Assembly: GCA_905250025.1 (NCBI GenBank)
Contig: CAJNOJ010000053.1
Span: forward strand, 1 to 64,000
Reading direction: 5' to 3'
Source: Adineta ricciae
Lineage: Eukaryota; Rotifera; Eurotatoria; Adinetida; Adinetidae
Length of the DNA: 64,000 nucleotides
Positions 1-64,000 of this stretch are shown in pieces; the first letter of the stretch is position 1; each line of letters starts with the position of its first letter. The position numbers and the translations under genes are program-made. The notes under the pieces were generated by a model. That model searched no databases and had not been told where the DNA came from. It saw only the letters and a program-made list of their open reading frames with translations.

Positions 1-1018
1 AACAGATTTCTTGCAACGTTCAACTTTGTTTCTATTGATATACACGTTCATAATTCTGTTAATAGTTCGATGCGTACGTGATTTCTGATCATATACAGTA
101 TCATCATTTTATTCACATTTCATTCTTTTATCGCCTTGAATCCATCAAATGTCTAGACGAAAATAAGTACAGACAAGACTCAAAATGGAATCACTCGCTT
201 CGAAATTTTTCAGTCATTTATTTAATTTCAATAAACCCAGTAAGTACGCGTTGAATGGCAACTGACAATAATCATTAGTATGATTGGCCAGGAAGTAAAA
301 AGCATACTAATCACATCAAGCTCGTCTTCCGCTCGTTAGTCTCCTTCTTAGAGAAATATGTCCACTATACACCTCACACTATTGTTTACTCACGAGCCAA
401 CAGCAAGAGAGAAAAACATCAATGATCGAAAATCATACATTAATAGGAACGAGAAAGAATATGAGCAAACGACTATCGCTCTACGTCTCTTCCTCCTATT
501 CGATATAGGATTAATACATACATTGATAGTAGTTGAGTGATGACATGTTCCTCTTCTTCTTCTTCTTCTTCTTCTTCGTCGTCGTCATCGGTTTTGTACA
601 TTTTTATCATTGCACTACCTTGTTAAACATGCCGCCAAGTTGACATAGGTACAGCCATCGTCGCGTCATTACTCATTTGGTAGGAAAATTTCTTCGCTCT
701 TTTTTTTTCCTTAATGTTTTAACAGAGAAGATACAAGTATTAAACACACATTTACCTAAAGACTAAAGTCAATTCATTAGTTTTGACCTCATTCAATTTG
801 TTGTACCTTCTTTGAGAAGCAAGACAACGACCTAGAAACAATATTCAATAGAGACAGTTAAACATCGACTTTTTCATTTGTCTAGCTTTGCAGAAGGTAT
901 ATGCCACATGTATTATTATTATTCATTCGATTGACAAAGACAACGACGAAAATCAAATGAAGAGAATTGATTTCAATCCAGCATTTATTTATCGGCAGTA
1001 TTGATTTTCTCAATAATC
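1..1018. other. 5' flank without a convincing gene
   Basis: No reading frame here has coding character; the short open frames are not supported by homology or splice signals. The stretch holds a pyrimidine-rich microsatellite of CTT then CGT triplets around 551-590. The last part is presumably promoter and leader of the lectin/CUB receptor gene that starts at 1019. Confidence 0.5.
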
Positions 1019-4000
1019 ATGCGACGAATATCACTTTTTCTACTCGTGCTTTTCATTCAACAATCGTCTACACAAGCACCACCAGTTGTACCGTTGACGA
1101 GTACGAGAAAAGACTTGGTCGATTGGATTTTCTTTCTATACAGTTTGATTTTAATTTAGATGCATTTACAGCTGTCTATTGTCATAATTCGAATGGACCG
1201 GGTGTCATGCAAATCCGTTGTGGATTAAATGAAAAAATTCGTATGTTAGATGCATTTGACGCATCAGTTAAAAACGCTTCACGTTTACCAATACAATGTT
1301 TAAAAGAAAAACAAATTTCAAAAGAATCAACTGGTGTCGATTGTAAAGTTCATACAAGTTTCACATCGGCTTGTTCGGGAAGAGAGAATTGTACCGTACA
1401 CATGCAACGTATACGTTTAAACAGTCCGAAAGATAATTGCCATAATGAATTAGTTGATTATACGATGGCATTTTTTGAATGTATATCAGGTAAATTCGAA
1501 AGAGTAAAGATTCACGGGATTAACCAAGAAATAGATCTTTAAACACGTTCGTCAAAATACGAAAACTTTGAATATAGAAAAAGAAAACAAAAAGAAGAGG
1601 AGAGATCAGACAAGAGAGAGCAATTAAACACAAGTGAGATTAGATTACAACATCTTTCTACTATGTCACCTAGCAATAATCATCGAACGTTGTACAATTA
1701 ATCTCTTGACAATTGAGGAGGAGCAAAAGTTTGAATAGATAAAGAAGAAATTATGCAAGACAATAGTGAAGAAAAACAAGCGAAACTTGTTTAGTTTTCC
1801 GATGATTGTATTTCTATCTATATAGATGCATTTATCCATGATGTATGCTCGTCACAAGCAATAACATCACCTTGGGGAACATTACAAACACCAAACTTTC
1901 CAAATCCATACACATCAAGCGATGATTGTTGGTGTAAATTATCGACACAGTTACAACATCGTCTATTACTTTCTATTATTGTCTTTCAGCTAATACCTTA
2001 TGATCGTTTGTATTTTGTTCTTTGTTATGTCATAAGATGAAAGGGAACTTTCTTTCCTATAGAACATTGTGCTGGTGCGGGTCTTTATTTACAAAGCAGT
2101 AACGAACAAAGAAGTACACAATGTACTTATTTACAACAAGGACATAACTATCTAAGTGATTCCAATTCGTTGTATATCAATTTCTATAGTCGAACACCGA
2201 CTGTACGTGGAGGATTTTGGATTATCTACGAAGGTTTGCTAGTCTTCGATTTTCTTTGATAAATGATGATCGGATGTTTGTTTATTGAAGCAAGTCATCC
2301 TGCTGCCGAAGTTCATCTACACTGTGGAGCACGTGATAAGATTGGTGTACCAACCTTATCATCGGTATCACTTCCACCACCTTCAATATCTACATCATCC
2401 GATCATGGCTGGAGTCGTTTAGCCTTCAACAATCCGCCCAATCCAACAATGTCGCTCAATGATCATATGACGCATATACGTATGACAACAGCGACGCCTC
2501 ATTCATCTTCCATTGATACAAATTTCAGTAAGTCTATCATACATTCTAATCTATGATGAAGGTAAACACGCATACATCGTCACCTCGAGTTGCATTATAC
2601 AATGACCTTACCTTTCGTGGCGTCGTGATAATCTTCTCGGTACACATACATAGCCATTTGTCCTCACATACTTGTCAATTTTGCAAATGAATAGAATTGA
2701 GGTGTGGCGTGCGAAAGATTTTAAGATTAAGTGTTAGCATACTGAGACAACAAAAAAAAATGAACGATGAATAAACAGTCACGCGTGTATATGATTTTTT
2801 TTCTTTTAACATTTTATAGAAGCAAATACATCAACAATAGCAAGTGCTTTTACGTATCCACATGGTGCCTTGGTGACATATAATGTAGCTTATGGCCCTG
2901 ATGGTTGGCTTGTGAAAAATCGTTTGAAAACATCATTCAAGCCAGTAACATATATAATACGAACAACTACTCATCGATTACCCATTGTTAAATGGAATTT
3001 TACATGGCACCATACTCAATCGTCAACAACAACCAGCACTTTGAGAACGACAAAACGAACAACAACAACAACAAGTAAATTCATGAATTAATTATCTTTT
3101 ATGAGGAATTTTCATAAATGACACATGTATACTATCTTTTTAGCAACTATTGCTACTACAACCACGACGAGGACAACGACGACTACCACTAGAAAATCAA
3201 CGACTACGACATCAACTCTTGTTACAACTCGAACTGCAACACCTCATCGACGATTATTATTTACAAACAAGCCATGGATATATTACAGTTTTAGTAATTC
3301 TCATTCTTCGACAAGAACACTAAAAATGGCAGGAACAGTCAATTCGACTATTACTATTACACCGATAACAATAACTACTACATCAGCAATATTCTCTCCA
3401 ATAAAAACAACTTTACCAACACCTACCCCTTGGTATTCACCTGCTGGCCCTTATGATTGGTGGCAATGGCAATGGTATACAACAAAACCACGAAAGCCAT
3501 TTATCAAGGTCGATTCAAAGGCACAGTACACGACGACGACGACGACGTCGGCGCAAACAACGAGCACAACACAACGAACAACTACGACAAGTTCAACTGC
3601 TACCGCAACAACGACAATTCTTAGTAGTACCACAGTACAAAATACAATACGATTAATAAACAAAACAATACCGACAAGTACTACGCAAAAATCAGCTATT
3701 TTTTGGTTCAAGTCGTCAACTAAGAAAGCTGATATTTTTGATGATAGCTATGATGATTTGGATATACTTAAACAAACATCCGACCTTGAGACTTTAGTGA
3801 AGACCAACCCGATAATATATACATCAACTGAAAAACCGATGATTTCAATGACAACAAAGTCGAATTGGAAAGTGATCACTGTTAACACACCTCCCGCCAA
3901 ACGTTATCATCAACAGCAATATCCAGTTGTCAGTGAACGTAATGCTGTCAGTGTCCAAGCAGACGGTATGAAAATTTTCATCAAAACTTTGTCTTCTCTT

Positions 4001-7000
4001 TGATAACTCAATCAAACCACTTTCGACCGAAAGAGTCAATCATTCATGTTTACATTTCGACTAAGGCGTATCACTCTTGTCTATCCATATTTGTTTACTG
4101 ATTTAACTCGTTGATGTCCTTTGAATAATGTACACGATCATGTCATATAATTGAGAATGAGATATCTACGTCGACGTAAATTTTGTCCCGTATGCAATTG
4201 CACCACGAATGTCTTTGGTATACTAAAATAAAATAGATAGTTTTCAGGAGAAAATGAGCAAACTATTATTAATTGTTTATTTGCTGTAATTTAGGACAAA
4301 TGACATCTTTTAATGCGCATAATATGATCCGACGTGTTATTGAACAGAGAAATAAGAAGAATGCAATGGAATACGGATGGTTAAGTAAAACAGATATGAC
4401 TATTGTGGCTGTATCAATCCTATTTGTTATTCTTCTCGCAATTATTAATTTAATTCTCTTTGCTGTTCGAAGGTAGATCGAAAAAAACCGAGGATTTCTG
4501 AGTCAAAAATCATGGATTGCTTTTTAGACATCGTCATCGAGCACACGGACAACATTTACTCAGTGCATCAATTCCGTCCTTATTAGACGATCGACGTCTC
4601 GGAGGTAATGGTCATTTACATGGACCGATATTTGGTGACTCGACCAATAGTCTGATGCCACCAGGTAATAATAATAACAATGATATTTTACCAGCTGTTG
4701 GTACGTATAGAAGTCGTTCTGAGACATGAACAGATGAATTTCATTGACTATGATTGTAGGTGAAATTGTTATATGGGACGAGAAAGATCAAGGTGGGTAC
4801 ATGATCGATAATAATGGCGCATGGGCAAAAATTGAAGGACGTCAATGGTTCGGTAGTAATCTATTTAAAAGTTGTACAAAGACTTCACTTTCGAAAAGGT
4901 AGTTTTGATTAATAAGACGAGTAGTGTGACGAATAATTTCTAATTTAATTTCTATGCTCATAGTTTCCGTTCCCGTTTTCGATTGATTCGCCATTGGGAT
5001 AAAAAGAATCCTCAAAATCCACATCAACCACCGATGACGCCGAAAACTCATCCAACACCGCAACAAGCATTCAAGTTCCCATTGCTTATGGACAGTAAGC
5101 ATCTCAATGAACAAACTATGAAAAACAAATTTCCCCGTCAATCATTTTAGCTGCCACTCTCTCACCAGTCCCTGAAGCCGACGATTACGATTCCTCAGAT
5201 TTGAGTTTATCCGACGTAGTTATTCGAAGTTCAGCTACCACGTTGAATAATTCCAATAAATGCCATCAAAAGCAACCGTTGATGAAATCTGAACGAAAAT
5301 ATGATCTATCACCACAAAATCAACAACAAGTAGTCCACGTGATCCTTTGTTGAAAATTTATTTTCTATTACTTTGAATTTTTAGACAACAAAAACTATTC
5401 AAGCTTTAATTCATTCAGATCAACAACTAAGCGATGACTACTATAAACGAATTGCTACGAGTGTAGAAGATTCAAATTATACAGCAATGTCCGACAATAT
5501 GCCGCGAGAACCGTCGATCATTGATCAAGAAACAGATCGAAGTTTGGGAAATAGAATTACTGCAGGAGAGCATATGATTGTCAGCGTACCAACTATGTTA
5601 CGACCAGATGATGATGCTGGCACGAATACTGATGGTGGAGATTCTATTTATAATCCACATTATTCAGTTCAATCGATTGTCGAAGTAAACCTCATCACAC
5701 ACCGCGTTTCTTCGTTTAGCTCTATTATTACTTTGTTTCTAGTATCCCTATCCAAATTATCTTCAACCAAGTAATCGCACAGGACCATTCCTTACTCAAC
5801 CATCAATTAGTACGTTCAAACCAACTACGAATAATCCTGTTATCATCGGTATATGTCAAACAGAATTTCAAGCTCTTGATCCCGCTCTCCTGTTTAAAAC
5901 AACAACTGATCATCAACAGTTCTATCGTAGTTCCCAATCTGTACCAATTTCAACGTATGACTCAGGTTTTGTTGATGAACAAACTGTTGGAAGTTTTTCT
6001 ATCGCACATGGTCATGATCGATCGCGAAATGATCTACCAAACGAACAAAAAGATCGACATATAAGTATGGATGATATCCTATTGACTAAAAGTGAACAGG
6101 ATGATGACGATGATAACTTACCTATAAATCATTCTGCACCAATTGAACTCAACAAATCAAACAAACAAAAATGGAGACAAGCGTCAAAACGCGTTTCATT
6201 TCAAGGTAAATATATTTTGATTAAGACATTAGCTTAAACTGCCATTACTACTATTGAATTTTATAGAAGAACACGTTACTCAACGTTTTTCACCTCCATT
6301 ACCATCATCATCATTCGACACCGCAACCAATCCTGAAACATCATCAGATCCTTTCGACACATATGATGTTTCCACAAATGCACCTCAGCCAATACCTCCC
6401 GCTCCCCCACTACTGAAAACGTTCGTCGCTCCGTCCACAGCAACTAGTTTCACTGATAATTCTCCCACAACAAGTAGCATATTTACTACACAAAAACAAA
6501 CGACATCGATTGATAATGAAGATACTGCACAAAATGTGATTATGAATCATTTACATTCTGTTAAATCATTAAAAAAATTCTTTGAAACCAAAATGGTCGG
6601 ACAACACGCAGCTTCAGCTGCTCAGCTAATATCAATAACTACGAATGATAATCAGAGAACCGATCGAATACCAACGATGACTAAAGAACAAAAACCAGTT
6701 GATGAATTAGAGCAACGACAAGAAATGATGAATAAAGTATTGGAAAGCTTGAAAAAGAAGAAAGTTTACACAAGAGGACTGAATGGTAATCGAAACATTC
6801 ACAACTATATATCGAAGACTACTCTTATCTGTCGTTTAGATACTCCGGAATCCACGAGTCGCTATGCGGCATTGACAACTTCCTCTTACGATTCGAATCT
6901 CGCTCAAAATCTACCTGTACAACGTCATTATTCTCGTCGTTTTCGTTCATCTTCTACAAGTAACAATTCTCTTCATCCTGGTGGTAACATTATAACTCAC

Positions 7001-7318
7001 ATTCAATCCGGCAATTCTCATTATAACAAACGTGCTTACTCTCAAGACCGTCAACAATATCAGACAGCCGATCATCTGAACAATGTCGACAAATGGAAAC
7101 AAGAGCATCAACGACAAGTTGAATCTGACGATGACGATAATATGTCGGAGAATTCGATGTTATGGCAAGCACGTACGAAACTCAATGAATTCGTTACACG
7201 GACACGAAGAAATCAACAACAATCACCCTATTACACAACATGTACAAATGGCGGTACGCCGACGGAAGATTTATATACATATGATGATGAAAGTGTTACA
7301 GCAGAAACACGTTTTTAG
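1019..7318 (+). CDS. SUEL lectin-CUB-mucin stalk single-pass receptor-like protein
   Basis: Many exons. Exon 1 (1019-1087) encodes a signal peptide starting MRRISLFLLVLF. A 56-bp intron joins it in phase to 1144-1489, a Cys-rich SUEL/galactose-binding-lectin-type domain (YCHNSNGPG, ACSGRENCTV, FFECIS). Exons from 1826 to about 2230 encode a CUB domain (TPNFPNPY, DDCWCKL, then GGFWIIYEG). About 2850-3965 is a Thr-rich, mucin-like stalk. The exon at about 4295-4473 holds one transmembrane helix (IVAVSILFVILLAIINLI). The rest to the stop, about half the protein, is a Ser/Gln-rich cytoplasmic tail with no domain I know; an internal WDEKDQGGYM stretch may be a short fold. Known families: SUEL domains occur in EVA-1 and latrophilins and bind sugars. 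Inference: a surface adhesion or guidance receptor. Splice phases agree at the junctions checked; exact boundaries in the tail are less certain. Confidence 0.8.
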
Positions 7319-7765
7319 CCGAGAAAGAGAGAGACTTGAGCATGTATTTTTTATGCGCCTTTGTTTTTGTTCTTCTTTTCTGCTGTATTTCAATCCGACG
7401 ACAAGAAGTTTTATCAACGATTTTCAAATTGTATGTTTTATCTGTTTGATTTCCGATTATGACTTGCTTTGTTTTTCTTTTGTCGATCTACAATACAATC
7501 TTATAAAATAATATTTACTGACATAAACGTGTATTGTCTTTTGCCTCTAATTTATCCGATGACGTCTTTTAATAGACAATGATGCAAGCAAAGCAAGAGG
7601 AAAGCCACCAGCTGTCCCACCCACCCACCCATCGATTACTCGCAATTTGAAACGATCAAATCATCGTATGAAGTATCACTTGAGAATAGGCAAATATACT
7701 ACGAATTTTATTTTTACTTCAAAGCACACAGACGCTCGAATATATTATAAAAAATCGCCTCACAA

Positions 7766-8387
7766 TCAAGCACACGACCAAGCGTACCGTTTTGACGAGT
7801 CTCTAGTACTTTGTAGAATACTATTGAATTCGTTGTCGATTGTTGATTGTTTTAAACCAGCTTTGAGAGGATGTTCGCAGAGATAGAGGCGAGTGTTCGC
7901 TGGTCCCCATACTGGCTGTCCAATTTGAAAATCATGCATTTTGAGTATGGCTAATAAGGAGAGAAGTGTTTGATCATCGAATAGATTTGATTCATCCGAT
8001 TGAACATGAACTTGACAAAGAGATACGAACGTTTCTTCATCGTTGTCAATTGTTGACCAGGTAGTATCTAAAATATTTCTATTGAATAAATATCCTTTGA
8101 GAGAATATACACAAGTATAAAAGCTTGCAATCGAGTGTGCAAACGACTCGAGGTAAATTGTTATTTTTCTTTTTTGTCCAATGTTATTGCATACTTCTAG
8201 TTGAATTACTGTTCGTCAAAAATGAAATCAACGAATGTACAAGAAGATTAAAACTCGAAGGTTAAGACAGTGAGAGTTTAAATGAAATGTTCAATTTGGA
8301 GGGTAACTTACAAGTCTTCATTGAAAACAATAGAAGGAGTAGAATAGATAAGATAATGCCGAGAAAAACAATCGTCGGACGATCCAT
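7766..8387 (-). CDS. Small membrane-anchored or secreted protein, unknown function
   Basis: Two exons, 8312-8387 and 7766-8067, joined over a 244-bp intron in matching phase, give 125 residues. The first 22 residues (MDRPTIVFLGII followed by a Leu/Ile-rich run) are a signal peptide or signal anchor. The mature part contains SLCQVHVQ, a hydrophobic LLSLLAILKMH segment, QPVWGPANTRLYLCEHP and a C-terminal Cys (YAWSCA). Three Cys could allow one disulfide. I do not recognise the family. The gene lies downstream of the ATF4-like gene on the same strand, with about 290 bp between them. The in-phase splice, the hydrophobic start and the clean stop favour a real gene. Confidence 0.6.
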
Positions 8388-8681
8388 GTTGGACTGTTAA
8401 CGTTTTGAGATGAAATGTTGCTATTGTTCGACAAGATTGATGTTTTACTTTGTACTCTTTCTGAAGAATGTCGTGTCTCATACTCAAACAATGTTCTCTC
8501 GATTGTTTTTTTCTCTTTCCTTCTTTCAAATTTCGATATCAGCCTTTACGTACACACGTTACCATATTTATTGAGTAAATAGATGAACAGTACAGACAAC
8601 AAAGAAGAGAAAATGAAGGTTAGGCGATATAAAGAACGATATTAATGATAATAGTGAACATCCGAAGTACAGCGAACAGAT

Positions 8682-9441
8682 TTAATTTCCTGTTGAAGGA
8701 TCGATTTGAAGTAAATCAACAAATAATTGTTTGAATTTTTCGACACGAAAAGTTAAGTTTTCCAATTCCAATTTCAGTTCTCGATTTGTGTTCTTCAATG
8801 CCGCATGTCGATCAAGCAAAAAATGACGTTCCGATTTTTTCTTTACACGATACTTTTCAGCGGCAGTTTTATTTTGATCTTTCTTTCGCAATTTCCGGTC
8901 GATCACGGATAGTTTGCTTTTCTTTGTCGATGGTGCTGGTGATGATGTTGCAGTTGATAGCGGGGGAGATGGTGGAACAACCATATCGATATTGATTGGA
9001 TATTCAGAAAAAGTGGTTGTTGAAACATCATCATCTGAAGAAATGGTCGAGTCCATTGGTGGTGATGGAAAAGATGATTGAGTGATCCATTTCTCAATAT
9101 CTAATTCGTCGATATCGAGGGAATTAATGAAATCTATGTGAAATCAAACAAACTCATGAATATCTCGTGTAAATCATGTCAATGGTCCTACCTGATTTTT
9201 CTTCAAAAGCAGAAAAATCAAAATCTGTAAGCAGATCTTCATGATGTTGACTATGATCATCAATAGTATCGTTAATTAAATCATTTTTATTTGTTTTAGA
9301 TTGTATAGGTGATAAGTAGGCATCAATATCATCGAGTAGATAAAAATCAAGTGATGTTAAACTGGAACTTAATTTATGGACCCCGCCATCGTTGATGGAC
9401 GGTGTCAAGAGATCTGGAGAGTAGTGTTGTTCGAATAGCAT
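8682..9441 (-). CDS. ATF4: ATF4-like bZIP transcription factor
   Basis: Two exons, 9192-9441 and 8682-9133, joined in phase over a 58-bp intron, give 233 residues. The C-terminus carries the bZIP: the basic region KKDQNKTAAEKYRVKKKSER matches the ATF4 pattern (QNKTAA..YR.KK), followed by a leucine zipper ending near FKQLFVDLLQID. The N-terminal half is acidic and Ser/Thr-rich (DELDIEKWI; SDDDVSTTTF), as expected for an activation domain. Family knowledge: ATF4 is the nuclear effector of the integrated stress response and is controlled at translation when eIF2-alpha is phosphorylated. The leader here has the matching uORF arrangement (listed separately). The main ATG at 9441 has a weak context (C at -3). 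I did not see a DSG-type beta-TrCP degron. Assignment to ATF4 rather than ATF5 is by basic-region resemblance. Confidence 0.88.
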
Positions 9442-9523
9442 GAGTTAGGCTTTTCCTTTCTATAGATTTGGATATAGAAGAAGTCGAAGAAGAAGAGTCG
9501 GCGAACGCCATTTTGATTTCCAT
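9374..9523 (-). promoter_or_regulatory. ATF4 inhibitory uORF2 overlapping the main start
   Basis: An ATG at 9523 in strong context (A at -3, G at +4) opens a 49-codon frame that runs through the ATF4 ATG at 9441 in another frame and stops at 9374-9376, overlapping the CDS by 68 nt. A second in-frame ATG lies at 9511. Vertebrate and insect ATF4 mRNAs have the same layout: an overlapping uORF2 blocks ATF4 translation unless reinitiation is delayed by stress. The peptide itself (Ser-rich, then basic) is probably not what matters. Confidence 0.75.
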
Positions 9524-9653
9524 AATGAAGAGCTAAGATGAGATAGATTTCAAAAATGATGATTAGTTCGACTGTTGTTTTTTACTTTGTGGTGGACACG
9601 AGAGGAGCGTGCTTGGTAGCCGAAGCTAATGCGCGAGAAAGATCGCAACGTTG

Positions 9654-9668
9654 CTAGATCAAAATCAT
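9654..9668 (-). promoter_or_regulatory. ATF4 permissive uORF1 (4 codons)
   Basis: ATG at 9668 followed by three codons and TAG: M-I-L-I-stop. The ATG lies 8 nt inside an exon that begins after an acceptor (TTTCTTTTTGACAG) ending at 9677. It is 130 nt upstream of uORF2. Known ATF4 uORF1s are also only about three codons and allow efficient reinitiation. A 5' end at this acceptor, by cis- or trans-splicing, is inferred. Confidence 0.6.
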
Positions 9669-10513
9669 AGTGAAATCTGTCAAAAAGAAACAAAAAATGA
9701 TGAAATCGTTTCGTGAGGTTACTTCAGTTGGCTTTATTTCCTATAAATCGAAACAGTCTGATGCAATGTTTATTTTGATTCATTTTGTGACACAGGTGTG
9801 AGAAAGAAATTTTCTTGATGATTTCCAGTGTACCATAGATAAACATTGGACTCAAAGAGAAATAATCAAAATATGAATTATTTTCGAGGAAAATTCGAAT
9901 TCTAAAAAAAGAAAACCGATTCGACAAAAAAGATGTCGCTGGTTGTAGCTAGACGATGTTGATGTTCAGGGAGCAGTTTTCAATTATGGGAAACGAAAAT
10001 GCTGCGAACTGTAGAATATCTCATGCATCCCTTGTGAGTGTAGGCGGTGTGAAATCGCCAGGGCATATGTTTAATTCGGACAGGATGAATTTTAGATACT
10101 TTTCATGGAGAGCGTTATCAAACTGGTTCACTATGTTGTTTCATAAGTCGTCATTTCACTCGGCTCTATAGCATTCTTTCTTCGTTGTTACAAAGTCGGA
10201 AGAAAAAGAAAAAGTGTTGGTTTTTTTCAGAGCAACAAAATTTTTTTGTGATTTCTTTGACGTGCGTACTCTTTGATGAGGTTTTGTTGTTTAAGAAGTT
10301 GCAGAACATTTCTCTACAGATATGATTGAGAAAACTAGTGCAATAGTGTGTATCTTTTCGTTTCAGTTTACAAACAAACAGTACGGATGTTATACGAGTT
10401 GTGTATTTTGATATGCCATTTTAGTAACACTTTAAAGATGCCATCTGTTTTGCACATTGATGAGTATAATGAGTATGTTTATCCTAAAATAATTTTGTAG
10501 ATTGTACTAGATT
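9669..10513. other. Divergent intergenic region (ATF4 / zinc-ribbon-ART)
   Basis: Shared upstream region of two divergent genes. Two open frames of 67 and 71 codons (9724-9927 minus, 9956-10171 plus) have no domain, no partner exons and atypical composition, so I treat them as noise. The region should hold both promoters; no clear TATA box was seen. Confidence 0.4.
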
Positions 10514-11953
10514 ATGACGACAACACTTACATGTCTATCTTGCAAAACAGATAATGTTTGGAATAACAACCAATATAAACAAGGTTTGATCTACAATTGC
10601 TGGTCATGTTCAGTTCGCATGCAACAAATATTTTGTCCTCATTGTTCTCAAAGTAATACCTGGCTGAACCCTTCCGTATCTGTTGAAGGATGCACAGTTA
10701 CGTGTGGATCATGCGCCAAAACGTTCCAGTTTATCTGTTGTCCGCACTGTCAAAATGTAAACGTGTGGTCGGCGGCAAACTATACAGCAGGACTCACATA
10801 CAATTGTTATTCGTGCACTCGGCCCTTTCAGCATATCTCTTGTATACATTGTCAAGCGCCAAACGTCTATCCAACTGAAGGATCCATCCAAGGTCAAAGA
10901 CTTGAATGTCATTCATGTCACAAAACGCATCAGTATGTTACATGTCCTCATTGCAATAAAGAACAAATATGGAAAGATTGCAACTATACTCCAGGTACTA
11001 TCGTTCCTTGTTGGTCATGCAAAGGAACCTACGCACATATGCGATGCCCACATTGCGAGAAAGCAAATTTTTGGAAAAATCCTAAAAATACTTCGCTTTC
11101 CAATGTATGCTGCTATTGCAAAATTGACATGTGCACTGCCGTTAGCACTAGTAAGTCCGTAGTTAGGACAAAATCCAGTTTGGAGAAAGACAAAACATCT
11201 GCCGCAAGTTCGGTAGATAAAATTCAGCGAAGTCTCACCGACATGAATATTGGCCAAGCTAGGGCATCATCCAGTCGACGCGGCAGCAGCAGACCAGGTC
11301 GATCCGAAAAACTTATGAATTGCTCATATTTTGCTGAATGTCTTGAATATGTCAAGGCACTCAGATGGTCCAGCGGGTTCTTTGACAGGAAACATAATCG
11401 TTGCTATTGTCATAAATGTTACTCCAGTGATTTACCAAATATATTACAAGTTGCAGATTCCAATTATGTTGTTCCACGCGGTTGGGCCGGTTTCGGACTT
11501 GGTGTTGATCCGTTCCGGGGTGATGATCTATGGAGCTCATGGATTGTTGTTTACCATGGAACCACTCCACTTGCCGCGCAATCAATAATAACACATCGCG
11601 CGTTTTTATTACCAGGCGACAGCCTACTGGATGGGACTGAATTAGCTATTCGTCCGGGACACATTCCAGGAAAAGTACATATCTACACGTCGCCATCGAT
11701 TCGATATGCAAGTCTTGAAGTTTACAGCCAGGTGAAAACTTTCACTTCTCCGAAGACAAATAAACAGTATAAAGCTCAACTTGTGATGCAGTGTAAACAA
11801 AAACCGGGAACATTCGATGTTCAAGGAGAAACAGTAGGTTGGGGTCATAAACCCATTTGCGATATCATTCCAAACAAAATTATTGAACACTTTTCTAATC
11901 GACGTTCGTCAGTTGTTCCATATCGTCTACTTATTCGCCTTGAGGATGCTTGA
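10514..11953 (+). CDS. Six zinc-ribbon repeats fused to an ADP-ribosyltransferase-like domain
   Basis: A single uninterrupted frame of 479 residues, unusual in this intron-rich window. Residues 7 to about 207 are six tandem units of the form CxxC, then N-x-W, about 20 residues, then CxxC (CLSCKTDNVW...CWSC; CPHCSQSNTW...CGSC; CPHCQNVNVW...CYSC; CIHCQAPNVY...CHSC; CPHCNKEQIW...CWSC; CPHCEKANFW...CCYC). A Ser/Lys-rich linker follows (about 208-265). The C-terminal part has a CYCHKCY pair, PRGWAGFGLG, then VVYHGTT, GHIPGKVHIYTSPSIRYA, VQGETVGWG and a hydrophobic end. The His of YHGT and the Tyr of IYTSPS fit the first two H-Y-E positions of PARP-like transferases; the third position near VVPYRLLIRL appears not to be Glu, suggesting mono-ADP-ribosylation or loss of activity. 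Function is inferred; the repeats probably bind zinc and nucleic acid or protein. Confidence 0.65.
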   Translation: MTTTLTCLSCKTDNVWNNNQYKQGLIYNCWSCSVRMQQIFCPHCSQSNTWLNPSVSVEGCTVTCGSCAKTFQFICCPHCQNVNVWSAANYTAGLTYNCYSCTRPFQHISCIHCQAPNVYPTEGSIQGQRLECHSCHKTHQYVTCPHCNKEQIWKDCNYTPGTIVPCWSCKGTYAHMRCPHCEKANFWKNPKNTSLSNVCCYCKIDMCTAVSTSKSVVRTKSSLEKDKTSAASSVDKIQRSLTDMNIGQARASSSRRGSSRPGRSEKLMNCSYFAECLEYVKALRWSSGFFDRKHNRCYCHKCYSSDLPNILQVADSNYVVPRGWAGFGLGVDPFRGDDLWSSWIVVYHGTTPLAAQSIITHRAFLLPGDSLLDGTELAIRPGHIPGKVHIYTSPSIRYASLEVYSQVKTFTSPKTNKQYKAQLVMQCKQKPGTFDVQGETVGWGHKPICDIIPNKIIEHFSNRRSSVVPYRLLIRLEDA

Positions 11954-12209
11954 ATTGAAAGCATCGACTGTCATTCAAAGTGTTTTTCTTTCAAAATGAT
12001 TCTTAATTCAGGTTACTTAATTCATTACGCATGTATGTTAGTAGAACTAAATAAAAATTCCTTTTATATAAATCATTACATGAAAACATAGTTAGAGCAA
12101 AACAAAAAAAAAGAAGACCTCAGTTCAAATCCGTCTGGTATAAAGTGAAGTAAAAATAGAAAACGAACTTTTCCAGTCATATTCTCATAATTCAGTATAC
12201 GTGTAGTCA

Positions 12210-13209
12210 TCATTCATGTCGCTGTAAAGTAAAGGGAACTGATTGGAATCGATGGGCAAGAGATTTTGTTGCCATGACTGCTTTCGCTTCGTTTAACAAA
12301 GCCGAACCGAACGATCCGATTATGATCGGCTGGTCTGAGGATGTGGATGAGGATGATGATCGATATACACTAGAAGACGAAGCAGCAGCAAGCAGTTGTG
12401 GCTGTCGCTGCATCCACTGCTGAAGCATGTTGCCAGTAAACAACTCCAAGCCAAGACAAGCTTGTCGTTTCCATTTCGTTCTAAAATGCCATACGAATAA
12501 AAGGAAATCTTGGAAATCTTCTATCTTTACCTTCGATTTTGATACCACGTTTTAACCTGAGTGTCAGATAAATGCAAACGATTAGCCAACTCTAATCGTT
12601 CTTGCACACTTAAATATTTCTGTCGTTCGAAATTTTTCTCCAATGAATTTAATTGTTGATCAGTGAATGCTGTACGAGGTTTTCGTTGTTTTTTATTCTG
12701 TCTCAATACAATAGATGGTAACGACGAGCTTGATGCGCACAATTCTTCATCTAAATCGAACCCATCATCAAAACACGATGCTTTTGTTCGCACTTACCAC
12801 TATGATTATCAATATTTTGACTGTTTTCACTCGTATATGAATCATTGTCACCTGTAACATCCACCACCGGTGAATAATCTTCACGAGCTCGGCATTTCTT
12901 TGTCGATGTTTCTTCATTCTGATGATCGAGTGATAGTTGACGTTTCAATTGGCTCTTCTCATTTGCAGAAGAAGGAGGAGAGGGAGGAGTTTCTTCACTT
13001 GGCGTCACTTTGTGCAGAATATCATCGACAAAAAACGTTCGTTTTTGTTGCGTCATGAATGCCTTCTCACTTTCTGCTATAAATGTCCCGAGTCGGTCAA
13101 TCAGATCGATATAAATTCGCAATCTAGCATTTTCTTTTGTTATTCTCTTCTCCCTTCTTTTCTCTTTCTTTCTCGTGACAAGTAGGATTTCTTTCATTTG
13201 CGTCAACAT
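12210..13209 (-). CDS. BarH-like homeobox protein (paralogue A)
   Basis: Three exons (12798-13209, 12531-12750, 12210-12480) with introns of 47 and 50 bp; phases agree and give 300 residues. The homeodomain ([19 protein letters not shown] ... [19 protein letters not shown] ... [16 protein letters not shown]) is of the BarH/BARHL class. The last intron splits the homeodomain after QNRR. The N-terminal motif FFVDDILHK is an FIL/eh1-type repressor motif that binds Groucho in BarH proteins. An acceptor-like CTTTAG lies directly before the ATG at 13209; a later in-frame ATG at 13056 (MTQQKRT) would give 249 residues and remove a very basic N-terminal stretch, so the start is uncertain. Role by family: nuclear DNA-binding factor in neural and sensory cell fate. 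Its partner paralogue is divergent at 14663. Confidence 0.88.
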
Positions 13210-13778
13210 ACTAAAGAGAAACAGTAGATAATTGACATTTTACGTACATTCTCTCCTTCATCAAACACGTATATACAAATGTACTTGATTGGTGTAAAAC
13301 TGAGAAAGAGAGAGAGAGAGTGAGAGAAAAAACGATTGGTAGATTAACATTCGTATTAAAAAAGACACAAAAGGAAAGAGATATCTTTTGAAAATAACAA
13401 TTCATTTCCTCTTCTCGACATCCAACGCTTGTGTGACAAAACTAGATATACAGATCGATGTGTACACAAATTGATTGATCAGTCAGTCAATCAATACTCG
13501 TTCTCGTTCACTTGATTATATATGTTTATGAGATGCAAATCAGAAAAATCAATGTTGTATCATTCGTTCGGTTTGAAAGAGAATCATTTTCTCATCATTA
13601 TCGACCTCATCATGTTCTTTACACAATGTATGCATGTTCACAATACGGATCGGATTGACACTTTGAAGGTGCTTATTTTAATATCAATAATTATCGATCG
13701 ATCTGCTCGTGCTTATACAAATGTTTAATGGATGATGATCATGAGATAGACATACACTCACCAGCTCATGCTTTGATN

Positions 13779-13854
13779 AGAAAAACGAAGTATATGACTC
13801 GCTACCTTGTCTTCATGTTCTTTTCTCGTTCGTCGATCATCTCTCCTGAGACTC
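13779..13854 (+). repeat. Inverted repeat, left arm (76 bp)
   Basis: This segment is the reverse complement of 14477-14552 with only two mismatches in 76 positions (about 97%). Similarity decays abruptly at both ends. It lies about 570 bp upstream of the BarH-A start. The paralogues' exons differ far more than this, so the arms are kept similar by function or gene conversion. Confidence 0.9.
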
Positions 13855-14476
13855 GTTCCGAATCAATTTTCTTTTACCTGAATAGATAGAATAGATAGAT
13901 AGCGTGTCATCTCAAAATTGATCATATTCTTGAAATGATAGACGGATTTCGACAATGAAAAGAACAAAATTGTATGAGTTGCAAACAGATTAGCTTCACA
14001 TATTCATTACAAATGATCGGGTCGCGTGCAGTTATTATCATAAATTTTGCTGTCTTTCGATTTCTTTCTCATTCAAGCATCATCTCATATTTGCCCCTAG
14101 GGTTTTTTATCTCCGTGTTTGAAGTTCAGTATGAACAAGCAGATGGACAGGCGGTTACATCTTCGGCAAGCAAGTTGAAGTTTAATCAAATTTAACAATA
14201 ATTTACAGATCGATTTCGAAACAGACAAAAAAAACAAAGAAGAAAGTATATCAATCGTCATGAACTTGTTCGCCTCTTTGTCTCAGTTGAGATGAGCCTA
14301 ATTAGTTTATGTCCGCAATGTAGATTTCTCTATTAAATCGAGTCATTCGAACATCAATCTTGAAGCGTGTGCGTGAACATGAATAAGAAAAGCAAATCGA
14401 ACACATTTTACAAAGGAAAAACGAGAAAAAGAGAATATTTGATCGATGTTAAAGAAAACAATTTGCGATCGAAACA

Positions 14477-14552
14477 GAGTCTCAGGAGAGATGATCGACA
14501 AACGAGAAAAGAACATGAAGACAAGGTAGCGAGTCATACACTTCGTTTTTCT
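14477..14552 (-). repeat. Inverted repeat, right arm (76 bp)
   Basis: Partner of 13779-13854, separated from it by 622 bp. It lies about 110 bp upstream of the BarH-B start. Read outward from the centre, both arms have the same orientation relative to their nearest BarH gene, as expected if the gene pair and its upstream DNA arose by an inverted duplication. Confidence 0.9.
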
Positions 14553-14662
14553 CTTTCCGAACCAATCAATAGAGAGATTATAGAGAAACAGAAGGAAAGA
14601 GACAGAGAGAAACGGAGAAGCAGAACATAGGATATACATTAAAATTTTTCCAATTATATTTC

Positions 14663-15510
14663 ATGTCACGCCCGATTACAGAAAGTCGAATGGCTTCATC
14701 GACCAGTTTCTTATTCTTACCGCCAAATATACTTCAATCAACAACAATGTCGACAACATTCAAAGCAAAGCGACGTTGTTGTTCTTCCTTTTTTATTACT
14801 GATATACTCGCAGACCATAGTCGATCATCTTCGCCTGTTCATAAACTTCCATTAACATCCATCATTGATGAAGATGACACAACGTTACATGACAGTGAGG
14901 ATACCGGTAGGAGATGTTTACTTGACCAATGGCGATTTTTCACCAATCAGACGAATTTAGATTCAGATGTGGATGGAGAAAGTGGCACATCCGATAGTGG
15001 ACATGGAATTCATCTAAATTCGTTGAAAACCAACAAAAAACCACGAAAAGCTCGTACGGCATTCACTGATCAACAATTGAATTGTTTGGAGAAAAGTTTC
15101 GAAAGACAAAAGTATCTCAGTGTGCAAGATCGAATGGAACTTGCTGCACGTTTAAATTTATCCGATACACAAGTGAAAACATGGTATCAAAACCGAAGGT
15201 AAAGACAAGAGATGTTCAAGATTTTCTTTTCACACTATGTTTTAGAACGAAATGGAAACGACAAGCTTCGGTTAGCTTAGAATTTCTTGAACAACAAGGT
15301 AGTTTCGCGGCGGTACATCGCCTATTCCAACAACAAGCAAGTAATAGTATGGCTAATACGCATGCTCCGCTTTGGTATTCGCCCTATCTGACAGCGACGA
15401 CCGCTGCCGATGCACTGTTTGCATTTCAACGAAGATCTTTACTCGATACGACCAAATCCGTATCAGACTCGTCATCATCGACAATTACAAGTCCGAATAA
15501 ATCTGTTTAA
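14663..15510 (+). CDS. BarH-like homeobox protein (paralogue B)
   Basis: Two exons (14663-15198, 15246-15510) with a 47-bp intron give 266 residues. The homeodomain ([19 protein letters not shown] ... [19 protein letters not shown] ... TWYQNRRTKWKRQ) is closer to canonical BarH/BARHL than paralogue A. The intron sits after QNRR in the same phase as in paralogue A, proving shared ancestry. The N-terminal [11 protein letters not shown] is a typical FIL/eh1 motif. After the homeodomain, [20 protein letters not shown] resembles the conserved BARHL tail. The start ATG at 14663 is followed by about 38 residues before the FIL motif. Nuclear transcription factor by family. The pair recalls Drosophila BarH1/BarH2, but whether this duplication is independent cannot be judged here. 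Confidence 0.92.
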
Positions 15511-16922
15511 GTTCTCTCATTTTCTTTTGCTGTCTTCTTTTCGTTTGTCTTTTATCCTCCTATTCTCGTATAAATATATACAGTTGATAGAATGAAATGT
15601 AAATATGTGCGATGATTGTTTTGTTTCAATCGATCTTCACCGCCGAAGATGAAGTCATAGGAAGTCAATAGCGTTTCTTTCTTTTCTTTTCCATTGAGTA
15701 ATTGCAAAGGTATTGAAATGAGTGAGAGAAATTGAATTTAATTCAATCGATGTCTCTACACTCAAAACAGCTGTTGTCAGAAGAATTTCATGAATTTACT
15801 TAATCAAATTTCGTCCCTTGAGCACATTGAAAACGGTAATAAGGAGAAACGAGAAGAACATTAGCATTGTTCCTTCTGTTCTAACATTGTATAATATGTT
15901 CGACGTATGACAAAATGGGAGTAAGAATTGAAGAATCGACACTTGATAGGTTTGTAAGAAGAATTTATGCGTGCATAAATTGATGGCACTTGTCAAGAGA
16001 GGATTTTTCTCATGTGACCAGGTGAAGATCGCGAATGGCGTACATAATAGGAGAACATGTTAGATAGTATCTGACTGGATTTGTGTTTTATTTGAATGTA
16101 AACAGAAATTTGTAAGGCTTCATTTGTGAGTATTTATTGACTTTTTCAATGGTAATATCAAAATATGCGTCTGACCAGTTTTCATACAATTTATCTTTTA
16201 TGGTTCCGGGATACGATATGAACAAAAGTGAATTATCGTTCAAGATTTATCCGAGACGAACTCGTTTCCACGAAATCTATTGAGTCGAATATTGACTGTT
16301 TCCCTTCATTTTCGTCTCAATGAGATATGATTATGTAAAAGTAGATAAACGCAAGACATCCTTCAGTAATGAACTGCACATATATCATTCCCTTGAACAT
16401 AATCATACACATTGTGTTAAGGTCTCATTAAGCAAATGCCTTCGATCATTGATCCATCGTCTGTGGTGATCAGACGGTCATATCAACACATCTAATTAAC
16501 AATACTACGATCAAGAACATTCTATACCCTATATCTGAGCTCTATCTACCAAAAAACGAAGCAAATACCGTTCTAATGACATATTAATATTCATCCAAGG
16601 CGTACTTTTTTCACGTTCTCAAATAATGCATTGTGATTGTTCGAATTTTAGACACATCTATGCAATAGAAGTAGAAGAACGGATATTCGTGCACATATCA
16701 TTTGCCTTGACTATTTGTTCTTTGTTCACTCACGTATCGAACAATGCTACTAGGATACGATATATTCGCGTAAGAAGGGCAAAGAGAACGACGAACGCAC
16801 AAAAAAAGGAGAAAAGACAAGTCACATTTAAATAACCTCGAAGTGAGAACGAATTAATCGTGTGTGTGGTGTGAGTCACGATAGGGTTCATTTGCAACAT
16901 TGCCTACTAGACGATTGTTAAG
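15511..16922. other. Intergenic region, no gene seen
   Basis: About 1.4 kb between BarH-B and the protease. Only short unsupported frames (15796-15996 minus; 16626-16835 plus) are present. It presumably holds the BarH-B 3' UTR and distal regulatory DNA, and the protease promoter just before 16923. Confidence 0.5.
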
Positions 16923-18230
16923 ATGAAATTTCTTATTAGTGTTATATGTGTTCTATGGTTGATGTTATGTATACAGTCAGTTGAAAACCACTTTTTTGAA
17001 TGGGCTTGGCACAAAATCAAACGTGTTATCGATCCGCATGAATCTGAACGTTCGTTGGATTGTGGATTATCCGATGTTCCACAGATCTTACCCGAGAAAA
17101 TGGACACACCACGCGTAACAGGTGGCATATCAGCAGCAGATCATTCTTTTCCATGGATGGTGAATGTTCTCAATGTCAAATCGATGAAATCATGCGGTGG
17201 AGCAATTATCGGGCCGAACACAATCGTAACCGGTATTTATAACTCCTTCAATTCGAATAAAGAACCTCGTTTTTTTTTCATTTCTAGCGGCACATTGTAT
17301 TATTGATGAACCGAAGTACATGAGTGTCATTGCTGGTGCTTCCACCCTTCTCGGCCGTCTGAATCTGTTTAATTATTACGCTGTTTCCGAAGTATTCATC
17401 CACCCAAAATTCTCCTTATGTTGCGATTATGATATAGCAATTATAAAATTGAAGAAAACATTGGAACGTTCGAAAATGATCAATTCGATATGTTTACCTA
17501 AGGAGGAGAATGAGCGTTTGAAACCTGAAACAACTGCTTTCATCGCCGGATGGGGTGGAAAGTATCCCACGGGTGACATGAATTCCTTTGGTTCATTTCA
17601 TTTAAAACAAGGTCTAGTTTATATAAAATCAAATGAATATTGTAAACAAGTCTTCAGTTCATTCGATGAATACGATGAAATATGTGCAACTAATACAAAT
17701 GACAATGTCGATTCACGTGGTAGGTGCTTTGACGTTGTTTATTATGATTGTATTTGTGAATTTGAGTCAGGAACTCAAAATGAACGACGTAGTTTTCTAG
17801 TTCAGCATTGACAGCATTTGATTTAAAGCACTGTTCGAGTAACTTCTTATCTTTTTCGCTTTAAGGCGTTCATTGAGCGTCTTGTCCTTTGACAAATGGA
17901 TCCAGATTAGAGTTGTAATACCATTGACCAACTTCGTTAGACATTCTTGTCCAGTTTGATTAACGCATACGTTTGTTCCGAAATACGAGTTAAAATGGTT
18001 TTCTCCAACATGAACAAATATGAGTGATGAAGAAAAGAAAGTTATTCTTTTTAAATTCTTTTTATTTTATAGAGGGCGACAGTGGCGGTCCATTGATGAT
18101 TCTCAACGGAACAGATCATCGCTGGTATCTATTTGGCATCACATCACATGGTGCTAATACCGAAACAATCAAACCTGGTGTCTATTCATCAATAGCGGAT
18201 AAACTGAATTTCATTAGAAAATATCTTTAA
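16923..18230 (+). CDS. Trypsin-like serine protease (S1A), secreted
   Basis: Three exons (16923-17232, 17288-17719, 18073-18230) in consistent phase give 299 residues. A signal peptide starts MKFLISVICVLWLMLC. A propeptide ends at R|VTGG, the trypsin activation site. The catalytic triad is present: His in VTAAHC (split by intron 1), Asp in DYDIAIIKL and Ser in EGDSGGPL (first codon spans intron 2). The residue six before Ser is Asp, predicting Arg/Lys specificity. Disulfides C42-C58, C168-C182 and C1-C122 (LDCGL with INSICLP) are visible. Odd: the nearly universal C191-C220 disulfide is missing at both ends (DSREGDSGG instead of DSCxGDSGG; no Cys after SHGANTETIKPG), and Trp215 of the SWG motif is His. 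The second intron (353 bp) is much longer than its neighbours. No extra domains. Confidence 0.92.
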
Positions 18231-19035
18231 TTCATTGTTGTCGAAGTGTGATGAGAAGAAGAAAACATGTCGTTTCATAACACGATGATTAGAATATGGA
18301 AACATAAAACGATTCATAGATATTGTACAATAAATAAACAATGAGAAGTTACATAAGTAGACGAGACGGATATATCATTTTTTTTACTCGCCATTGTATC
18401 TCTAATGTGTGAAAATGATAAGTTATGTAAACACAGGAAATGGGTTGAGTGATAACAAGAAGAGAAAGCAAGTAATGAATGAAAGTTCATTCCGACGACA
18501 AATTCTTCAGGCGGAAAAGGACATCTAGTACGAACTATTCAGTTTTATGAGCTTAATTATCCTCAGCATAAGTCGTCCTTTGTCAATCAGCTCTAGCCTG
18601 TCTTTCATCGACATCTAATTGAAAAATGTGAACTGACATGTCTGTCGTTTTCCATTTGCTCATCCCATAAACAGTGCTGCAAACGTTCGTATACGTTTCA
18701 CTTTCTTCCGATCAATGTATATGTATATGTCCCAGCTCATCAATTATCTCTGCTGCCAGATGGAATCGACTTCTATTCAGTTGAGATGCGAGACTGAACG
18801 ATATCATCGTCTGTACTATTCATGATTAATCTCTTTTCTTCTCTCGGGAGAGAAAACGATGCTTTTCTTCCTCTTTCACTTATCTGATTTGATAGATATA
18901 AGAAAGACGAGCTACTTTTTTTATTACTGCTATGTCTTCGTCTTCTTGTTATTCTTGTCTGATGACAGACAGAACATTTTCACGCGAATAACGAACACGG
19001 TCTGCAACTAGCGTTTATTCATTCATTCATTTATC
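18231..19035. other. Intergenic region, no gene seen
   Basis: About 800 bp between the protease stop and the first Shisa-like gene. No coding-like frame or signal-peptide exon for the downstream gene was found. Probably 3' UTR of the protease and the Shisa promoter. Confidence 0.5.
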
Positions 19036-19916
19036 ATGACTACATCGTGTCCTGGCTTTCTTGATCGATATGGTGTATGGAACAATGGTAAGATCGATTT
19101 TATGCTAGAGCTAGTCGAAACGATAACACTCTTCGATGGATGTTTTCGGAAGTCTTAGCGAAGTGCGAGAGACAACTCAAAACTTGTCAGTTGCTATTTA
19201 TGTGTCGACTATAGTTAAGATCGATTCTCAATGGCGAGACCTGCTGACAGACAGAAGGACGAGCAACGTATGAAAATGGTGTTGTTTACTAGGAAATAAT
19301 CTGTTTTGATGTGTAATTATACAAATCGTTAAGTGGATGTTATTAGACCTTGATGATGATTGAAGAATCTGTAAATATTTCTTTAGGTTTCGATTGTTCG
19401 TCATCTCGTGTTTGTTGTGGCTCAGAAACCGATCGACACTGTTGTATACCAACATCACCAGCAACATTATCGTCAACCTTACCGTCTGTTATTCCCTACG
19501 AGTCGTCAAATGATTACTTTCTTCAACGAGGCAATGATATACTCCCTGAAAAATGGTTTTTCCTGCAAATATGTACTGTCGGTATCTTTCTTACCATGAC
19601 CTTACTTATTTTCGTTATGGTTTGTCAATGTCTATCATCGATTCGTCGCAGTAAACAACGTCAACAACGACGAATGTCGATTGTTCAAATGCCTTTACCA
19701 GCTGCTTCTCCGCTTCTTTTAGAACACAGTCGATCTATGTCTAATCGAATATCAACAATTAGCACGACACCAAGTGAAGCCAAATCACGATGTACAGAAA
19801 CATCATTGATTTTAAATACGCCATTGAATCTTTATCCAATTGGAAATAGTCGTGATTCAACCGCATCGTCATCTTACTACATGTTTCCTAATGAGTTCGA
19901 ACATCTTTGTAAATAA
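19036..19916 (+). CDS. Shisa-like single-pass membrane protein (copy A)
   Basis: Two exons (19036-19087, 19387-19916) over a 299-bp intron give 193 residues. The ectodomain has the Shisa cysteine pattern: SCPGFLDRYGVWNNGFDC, then VCCGSETDRHCC. One transmembrane helix follows (LQICTVGIFLTMTLLIFVMV), then a Cys- and Arg-rich juxtamembrane segment and a Ser-rich tail. No signal peptide is visible, so either an upstream exon is missed or the protein inserts by its single helix. By family, Shisa-type proteins modulate receptor trafficking. Copy B at 25347 has the intron at the same place (after W-N-[ND]-G). It ends 74 bp from the convergent MINDY gene. Confidence 0.8.
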
Positions 19917-19990
19917 TAGACAAGAGAGAACACTGGAAACTTGCAATATTTATTGTATTTCAATTCGTAAAATAGTTATCAATGAACAAG

Positions 19991-21405
19991 TTATAATAAA
20001 ATACAATCACCTCCATAATCGTTGCCATTCAACGAACGCTGACGATGTTTTTTCTTTGATTTCCTCACATTTGACTCACGATAATATCCTTGTCTTTGCT
20101 GTTCTTGATAATATCGTTGACGCTCATCGTTATGAATAGCGATGGCTAGCTCTCGACTAAATGAAAAGATCAGTACACATTCATTGTAAGCAAAGAAAAG
20201 CTCACTCGCGACTGGTATTAGTTGGTGTCGACCTTTGCCAAGCTCGTCCGTACCCATCAGTGAATGCACTGTTATTGTCAGTATCAGTCAACGTTTCGAA
20301 AACAATGGATGGATGATTTAGATAGCCTTGATCAGATACAAGAAGAAGTAGTCGCTGCTAGAGTAAAGCGAAAATTTGATTTGTCTTTCGACAGACAGAA
20401 GAAGTTTTCTACTTGATTTTTCCATATTACATTGAAGTGATTATTGCGAAATAAGACAGCTAATTGATTGTCTTGCATGGTTTCATTCAATTTCAGAATA
20501 CCGTAGCATGTCAGCTGTGAACGATCCTCTTCTAGAAATTGTTCGATTAACAAACCTGAATAATGATATGACATTCAATCGTTGTGCATTTGAAGTAACT
20601 TCTTTACTTTCACGAGAAAGATTTTCGTTATCCGAATGCTTTTGTCGAAGCATTTTCTCTACTAGTTGATTATAACTTGAAAATCTCAACGCTTGCAACT
20701 GCTTATTCTGTGGGTCAATAATCCATCCGTGGTAGAGTTGAATGCCAAGTAAGTCGAATATAATACATTCTCGAGTGTATTCAAATTGATCGACACTGAA
20801 AAATAGCAAGTGAAATGCATCTACATGGAAAATCTAAGCTTTCTTGCACGAATATACCCGTTGAATTTCAAATTAATATCCAATCCTGTTAGAAATTGAG
20901 GAAGTACAGCAAGTGTGTCTTCAATATTTTGTTCGTAATTCGCTTGTTCTCTATTTGGTAGTTTCTTTATCATAAAGAAAGGGCAATGTGTATACAATAC
21001 GGTTAATATTTTCCTTTACGGTAGAATCGATTTGGAGTAGGTATCCCGCAAGCAATGCTACAACTCGTTCTGTTCCGATTGTGGTCGCAGTTGGATGGAG
21101 AAGAATCTAAATCATCGAAGATACTACCTCGACTATGATTGATTTATGATCATTACTCGTTTTCTGAGCAGAAGAATATTAACAATAGCAAGTAACGGAC
21201 ACGGGCCATTAACATTTTGCAAAAGAATAGGCAGTCGCTCATGATTGAAATCAATCCATTTGATTAAATAAATATTATCTTGTTCTGTTCGAGCTGATGC
21301 AGTTGCTGAATTCTGCATTGTGCTTCCTGATTGCATGCCGGATACTGCACGGTCATATGAGTTAGATCGTTGATGTCTTCTAGATGGCAACGGTGCCTCA
21401 GACAT
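19991..21405 (-). CDS. MINDY family deubiquitinase (FAM63-like)
   Basis: Multi-exon gene read from ATG 21405 (MSEAPLPSRR) to TAA 19991. Signature segments in order: IYLIKWIDFNHERLPILLQN leading into NGPCPLLAIVNILLL, with the catalytic Cys and the Gln six residues before it; TGLDINLKFNG; FEYTRECIIFDLLGIQLYHG with the catalytic His; SYNQLVEKML; SQLTCYGILKLNE; AVLFRNNHFNVIWKN; LLLLVSDQGYLNHPSIVFE; and a final helix RELAIAIHNDERQ resembling a MIU ubiquitin-binding motif. By family, MINDY-1/2 trims K48-linked ubiquitin chains in the cytoplasm. All active-site landmarks are present, so it is probably active. Internal introns are about 50-60 bp; some boundaries were placed by homology. Confidence 0.9.
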
Positions 21406-21529
21406 TTCGAAAATAGTAAAAATCAAAGCTCGAAGGTGAGTGCGTGCTGATGATTCATGAAGAAGTAAAAGTTTGTGCCCGTCTCATACGACATCTATGC
21501 GTCGGTTGTTAAGTCGAAGAACTTGTCAA

Positions 21530-22327
<798 letters not shown>

Positions 22328-22547
22328 TCTACACGCATTCATCATGTTCTATATATAATAAAACAATCGTTCGATTGAATTCATTAATGTTCTTCTTATC
22401 TCCAATCATCAAAATGCCCTTAATTGAATAAGAGAGGAGAAAAAACGAAACATGCACTTTATCAATAATGTATTTCTTCTTGTTTTCATCATTAATGCGA
22501 ATTGATGCTCTTTCAAATCCGTAGAGAAACCTGTACGCATAAATATC

Positions 22548-22881
22548 ATGTCAACATTTTCATTTCGAAAGAAAAAAGAATCCGAACCGATAAAATCTTG
22601 CTACTATTTACCTAATTTAACATCGAAAGGGATAAAATTAATAATTCATGAATTATTTTGGGCAAAATCTCGTGCAGAATTTCATTTTCAATTGCTAACG
22701 ACGTACATATTCAACAATATATATTATCTCGCGTTCTCCTAGTCGCGAAGAACGTCGTAATATAGAACTTCTCGCTCGTTATCTATGTTTTTATCAACCG
22801 TCTGTATTCATTAATATATTCAGAGGTAAATTCTATAAAAGGCTTCTAGTATTTCGTCAAACTAGTCCATGCATGGTGTAA
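22548..22881 (+). CDS. Possible small hypothetical gene or gene remnant
   Basis: A 65-codon frame (MSTFSFRKKKESEP...) continues through a putative 40-bp intron (22703-22742, GTACAT...CTAG) into TREERRNIELLARYLCFYQP and would stop just inside the start of the SLC1 gene. The peptide has alternating basic and aromatic residues but no domain I recognise. The overlap with the next gene and the very short intron make it doubtful; it may be leader sequence or a decayed gene. Confidence 0.25.
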
Positions 22882-24922
22882 GAAAAACATCGATATCAAG
22901 GGTCACACCTTTAGTTATCGCCGATCAGAATCGTTCCCGTTCTGGATCCACACACAGCCGAAAATCGCACTCGGCTCATACATTATCAGTACCAAAACAT
23001 GGCCTTTGCCAGCAATGTTGTTCAAAAGAAAATCTCAAAGAACAGGCATTACTGATTGCTACCATAGCTGCTGTCATTATTGGTATTGGTGTCGGTATTG
23101 CACTTCGACCTCTGAAATGTTCGGGAGGTACGCATCTTCATCACGTTTTCTTCTGCTATTGTCTCTCTCGTTGTAGATGAACGTGTCAATGGATGTCGTA
23201 TTACAAAAGAAGATATCACTTATATTGACTTTCCGGGCAGAATTTTCATAAATATTCTCAAAATGCTAATTCTGCCATTGATCGTTTCCAGTATTATTTC
23301 GTCATTAGCTCAACTAGACGCACAATCATCGGGTAAAATGGGTGTGCGAGCGTTGATCTATTATTTTGGTACGACAATTATCGCAGCTGTTGTTGGTATC
23401 GTTCTTGTGTTGACAATTCAACCTGGTAAACGAGGCGGTTCAGTTGATAAGAAAGCAGCGGCAAAATCAGCCGAAGGTCGAACAGTTGATACTGTTCTTG
23501 ACCTATTCAGGTAAATGTCAACCGCAAATGATTTTGAATAATTTATTCTACTTGATCGAATAGAAATCTATTTCCGGATAATATTATGGAAGCTGCATTT
23601 CGATCGGTGAGTTTTCTCGAAGTAAAAACAACGTTTAATTCAGTTCATCGATTTTCCCTTAGGTTGGCACAGATCTCAAAGTGAATAGAACTACAGTCAT
23701 CGGTCCGAATAACACAGGTATCCTATTCCATATCGATAGAAACAAACAGCACTGTGTATGAGTTTAGTTTATAATAAAACAATTTATGATCCAATGGTCG
23801 TGAGACGAGATGGTATCAATGTGCTTGGTTTGCTCCTTTTTTGCATTCTATTCGGTATTATCATCAGTCGATTGAAAGAAAAAGCATTGATTCTCAAGCA
23901 ATTCTTCGAAGCGATGCTTGAAGTTGTTATGCAACTTGTACGAATTGCGATGTTATACAGTCCAATCGGTATCTTTTTTCTCATTGTCGCCAAAATGCTA
24001 GAAATGGATACGTTACAAGACTTTGTCGGATCATTGGGATTGTATATGGTGACAGTTTTAGCTGGCCTGTTTATTCATGGGTTTATCGTGTTACCTTTAC
24101 TTCTCTTTATCGTAACACGTATGAATGTATTTCGATACATACGTGGAATGAGTCAGGCGTTAGTTACAGCATTTGGTACGGCTAGTTCGTCAGCAACTTT
24201 GCCAGTTACATATCGATGTGTCGAAGAGAAAAATCATATTGATCCACGCGTTTCACGGTTTGTTTTACCCGTCGGAGCAACAGTGAATATGGACGGAACG
24301 GCATTGTACGAAGCTGTAGCAGCTATATACATTGCACAACTGAATGGTATACCATTGAATGCAGTGAAAATTATTGTTACTAGGTAGATTAAAATATACA
24401 AAGTTTTCACCTTAGTATTTATTCATTTTTCTACTAGTCTAACGTCCACATTAGCATCGATCGGCGCAGCAAGTATTCCTCAAGCTGGATTAGTCACGAT
24501 GGTTATCGTTCTCAATGCACTTGGTCTGCCGTCGGACGAAGTGCGAACAATCTATGCTGTGGATTGGTTACTGTAAGTTGATATCATCATTCATCGAGTT
24601 TCTCCCAGATCGATTTCATTTCAGGGATCGATTTCGAACAGCAATCAACGTATTCGGCGATTCTATTGGCTGTGCTATTGTACAACATCTTTCGCGTAAA
24701 GAACTAGATGCGTTAGATCGTAGAGAGCTTATTTTTGTTGATGACACTCGAAATAACTCAAGCACAATCATTCCACTTTTTGAACCAGGAAAGAATCGCG
24801 CTAGTATTGTGCATGCATCGAATCATGTCGGATCTGTTACGCACGATAATCCAACATTTGTAGATCCAATTAAAACCATCGAAGACGATGACGACAATAC
24901 TTTCGCTCAAACAAGTTTTTAA
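22869..24922 (+). CDS. Excitatory amino acid transporter (SLC1 family)
   Basis: Multi-exon gene from [11 protein letters not shown] to the stop at 24922. A Ser/Arg-rich N-terminus precedes TM1 ([20 protein letters not shown]). Conserved SLC1 elements: [20 protein letters not shown] (TM2); an extracellular loop with N-glycosylation sites (NRTT and NKT); HP1 [16 protein letters not shown]7 [20 protein letters not shown]2 [17 protein letters not shown]8 [19 protein letters not shown]. The Arg in DRFRT corresponds to the residue that selects acidic amino acids in EAATs, so glutamate/aspartate transport is expected, driven by sodium and potassium gradients at the plasma membrane. The C-terminal tail is acidic (EDDDD). 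Introns are short and phases fit; for example the codon after NNT is completed across the intron before 23764. Confidence 0.93.
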
Positions 24923-25346
24923 GAATACAGTCACTTCAATTCTCTTGCTTTATTTCATTTGAATGAGAAGAAAACTTTTTCTTTTCATCGAACATTGGGT
25001 ATGCTATTTAGAAAACATAGACTTGCGCATGATGTTTTCTATTTTGTAAGATAATCATCTGCGACATGATTAATAAATGTAACTAATCGAAGTCTCTCTT
25101 TTCTTCTATCATGAATAATTGTTTGTGACAAGCGCTTCTTTGCCTTTCTCACGAAGGACACAAAAGACTTTTATCGATACAACATACAGACAAAGAGGAA
25201 TTGTTATCATTCGACATCCGAGAGAATTATCAGCTCAACAGATGAGATTTCCAGTACATCGGGATTGTTTCCGTTCAAGGTTAACGTTCTCTTACCGGCT
25301 GTTTCTCGTAGTTGATTCATATTGACAATGCTTCATTCCATGAACA

Positions 25347-25928
25347 ATGCGAACCACTACCACAACAACAGTTAATCATTCATCAGATACCGTATGTAAT
25401 GGCTTTTTTCACACAAATGGAACATGGAATGATGGTTTGTTTCCAAACACGTCGATTGATAACGATACATCTTTTTTCTTCTTCGAAGGTTTTATTTGTC
25501 CGATCGAAAATTCCATTCAATATATTTGTTGTGGCACAGATTCTTATCGTTACTGCTGTCCGCCGGATGTTAAAATTGATTCAGATCTGAACTTTGATGT
25601 CACATATTCGCCCATTCTCGATAATCTTCTAGCACACGAGATCAGTTCGGCATTGATCAACAATCGTAAAATAATGAGCAAACAATTTGAAGAGTTTCAA
25701 AGATATTTCCTACCGATATTCTTATTGTCCACAACCGTTCTCTTTCTTCTCGGCATTGCCATTTGGTTTTGGTTATACAAACACAAGGCATTCTATTCCT
25801 TAGAACAAGATGACCTGGCAGAACTGCAAACAGCGCAACAACGAGCATTGCCCAAGCCAAAAGTTCATTTCAATCTGCCCGATGAACAAAAATCTACATC
25901 ATCCATATACTCGACAACTGAACTATAA
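25347..25928 (+). CDS. Shisa-like single-pass membrane protein (copy B)
   Basis: One open frame, but 25435-25488 (54 bp, GTTTGT...GAAG) looks like an intron that is itself a multiple of three and free of stops. Removing it gives 175 residues and restores the Shisa pattern VCNGFFHTNGTWNDGFICP followed by ICCGTDSYRYCC. The position matches the intron of copy A. One transmembrane helix (IFLLSTTVLFLLGIAIWFWL) and a short cytoplasmic tail follow. As in copy A, no signal peptide is visible. An out-of-frame ATG at 25328 overlaps the start. By family a receptor-trafficking modulator; the specific role is unknown. Confidence 0.8.
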   Translation: MRTTTTTTVNHSSDTVCNGFFHTNGTWNDGLFPNTSIDNDTSFFFFEGFICPIENSIQYICCGTDSYRYCCPPDVKIDSDLNFDVTYSPILDNLLAHEISSALINNRKIMSKQFEEFQRYFLPIFLLSTTVLFLLGIAIWFWLYKHKAFYSLEQDDLAELQTAQQRALPKPKVHFNLPDEQKSTSSIYSTTEL

Positions 25929-26227
25929 CCGGATTTTCTCACATTAGCATTCTCCGTCCAGTTTCTTCCTTGACGATAGATGGCGCAAGACACCGACTAT
26001 GACTCTTTCATGAGCATACATCCTGTTAGTTGTCCATTTTTTACGTTCTACTCATGATGATCATCTCGATGTGCGTACATGCATTTTTCTCACATTCACC
26101 TTTTCACCTTTCTCTTCTTTTCTTTAACTTCTCATTTGATGATGCTCTCTACGCCCAACATTCTTTTTTTTTGTCCCGTGTTTTATATCTAATTATAAAC
26201 ATCAATACGATTTCACTTGCTTTTTAG

Positions 26228-27880
26228 ATGATGAATATAGATCTCGCATCCACGGAAACCAAAGATCGCTTACTTAGAGAGGATATCGATGATAATGAAT
26301 TAACGACTCCTAAGGTTCATTCGAAATCGAATAGGCAATGCCCTGTAATGATTTTTTTTTCTCAATCTAGACCATTCAAATCTCAACAAAATATGGATAT
26401 GTTATCGTTACACAACAAGGTTTACCAAATCGCTCGGTTCTTGTCACTTATCATGATATCGCATACAATTGTATGTTTTTCCTATCTAGACTCATTGATG
26501 ACTGAAGCAAGTTTTGTTTATATATTTGTAGCAGCAACACAATTTCATCATTTCTTCTCCATACCGGAAATGATGCCGGTCACTGAACATTTTACTATCT
26601 ACCATATTAACGCACCAGGACAAGAAGATCAAGCGAATGCACTGCCAACTGCGTATGATTTCATTTTCTTTTGTATATGCACACGCATTGTTGCGCTCCT
26701 TCTAAAGATCAATCTATCCGGACTTGGATCAACTAGCTGAGACAGTTAACGATGTCTTCGACTATTTAAAGTGAGTGGGATATGTCTTTTATTCGAATTA
26801 CAACTTGATCGATTGTCTATTTTTAGTATCAAATCAGCTATTGGGCTCGGTGTTGGTCTCGGCGCAAACGTCTTGGTTCGTACGGCGCTAAAATATCCAA
26901 ACAAATTTTACGGCCTTATTTTGGTGAATTGTATCACGCGCGGCGTTGGATGGCTGGAAGGCTTTTCGCTTAAAGTGTGTTCGATATGTCGAATATTTAT
27001 TTACATGGAATCTTATTTTTGTATTTCAGTGGCCAACGAAAGACATTCCAGAGCAACGATGGACATCGTCATTACTCAATTATCTTATTTGGTATCATTT
27101 GGGTTCAGTAAGTAGAATTAATTTGATAATATATGTGGTGTATCATCATACAATTCAGGAAAGTCAATCATCGCAACCTGATTTAGTTGCTGCACTTCGC
27201 GATCATTTGGAAAACAATATTAATGTGAAGAATGCCATTAAACTGTTAAATGCGTTCTTAAAGTAAAAAACTTGCAGAAGAATGTCCTGCTTCTTATTGA
27301 AATTCTGTAGGCGGATAGCAATTCCATTAAAACGATCGCCTGATGGCAATAAACACGGGAATGCAGCATTAACTTTGAAGTATGTCAACTTGACTTCGAA
27401 GTAACTTATTCTTCTATTCAGATTATTTTTAGATGTTCTGTGGTCAATATAACCGGATTTTCCTCTCCACACAAGGAGGATGTTATCGATACACATGATC
27501 GCTGTGATCCGGCGACGAGTTCGTACGTTGAATTTTCTGATTGTGGTGGTGCAATACTTGAAGAGCAACCGGCAAAAATGGCTGAGACTATCCGATTATT
27601 CTTACAAGGTCTTGGTTACAGTAAGCGGTCATGAGAGCCAAAAGCCAAAGATTTTCGGAATACTTTTCTAGTTTCTCATCTGAGCATTCCAAGATATTCT
27701 ATCGCCAATCGCTTAGCTGAGCAAACAGCCGAATACAAACGTCGGCATGGTTCATTTTCTAAACCACCTCGTCGTGTTAGTACTCAGATCGATTCTGGAC
27801 ATTATGTTGAAGATGAACCAACGGAATATGAAGAAGAACTTCAACTTCGCGTCGATTCATTCGATAGACCACAGGTGTAA
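26228..27880 (+). CDS. NDRG family protein (N-myc downstream-regulated)
   Basis: Multi-exon gene starting at an ATG placed directly after an acceptor-like TTTTTTAG. After splicing, the NDR fold reads TIQISTKYGYVIVTQQG, SVLVTYHDIAYN, FTIYHINAPGQEDQANALP, YPDLDQLAETVNDVFDYL, KSAIGLGVGLGANVLVRTAL, YGLILVNCITRGVGWLEGF, then SDCGGAILEEQPAKMAETI and LFLQGLGY. The first intron (56 bp) begins at GTTCATT rather than GTAAG. NDRG proteins have an alpha/beta-hydrolase fold that has lost catalytic residues; here the nucleophile-elbow position reads GLGVGLG without Ser, as expected. A basic then acidic C-terminal tail (RLAEQTAEYKRRHGSF; EDEPTEYEEEL) ends at 27880. By family cytoplasmic, linked to stress response and differentiation. 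Confidence 0.9.
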
Positions 27881-28060
27881 TCCTGATATTCTCAATGTCT
27901 TTCATTCTTTCTCCGAACATTTGTACTCTGCAATCATGATCTCATGTTTTTCACATTTTGTTTTTTTTTAATCTGTTGATGATACATTGTTACAATATTG
28001 TCTTCGAAAAGTAGTAATTTCAAAGAATAATAGTATTTCATTTGTAGATCTATCTCACAA

Positions 28061-28704
28061 ATGTCTTTTCATCAACGTGATGAAATTCGATGGAATAAGA
28101 AAGGTTATTACGAACGATTCGATGGCAAAAAGTATTGGCGAAAGTTATGCGTGGTCGAAGGATGTATGAAACGAGCAAAAGTACTCAATTGGTGTAAACG
28201 AGTAAGCATTCATCTCACCAAACAAGAATGTAACTAAATTATCTTTGTCTTTTCCAGCACTACACTGAACAGAAACAAAAAACTCTATTAACAACAACTT
28301 CTACACCCGTTTCTCAACAATCCTCAGCATCATCTCTTTCAACGTCGACGCCTTCGGACAGTATTTTATCATCAAATCTTCTGTTTCATTCGACTCATTA
28401 CCACCACTTACAAGCTGTGTCTCAGATACCAATGCCACCACCGTCGTACTTGTACACATCGACATCATCATTACCGATTCAATCTCAGCCAGCCTATCAT
28501 GTTCGGAATGAAATTCGTTTGAATAAACGTGGTTTCCGAGAACAGTACGATGGCATTGGACATTGGCGTCCGTTGTGTATCTATGATCAGTGTATGAAAC
28601 GCGCAAAGAAGTTGTCGTACTGCAAACGGCACTATACTAAGCTGATGAATGAAAATCAATTGTCTGTCAGTGTGACGAAGAATGACCCTACTCCAAGTGA
28701 ATGA
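28061..28704 (+). CDS. Protein with two C-x4-C-x9-C-x2-H motifs
   Basis: Two exons (28061-28201, 28258-28704) give 195 residues. Two copies of one module flank a low-complexity Ser/Thr/Pro linker. Copy 1: IRWNKKGYYERFDGKKYWR then LCVVEGCMKRAKVLNWCKRH. Copy 2: IRLNKRGFREQYDGIGHWRP then LCIYDQCMKRAKKLSYCKRH. The C-x4-C-x9-C-x2-H spacing suggests one zinc ion per copy. I do not recognise a named family; a nucleic-acid-binding role is a guess from the basic charge. It begins 180 bp after the NDRG stop on the same strand, with an acceptor (CATTTGTAG) 13 bp before its ATG, so it could be trans-spliced from a shared transcript. Confidence 0.7.
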
Positions 28705-29294
28705 AATGAACCAAACGAAATTCGATGTCAGATATGAAAACGATGAATTTCGCAAGAAAATACAAAAGAAAACGTGTGAATAGTTGTATATATTCATGAC
28801 TAAGTTCTGTGTCACTTTTTCTATAACGAGAGTCACTATCAGTGTTTATGTATCATTTCAATTATCAAGTAAATCAGTGTTAATCCATTTTAAATATAAT
28901 ATGTTGTGAAATAAATTTCGATTTTCATTATCTCTCGCCGTCAAGCACGTCGAATTCTTGAACAGAAGATTTTCATCTTGCTACTAACAAGAGAAGAATG
29001 TCATAGCATAATTCACTGTTATTTCTATCAAGTAGAAAATCATTTTTTCATCAATTAGAAAGAAAGTTAAGCACTTCGCTATAATTGTTCGGCATTGTTA
29101 TACATTTGCCTATTCAATTCATTTATGCACTCTGCATCCATAGAGTACATTCTTTGGATGTGTCAACTTACACGGAAAGGAGAACAGAACAAAATAGCCT
29201 TAACGAAAAAACTTAATCTCATTCGACGCGATGGTGCTTCGGCTACATAGTTTTTCTTGAAAAGAAAAAAGATACTTAGTTCTTATCTTTCAAA

Positions 29295-31864
29295 ATGGTA
29301 GTACGTCGAAGAGGATATTTGAAATATATCTTATTCATTCCGGCGTTATGGTTTGGTGCTATAATCTTATTTACTTTACGCACAGATTCGTTATCTCAAT
29401 CAAGAAATGATATACAAATCAATATCGTTGATCAAACAGCTTCGCCATCGTTTGTGGATCGTATCATTGGTGCTTTGCCGTTTAAACGCCATCCTGATAG
29501 TGATCATCCAGTTGAAGAACGTATTAAAGCAGAAGAGCAAGCTAAGAAAATGAACGCTCAAGTTCAAGTTGTCGCACCTGTGATGAAAAATGATCCAAAT
29601 GATCCGAAAACTGGTGGACCAGGCGAGATGGGCAATGCTGTCCGTATTGATAAAGACAAGCTATCGAAAGATGAACGAAAGAAATTCGATGATGGATGGA
29701 AAAACAATGCATTTAATCAATACGTTAGTGATATGATTTCATTGCGACGAAGTTTACCTGATATACGAGATCCTGAGTAAGATTTCTGTTATTTCTATTC
29801 GACTCGATTCGTTTTTTTCACTCGAAACGTTCGTTTAGATGTAAGAAAGTCGATTTACATCCCGATCTACCTGATGCATCAGTGATCATTATCTTTCACA
29901 ACGAAGCACGTTCGGCATTGCTACGAACTGTTTGGTCAGTATTGGACCGTTCACCACAGAAGCTATTGAACGAAGTGATACTTGTCGATGATTTTTCTGA
30001 TAAAGGTCTGTTGTATCGGTAAGTCCAAGGAGGCTCCTAACGTGAAATAACTAACCGGATGTTTTTTTCTTCTTCTTGTTAAATAGAACATTTAAAGAAG
30101 ATGCTCGAAGATGACATTAAACCTTTACCAAATGTTCGATTATTACGTACAGGCAAACGTGAAGGGCTTATACGTGCTCGTTTGAAAGGTGCGCTTGCTG
30201 CTAAAGGAAAAGTTTTGGTCTTTCTGGATTCTCACTGTGAATGTGCTGAAGGTAAATCTGACGATCCAAATCATTTTCGCTTGATTTTTGTTTGTTATCT
30301 TTTTTAAAAGGATGGCTTGAACCTCTACTGGATCCTATAGCGCGAAATCCCAAAGCAGCAGTTGTGCCATTAATCGAAATTATCGACGATTCAACATTCC
30401 AAATAACCGGCACGCCGATTCAAAATATTCAAGTGGGCGGCTTCGATTGGAATCTGATTTTCAATTGGCACGTTACTCCGGAAAGAGAAATGAAACGAAG
30501 AAAGAAGAAAACCGATCCAATTAGGTAACAATACGATGATTAGCAAGATCTATAAGGTAAAAGTCTTCTCATGTTTAGGAGCCCGACTATGGCCGGTGGC
30601 TTATTTGCTATTGATCGAGATTGGTTCGATCAACTGGGCATGTATGACCCTGGCATGGACATCTGGGGTGGCGAAAATCTTGAACTCTCTTTCAAAGTAA
30701 ACCGATCGAAAAGATGATAATCTGATGGATTGAAATCGTCGATCTAGGTTTGGCAATGTGGTGGTGAACTTTTATGTGCACCGTGTTCTCATGTTGGACA
30801 CATCTTTCGAAAACGTTCGCCTTATCAGTGGCCTAGTAATGTCAATGTTGTGAAAAAGAATACAGTTCGTCTCGCTGAAGTCTGGCTTGATGATTATAAA
30901 GTAAAGAATATGGACAACTATTCAACATATTTCTGATGATACATTCTTCTCTTCTAGAAATATTATTACGAAAGAATTTCCAATAATTTAGTAAGTAGCC
31001 AACACATTTTTATAGAGAAATGTCTCGAATCCCAAAGACAGTGATGTACCTGAGCAAATAAATGTCCTCCTGTACTAATGAATCATTAGATTGATTTCAT
31101 GTATGTCTATTGACATAGTGATTTGTGTTTCGCACGTAATTATTCGTTTGCATTACGTCCTAATTACTTATTGATAAGCAGTTTGATATAAACTTTGATG
31201 GATATGTATATTCATCGTTCTAGGGCGACTACGGTGACGTCTCCGATCGACTGAAGATCCGTGACCGCTTGCAATGTAAATCATTCAAATGGTTTTTAGA
31301 TAATGTTTATCCAGAACAGTTTGTGCCTGGAGAAAGTTTATTCTTTGGCGAGGTAACACCATTTTCTCCTTCTAGTCGGTAAACTACATTTTGATGTCGT
31401 CGCTGTTGATAGATTCGTAGTCGTTCAAAAACCAATATATGCATTGATTCTCAAGAAATTGAAGATACTGATAAAGCCGTTATTGGCTATCCATGTCACG
31501 GTCAAGGGGGCAATCAATACTTTCTTATGTCAAAAACATTTGAAATCCGTCGAGAAGACAAATGTTTAGATTACGCGGGTGGTCATAACGAATTACGCAA
31601 ACCTGGTAAAATAACATCGTTTACATGTCATTCCATGCAGGGCAATCAAATGTGGACATACGAGGTAGATTAAATTTATATGAATGATGTATAGAGACAA
31701 TGATTGTGTCCTTGTAGAATGATATGTTACGGCACGCGTCTGGTTTTTGCGTTGAGCTATCGTCAACGAATGACAAGGACATATCCATGGCACCTTGCGA
31801 ACCAACGAATCAATATCAAAAATGGTTTTGGAAGCAGCGTTTAAGCAATTCCACACAGTCATAG
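29295..31864 (+). CDS. Polypeptide N-acetylgalactosaminyltransferase (GALNT)
   Basis: Multi-exon gene, roughly 600 residues. A short cytoplasmic head and a membrane anchor ([16 protein letters not shown]) give the type II Golgi topology, followed by a charged stem. The GT27 catalytic domain shows [40 protein letters not shown] with the DxH metal motif, [16 protein letters not shown] and [16 protein letters not shown]. The C-terminal ricin-type lectin domain shows [17 protein letters not shown] and YQKWFWKQ. By family it transfers GalNAc from UDP-GalNAc to Ser/Thr, starting mucin-type O-glycans; the Thr-rich stalk of the receptor at 1019 is the kind of substrate such enzymes use. All key residues are present. 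Introns are mostly about 50-65 bp. Confidence 0.95.
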
Positions 31865-32055
31865 ATATTTATGTTGTTCGATTCATATCATTCCTACGGT
31901 TTTCTTTTTCGCTCATTGTTTTCTATCTTAACTTGTGGTGCTGCTGCTGCTGCTTCTTATTCGTTCCTTTGGTTTTCCTTACACCTCACACCGGTGTGTC
32001 GATACTCATAGAAATAAATCAAAATACATTTGCATATTGTACTTTTCAGATAAAG

Positions 32056-34893
32056 ATGATGAATTCCGATGGCTCAGCACCGCCAGATGATCAACAAAGG
32101 ATTAGCGACTCAGACCGCGAAAATTTCATCGCACGATTGTAAATAGTTTATTGAAAAGAAATGGAATATCATTTGATGTGCTCGTTCGTTTAGAACAAAT
32201 ATCTTTGGTGGAAATCGAGAGTTGGCCTTAAATTTTGACGAAGATGCTTTTAATCGTAGTGGTGGCAAATTGGTAAAACGATTTATTTTGTTTGGTTGAC
32301 TATCTAGCACAGTGTCATGTCTTTTAGTTACTCTACCGTCGAGTGCTCCAGGCTTTAGTGCAGCGAAGAAATCAACAGGCTCAACAACAACAACAACAAC
32401 AACAACAGCAGACGATGATGAATTCACAAGGTCAACAACAAATGTATATGCAGCCCCAACCATCACAAACATCTGCAATGCCTCAACAGATACAACAGCA
32501 GCAGCAATTACCCCCCACAAATCAATCTTCGTATACAATGCAATCATCAACATCGATGATTCAGTCGACACCAATGATGAATATTAAACAAGAACCACAA
32601 TCCTCGTTAGGAAATATTCAAGCACGGCAAACTATGCAGAATTTGGTCATGCAGCAACAGCAGCAGCAGGCACCATTACTTATCAAACAAGAAGTTACAA
32701 CACAGTCGTTGCAGCAACAACAACAACAAATTGGACTTCAGATTCCACAAATGCGGCCACAGCAGCAGCAATTGCAACAACCTCAACAAATGTCACTTGC
32801 ACCATCTCAGTTTATGCATCAGCAGCCACAGCAACAACAACCAATATCAACTTCATTGGCGCCCCCACAACCTGCTCCTCCTCAACCAGCACCGACGCCA
32901 CAACGTACACTTGCTCAGGTTAGTAGAAACGTACACGAGGATGAAACATAAGAGTAGATTTCGGTGTATATGACAATTTAAATTTTCGTCTTTTAGCATC
33001 TTCAACAGGTACGTCAGCAAAATCATCTCAATCAGCAGCAGCAAGAGCCGCCAGGTTCCTCTCAACTTCAGCAACAACTGCAACCAACGAATTCATCAGT
33101 ATTACCCCAATCATCATCATCATCAGCAGCAGCATCTGGCAGTCAAGATGAAAGTAAACACCTTCGTATCCTATTTATGAGTTTGTCAAAACGATGTTTT
33201 TTCAAGTTCTTCAGCATCTCCTGTCTAGCCCTAATCCACCTAAACAACCACCAAGTACGGCACAAAGTGTAGTTCAAGCAAGACTTCGAAATGTATGTCT
33301 TTCTAACTTAAGAAAACGTCTTTAAATCAGTCAATCTCTTCCAGATGAATCGCAATATTCGTCACCAATCAATGTCAACTCTTCAAACTGCACAGCAACA
33401 ACAACAACAACAGCAGCAGCAAAGTCCGATGGCATCGTATGACAAAATCTTTCTTCTCCAGGAATGTATTGATGAATTGTTCTTTTGTCAACAGAGGTGC
33501 AGATACCCTAATGACATCGAGCGGCGTATCATCTCCACATTCTCATCCGGGAATAATACAACAACAAGCAACGCCACTTGCACAACAACCGGGACAAAGT
33601 CCACTAGCACGTTACATGATGTCCCAATCTCCACAAAATAGTATCTATCGTCCCCAAATGTCTCCGATAAATATGATCAGTAAGAGAGAATCAATATGTA
33701 CCCTGAAAGATTCACTCTTAATGCACGCCTAAATAGATTACGCCGGTAGTCCAACCGTAATGATCGACGATGAAATACACTTTCTCTATAAATATTTCAA
33801 TGAACGCATTCAATTTTTAACTCGAATAATTGCACGATGTCAACAAGAAGGTGCAGTTTTCGAAGTTAAAATTACACCCTTCCCTTTCATTCTTTGCTTA
33901 TCTTTCCAGGTCAGCATGAAAAAGCAGTCAAATATCGTCAGTTACACGAACAGGTTTCGAATTTCGTACGAAATCTCACCCCGGAACATTTAATGACTGC
34001 ACGCCGTCTCAAAGAGCATGTCGACCGAATGCTGGGACCCATGGTCATGCCTCAGATAAACGATGGTACGGCGAGCGCACCGCCAAATTCTCGTTTGGTC
34101 ACGAGCGGCGTTTTCGAACAATGCCAGCGTACGATTGTTGACTATCTTAGCAAAAACTCGACACTGAAATACAATATTGCGAAACGATTTCTCGAGCCAC
34201 TAAGTGAAGTTTTGAATGGCGTACCTCACAAGTAAGCAAAAAATTCATCGAACTCTTGATCGATTCAATCTTTTAGAACTATTCGTTTGGATACGGAATG
34301 CAAACAAGTTGAGGAACGAATCTCCTTGTCGACGAATTCTCATGTGCCGATTTCAATGAATCATATCATCGAATGCGAATTTGCTCATTCATCAATGAAT
34401 ACATTTTCATATGAACTCAAGCCATTGCATGACAGGAGTTCTTCGACACCCTCGATGCTTAAAAATAAAGATACAATGGTCGATGACTACGAGCTGACTT
34501 GTCATTTCATTGAGATCGACATGCCTCTTGTTCCACCATTGAAATTAAAATTAACAGTACAGTATCCCAACGAACCACCGGAAGTGCTTTCGTTGACATC
34601 CACAGCAATGAGCTTAACACCGACGAAATTAGAAAATTCAGGTAAACCAAATAGCCGAATTCTCAGTTCGGTGATTTGTATTTCTTTTCGTCTAGATGGA
34701 AATACTTTCTTTGAAACGATCTCTCGAAATTTTGTGTACTTTTTATTTAAACTACCGACTCAACATACTGTGACCGATATTTTAGATATATGGGTAATTT
34801 CAAATCTTTCCATTTTTTCGAAATATTATTGACACTTTTCTTTTCTAGCGTACAGCCATTCGTAATGCATCTTTATCTCAAAACGATTCATGA
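32056..34893 (+). CDS. MED15: Mediator complex subunit 15
   Basis: Multi-exon gene. The centre is a long Gln-rich, low-complexity region, as in metazoan and yeast Med15. The conserved C-terminus identifies it: IHFLYKYFNERIQFLTRII, then YPNEPPEVLSL, and FFETISRNFVYFLFKLPTQH followed by TVTDILDIWRTAIRNA, which parallels the human C-terminal LP.KHSVT.LLNTW motif. The N-terminus (DRENFIARL|TNIFGG ... LLYRRVLQALVQRRNQQ) is short and may be a diverged KIX domain. Med15 is a tail-module subunit that receives signals from activators in the nucleus. It starts 191 bp after the GALNT stop, with an acceptor (ACTTTTCAG) 6 bp before the ATG. Overlapping open frames in the CAG repeats are artefacts of the repeat. 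Confidence 0.87.
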
Positions 34894-35102
34894 AATGAAC
34901 TTCCTCCTCTCACACCTCTCTCTCTCTCTCTTTCTCGGTTTTAGTTTGTAAATAGATTTCAATATTTGTAATGAAATATTTCTCTTTGAATAATTTTATT
35001 TGTAATCCAATCGAGCTAGAAGGAACATACATGGATTTCTCTGTATTGTTTTCAATGCGTGTTGTCTTTCTTTGTTTTGCCTGCCTTCTATTCGTAAATC
35101 GT

Positions 35103-35899
35103 TTATTTGCATGGATGAATTTTGGAAAAGAGTGTGACACCAACAATACGTATACATTGATTGCCGTTGGTTAAAGTACCTTTGTAGGCTTGACGCCACG
35201 TTTCGAAAAATATATCTTTCTCAACAATAATGTTGATGTTTGTTGCGCCAGCAGGAAGTTGAACGGACTTTGTTTGACCAGCCCACAATCGACCAGTTTC
35301 AGCAATGGCTGGTCTACCATCTTTGTCTGTATAGAGAACACGAAGACGTGTATTCATAGCTGCACGATTTTGGAGAGTGATCTCTGTTCCTACATATTCA
35401 TGTAATATTGAAATGAGAGGTTTCATAAATGAACTGTTCACCTGTATTTGTATCATTTGATCCAACACTTGCACGAATTTCCATATACTGTTCCTTTTCA
35501 TCATCATCGGACATTCGCCGATCTAAATCGAAAGATATCCTATCAGTAATTCGATTGCTATACACTCAGGCATCAATTTCTATGCATGCAAATGCAAATT
35601 CGAACTTCCGAAAAAAAAACAATGAGTTTTATACTCTCAGCACGTACACTTTCTGTCGCTATTACAATCGAAAAGTCCTAGTGATAACATATTCACTCAC
35701 CACTTCGATGTCGTACTTGAAATTCTGCTTCATCGTCAGCTTCCAATAGATCTAAAAAAGAATGCTTGGTGTTACCTGAAATAAAACAGGCATTGAACTT
35801 ACCTTGAAGTTGTCGCAGTATGGACGAATGTTGTTGATATCGACGATCGAAACTTGTTACTAATGTTGTTAACAATAATAACAGAAAACAAGTGCGCAT
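35103..35899 (-). CDS. Secreted protein, unknown family
   Basis: Four exons (35803-35899, 35701-35751, 35442-35522, 35103-35389) join in phase to give 171 residues. A signal peptide starts MRTCFLLLLLTTLVTS. An acidic, charged middle (LLEADDEAEFQ; SDDDEKEQYME) precedes a beta-rich domain: TEITLQNRAAMNTRLRVLY, TDKDGRPAIAETGRLW, AGQTKSVQLPAGATNINIIV, EKDIFFETWRQAYKGTLTN and CIRIVGVTLFSKIHPCK. Two C-terminal Cys could pair. I do not recognise the fold; the strand pattern suggests a small beta-sandwich. A 3' splice alternative near 35770 could change the second exon. The antisense frames over this locus are shadows. Confidence 0.7.
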
Positions 35900-36541
35900 A
35901 TTGATTAGTTTAACTACACTTCTCATTCAGAATGTTGTGTTCTGTGCTGCTGTGTTACGTTTTTATGCACTGATATTTATGTATTAAATAATCATTTCGT
36001 AGTAAATGGGTTTTTAGTCTGATATATTTTTTCTCGCGTACTGTGCTCGTTAAATATCAAAACAGAGGAAATCAAAGAACACAGAAAAAAGAAAAAGTTC
36101 TGACGATGTTGATCGAATGCAACTATACAGTTCTTTTTCAATCCTGTGAATATGCGATAATAGACTCGAATGCGAAGGCTTGATTCTGTATACATCGATG
36201 TCAGATGCGAACGAAACTAATTGTAATGATTGGAGCAAATACGCGTCTGTATATCGGCTGAATGCGATTCTGCATTGTTGTAAACAGAAGAAATTCTTTC
36301 GTAATTAATTCGTTGAATAAGACTCCAAGCGGTCCGTGCAATAATTACTAATAATAAACAACAATGTGATGTTAAAATGCAGAATATTACCTAGTTAAGT
36401 TATCAATAAGACAAAGGAATTGACTCACCTTACCGTTTCGGACTCTCTTACTTTTCTATAATGTCTATGTTTATCAAATTCCTCTACGATGTAAATATAA
36501 GTATCTCAGTAAAATTGTCATTCATATCTCAAAATTTTGCA

Positions 36542-37124
36542 ATGAAACATTCTTTTGTATTTATACTCTTCACGGCATTGTTCGATATAAGCCAAAGTAC
36601 TGAAAATTGCTTATATCTTGGCAATCATGTAGGTGAGGTCTTTTATATACTTCAATAGAACTAACGAATATATGTTCATCTACTGATAGGAACGAAATGT
36701 TTCGATCATAGAACCAATAAACATCTATGCTGTTCTGGTGAGTCGTTTGATACATAGTGAAATCCAAAAGCAAACGATCTTTTTTTTCTATAATACAGCT
36801 GATTATCGCTGTGACAGTGGACGATGTATACCGTTTCGTGCAACGGAGCCATCAGAGCCATTACCACTATCTACCCCTATTGCTATTGGCGTCAGTATAT
36901 CTGTATTTGGTATTGTATGTTTAATTGTTGCTGTCGTTTATTGGCGTCATCGACAAATAGCAAATATAAAGCAAGGAGTTAAGTTATCCGCATCTTTCTC
37001 TAACGCATGTAAGCCGTCGCGTGCTGCTAGTTCAGCAGGCTTTCGTGGAAGAGCATCAACTTCGCAGCTCAGCTCGCCAGAAGCAAGTGTGAGCATTGAA
37101 CGATCAACAACTGCTATACCTTAA
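36542..37124 (+). CDS. Small single-pass membrane protein with Cys-rich ectodomain
   Basis: Three exons (36542-36632, 36690-36737, 36799-37124) give 154 residues. A signal peptide (MKHSFVFILFTALFD) is followed by a short ectodomain with seven Cys (NCLYLG; TKCFDHRTNKHLCCS; YRCDSGRC), a membrane helix (IAIGVSISVFGIVCLIVAVV) and a Ser/Arg-rich tail. The layout resembles Shisa/WBP1-type proteins (CC pair, helix, tail), but the cysteine spacing does not fit Shisa well. Exact phase agreement at both introns supports the model. Function unknown. Confidence 0.7.
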
Positions 37125-37806
37125 TGCACAAAAGGCACGTGCTGTCAATGAATGAAGATTTTTGTGACAATCTTTTTTCTTTCATATCAATATTAATTGA
37201 ATAAATCTCACGTTGGAAACCTATTGGAAATTACACTGAGATGTTTTTTTCTCACAGTCTAGAAGGTTTTTATCATTTGTTATTCAGTGATATCTTATCT
37301 AAGAGTATCTGGTTGGGCAAAGTCATATGAGATATATCAACATTCATTAGTCCACGTTTGCTAAGCAGTCCGAATTTGGCGAAAACTATGTTTCGTTCGA
37401 TGTTTTCTTAGAGAGAATTTTAACAGAAATAGCGTGAAGTTCAGATAAGTATCGAGCTTTATATCAAATCTCTCTTGGCGACTGCTGTTCGACAGCGACA
37501 TCTGTTGATTGGAAAATAAATGTATTTTCTCATCAAAACGTCTCATTCCTAAATTAAAAAATTCCAGAGAATTTTCTATGGTTAGATAAGTTTGATTCTG
37601 GCTTGTATTCTCGAAAAACCAACGGAGACTCGATTGGATTTTGCATGGCGAGTATTGGTGAGGTCAAACAACCACATCGAAATCGATTATCTCCCAAGCT
37701 AGATGACTCTAATTATTATATGGAAGAGTTTCACACTTTTCTTTTTACTATATATTCCTTCTTTTAGATCTATTTCACTGTTGTTATCCATCATTCATAA
37801 TCAACA

Positions 37807-38439
<633 letters not shown>

Positions 38440-39404
38440 ACCCAAGAAATTAAAGAAAAGAAGCGATAACGGCAACGAACATATTGTTATTTTCCTTTTT
38501 TGTTTTGTTTTGCTGTATGTCGCCATTATTCATATCTCTTGAGGAGAATAAGAATAAAGAAAAATAAAACATCAACCGAAGAAAAACAGTATCTTTTCGA
38601 AAGTTTTTTTTTTCTTTTTAGATTATCGAGATTGGCTTCCTTATATGAAAGTATTTTCACACCATTATAGCCGGGTCAGTGCCTCAAAGATAGACTTGAC
38701 GAATATTTGTTTTAGTGTGAAGTTAATGAAACGCTCTAGTCCACAGGTTGGGGTAAGACATTCATGTCGTGCACAAAAAAAAATAAATAGAAAATTTTCA
38801 GCGTATAGCAAACACGTTCTGTCCGTCTCGCCAACGGCTGATGTTTACAGTTGGCCCAACAGCTTACGCTTGTATTCTAAGTACTTCTGAGAATATCTAA
38901 GGACTTGCAAATAATCAGTAAAGGGTTTTGCGTTTTCCTACGCGTTCTTTTATTTCATTAAACAGAGCCAATTGTGTTTTTTATGCGCACGTTTCATGAA
39001 TGAATATTCTCGACATCATACTCTCACATAAATGGGTAATGATTCCCTTTGTGTGTCTTTTCTTACTTCACAACCATATGATTCGAGAACATAGTATAGA
39101 AATCATCGGTATATATATCCACTGGTTTTTTTCCTCTCTTTCTCTCTCCCTTTATTATTTCATGTTGCAATTTCATCATATGCACTCCATTTTTTCTTTT
39201 TTTCTTTCTTCCTTCTCGAAAGCGTCTATCTTTGTCTTGCACAACGCTGACTATGCCTGACAGGCGCGTGTTTTGTTCGAATATTAGTAATAGTTTTGTA
39301 TACCTTTGTGCACTTTCCACGTATATATATTCAGTTATCTTTAGATATTTCACTTTTTTACGTTTTTTCTTCGACGCAAAATAAAGTAACGTACGTCACC
39401 GAAA
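38440..39404. other. Intergenic region, no gene seen
   Basis: About 960 bp between RPS11 and the NBR1-like gene. Open frames at 38645-38890 and 39000-39260 have no recognisable content. The first part is the RPS11 3' UTR (AATAAA-like signals near 38556-38568); the rest is presumably promoter of the next gene. Confidence 0.5.
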
Positions 39405-42400
39405 ATGGCTGACACTACTAGTAAAAAGTCTGAACCAGTCGAAGTGACTGACTGGAATGGGCTGGTCAAATATGTAAGTGACCTAGACGAATAAGTTTGT
39501 TTCATATTGGTGTTTCTCGAAAACTTCTAGGCAGAACTTCTGTGCCAAAATACAGACAAGAAGTTTAAAATATGTATGATCGATGAAGAACAAGAGGAGA
39601 TTCGCATTGAAAACAAAGACGAATTCGATACGAATGCTAAAGTAAATAGCGTTTGAAATTATCTCTTTCAACGTTAATATCTTTGACTTTTTCAGTATGC
39701 TCGAGATCATGGCTTGAAATCCTTGACATTAACTGTCTATCTCGACAATGTACATGTGTTTGATGGAATATACCATTTACGAAAATCTCCCGCAGAAATT
39801 TGTGTGCAAAAATCAACTGCTTTTCCATCAGATAAACTTCAAAACCTTCGTGCAAATATTCTTGTTGATAAATGGTATATTCCAGTTAAGTTAGATGAAG
39901 CACTCGGTATTTGCTTGACAGCAGCCATCAAATTAGCGCAAGAAGGAACACTCGATACAAATGCAGATTGTAAACAGTTTATTGAAACGATCGTTCCTGA
40001 AGCTTTTCGAAAAGTAGGCCAATGCTTTTATTAAAATTGCCATAAGTCAGACGTTTTTCTGTTTAGTTACAAACTACACAATCGGTCTTTTCGTGGCCAC
40101 GTGATGTCCAAGTTGGTATATTTGATATGATCGAATTACTTGTTGATTTGGTTGCCACACGGATCCGTTATGCGCCTGTACCAATTACATTATTGAATGT
40201 ACTGGCACTCGTACGTTCAATTAGTCTTTTTCTATTTCAGCCGAGATAGGATCTGTTTTTCTTTAGACATTCGATACTAATACAACATTTTCTCAAAAAC
40301 ACAAAAATGACAAATTACCAGAAGGTCGTGTCTATGTGCTAGAGGGCGACGAATTCTTCCGAACAAATCCGAATCAAACGGAATCTTACGATTGGCTTCG
40401 ATCACTTATTCAACGCGTAAGTTCAGCAAGGTGGAGAAAACTGTTTTCCAGAGAAGATTTCCTTTTAGTTTATAATACAAAATGGCCTGAACCACATTCG
40501 AGCACAATTCGAACGAATCAAAGCGGCAAGCGTCACGCAAACAACAACAATGGTTAGTTTGTCGTTCTGCATCATTGCTTATTGTTTTATTCTATTGTAG
40601 GAATACAATTGTTTACTTAAACTGTTTTCGAAATGTCATCAATGCATTAATGCAGAGCGTTTTCGCTTATTATTTACTCCATCTATTCGTCAAGCTATTC
40701 AACATCTTCATCAAACGAAAAAAACGGCTCTCGACAACAGCGAACAAGTAAATCTTTAGTAGATGGCCATTTTCTTCCCACTACGTGTTTTTTGTTGTGC
40801 ATTTAGTTAAGTGAATTGAATGAAACATTGATCGAAGTTTGCTTCTGCTACGAAATGAACGACGAAGTTAATGAAATACTGGAAATACCTACAACACACA
40901 AACCGGGCGAAGCAGCATCAGCACCACCACCTCTTATCCCGGTATTTTGCTAATAATTTCCGAAAAGACTAGACATAGGAATTCTTTGTTCTACTTCTTT
41001 AGTTGATCGTTCCAATGAAGAAATTGACAGTTAGTAAAAAACCGAAAAGTAAAGATTGTTACGAACAGTTGGCTGAAACTATTCAGTCATTAGCCATGGA
41101 CAAATGTGATGAGGAGCGACAAGTAAATTAAAAACTTGATTCTTTGTTCAAAGATAATCTTCAATCGATTGTATTCTAGAGTATTAAAAAACAACGAACC
41201 GAAGAACAAGTACTCCTACCTTTATTCTCCAGTAATCATGTGACAGATTGTACTACTGATGTAAGAATACCAGGAGGATTGAACATATCCATGATTATTT
41301 ACATCTTTGATTTGTGTTGCAGGATCACTTGTCATCATCGGATAAACGTTCATTGAAACGCAAACACCGTCGAGAACAACAACGTCATAATGTGAAAAAG
41401 GAAAATAAACGGGTAACTCAAACAACATCTACGACTTATGATCGGTATGCTGAATTGATTTTAATCGAAGTTTATTTCACTTTCTATGCTTGCACTTTCA
41501 GATCGGATCCAGCTGATATCCTTCGCTTCTTTGCACCAATGAAAGCCAAGATCGCTAACCTTTATGATGATCTTCAAGCAGCAACTTGTCACGGAAACTT
41601 ACGAGAAGTTTTGAAAATTGAAGAGAAACTTAAATTACTTCGGTATGATTGAATTCACTGCGTAGACGTTTCCACATACACATTCATTTGATTTTAGTCC
41701 ATATTCTGCTTGTTTTATTGCTGATGAAAATTTAGTAGATGGAACATCCATGGAAGCTGGTCAAGTTTTCCGCAAAGGTTGGATTCTTCTCAATGATGGG
41801 TCTATGCCATGGAGCAGTGATGATATTGAATTGATCAATCTCGCTAATGGTATTAAAATCGTGCGCCCACCAGTGATTCCTGTCACTGCACCACATGATC
41901 GTGCTGTGATTACAGTTGATTATATGTGCGCAAATGAACCGGGTGCTTATGAAAGCAAATGGATTCTTTCGTATCGTCAACGAACATTCGGTCCAGTCAT
42001 CTGGTGTTCCATTCAAGTCGGCTCGACGACAGCAATAACACCAGCAGTTACAGCAACAGTACCTGGTAAGTGTTTACCAAGATTAAATAGACGGACACGC
42101 AGCGCACCTGTATTTCTGCTAAAATGTTTCTTTTGGTGCCATTTTTCATGTCCAACATCAACATTCGATTTGTTTTCTTCGTGTTTGCTTACTTCTATCA
42201 TTGGAACATACTTGAAAGAGATATTTTGCACATTTTCTTTTTCTAGCACCACCTATTGAACCAAAAGAAGCATTCGAATTGCTCGATATTCCGTTACCAT
42301 CTTGTTTCGATCTAACAAAACCATACCAATCAACAGCAGACAGTAATTCTGTTCGTGTAAGTACCTTTTCTTTACGGATCGATTCATCACAATTCATGTC

Positions 42401-43122
42401 TATTCCAGTCAAGCATCAACTTTAGCCGTTTGAATTCAACCGATACACAAACTGAATCGTTGATCAACACCTCGCCCCAGGACGACAACAGTGATAATGA
42501 TAGCTTACTTACATTTACATATTCAGCATTGCCACCACCAGTACTAGACAAGCTTACAGAAATGCCATTGATTGCGCTGCAACCTGCCATTCGAAATAGC
42601 AGCAGCGAAGAAGGTCAACAACAATTATTAAGAAACAGGTAAGCACATTCAAGTTTTGTAAACATGAAGATATTCGTTCGGTTATCCCTAGCCAATCATT
42701 GGACTTCGTCGATACAGTTGTAACAAATATCTTCAGTGTTGCTAAACATGCAGGTTCAACAGCAAAAGCCATTTTCAACACATTACAAGCAAATGATGAA
42801 GTTAGATCTTTTATGTTCTTTCCCGATATGTATGTAATTCGATTTCCTTTAGACAAATCTAATACCTGTCCAACAACAAATAGAACCAACAACTGAAATA
42901 GTTAATCCACCAGTTAATGACGATTGTTTTGAGCATGTCGGAGAAGATGCACCGTCGAATATAACCAATGATCCAATTCAAATTCTGATTGAAATGGGCT
43001 TTGTCAATCGGCAAAAAAACCAACGTTTACTATCCGAACACTCAAACGACTTAACTAAAGTCATCGAAGTCTTAACCGCCGAGAGCAACGACGACTTGAA
43101 CTGGTTTTCACATCGTCATTAA
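39405..43122 (+). CDS. NBR1-like selective autophagy receptor (PB1, FW, UBA)
   Basis: Multi-exon gene, roughly 830 residues. The N-terminus (CQNTDKKFKICMIDEEQEEI, then NKDEFDTNAKYA) fits a PB1 domain with an acidic OPCA-type patch. A long helical, uncharacterised middle follows. The FW (four-tryptophan) domain is clear: DENLVDGTSMEAGQVFRKGW, LNDGSMPWSSDDIEL, GAYESKWILSYRQRTFGPVI, WCSIQV. The C-terminus is a UBA: DPIQILIEMGFVNRQKNQRL. A candidate LIR (DDCFEHVGED: aromatic-x-x-V with acidic flanks) lies just before the UBA. By family, NBR1 bridges ubiquitinated cargo to ATG8 on autophagosomes; ILRUN also has FW and UBA but no PB1. I see no ZZ zinc finger between PB1 and FW, which animal NBR1 normally has. 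A Lys/Arg-rich segment (KRSLKRKHRREQQRHNVKK) looks like a nuclear signal. Confidence 0.78.
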
Positions 43123-43658
43123 ATGTTGACATTTCATTTCTTCTGCTCATCTAATGTATTCATATATGTATAAAGACAAAAAAAAACAAACTTTTTCTTC
43201 TATTTTCTTAATCGAGATCGTTGCTCTTCAATTGTAAACTCTTCTTTCTCATTAGTACGCGTACCAGTAATTCTCTCCCGCTTCATTGTACAAATATCTT
43301 ACTTTACCCTTAATGAATTTCAAACCTACATAAGCGTGCATTCTATTTCTATTTAACAATAAATCGCAGACTTTTCATTTCTGATAGCTTTTTATTAAAA
43401 ACAAAAGCATGTATATGGAATATTCATTATTTTATTCTAGATCTTTTCGTTTTCTCTTCACCATCATGTGAGTTCAATGTGATGTGATAGGCGTCATGTG
43501 TGCATTGCTTGTGTTTGAAAACGATGCTTTGTGATATGAATACATAGTAAGAGAGAGAGAACAAGAAGAAGAAAAAGATCGCACATTTTAGGTTACGGCT
43601 CAATTCGTTACTTGCAACGTATGGAATCACATCGCAAAAAGGCAAATCTTCTAAACAT

Positions 43659-43859
43659 ATGGAAGGTCCCGTCCATCAAGACAAGTATCCGCCATTGCGG
43701 CACCGAGATGGACGAGAACGGCCACGTTCGATAAGACTAAAGCCACAAGAGTATTTTTTATTATTCGTTGCTTTCGTAGCAGTGACTACTCTAGTTGTTT
43801 ATAACGTTTTTATGTCTTATTATAGTTATTATTTCTCAACAGATGATCCGTATTATTAA
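43659..43859 (+). CDS. 66-residue membrane protein, unknown
   Basis: A single short frame: a basic N-terminus (RHRDGRERPRSIRLKP) followed by one strong hydrophobic helix (YFLLFVAFVAVTTLVVYNVF) and a Tyr-rich end (MSYYSYYFSTDDPYY). The positive-inside pattern before the helix and the clean start and stop suggest a real tail-anchored-like small protein. No family recognised. It stands alone between NBR1 and the prolyl hydroxylase. Confidence 0.5.
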   Translation: MEGPVHQDKYPPLRHRDGRERPRSIRLKPQEYFLLFVAFVAVTTLVVYNVFMSYYSYYFSTDDPYY

Positions 43860-44795
43860 AGTAAATTTGTATCGAAATTTCGAAATGTATATATTTGATA
43901 TTGCCGAGGCATCATTGCATATGAAGAATTTGTCACCATAATCCTTCGTATACTCAACACGCCTCAAAAGTAATTCATTGTAATCATCGAAATGTTCTTA
44001 TTGTTCATAATCAATCTCTTGTTATGAACTACTCGAGTTACATACAATTCAACAATGCTTTGCATCATATCAAGACAGTATGAATAAGCCGCTTGATCTA
44101 TGAAATTTAAGTCTTTAAATTACATCTGTACGATGTTGATCAGTGACGATAACCTGATAGAATATCTGACAAGTACTATTACAGTGCCTGTTTTGACCCA
44201 AATTATGAATGTTTTCTCATCTGTATGTATAACGAAGTACATATCTAGATGGTGTTTTCATATTGTTTTCTTTTATGAAAGCGTATGGAAGATTAACGAG
44301 AGTAGTTTTGCTAAAAAAATAAAATGAATGAAGGTATGTGAATGCCACTTCCGTATTTGTAATTCACCATTGAATTGTGCGAAACTATTGAGACGGTCGA
44401 GTCAATCAGAGGTGATTCGACGCGATACTACATCGTAACAAAACCTCGAGACAACATTCTTGCATGTAATCAGGATATCTGTTCAAAATTAACAATACCA
44501 CTCATTAGAAACGAAAGATTTTCAATTTTTAATAAACATGTTATTTTATTTGAAATATAATCGGGATACATATCTCGTCAATTATCAGTTGAGATGAATG
44601 GGCATAATTATATGCGTAGGTGGAGAATTTGACAACAGAGAGATTTTCACGCTGTCGAACAATTTCTTCTCTTATACAAACAAAGTACACAATTCTCCTT
44701 TTCAGACACACAACATTTTGAGTCGTTTTGCACGTTGTTTACTTAACAACACAATGCACCGCTTTGCATATTAAAAATAATCGAAAGAAAAGAAA
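43860..44795. other. Intergenic region, no gene seen
   Basis: About 940 bp of A+T-rich DNA without a coding-like frame. The last part is probably the promoter and leader of the prolyl 4-hydroxylase gene. Confidence 0.45.
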
Positions 44796-45950
44796 ATGGA
44801 AGTCTCCATCCATTTGTGTGACTTTGTTCTCATTTTTTACTCTATCCTCTGCGACAATTATGTCTGTAAGTCGAACATTATCAGGTACTTTCGTTCGATA
44901 TTCTTGATCGATCTGCATCAACTGTATTTTATCTCATAGCATGTCTGACAGTAATCGTCTCTTTTTGTCTTTTTAATATCTATTATCCAAACAAAACCAC
45001 GTCTCCATTAGTTGAATATAGTCTTCACGTAATTATCGAACGTTTAACTATATTACAAACGTATCTTCGACAGCAGACAATAAAAGATATCTTACATCAG
45101 AATAGCAGCGTAAATTATGATTTATCTAAATACGAACATGAATGTCCTCATCATCAATACGTGACGCGAATTATAGAGCGCAAACCGTTGATAATTTATA
45201 TAGAAAATTTCCTTACTCGTAATGAAATCCAGCATTTAGTTCAATTAGCGTACGTGCAAAGCCAATCATCCCTCAGTAATTTCATTGCCTTGTGTTCTAC
45301 CTAGTGAACCATTGTTTAACCCTTCGAAGATCTTCAATGCAGACGGAGTTCGTATTTACGATGACTATCGAACATCGACTTCAGCCAATCTTCGCCGCCA
45401 GCATACGCCTGTTGTCAAGTGTCTCGAACACAGATTCGCAGAATTTCAAGGAAACGTCGACATACGACGTGTTGAACGTTTTCAAGTTGTGAAATACATT
45501 CCCGGACAGCAGGTACGCGAGATAATCTTAAGCATGCGCTAAATGCGAAGAGCTGGAATGTAGATTGCATCTTTCTAGTTTCAACCGCATTACGATTGGT
45601 TTTGGCAACCGGAGCCGATGAAAAATGGCGGCCAACGATTGACAACATTTGTGACTTATCTTCAAGCAAATTGTTCTCAAGGGGAAACCGAATTCCTTGA
45701 AGTTCGATTTAACGAAACGTTGCATAAACATTTGTGTGACATTTTATATTGCGACGAGAAATCTGCCAGCTCGGGCCTTCGCTTTCGTCCAATACCGGGA
45801 AATACGGTCTTCTGGTCGAATGTTGATAAGAAAGGACTTCCTGATCATAAAACATACCATGCTGGACGTCCACCAGGGGAAAATGGCTATAAAATCGGTT
45901 TGAATGTTTGGACACGAGCACAGCCTCATACCGTATTATCGGAGTCTTGA
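44796..45950 (+). CDS. Prolyl 4-hydroxylase-type 2OG/Fe(II) oxygenase, membrane-anchored
   Basis: Four exons (44796-44865, 44940-45249, 45305-45512, 45579-45950) in consistent phase give 319 residues. The first two exons build a hydrophobic N-terminal anchor (CDFVLIFYSILCDN joined to CLTVIVSFCLFNIYY). The catalytic domain reads IIYIENFLTRNEIQHLVQLA, RVERFQVVKYIPGQQFQPHY with HYDW (the H-x-D iron ligands), RLTTFVTYLQ, GNTVFWSN, and HAGRPPGENGYKIGLNVWTR (distal His and the Lys that binds 2-oxoglutarate). By family it hydroxylates proline in collagen-like or other secreted proteins, probably in the ER lumen as a type II protein. No peptide-substrate-binding domain of the collagen P4H alpha subunit is seen, so it is closer to the P4H-TM or single-domain group. 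Confidence 0.85.
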
Positions 45951-48390
45951 ACAAATGCATTTTTCTTTTCAAAAAATTCTCAACATAACATTTGATTGGT
46001 TTAGTACATCCTTCAGAAACATGTTTAATATGTGAGGTAGTTGAAAATAGGACAACATTATCGATACTTATCCACTCCGGACGTCCTGACCTATTATTCA
46101 TTCCATAGATTGTAGTAATGACATATGATCCTTAAGCAATACTCATCTATGCACAGCTACACAATTAGCACCTATAGCTGTATCAATCGATTTTCTAATC
46201 TGGGAAAAACCAATTTCAATTGCCCTCGAGAATATTCTTTGACCGAAACGTTTTCTAAGTTCGTTCGCTTCTCCTAATTTACTGGTATATGTCAACATAC
46301 CAAGACGTTGATTTCTCTTTATTCTGTAGATTTATTCGATTATCATTTTTAATGTCATTCGATGTATGAGAACGCGTAGATATTGTTTGTGAAATGTTTC
46401 ATCCATGTCATACAGATTTCTCGTCGACATTATGTGTGTTATGAATGGAAAACAATTGTCTCGATATTTATTAATTTGACATGGAAAATATTTTGTGCTG
46501 ATTAACAGCAAAAGGCAGAACGCATCGGATTAGATTAGGATATTGTAGACGCAGAAGAAAGTTATTTACTGTTGCTTGTTTTAATCGAATGTTTACTGTC
46601 ATTTATGAAGATCTGATTCCCGAAGGTTGATTCTATCTGTTGCATGTGTTTCGCTCTTGTTTCTTATCCGTAAAGAAATTGTTTCTTTTTTTTCTCTTCT
46701 CCGTGATCTTTTTATTTGCTCGCTTGTGTTAGCTCATCTTTCGCCCATTTTCGCCCTTTGTGTACAAACAAACAAGAAGACAATAGCAGATGAAAAGAAA
46801 AAAGACTTAGATCCTCTTTTCCTCTCGATCGTCGACTGGTTGTTTGCATTTAGAAAGAGAATGTGCTCGGTAGGAACCGATATTTCTTCGCCGATTCTGC
46901 TACTGTCGTAGTGACAAGGCCAATAATCTCTTATCGTCTTATTATCGTCGTCTATTGTATTCGAATCTTTCGTAACTATCGTGGAACAATGACCTATTTC
47001 ACTGTCTATTGGATACCTGATCATAATTATCCCAGAGCGTCCGTCAATCATTCTCAAAATCAAATCGCTTTATCTCGATCATAATCTATGTGACAGAAAC
47101 TAATTGATCAGTCGACATTTTGACGTCAACAGACTTTCGAACTAGCATGTGCTATTAAAATAATCATGATTCGCCATCTCAGATCGTTACATATGTAAAA
47201 TGTCATTGCGCGAAAGAAAAATCGAGACATTTTTCTGTGTATATAGATCTCGATACATGATCTATTGTCACAACATAGTCAAAAGAAAGCAGCTTCCAAA
47301 GATATGTTTGATTACGTGATTAAATGAAGTAACGGCTTAGTGAGAAAAGAGAATTTTCTTTTACTTCTGCAAGACAACGAGTCGTTTTTCTTTTTCATCT
47401 CCGGTGCTTTTTTTAGATTTTCGGATCACGTGTTTCAATATGTAAAACTAATCAGAACGACAAGGAAAGTTCTTCATCAATTATAATGCTAGAGATGACA
47501 CAGTAATAGTCATAGTTAGCGAAGGAATGCTATGAGCCATGCATAACTTCTCTCAGATTTCCGTAGGCTATTAGAAGAATGAATGAATGAATGAATGTGT
47601 GTGTATGAGAGAGAGAGAGAGAGAAAAGGAAAAAAGGAAAAATGAAATAGCTCATTTGTTTGTATTTATACCTTTGCAACGAGTTTTTCTCGACTATGCT
47701 CGATACTATTATTATTTCTATTAGAAAAGCAAATCATTAGAGAAAGTTAGTCAACAACATTCAAACATTTGCGATTTTCCTACATAAATGTGGGTCTTTT
47801 CTCTCTCGCTGCCTCGCATTATTGATCTTTGGAGATCGAGAGATTTGTTTGAGTCAAACTAACTAGCTTCATTTACGTGTTTCTTTCTTTTCATAGAAGT
47901 GACAGAAATCGAGAGAACGAAATGATGATAATAAACCTAGTCGAGACGTATCATATGCATTGTATCAACATCTGATTAAAATAGATACTTAGGGTATGTA
48001 AATCTTTTTCTTTTTTCTTTGTGTTTTCTCTCTTTCTTCTTCTGTTGAGAAAAAGAAAGAAGAAAAATCGGCACGTTATACATATATATGCAAATATATA
48101 CCCAATAAACAGCCTTGATTCTCTTGTTACTTCCAGTGTTCTCCTCGTGACGCAATGTTCTGTATCCTTTCACTGACGTCAAACACATCCGATTCTCTTT
48201 AGCTATCTCTCTTTAACGCCTGCATGCATAGATAGATAGATAGATATAAATATATACATAGAGACTCGCAGCTTTTTTTCTACTGTCTGTTTCTGTCTTG
48301 CGTTGTCGAGTGAAAAAGACATGCATATATTTTGTTTTGCTCGTTCTTTCTTGAAGATGATGGCAATATTTTTATGAGCTTCCGTTGAAA
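45951..48390. other. 2.4-kb region upstream of the ERG channel gene
   Basis: The longest gene-free stretch of the window. It has simple repeats: GAAT units followed by GT and GA runs at about 47576-47626, and GATA units near 48226-48246. Open frames (46627-46911 plus; 46734-47063 minus; 47976-48188 minus) have no domain or splice partners. Likely distal promoter of the channel gene and the 3' UTR of the hydroxylase gene. Confidence 0.5.
47576..47626. repeat. Compound microsatellite (GAAT)n-(GT)n-(GA)n
   Basis: Four to five GAAT units, a short GT run, then about nine GA dinucleotides, in the intergenic region before the ERG channel gene. Seen directly; no function implied. Confidence 0.85.
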
Positions 48391-51300
48391 ATGCCGATGA
48401 AACGGGGCCATGTTTCGGCTCCTCAAAATACATTTATTGATACAATTATACGTAAATTTGACTCACAAAGTACGAGCATTTTCCTCATTAGTAGCGCATA
48501 AACATACTTTTGTGTTAATTAGATCGCCGGTTTCTTATATCCAATGCTCAATTGGCTAATAAACCGATAATCTACTGTAATGATGCTTTTTGCGAACTAA
48601 CTGGTTACTCACGTTCAGATATTATTCAAAAGCCTTGTACATGTGAGTTCTTGTATGGCAATGAAACAAATGACAAATCGATTAAACAAATTCGTCATGC
48701 TCTACAAGGAAGTGATGAGAAAGAAGTAGAAATTGTTTTATATCGAAATACTGGTAAAAGATTTTCAAAATGAGAGAAAAGATCGTTTTAGAAATCGTTT
48801 TTTCCAGGTACTAAGTTTCGATGCTCGGTTTTGATCGCACCGGTGAAAAATGAATCCTGCGATATCATTCTATTTATCTTGGAGTTTACTGAAAGTACCG
48901 ATCGGAGTCGTCCTCGACGAATGCGTATGTATCGTTTCAACTCATTTTCTCTCTTTCTGGAAAGGTCAATATATTCCATATGATCTAACCTTCTAGCTAA
49001 GATTCGTGAATACTCGATTAGTCCGACAAGTACGTACGGAGTCCGATTCAAGTTCGTTAATTCTCAAAAACGATTCATTCTAGGTGGAATTCGCAAACGT
49101 TCGTGGTTAGATATGATAAATCCTCTGTCAAGAAATCGGCCAGTACAGAAGAGCAATCTCTCAGCTGATGATGCAAATGAATGTGACACTCCGACTGTCT
49201 CCATTGAAACGCCAGGATACACAGGTAACGAATGAATTCATTCCTCAGTTTGAGGAACTCTAGCGAAGTACAAAGAAGTGTAGACATATAATTGATTAGG
49301 TTTATGTCTAATTGTTGAAATGTCACCGATAATCGAATCACCATGTTATGTTGTACATAAAATTTATATGTTTTTTTGTTGCTTTCTGAATAGCTTTGAA
49401 TCATAAAATGACAACAGCGATTCATTTGGATGAAGTACATCCTCCATCAAGCAAACCTTTTCCACTTGATTATAAAATCAGTCAACAGTCATCGATCAGT
49501 GCGAATAATTTACTCAAACCTGATAGTAATCCATGGAATACCAATAGTAACGATGTGGATTTGATGAGAAACAAGTCTCAAAGTATTAGTAACATCGCTG
49601 GTAAATTCCGAAAGAAAATCAATAACATTCTCGTATAGCATCAATTTAAATTTATTTAGAAACTGTTATTAAGAAAGAAACCAAAGAATCAAACAAAACA
49701 AAGCGTTCATTTTTGCCGAATATTCCACATCATATCGCCCAGATTCTATCGTTAGGTGAAGATATTGTACCTGACTTTCGTCTGCCTGATAGTCGTCGTA
49801 TTCCACGCACAATTATTCTTCACTATTCTCCATTTAAAGCAACTTGGGACTGGTTTATTTTATTGCTTGTTATCTATACAGCTATTGTTACTCCTTACAT
49901 TGCGGCATTTCTAATGCACGAAGATGGACCCAATCGACAACGCTCACGACCATCACGTGCTCTGAATGTTATTGAGCTTATTGTTGACGTTATGTTTATT
50001 ATTGATCTGTTAGTAAATCTGCGTACGACGTATGTCAAACGTAATGAAGAACTAGTCACACGTGCGAGTAAAATAGCGAAACATTATCTCAAAGGATGGT
50101 TTCTTATCGATGTCACTGCGGCTATACCTTTCGATATTCTATTTTCATTAATTCAAACGAAAGGCGGTGGCGAATCGACAGTATTAATGGGTTTATTGAA
50201 AACGGCACGTTTATTGCGATTAGTGCGTATTGCTAGAAAACTCGATCGCTATTCGGAGTATGGTATTGGAGTCCTAATTCTATTAACGGCAACATTTGCA
50301 CTCATCGCACACTGGCTTGCTTGCATTTGGTACGCTATTGGACGTCTCGAACGAAATAATCATGGTAAATATTGATCGGCAAAGGTTTTCTTCTGGAAAT
50401 GCATTGATATTAAGAAAGAACTGTCGATGTCGAGTATTGAGTGATTCCGATTTTATTTACTATAGGCACTGAAAGAATGATTGGATGGTTAGCCGAATTA
50501 GCTAATCATACCCATCAGTATTATAACGATTCAGATGCAACATCTGGTCCAACGAAAACGTCCAAATATATCACTGCTCTTTATTTCACTTTTTCTTCTC
50601 TAACATCAGTCGGTTTTGGTAATGTGAGGTTAGCATCCACATATCTCGAACGTAATTGTTTGTTTCTCAGCAATCTCTTCTCTCTAGTCCAAACACCAAT
50701 AGTGAAAAGGGTTTTTCAATTATAATCATGCTCGTAGGCTGTGAGTTCCTCTTTTGTCTTGTGTCTGTCTGTCTGTCTGTCTGTCCTCTAACTAGTGCTA
50801 TTGTCGTCATTGTTGTCGCGTCATACTGTGTTTGTTTCGCTTGATATTTTTAGGACTACGTATTACTTGGCTTGATGAATTAGCCCGTACATCAGGCCAA
50901 TCATATAATTGTTCGGTAGTACATTCACCAAACGACACCATCTCACTACGAACTGATCCAAACTTATGTTTTGGCGGACCTAATCTTCGTTCAAGATATA
51001 TCACAGCCCTGTATTTTACATTTTCGTCATTAACATCAGTTGGCTTTGGGAATGTAAGATATGCTAATGAATGAGAAGACAACAACGAAATTCGATTCGA
51101 TTTTGTCTATTTTTTAGGTTAGTCCGAATACAAACATGGAAAAAGTCTTTTCCATATTTGTTATGTTAATCGGATGTGAGAAGCACAGAGTGTATACGAT
51201 TGCTTTGAAAGAAAAACCCGACTGCATGTGATTGATGTTGCTTTCATGTCCATATCATATATCTTACAAAATAATGCCTCATTAATCGTCATGTAATTTC

Positions 51301-54300
51301 TATTTATCATGTCTTTTAGCTTTGATGTATGCCAGTATTTTCGGTAATGTCAGTGCTATTATTCAAAGATTATATTCGGGTACTGCACGTTACCAAATTC
51401 AAATGTTACGGTATGAAGAAATCAGTGAGCTGTCTGTGTAAATAAGCATCCATGTTGATTTAGAGTGAAAGAGTTTATTCGTTTTCATCAAATACCAAAT
51501 CCATTGCGGCAACGTCTCGAAGATTATTTCAATCATGCCTGGAATTACACGAAGTAAGCATTTGATTCTCGTCTGACTCGTTCTCATTTGACTATTCTAG
51601 TGGTATCGATATGAATATGGTTCTAAAGGGCTTTCCGGAATGTTTGCAAGCTGATATATGTTTACACTTAAACAGTCAATTGTTAAAGAATTGCGCGGCA
51701 TTTAAAGGTTTCCTGGAGATATGCGCCGTTCGGCTTTCTATGTTCAGACTTCTTTTTTTTAAGATGCGAGTGAAGGTTGTTTACGAACGTTTTCGATGAA
51801 ACTTAAAACAACACACGCACCCCCCGGTGATATCATAACACATCGTGGAGATATTTTAACATCGATCTATTTTATTTCCCGTGGATCGATTGAAATCCTG
51901 AAAGATGATAACGTCGTTGCTATTCTTAGTATGTACCCTGATGATGTTTTCCTCAACATTTGTGTACTTGATGTTTAGGTAAAGATGATATTCTTGGTGA
52001 AAACCCGTTGTTATATAGTGAACCGGGAAAATCAGCGTATAATGTTCGAGCGTTGACTTATTGTGATTTACATAAGATCCTACGAGAAGATTTACTTGAA
52101 GTCATTGATATGTATCCAGAATTTGCACAAAGTTTCTGTCAAAATCTGAAAATTACACTGACTCTACGTGATGTAATGCCTTCCCTCGTCTTCACAATCA
52201 TCGTTTTGAATTTTACAGGAAGAGCTGGTGACAAAATCGAATGAATGTCGATCGAAATATTTTCCCAGTGCACAACAATTTCGCGGAAGTAAAGATTCTT
52301 GATTCTCGTCCTATGCACGATCATTTCTCTTACAGGTACATCGTGTAATCGAACCGAAGATGACAACATATCCATTATGGCACCACACCAATCCTACTTC
52401 GACGAATATCCGAGCGGAACAGGTAATTTATCTTTCATCTTTTCCTCTGAATCATCAAGCTTATATTCGGAATTTCAATCGCATTTATTTCGTAAATTGT
52501 ACGCGCTAGTGTTTCATTAGTAGTTAAAAGCAACACTATAGGTTAAATAAATAAATGCCCACACGTGCACAGCAAGAAAGGATAGTGTATACACAACAAT
52601 ATGAAACGAAAGAAAGGATGTGTTTTGGCTTGTTTATTTCGTTTCGGCTATGTTAGCAGGTGCAGCTTGATCGTTTGATGGTGTTGCAGTTTCAACTGTG
52701 TTTGTTGACGGGACGTTCGTTGGAGGTTGTTCGGCTAAAATGAAGGAGTCATTGATAGATTAATTCTTGTTGTATAAAGTTACCTTGTTGTTCAAGATTA
52801 TTTTTCACTTCTGTATCAAAGAAATTATAATGAGAAAAGACTCTAAGTCAGTTTTCCTACCTTCGCCCGCTTGCTTAGCATCAGCTGCAACTTCGGCAAC
52901 TTTATCTTTTGCATCATCGACTTTCTCAGACACTTTGTCTCTTACTTCATCAGCTACAAATGATAAAATAGAGTCAAAAATAATTTCAATACAGAAGAAC
53001 GCAAACCTTTTTGTTGGGCTTCCTGTTTGACTTCTGCAAACAAAATCAAAAATAATTACTGATACTTTTTATCATGAGTCAAATCTGATATTACCTTGCC
53101 CCACTGCTTTGGCGTCTGCAGCGAGTTCACCAGCTTTGTCTTTCGCTTCGTCAACTGAAATGCTCAATTTAGTTTAAGAGCTAACCTTACGTGAAAGTTT
53201 GAACACACCTTTCTGTTCAGCAACTTGTTTGACTTCTAAAGACACAGACGCAATCACTTGGAAAATATTAAAATTCTACTCACCTTCGCCTTTCGCTTGA
53301 GCATCAGCAGTCAATTCAGCAGCTTTATCTTTTGCTTCGTCGACTTTGTTGGAAGCGTTATCTTTCAGTTCGTCAGCTAAGAATAAACAACTTAAATGGG
53401 AACGAATTACAATAAACAAAAGCAAACCTTTTTGTTCAGCTTCTTGTTTCACTTCTAAGCAGTGAATTTCAAAGGGTGATTGCTTTCTTTGACTTTAGAA
53501 ATAACCCTACCTTGTCCTGCTGCTTTGACATCAGCAGCAAGTTCGCCTGCTTTTTCTTTCGCTTCATCAACTTTTTCCACCGCTGCGTCTTTCAACTCAC
53601 CAGCTAAAGGACAACACAGGATTTGAATTCAGAGTGTAATTGAAATACTAAGTCAAACCTTTTTGTTCGACTTCCTGTTTTACTTCTAAAAATATAAATT
53701 ATAAATATAGACGACTGATCTTCTCATTTTCCAGGTCATTATTACCTTGACCTGCAGCTTTGACTTCTTCCACTTTCTCTGCTACTGCGTCTTTCACTTC
53801 ACTCGCTAAATATTGTCAATGTACTTTCACCACACTTGAAAAAATAATCGTACCTTTTTGCTCAGCACCCTGTTTCACTTCTATATGCACCAACATTGTG
53901 AGTTATAAACTATGTTCGAAAGTATAAGGATGTCACTTACCTTCTACTTTTGCTGAAGCATTTTCTACTAATTCACTAGCTTTTTCTTTCGCTTCTTCAA
54001 CTTTCCCCGAAACAGCGTCTTTCACCTCTCCAGCTAATTGTTCAACATCATTGTATAGTTGAAAAACAAAATCAATTTCGTGTTTACCTTTTTCTTGGGT
54101 ATCTTGTTTGACTTCTAATTATGGAAATTTAGGATTAGACTCAACTCGTATTGTCCATATACATTACCTTCTACTTTATCTGCAGCAGCAGTTGCTACTT
54201 CACTAACTTTTTCTTTCGCTTCATCAGTTTTTTCCGAAGCTGCATCTTTGACTTCAGCAGCTAAGCACACGACGAGATAAAATACTTAACAAAGAAGTTC

Positions 54301-57300
54301 AGTATCTACCTTTCTCTTGAACATCTTGTTTTACTTCTGCTCATAGAAAATCAACATTAACTTTAATATCCATAATTCAATTTATTTACCTTCGGCTTTG
54401 CCTGAAGCAGCAGCGGCTAATTCACCAGCCTTATCTTTTGCTTCATCCACTTTTTCGGCTGCTTTCTCTTGCAATTCACCGGCTAAATATAGACTATATT
54501 TACCACTCCACTTTGAAATTCATTGCGTACCCTTTTCTTGAACATCTTGCTTCACTTCTGTACATGGAAAACTTAGAGTGTGATCTTCTTTTCCGTGTGA
54601 CGAAATTTACCTTCTCCTTTCGCTTTTGCTTCATCGATCTTTTCTTCAGCTTTGTCCTTCGCTTCTTCGACATTTCCTGTCACTTGTTTCTCCAATTCAG
54701 CGCCTGTAGAATAAGAAGCAAAGTTTGACTTTTTTGTTATTTAGAGAACGACGTTCGTTGTTACCTCTATCTATGGCTTGACTAACTACTTCAGTCACTG
54801 CAGATCAAATAAAAGCAAAATATTTTTTATTGATGACATACGGAACTCTACCTTTATCTTTGGCAACAGTAGCTAATCCGGCCAGACTAAATAAACAGAA
54901 GCATTTGAGAAGAAATAATTTTTTGTAGGATAAATCACCTTTGCAAAGCTTCTTCTGCCGAATGAACAACGGCTGAACCGACTTCAGTTACCTTTTCCGA
55001 AGCCTACGAAAAAACAATTCGCGAAAATTGAAGAATAATACCTCTTCATCTAAAAGCTATACCCATTGCCCAGCAGCTACCAGTTGTTCACCTACTAAAT
55101 TAGCAGCACCAGCTACAGCTGTCGGAACAGCTTGTACTGACTCAGCAACCTAAGAAAGAATCGTAGAAATTCAACGAGCAATTGAGTCCAATACTAACAA
55201 CATGTCCCAGGTCTTGGGCTTTTTCCACTGCTGCATCTTTAGCGTGAACAGCCGTTTCAACGATCGTGGTTTTTACTTCATCTGCCTTCTGTGCGGCGTC
55301 ATCGGCCGCTTGTGCGCCAGCTTCCTTAACTTGTTCGGCCTTTTCTTGTACAGCATCTTTTACTTCACCAGCTTTCTGTGCCGTATCGTTCGCTGCCTGT
55401 GCGCCAGCTTCTTTAGCTTCACTAACAACTTGAGCACCTGAAGAGAAACACTCACAAGCTCATATGTTATAGTAATTTTTCGTCTTATTCATAAGCAACT
55501 AAAACACACATCCCTCTTCATAGATGTTTTTAATGAAAAACCAACCATCCCTTGAGCTAGTAACAAATAAGTCTTTTTCTGTCCTATAGAGTATACGTCT
55601 CAGAACGATTAGCTAGATGATGAATTGAATAGTACAGATAATAACAGGCATACCAGTTTCTTTAACATCATCAGCTGCCTTTTCTGCTGCATCTTTCACT
55701 TCGGCAGCTTTATCTTTAGCTGCATCGACGACTTCATTTGCTGCAGCTTGAACTTCAGCACCTATTCGATATAAATACACAGAAATGATGTCAATATCAA
55801 TGATAAATACCTTTTTGTTCCACGTCGTTCTTGACTTCTGCTACTTTTTGCTCTACTGAAAATAATTACGATGATTATTTGTAAATCTGTCCAATGTAAT
55901 AGAACAGAACAAATGCATTACCTTGTACATTAGTCTCTTTCGCTTCAACTTGAACATCGGAAACGGCTGCAGGTTGTTGTTGAATGTCTGACATCGTATC
56001 TGTCTGTGAATTGTTTGCGAATAGAATACGTTGAAATGAGAAAATCTGGAAAATATTAGGAAGGATAGAAACACTATGCTCTTTCTTCTCCTCGGCCATG
56101 TATCCAAAAATATCTTTTCATGAACATTGTCTAGTAGGCACGGATGCTGTTATCTCGTCTCAGAGATGAAGAAGAGACGAACAAACATGCATACACACCC
56201 ATGCACTGCTCCTTATATAGAGAGATATTTTTGCACATCGAATAGGAAAAAAAAGATCGACATTCATAGCTTTAGTCAGCCGATATCGAGCGTATGACGT
56301 GAATGACCTGAGTAATAGGCGTAAAAGAAAAGGCAAAAAACAAGAACTTGTTTACTGATTCTCCTTTCTTAGACGGTACGATTGCATATCTTATTTGCAC
56401 AACAGAATCTTGTCCTTTTCTCTAGTTTGCTAACACAACGATTCATCGTCAGACTTGTCTTTCAAGAAAAGAAAATAAACAAGTTCTTATCATAGTGTTA
56501 TTCTTAAAAGTCATCTCATGTTGAAAAACTCAAACAACGCCAAGCACGTCGTTTGTTTGTTCTTAAATAGATCTCGTGATTACACAAGATATGTACTTCA
56601 GTGAGAAAACAACAAGTCATAATCACATTTTTATCAAGCAATTATAGTAAATGCTATTAGATTGTTGAATGTTTCTCCGTATCTATTTCGATAGCTAATT
56701 GATCATTAATTTAATTGTATGTTTGACTTGCGAGTAATTATTTATTTATGAGACGAAATTCGATCAACAAGATAAAATTTCATTTGAGCATCTGAGACCA
56801 ACATTGATGTCGTTTGAAATGCGAATCGACCCTGCTTAACAGCTGGTCTGGCAAATACGAGAAAACACTTTTATTTGTGATAAACACAGCGAGTTTATTT
56901 TTCCCTCTCTTTATTCAAGGTATACTCGAGTTTAATCCCCAATTAGCCGGACAGGATATAACTCCTGCTAATTTGGAATTCGGCACTATTGTGACACGAC
57001 GTCGTGATCGCCGAGAGAAGTCCTTCAGTGGTGCGTCAATGTTTCATGGTTGGTTGTCATGTGCTAGGAACATTTGTTGTTTTTGATAGGAAATTTAGTT
57101 TCAGGTAATCAATCATCATCAAATGCCTTTCATCGATCGTCATTTACAGCCGTAAATGATGAATTAATTCCATTGGTTAGTCGAACAAAAACTAGCACGC
57201 GAGTGTTTTTGTTTTTGAAGAAAGATTTCTTTCCTTTTAGACAAATCAATCATCAACACTTGATCCCTATCAGTCAAGTATCGAATATCGACTACAAGAA

Positions 57301-57471
57301 TTGACGAAGTAAATCAATCTTTTGCCAGGCTATTTGAGAAGTCATCTGAGCGACTATATTTCTAGACGATTAACAGTATTGGAAACAAAATTAACTGAAG
57401 ATGTATCTTCGGTATTGACAATTCTTCAGCGTCAATTTCCATCAGCAGAACCATTGAACGCTAGTGCTTGA
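48391..57471 (+). CDS. ERG-type (KCNH/hERG) voltage-gated potassium channel
   Basis: Exon 1 (48391-48469) encodes the ERG N-cap ([20 protein letters not shown]); exon 2 at 48523 begins the PAS domain ([20 protein letters not shown], then PCTCEFLYG). S1-S5 lie at about 49710-50368 ([20 protein letters not shown]4 [19 protein letters not shown]). Two alternative pore cassettes follow (50466-50740 and 50854-51175), both with filter SVGFGNV. Then S6 ([18 protein letters not shown]), C-linker ([16 protein letters not shown]) and cNBD ([20 protein letters not shown]) to about 52422. A 4.5-kb intron (52423-56919) holds an antisense LEA gene. Downstream exons encode [12 protein letters not shown] and a coiled coil ([17 protein letters not shown] ... 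[12 protein letters not shown]) matching the ERG C-terminal coil; stop at 57471. Reading through the intron instead would end at 52520. Known role: repolarising, fast-inactivating K+ current at the plasma membrane. Confidence 0.9.
50466..50740 (+). other. ERG pore cassette 1 (exons P1 and Q1)
   Basis: P1 50466-50628 encodes the S5-P turret [20 protein letters not shown] plus [21 protein letters not shown]1 50688-50740 encodes [17 protein letters not shown] (start of S6). Together they are 216 nt, entering and leaving in phase 1, so the cassette can be used alone without shifting frame. Confidence 0.85.
50761..50788. repeat. (TGTC)n microsatellite
   Basis: A run of about five to six TGTC/CTGT units lies in the intron between the two ERG pore cassettes. 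Such repeats can vary between individuals; no function is shown. Confidence 0.8.
50854..51175 (+). other. ERG pore cassette 2 (exons P2 and Q2)
   Basis: P2 50854-51053 encodes a longer turret ([20 protein letters not shown] ... [11 protein letters not shown]) plus the same [19 protein letters not shown] core; Q2 51118-51175 encodes [19 protein letters not shown]. Together 258 nt, also phase 1 to phase 1. The nucleotide sequence of the shared core differs from cassette 1 mainly at synonymous sites. Confidence 0.85.
52634..55994 (-). CDS. Group 3 LEA protein with many tandem exons
   Basis: More than twenty small exons on the minus strand. It starts [20 protein letters not shown] at 55994; an in-frame ATG at 56099 ([10 protein letters not shown]) is an alternative. 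The first half has [38 protein letters not shown] and a more apolar part ([20 protein letters not shown]). The second half repeats a two-exon module: a micro-exon of about 28 nt (EVKQDVQEK or EVKQEAEQK) and an exon of about 95 nt ([20 protein letters not shown] and similar), about nine times. It ends with [20 protein letters not shown] and ...IAETK, stop at 52634. Composition (Ala, Lys, Glu, Asp; almost no Cys or Trp) and the 11-residue periodicity are typical of LEA_4 proteins, which are disordered in water, fold to helix on drying and protect proteins and membranes. The gene lies wholly inside an ERG channel intron. Confidence 0.9.
56211..56220 (-). promoter_or_regulatory. Candidate TATA box of the LEA gene
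   Basis: CTATATAAGG on the minus strand, about 115 bp upstream of the ATG at 56099 and 220 bp upstream of the ATG at 55994. Position fits a core promoter lying inside the ERG intron. Not tested by any mapped transcript. Confidence 0.45.
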
Positions 57472-58695
57472 ACGAATTCTGTGATAATATCTATTTCAAA
57501 TATAACAATAACTTTCAAACTGATAAGAAAACAGTCAACAACGAAAATCGAACAAATATATAAAAGACTTCACAACTCAAAATTTTACTTTATTCGCTTT
57601 CTTCTTCTTCTTCATTTTGTTTTTTGTGTTTACAACGTCCGTCCTTTTGTTACCTTCTTCCTTTACATTGACCGATAGCAATATGTATCTGTATGCATGT
57701 AAATTAAATACAATAAAGAATGTAATAAAGCCAATTAATTTCCCAAACTATTTTCGTTTCACACTCATAAGACGGATGGGCGTGTCTAATTATTTCGTTT
57801 ACTTCGATTCCTACTTGTTTAAAAGTACTTTTTACCAATAATAGCACTTGTATAAATTAGAACTGGAGTACCAGCACATTCGAAGACGTTCGCGTACAGA
57901 AGTACGTTGGAAGTCTACCTTTGTCAAGTGTTTGTTTTTTGTGTGTTATCAGTGCGTAGGTTGTCGTATCTTTTGATTCTTGACTATGCTGTAATTGTTA
58001 TCTAATATGTGATGACGAAAATTTCTTTCCATAGTATTGATGTCATTTCAATTAGAGTGACAAGAGTAACTACATCATTTCTTTAAATACCACTGATGAT
58101 CCGCGCTTAGAACCGCTGAATGTCACTGGCAGTATTGTCATCATCTCTCCAGATGTCGATATTACTCAAAACTATAAATAAATGAATGGAGAGAGAGAGA
58201 GCAAGCGATGAGTTGTAGTCGCAGTGGGCGGTCTACTATCGTCATCACACGTCAACAACAAATGCTAATATTGATTTCTATAGTATTTCATCAAGTTAGA
58301 ACATGCCAGATTGGTTGATAAGAATGCACAAGAAAATAATTCCCTTCGCATGATCTAAATGACAACCATTTATTATTATAGACGAAAGATACAAACATGC
58401 AAGTAAATTTTCTCCTTTCCTACGGGAACGGTAAACGAATGCGACCAATTGTTTCACTGGATAACCTCGAAGGAGTCTCACGACATCTATGAAAACATGA
58501 AAAATGCGTCGTATTGTTCGAAAAAGAGTTTATTTGAGATGGAAAAATAGGAAACAATTTTTTTTGTGTAAAAAACTGCACATCTTATCAATTGGTTTGC
58601 ATACGACCAACGAATCAGATTGCAGGTACAGAATTCAAACGAAACTTATTCTTCATTCAGTCGAAATTGAAAATCCTCAAATTTCAAATAAAACC
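57472..58695. other. Intergenic region, no gene seen
   Basis: About 1.2 kb between the ERG 3' end and UTP4. It holds the channel's 3' UTR and A+T-rich DNA with a short GA run near 58190. Frames at 57481-57841 are low-complexity noise; the frame that runs from 58504 into UTP4 is probably leader, since the conserved start is at 58696. Confidence 0.5.
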
Positions 58696-61009
58696 ATGTG
58701 TGATTTTCTCGTTCATCGTACTCATTTATACAAACCACGTCTTTCATCAATCCTATCTTTGTCTCATCATCAACATAGTTCATCACCGAATCATCTCCTA
58801 GCAGTTCTTCGTTCTGATCATTCGATCGAATTATGGAATAGCCACGATTCGTTCACACTTGAACGTACCATTCAACCTCGAAATGCTTCACATTCACCGG
58901 AGTTAATTATTTGGTTAGATAAGTATTTAATCACCGCTGGTCTCGACGGGCAATTGATTGCATACGATCCAATCACGTATGATATACTCACCTCATGTCA
59001 TGCGGCTGGTGGAGCTATTTGGAGTATCGCCAAACATGAAACAACACGGCGCATTGCTGTGGGAACAGAAACTGGTCATGTGAATATCTACCAATTAGAT
59101 GAAGTAAAGCTTTCATCGTTGAAATTCTTTTCAATCTAACGAATAAATCGATTTAGGATGCCAGTCAATTTTCTCTTGCTACATCCGTGTGTAAACAAGC
59201 TGCACGAATTGTTTCTCTAGCATGGCATACCACCGATGATGACTTTTTGGTTGCTGGAAGTATCAATCGGATTTATATTTGTTCAACAAGACAAAAACGT
59301 GCTATACAACAGATTAACGTAGGAAAATTATCATCGACATCGAATAGACGTGGACAAAAGGATACAATCATATGGTGCTTAGCGGTAACTGATGATTATA
59401 CGGTGTTTAGTGGAGATTCTTCCGGACGAACATGTGTCTGGGATGCTGTTTATGGAACATTAATTCGGTAGGTGATAAAATCGATGTTAACCTTGACTGT
59501 ATTGTTGTTGTTTTTTGTTCAGATCATTTCAAACCCATCGCGCTGATGTTCTTTGTATGACATTATCATCTGATGAACAAACATTATTTTGTTCCGGTGT
59601 TGATTCGGTTATTGTTCGTATCGAACTTGTTTCAGGAAAATCAACAACTAATTCAACAACAACAACGACGATGACGACAGGAGTATCAACGACTGACTCG
59701 ACAAAACAATGGATAAAAACAATTTCGATTCATTCGCATTCTCATGATGTTCGATCGCTAGCATTAATTCCATCACGTTTTGCATCTCAACGCAATAAAG
59801 AACATAATTTAAGCAATAAACTAATGCTAATCTCGGGTGGACTCGATGCTCGTCTACTTGTTCATGATATTGTTCGTGATAATTCCAAACCACCGGTTCT
59901 CTGGCGGAAGTGTTTCAATTTCACTCAACATCGAAATAAAATCCATCAGAAAGGAAACTATTTCCTATTTCAATATCGAGACTATGTGGAATTATGGTCG
60001 ATAGGCAAAGATGGAGGGTTGAATGAAAATGGAGAAGACATTCTTGAACGTGCGCCGAAAAATCTCGTTCAGATTAAAACAAGACACCAAGCTCGAATCG
60101 ACACTGTTGCCATGGCAGTGAAGAAAACGAAAGATGAGGAAAAGGTGACAATCGCCATCGGTGATACCATTGGTTTACATGTTTATGTTGTTCAAGGTAG
60201 TGCAATTCGATCATTCACTCCCACCTTTATCTTGTTTTTTTCGTTTAGGTTTAGATCCACAATCACAATTGAGTGTTACACCGGTAAACACCTATGTAGA
60301 TGAACAAAATGTCGAGCAATCATTTGCCTCGATTAAAAACATTCTTCAACTACGTTTTCAATCAGCTTCATTATTTGCATTAACTTCTCGAAGTCAACTA
60401 TATTGTTTCTCGTCGTCACCTTACAAACTCAATCGAATCATTTCATGTATACCATCAACACTTCGTCTCGAAGTCTCGCCGAAATACCTCGCGACAGCTG
60501 ATCGCTACGGACATGTAACGATCTACCTCAATTCAACTTACCAACTTCTTACTCAATTACCACAAGAAACATATCAGTGTACAGCAATGTCATTTCTTGC
60601 CGATCGTCTCGCCTGTGCCTACGCAGATCGAACTTTGATCGAATATGATATCCAACAGAACGAATATTCCGATTGGACACGAAAGTATCTGAAACGAATG
60701 CCATTACAATGGTTCTCCGAACGAAGTCCGATCATCAACCTGTTCTACGATACAAAAGAAAAGTTGTTCGTGATTGATTCAACGTATTTGAGCATCATCG
60801 AACGCGGAAAGAAAATGCCGGGAACGTACACGAAGATCTTCAGTAATACTAATCAAACAAATTCGCCTATTCATGTTTGCAAACAGTTTAAATATCTTTT
60901 ACACGTAACACTTTTATCATCAAGCCAATTGTTTGTTGTGGAATTGTTACCTTCGGTTGTTGAACAGTGTTTGCCACCCGCATTGAAACGAAAGCGTTTT
61001 GGTACTTGA
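58696..61009 (+). CDS. UTP4: UTP4/cirhin, U3 snoRNP WD40 protein
   Basis: Exons separated by short introns (one between DE and DASQFSLA near 59106-59157, one near 59470-59519, one near 60197-60249). The start MCDFLVHRTHLY matches the family start (M.EF.VHR). WD-type repeats include LITAGLDGQLIAYDPITYDI, GGAIWSIAKHETTRRIAVGT, ARIVSLAWHTTDDDFLVAGS, DTIIWCLAVTDDYTVFSGDS, HDVRSLALIPSRF, and a second propeller toward the C-terminus. The end LPPALKRKRFGT matches the basic KKFGT tail of cirhin. By family it acts in the t-UTP subcomplex of the small-subunit processome in the nucleolus, needed for 18S rRNA maturation. A longer N-terminus from 58504 is possible but unlikely. First gene of a compact same-strand run with SOD and SSU72. 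Confidence 0.88.
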
Positions 61010-61181
61010 TGAAGAAATTGCAAAGATATTTCATTTTTCCTCTGTTGCAGTTGTTTTGTTTTGTTTTGGTTTTTTTCTAAAAACATTGGGATATCGGTTT
61101 GTGTTCTTTTTTCTCATTGTGTTTTTAGATTGAAAAAGAAAATAAAGAAAAAAAGAGTACGCGATTGTAGAGATCTTAAAA

Positions 61182-61811
61182 ATGGGTGGTGTTGCACAAA
61201 AAATGACCGATACGGTCAAGAATGCGCCTGTCTTGGGATCGTCAGGTGTCCATGCGGTGGCTGTACTCACTGATCCGAGTAATGAACAAGTCTACGGTCA
61301 TGTTGATTTTGTTGAAGCGAATGATGGAACAGTGACTGTCAGCGGTGAAATCAAAAACATACCAGATAAGCAAAAACGTGGATTTCATATACATGAATTC
61401 GGCGATACAACGAATGGATGTACTTCAGCGGGTAATTATCATCGCTTTTTGAGCTTGGAATTGCATGTTTGTATGTAGGTGCGCATTATAATCCAGATAA
61501 TAATGAACATGCAGGTCCACAAGATCAACTACGACATGTGGGTGATCTCGGTAATAGATGCAGAAGTTGTGAAAGTTGAGCTGAACTTGGTATTTCCAGG
61601 AAACATCGTTGGTGGTTCGGGCAATGTTGCTAAATTCAATTTTAAAGATTCGCTCATTAAATTAACTGGTTCACGGTCGATTATCGGACGCTCAGTTGTT
61701 GTTCATGAAAAAGAAGATGATTTAGGTCGTGGTAATGCAGCAGATTCCAAGAAAACGGGTAACGCCGGTGGCCGAATGGCTTGTGGTGTGATCGGTTTTA
61801 AAAAGAGTTGA
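61182..61811 (+). CDS. Cu/Zn superoxide dismutase
   Basis: Three exons (61182-61431, 61479-61550, 61600-61811) in phase give 177 residues. The core has all metal ligands: GFHIHEFGD (two His), [21 protein letters not shown] (His, Asp) and [11 protein letters not shown]; also [12 protein letters not shown] with the active-site Arg and the disulfide Cys, whose partner is in TNGCTSAG. There is no signal peptide; an extra N-terminal stretch ([20 protein letters not shown]) precedes the usual HAVAVL start, so cytosolic SOD1 type is most likely. It converts superoxide to hydrogen peroxide and oxygen. It lies 172 bp after UTP4 and 119 bp before SSU72, same strand, with an acceptor-like GTGTTTTTAG at about 61129. 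Confidence 0.95.
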
Positions 61812-61930
61812 TAAAAACACCTTATCTACATACTATTGTTTCACCAAGATTCATCTGGCCTATTCCAGCTATTATAGTGTTCTATGTTTTAAACATTCTA
61901 GAATTAGTTTATAATTTTCAGATCGCAATA

Positions 61931-62704
61931 ATGCCATTTCGTTTCGCTGTTGTTTGTTCATCAAATCAAAATCGTAGTATGGAAGCTCATAACTTCATGA
62001 GGTAAGACTATGTGACATTTCGTCTTGCGCAGAAAATATTTCTCATTTAGTAAACGTGGTCTTCTTGTCAAATCGTATGGTGCAGGTCAACAAGTCAAAT
62101 TACCTGGAACATCTCTGGAAAAACCCAATGTGTATACATTTGATACACCATATGATTTCATGTACAAAGATTTATATAATAAAGACACGAATTTGTATGT
62201 AAGATAGCTGTTGTTTTCGGAGTCCAATTCAAGTTTTTTTTGTTCAAAGCTATACTCAAAATGGTGTTCTGCATATGTTGGACCGAAATCGACGCATCAA
62301 AGAGAAGCCGGAACGTTTTCAAGACAGTCGCGAACGTTTTGATGTGATATTTACTGTGGAAGAACGTATATTCGATCAAGTGCTCGAAGGTAAATACAAC
62401 GAGACACATCCGACGAACTGATTTTATTCGGTGTTCTAGACTTAGAAAATCGAGAGAAACGTACGAATGAAATCGTGCATATAATCAATATTGATGTCAT
62501 CGACAATCCAGAAGATGCAACACTTGGTGCATTCATACTTTGTGACCTAGCACAAAAAGTAAATCAAAACTGCAAAAGTTCAAACTAACCTTGTATTTTT
62601 AGTTAGAAGCAACGAATGATTTAGATAATGGAATTGATGATATACTGTCAGAATTTGAAGAGAAAACAAAGCGAACTGTGTTGCATGCTGTCTCATTCTA
62701 CTAG
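61931..62704 (+). CDS. SSU72: SSU72 RNA polymerase II CTD phosphatase
   Basis: Multi-exon gene of about 195 residues. MPFRFAVVCSSNQNRSMEAH has the C-x5-R phosphatase loop (CSSNQNRS). Downstream: GLLVKSYGAGQQVKLPG, KPNVYTFDTPYDFMYKDL, FYTQNGVLHMLDRNRRIKEK, VIFTVEERIFDQVLEDLENR, ATLGAFILCDLAQ and EEKTKRTVLHAVSFY at the end, all colinear with human SSU72. By family it removes phosphate from Ser5/Ser7 of the Pol II CTD and works with the cleavage/polyadenylation machinery. An acceptor (ATTTTCAG) lies 9 bp before the ATG, which fits a trans-spliced downstream cistron. Confidence 0.95.
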
Positions 62705-62751
62705 TGATTAATTTCTGTATTCGAATATCTCTGGCAAAGACAGATAATTTG

Positions 62752-62790
62752 TTGTTGTTGTTGTTGTGTTATGTTATGTTATGTTATGTT
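62752..62790. repeat. Microsatellites (TTG)n and (TTATG)n
   Basis: About five TTG triplets followed by four TTATG pentamers in the gap between SSU72 and the last gene. Seen directly. Confidence 0.85.
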
Positions 62791-62872
62791 TTCTTTCATC
62801 TTTATGAAAATAATTTGCTAAGAAAATTTTTTTCTTTTTTTTTATATACATCTACATTCTTTTCTTGAAGAT

Positions 62873-64000
62873 ATGGCCGAAAGCGTCACAGAAAACATGA
62901 TGGCCACGACGACGACAAACGATGGAGAAGCCAAAAGTAACCTGTCTATTAATCAGACTGTAGGGAAATTGATTTCTTTTAGTCTCAGTAGTAAGTAGTA
63001 CAGAACCGGTGACTTCATTAAATGAACCAATGATGTTGGATACGACGACGACGACGGCGACGAGAGCAGGCGAACAACAGATAAGTGTTGTTGATGATGG
63101 CGCACTCCAAGCAGTTCTAAGTTCCATGACCGAACCAGAAATGCATGCGTTCCTGGAAGAACTTAATAAAACAGGAAAAGCATGTGAGTAATGACGAAAT
63201 CTATCAAGATTTATCTGTTTCTGTGCAGATTTACCTGGTATTGGACAAACGATTGAACTTTTGACCGTTCCTGCTCCTACTGAAACATCAACAGTTCTGC
63301 CTGTCGCTATACCTGCACCCCAATCGTCCTCATCAGCGGCGATTCTTCTTCAAGAGCTAACAACATTGATTCAGCATCCTCCAAATGATATTGTACCGAT
63401 TGAGATGCAGCCAAACCATCCCCGACAAACTTATGTGATTCCATCAGATTCACGCCAAGCTCGTAATGCGAATACCTATGTTGGTAGTAGTGGCCGACCA
63501 GGTACTGCTGTTAAATCAACAGTATCGTCGAACAATGGAACAGCAATTCGCAAATCTTCGCAGCAAGCATCAATCACTGATGATCGAATGTTCTTCGGAC
63601 GATCACCCTCATCGAACCACACCACGATCGGACAAGGGCAGTATCATAACCGTATTGGATTGATGGCAAACAGACAATCACAGGTAACGATTTCGCCAGC
63701 AGCCGGACATCATCATCAATCAGCTCAACGGCGACCACTTTCTTGGTACGAGTAGGTGTTTTCTAAGTAGAAATTTTCTCGAAATGTTCTATTCAAATTC
63801 AGGAACCGTTTTCGACGCCACTCCTCTGGCGATGAACTCGATTCCGACCTTGACTTATCTCCACCCTCATATTCAATCAATAGTAATGACAATCAAGGTC
63901 CAACGCGCCGTTCCACACGTATTCCAAAACCAAAACAAGATGCTGACTTCGTTACATTTCCACTCTTAGATCGTGATGAACAAGAAAATCCGCTAACACC
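62873..64000 (+). CDS. Partial gene, unknown (cut by window end)
   Basis: Exons from ATG 62873 (MAESVTENMMATTTTNDGEA) through about 63000-63182, 63229-63753 and 63803 onward. The protein is Ser/Thr/Gln-rich and mostly disordered; recognisable pieces are a helix QAVLSSMTEPEMHAFLEELN, and a basic patch (GPTRRSTRIPKPKQDADFV) like those in nuclear proteins. The reading frame is still open at 64000. An acceptor-like TTTTCTTGAAG directly precedes the ATG. It may be a chromatin or transcription protein, but nothing seen is diagnostic. Confidence 0.6.

What the first reader, a model, noticed from the sequence alone, without database searches (positions are those of the whole stretch)
50466..51175. 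Two alternative pore cassettes in an ERG potassium channel
Two adjacent exon pairs each encode the S5-P turret, pore helix, SVGFGN filter and start of S6. Each pair enters and leaves in phase 1 (216 and 258 nt), so either can fit between S5 and S6 but using both would give two pore loops. The filter core is identical in protein yet differs at synonymous sites, so both are old and under selection. The turrets differ in length, Cys and glycosylation motifs. In hERG the turret and filter region set C-type inactivation, so splicing could switch channel inactivation or block. I know of no described mutually exclusive pore exon in ERG channels.
Basis: partly seen in the sequence, partly recalled or inferred. 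Interest (0 to 1): 0.85.

Follow-up and report, generated by a model that had tools for sequence, protein, structure and literature searches.

The report
Swappable pore exons in ERG channel
A potassium-channel gene of the ERG (heart-rhythm channel) type carries two ready-made versions of its pore entrance side by side, laid out so that using both would break the protein, which would let one gene make two channels with different outer mouths.

Summary
An ERG (Kv11/KCNH) channel gene encodes its S5-P turret, pore helix, filter and start of S6 twice, as two adjacent exon pairs: A (50466-50628 + 50688-50740, 216 nt) and B (50854-51053 + 51118-51175, 258 nt), each phase 1 in and out. The only other ERG gene found in this genome (contig C44, far diverged at synonymous sites) has both cassettes with the same phases and splice positions. 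Both are under purifying selection (dN/dS 0.04 for A, 0.17 for B). Twelve amino-acid positions split A from B and none splits the two genes, so the cassettes are older than the gene pair. One correction: using both does not give two pore loops; in both genes the A|B junction makes a TGA stop. Best explanation: mutually exclusive two-exon cassettes giving two ERG isoforms with one filter but different turrets; B has a longer turret with two cysteines. RBFOX control of B is only a lead. There is no transcript evidence, and no other species could be tested. Mutually exclusive pore exons are known in other channels; my searches found none described for ERG/KCNH. New variant of a known kind.

The parts
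48391..49600 (+). ERG N-terminal exons e1-e6 (e1 48391-48469, e2 48523-48753, e3 48808-48924, e4 48997-49029, e5 49084-49224, e6 49394-49600): eag/PAS domain and linker; start codon chosen by likeness to hERG
   Evidence: spliced model; PAS_9 E 3.9e-19; best PDB matches are hERG PAS entries, E about 6e-48
49660..50364 (+). exon e7: S1-S5, ends in phase 1 (CAT G|gtaaat)
   Evidence: Ion_trans E 2.7e-36 for the spliced core with cassette A; 91% identical to the C44 gene
50466..50628 (+). cassette A exon 1 (A1): turret, pore helix, filter; donor GAG|gttagc, phase 2
50624..50629 (+). alternative donor inside A1 (AAT|gtgagg, phase 0), present in both genes; would allow an in-frame A1-B2 chimera
50688..50740 (+). 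cassette A exon 2 (A2): start of S6, ends GGC T (phase 1)
   Evidence: its 17 complete residues are identical between the two genes while 5 of 16 same-residue codons (Met left out) differ
50854..51053 (+). cassette B exon 1 (B1): long two-cysteine turret, pore helix, filter; donor AAT|gtaaga, phase 0; begins GA, so A2|B1 makes TGA
51118..51175 (+). cassette B exon 2 (B2): start of S6, ends GGA T (phase 1)
51176..51319 (+). intron downstream of cassette B; the only one of 17 introns with P under 0.05 for likeness between the two genes by the stricter test
   Evidence: 1000 dinucleotide shuffles: P 0.009 global, 0.004 local, before correction for 17 introns
51223..51228 (+). TGCATG (RBFOX-type motif) in the intron downstream of B; the C44 gene also has one TGCATG in this intron, at another position
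51320..51410 (+). exon e12: rest of S6, shared by both isoforms (LMYASIFGN...)
51464..52422 (+). exons e13-e18: C-linker, CNBHD and tail (e13 51464-51553, e14 51601-51707, e15 51764-51928, e16 51979-52172, e17 52219-52288, e18 52336-52422); the end of the gene is not settled
   Evidence: cNMP_binding E 2.1e-13

Best explanation
The gene is an ERG (Kv11/KCNH) voltage-gated K+ channel with a tandem duplication of a two-exon unit that encodes the S5-P turret, pore helix, selectivity filter and start of S6. The cassettes are used mutually exclusively. Within each cassette the short intron (59-69 nt) is removed, then the S5 exon joins either A1 or B1 and the S6 exon is joined from A2 or B2. Errors are not translated into a double-pore channel: A+B inclusion makes a TGA at the junction, and A1 joined to B2 at the default sites shifts the frame, so such transcripts would be expected to be removed by NMD. 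The products are two ERG subunits with identical filters: A, with a turret close to hERG length and a derived S6 start ([10 protein letters not shown]); and B, with a hERG-like S6 start and a turret that aligns to hERG with an insert of 17 (window) or 14 (C44) residues and has a cysteine near each end of it, plausibly a disulfide-closed loop. The functional difference most likely lies in the outer vestibule: sensitivity to external ions, pH or blockers, and a moderate shift of inactivation or gating. Choice of B may be promoted by an RBFOX-type factor through UGCAUG in the intron downstream of B. Shown: gene structure, conservation in both genes, selection, frame consequences. Inferred: actual exclusive use, NMD, disulfide, physiology, RBFOX.
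For: Both cassettes fit in frame. The same architecture, phases and junction stop occur in 2 of 2 ERG genes found. dN/dS 0.040 (bootstrap 0.012-0.090, 300 of 300 replicates usable) for A and 0.168 (0.072-0.316, 299 of 300) for B. 12 aa and 46 nt positions split A from B, against 0 and 1 that split the two genes and 0 and 2 the third way. The 5-nt displacement of the inner intron (A phase 2, B phase 0) is kept in both genes. Two turret cysteines are kept in both B and absent from both A; sequons NHT and NDS are kept in both A. Of 17 introns only the one after B keeps likeness by the stricter test; GCATG occurs in it in both genes and in none of the other 32 introns; an RBFOX-like RRM is encoded in the genome. 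The other four KCNH-like loci each give one pore match in each cassette search.
Against: No RNA data. No species outside this genome could be tested. The stop at the A|B junction needs only that a Gly codon be GGA, so its presence in two genes is weak evidence of selection for it. An alternative donor in A1 (AAT|gtgagg) and, by reading, an alternative acceptor in B2 (GTTAG|T, GTCAG|T) would allow an in-frame A1-B2 chimera, so exclusivity need not be strict. No conserved intron-intron pairing: 1 of 20 tests below P 0.05, not repeated in the other gene. No significant excess of synonymous constraint in the cassettes: 51 of 127 same-residue codons changed against 288 of 614 elsewhere, P 0.17. The RBFOX motif was picked after the fact, its exact form sits at different places in the two genes, and the intron likeness does not survive strict correction for 17 introns. 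Two cassettes with the same filter may differ little in function.
Confidence: 0.86

Rival explanations
1. Only the turret-pore exons A1 and B1 are alternative, and B2 is a shared exon: A1 uses its inner donor (AAT|gtgagg) to join B2, while A2 is a vestige.
For: The A1-inner-donor to B2 product is in frame; the inner donor looks closer to the recalled consensus than the outer ones (GTTAGC, GTGCGC) and is present in both genes.
Against: A2 is intact in both genes, its 17 complete residues are identical while 5 of 16 same-residue codons differ. A phase-0 join to A2 runs into stops (B1-A2 test), so A2 fits the outer, phase-2 donor of A1. A vestige would not be kept so. The chimera can still exist as a minor third isoform, so this overlaps with the best explanation.
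Confidence: 0.08
2. One cassette is the working pore and the other is a dead or dying exon duplicate.
For: B evolves faster than A (dN 0.179 against 0.034); tandem exon duplicates often decay (recalled).
Against: Both are open, spliceable and constrained in two genes that are far diverged at synonymous sites; B pore part 34 of 38 and A pore part 38 of 38 residues identical; cassette-specific residues are kept.
Confidence: 0.04
3. The two cassettes are an assembly artefact or a very recent duplication.
For: None found.
Against: A and B differ at 27-30% of aligned residues, with a synonymous distance of 1.9 in C44 and beyond estimation in the window, and the arrangement is repeated on another contig.
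Confidence: 0.01
4. Both cassettes are spliced in together by default, so the junction TGA is the regulated outcome: an unproductive transcript that turns the gene down (poison-type control), with single-cassette forms made only in chosen cells. This overlaps with the best explanation.
For: The junction stop is present in both genes. The A2-B1 intron (113 and 94 nt) is not too short to be spliced: 18 of the 24 constitutive introns of the two genes are 45-60 nt.
Against: Needs RNA data; it does not explain two different, conserved turrets unless both single forms are also made.
Confidence: 0.1

Closest known systems
NALCN alternative exons 15a/15b and 31a/31b (PMC3557258, passages read)
   Same: tandem, mutually exclusive exons that span the P-loop of an ion channel; exon 15 also covers the start of S6, exon 31 part of the turret
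   Different: four-domain cation channel, single exons, and the switch changes the filter residue (E or K); here the filter is identical and the unit is two exons of an ERG K+ channel
Invertebrate T-type (Cav3) channels with alternative S5-P extracellular loops (PMC4436565, abstract and passages)
   Same: splicing gives S5-P loops of different length with three or five cysteines
   Different: calcium channel family; different domain organisation
[quoted passage not shown] 1997; seen only as a reference entry in PMC2727049; PMC6573723 not held)
   Same: by its title, alternative splicing of the pore region in a voltage-gated K+ channel
   Different: shaker (Kv1) family; the paper itself was not seen here
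Human hERG (KCNH2)
   Same: PAS, S1-S6, CNBHD, SVGFGNVS filter, long turret; best PDB sequence match for the A pore, the B pore and the PAS part
   Different: a single pore version; the known hERG isoforms differ at the N and C termini (recalled)
U2AF1 exons Ab/3 (PMC5224494, passages)
   Same: tandem duplicated exons whose double inclusion makes stop codons and NMD
   Different: skipping both also makes a stop there; here skipping both stays in frame but removes the pore

Membership tests
ERG (Kv11) channels | N-terminal eag/PAS domain with ERG-type cap ([19 protein letters not shown]) | tested here: met
   best matches hERG and KCNH7 PAS, E about 6e-48 and 2e-47; 'Eag-like K[+] channel' 4hp4 3e-34; KCNH1 best 2e-30. 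The cap motif as an ERG mark is recalled.
ERG (Kv11) channels | pore closer to hERG than to EAG, with SVGFGNVS filter and hERG S6 ([23 protein letters not shown]) | tested here: met
   hERG best E 8e-55 (B) and 1e-57 (A); KCNH5/KCNH1 best 2e-35 and 3e-38
ERG (Kv11) channels | six-helix channel domain and CNBHD | tested here: met
   Ion_trans 2.7e-36, cNMP_binding 2.1e-13 (only isoform A given)
ERG (Kv11) channels | fast C-type inactivation with slow deactivation | not testable with these tools
   S620, N629 and S631 equivalents are present in both cassettes (alignment); no currents
Mutually exclusive exon clusters | tandem homologous exons that encode the same protein segment in compatible frames | tested here: met
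Mutually exclusive exon clusters | inclusion of both is not productive | tested here: met
   TGA at A2|B1 in 2 of 2 genes, by in-silico splicing
Mutually exclusive exon clusters | exactly one included in mature transcripts | not testable with these tools
Mutually exclusive exon clusters | known enforcement (docking/selector RNA pairing, steric spacing) | tested here: inconclusive
   no pairing with P under 0.05 in both genes among 10 intron pairs. A2-B1 spacing of 113 and 94 nt is longer than 21 of the 24 constitutive introns of the two genes, which argues against a steric block.
RBFOX-regulated exons | UGCAUG downstream of the alternative exon and an RBFOX protein in the genome | tested here: inconclusive
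   TGCATG in the B2-e12 intron of both genes, at different positions; a plain GCATG at intron position 49 in both; RBFOX-like RRM on C36 (and two short matches on C4). No binding data.

The most novel reading that the evidence does not exclude
An ERG potassium channel that switches its whole outer pore module by coupled, mutually exclusive two-exon cassettes. Wrong combinations are removed by built-in stop codons and frame offsets. RBFOX-type control selects in excitable tissue a subunit with a disulfide-closed, lengthened turret while the selectivity filter is held constant. It was kept in duplicate through an ancient gene duplication, and subunits A and B may co-assemble into mixed tetramers with graded outer mouths.
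Probability: 0.3. Interest if true: 0.75.

Novelty: new variant of a known kind. Interest (0 to 1): 0.6.

Why it matters
ERG channels set repolarisation in the human heart, and the part their long turret plays in toxin binding is described as controversial (PMC4108063, abstract and passages). A gene that has kept two natural turret-pore modules with one and the same filter, in two diverged copies, is a ready-made experiment on what the turret does. It would also add a K+ channel of the KCNH family to the channels known to swap pore exons, with a two-exon unit and frame-based quality control.

Tried and rejected
Double-pore protein: rejected, TGA at the junction in both genes. Artefact or recent duplication: rejected. 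Conserved RNA pairing between introns: not found; 10 intron pairs in each gene, 200 shuffles each, 1 of 20 below P 0.05 (B1-B2 with B2-e12 in the window, 0.035; 0.214 in C44). Likeness of the A2-B1 intron between genes looked strong against simple shuffles (z 4.3) but vanished with trimming and dinucleotide-preserving shuffles (P 0.31 global, 0.68 local), so it is dropped; only the B2-e12 intron (z 4.9) remains. Lower dS in the cassettes (0.86 and 1.06 against 1.66-1.83 in the five other segments with an estimate; the CNBHD gave none) suggested synonymous constraint, but the direct count is not significant (P 0.17) and 4-fold sites do not differ clearly (A 16 of 30 and B 15 of 34 unchanged; S1-S5 47 of 99). 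Rooting of the A/B split with hERG is weak: the protein tree puts hERG with the B pair (100% for that split, 76% for the B pair itself), but an unrooted tree cannot say which cassette is ancestral. The Ion_trans_2 search (150 of 182 candidates scored) was meant to look for other tandem pore exons; it did not list C44 or cassette B, so it is no test of how common such pairs are. L030 and L031 (C16, C12) were fetched but not read beyond the match tables; L029 (C6) was read in part.

Odds: left as first written. The confidences of the best explanation and the rivals add to more than 1 because rivals 1 and 4 overlap with it.

Literature: four searches aimed at mutually exclusive pore exons in ERG/KCNH or K+ channels. 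Searches gave no paper. One search (two of three terms) gave 67 papers; the 15 listed had no occurrence of 'mutually exclusive exon', the other 52 were not seen. One search (bdelloid, potassium channel, alternative splicing) gave one paper on other matters, seen as a listing. Only open-licence papers are held, so this is not proof of absence. Searches were for related precedents; of their hits I saw passages of PMC2727049 (one reference entry), PMC3557258, PMC4436565, PMC6992539, PMC4108063, PMC5224494 and PMC5840707, none in full.

Full report
What is there. The window holds an ERG channel gene on the plus strand, from about 48391 to at least 52422 (the 3' end is not settled). Its spliced N-terminus matches the hERG PAS domain (E about 6e-48). 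The channel core and CNBHD are recognised by Pfam (isoform A). The pore matches hERG ahead of EAG with either cassette.

Between the S5 exon (ends 50364, phase 1) and the S6 exon (starts 51320) lie two exon pairs. A is A1 50466-50628 and A2 50688-50740 (216 nt). B is B1 50854-51053 and B2 51118-51175 (258 nt). Each pair alone restores an uninterrupted S5-turret-pore-S6.

Frame consequences of the seven joins tested. A alone or B alone: in frame. A followed by B: TGA at the junction (GGC T|GA). Skipping both: in frame but without a pore. A1 to B2 at the default sites: frameshift and stops, because the inner intron lies 5 nt further downstream in A (phase 2) than in B (phase 0). A1 through its inner donor AAT|gtgagg to B2: in frame, a possible third isoform. 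B1 to A2: stops, and out of order in any case.

A second gene. Searches of the whole 130 Mb genome with each cassette and with the S1-S5 exon found one other ERG gene, on contig C44 (locus L028). It has A1 163, A2 53, B1 191 and B2 58 nt, the same phases, the same 5-nt offset and the same TGA on double inclusion. Thus 2 of 2 ERG genes found carry the arrangement. The four other KCNH-like loci (C6, C12, C16, C166) each gave a single pore match in each cassette search. The two genes are far apart: dS 1.66-1.78 in S1-S5, S6 and PAS, not estimable in the CNBHD.

Selection and age. Between the two genes A is 94% identical in protein (dN 0.034, dS 0.86, ratio 0.040, bootstrap 0.012-0.090) and B 78% (dN 0.179, dS 1.06, ratio 0.168, 0.072-0.316); the S1-S5 exon gives 0.036 (bootstrap replicates without an estimable dS were dropped: 0 of 300 for A, 1 for B, 11 for S1-S5). 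In B most of the changes sit in the turret (30 of 44 residues identical); its pore part has 34 of 38 identical, while A has 29 of 33 and 38 of 38. Twelve amino-acid and 46 nucleotide positions group A with A and B with B; 0 and 1 group by gene; 0 and 2 the third way; a nucleotide tree gives the same split with 100% bootstrap. The cassette duplication is therefore older than the gene duplication, and there is no sign that the cassettes have been homogenised. A and B share 33 of 38 residues of the pore part in the window, 21 of those 33 with different codons; in C44 35 of 38, 17 with different codons.

What differs between the products. The filter and pore helix are the same, including the residues equivalent to hERG S620, N629 and S631 (numbering from the paper passages; alignment). 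Both cassettes have Glu at the N588 equivalent; in hERG N588E is said to enhance and N588K to attenuate inactivation, so this position does not set A and B apart. A has a turret near hERG length with sequons NHT and NDS, no cysteine, and an S6 start [12 protein letters not shown], in both genes. B aligns to hERG with an insert of 17 residues in the window and 14 in C44 (16 and 13 against A), with a turret cysteine near each end of it in both genes (YNCS...LCFGG and YDCS...TCTGG), a sequon in the insert (NDT or NAT), and an S6 start like hERG. A disulfide-closed loop in B is an inference. According to PMC6992539 (passages), turret-helix changes can shift hERG inactivation, but a chimera with the EAG S5-P linker in hERG still inactivates like hERG, and S620 and S631 are central. 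According to PMC4108063 (abstract and passages), toxin BmKKx2 binds mainly the pore region with a secondary role for the turret, while earlier work with BeKm-1 gave the turret helix a larger part. I therefore expect tuning of the outer vestibule rather than inactivation switched on or off.

How exclusivity may work. A steric block is unlikely, since the A2-B1 intron (113 and 94 nt) is spliceable by size: 18 of the 24 constitutive introns of the two genes are 45-60 nt. Intron-intron pairing was tested for 10 intron pairs in both genes; 1 of 20 tests fell below P 0.05 and it was not shared. Of 17 introns compared between the genes, only the one after B2 keeps likeness against dinucleotide shuffles (P 0.009 global, 0.004 local; about 0.15 and 0.07 after correction for 17). 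That intron holds the only GCATG motifs of all 34 introns: one in the window gene, two in the C44 gene; an exact TGCATG is in each, at different positions, and a GCATG sits at intron position 49 in both. The genome encodes an RBFOX-like RRM (exon RLHVSNIPFRFRDEDLKAMF and exon GFGFVTF...VVEGRKIEV on C36). A review says that RBFOX bound downstream of an exon promotes its inclusion (PMC5840707, passages). This is a lead found after the fact, not a demonstration. Stop and frame offset would clean up mistakes; stop codons on double inclusion are described for U2AF1 (PMC5224494, passages).

Results against. There is no RNA evidence and no second species. No significant synonymous constraint was found (51 of 127 against 288 of 614 changed same-residue codons, P 0.17). 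The junction stop depends on one Gly codon choice. An A1-B2 chimera is possible.

What is known. Mutually exclusive pore exons are described for NALCN (PMC3557258), alternative turrets for T-type channels (PMC4436565), and alternative pore-region splicing for lobster shaker (title seen in a reference list). Searches for the same in ERG/KCNH found nothing in an open-licence library (in one search only 15 of 67 papers were listed). This is therefore a new variant of a known kind: mutually exclusive pore exons in a KCNH channel, as a two-exon unit.

Noticed in passing
window 52634-54740, minus strand; L028 about 6820-8390: Small exons coding for lysine/alanine/glutamate-rich repeats ([23 protein letters not shown] type) lie just downstream of the ERG gene in both genes, so the gene order is shared. 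They resemble late-embryogenesis-abundant proteins, but the best LEA_4 match among three ORFs tried (E 0.0019, 18.5 bits) is under the Pfam cut-off.
   Followed up: partly
L040 (G000:C36:504460-505141) and G000:C4:83548-84158: RBFOX-like RRM split over two exons; the C36 exons were read, the C4 matches were seen only as table rows.
   Followed up: partly
window about 50762-50785 (A2-B1 intron): A short TGTC tandem run (gtctgtctgtctgtctgtctgtc) in the intron between the cassettes in the window gene, not seen in the C44 gene; it may have inflated the simple-shuffle likeness of that intron.
   Followed up: partly
window 50613-50692 (cassette A) and 51042-51126 (cassette B): The inner intron sits 5 nt further downstream in A than in B with no change of protein: in A the bases GTGAG after AAT, where B has its donor (GTAAG), are coding, and B2 begins GTTAG or GTCAG, which itself ends in AG. 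It looks like intron sliding.
   Followed up: yes
G000:C6:243000-250500 (L029): A divergent KCNH-like channel with filter SVGFGNV and, as read, a single pore, its introns placed differently from the ERG genes.
   Followed up: partly
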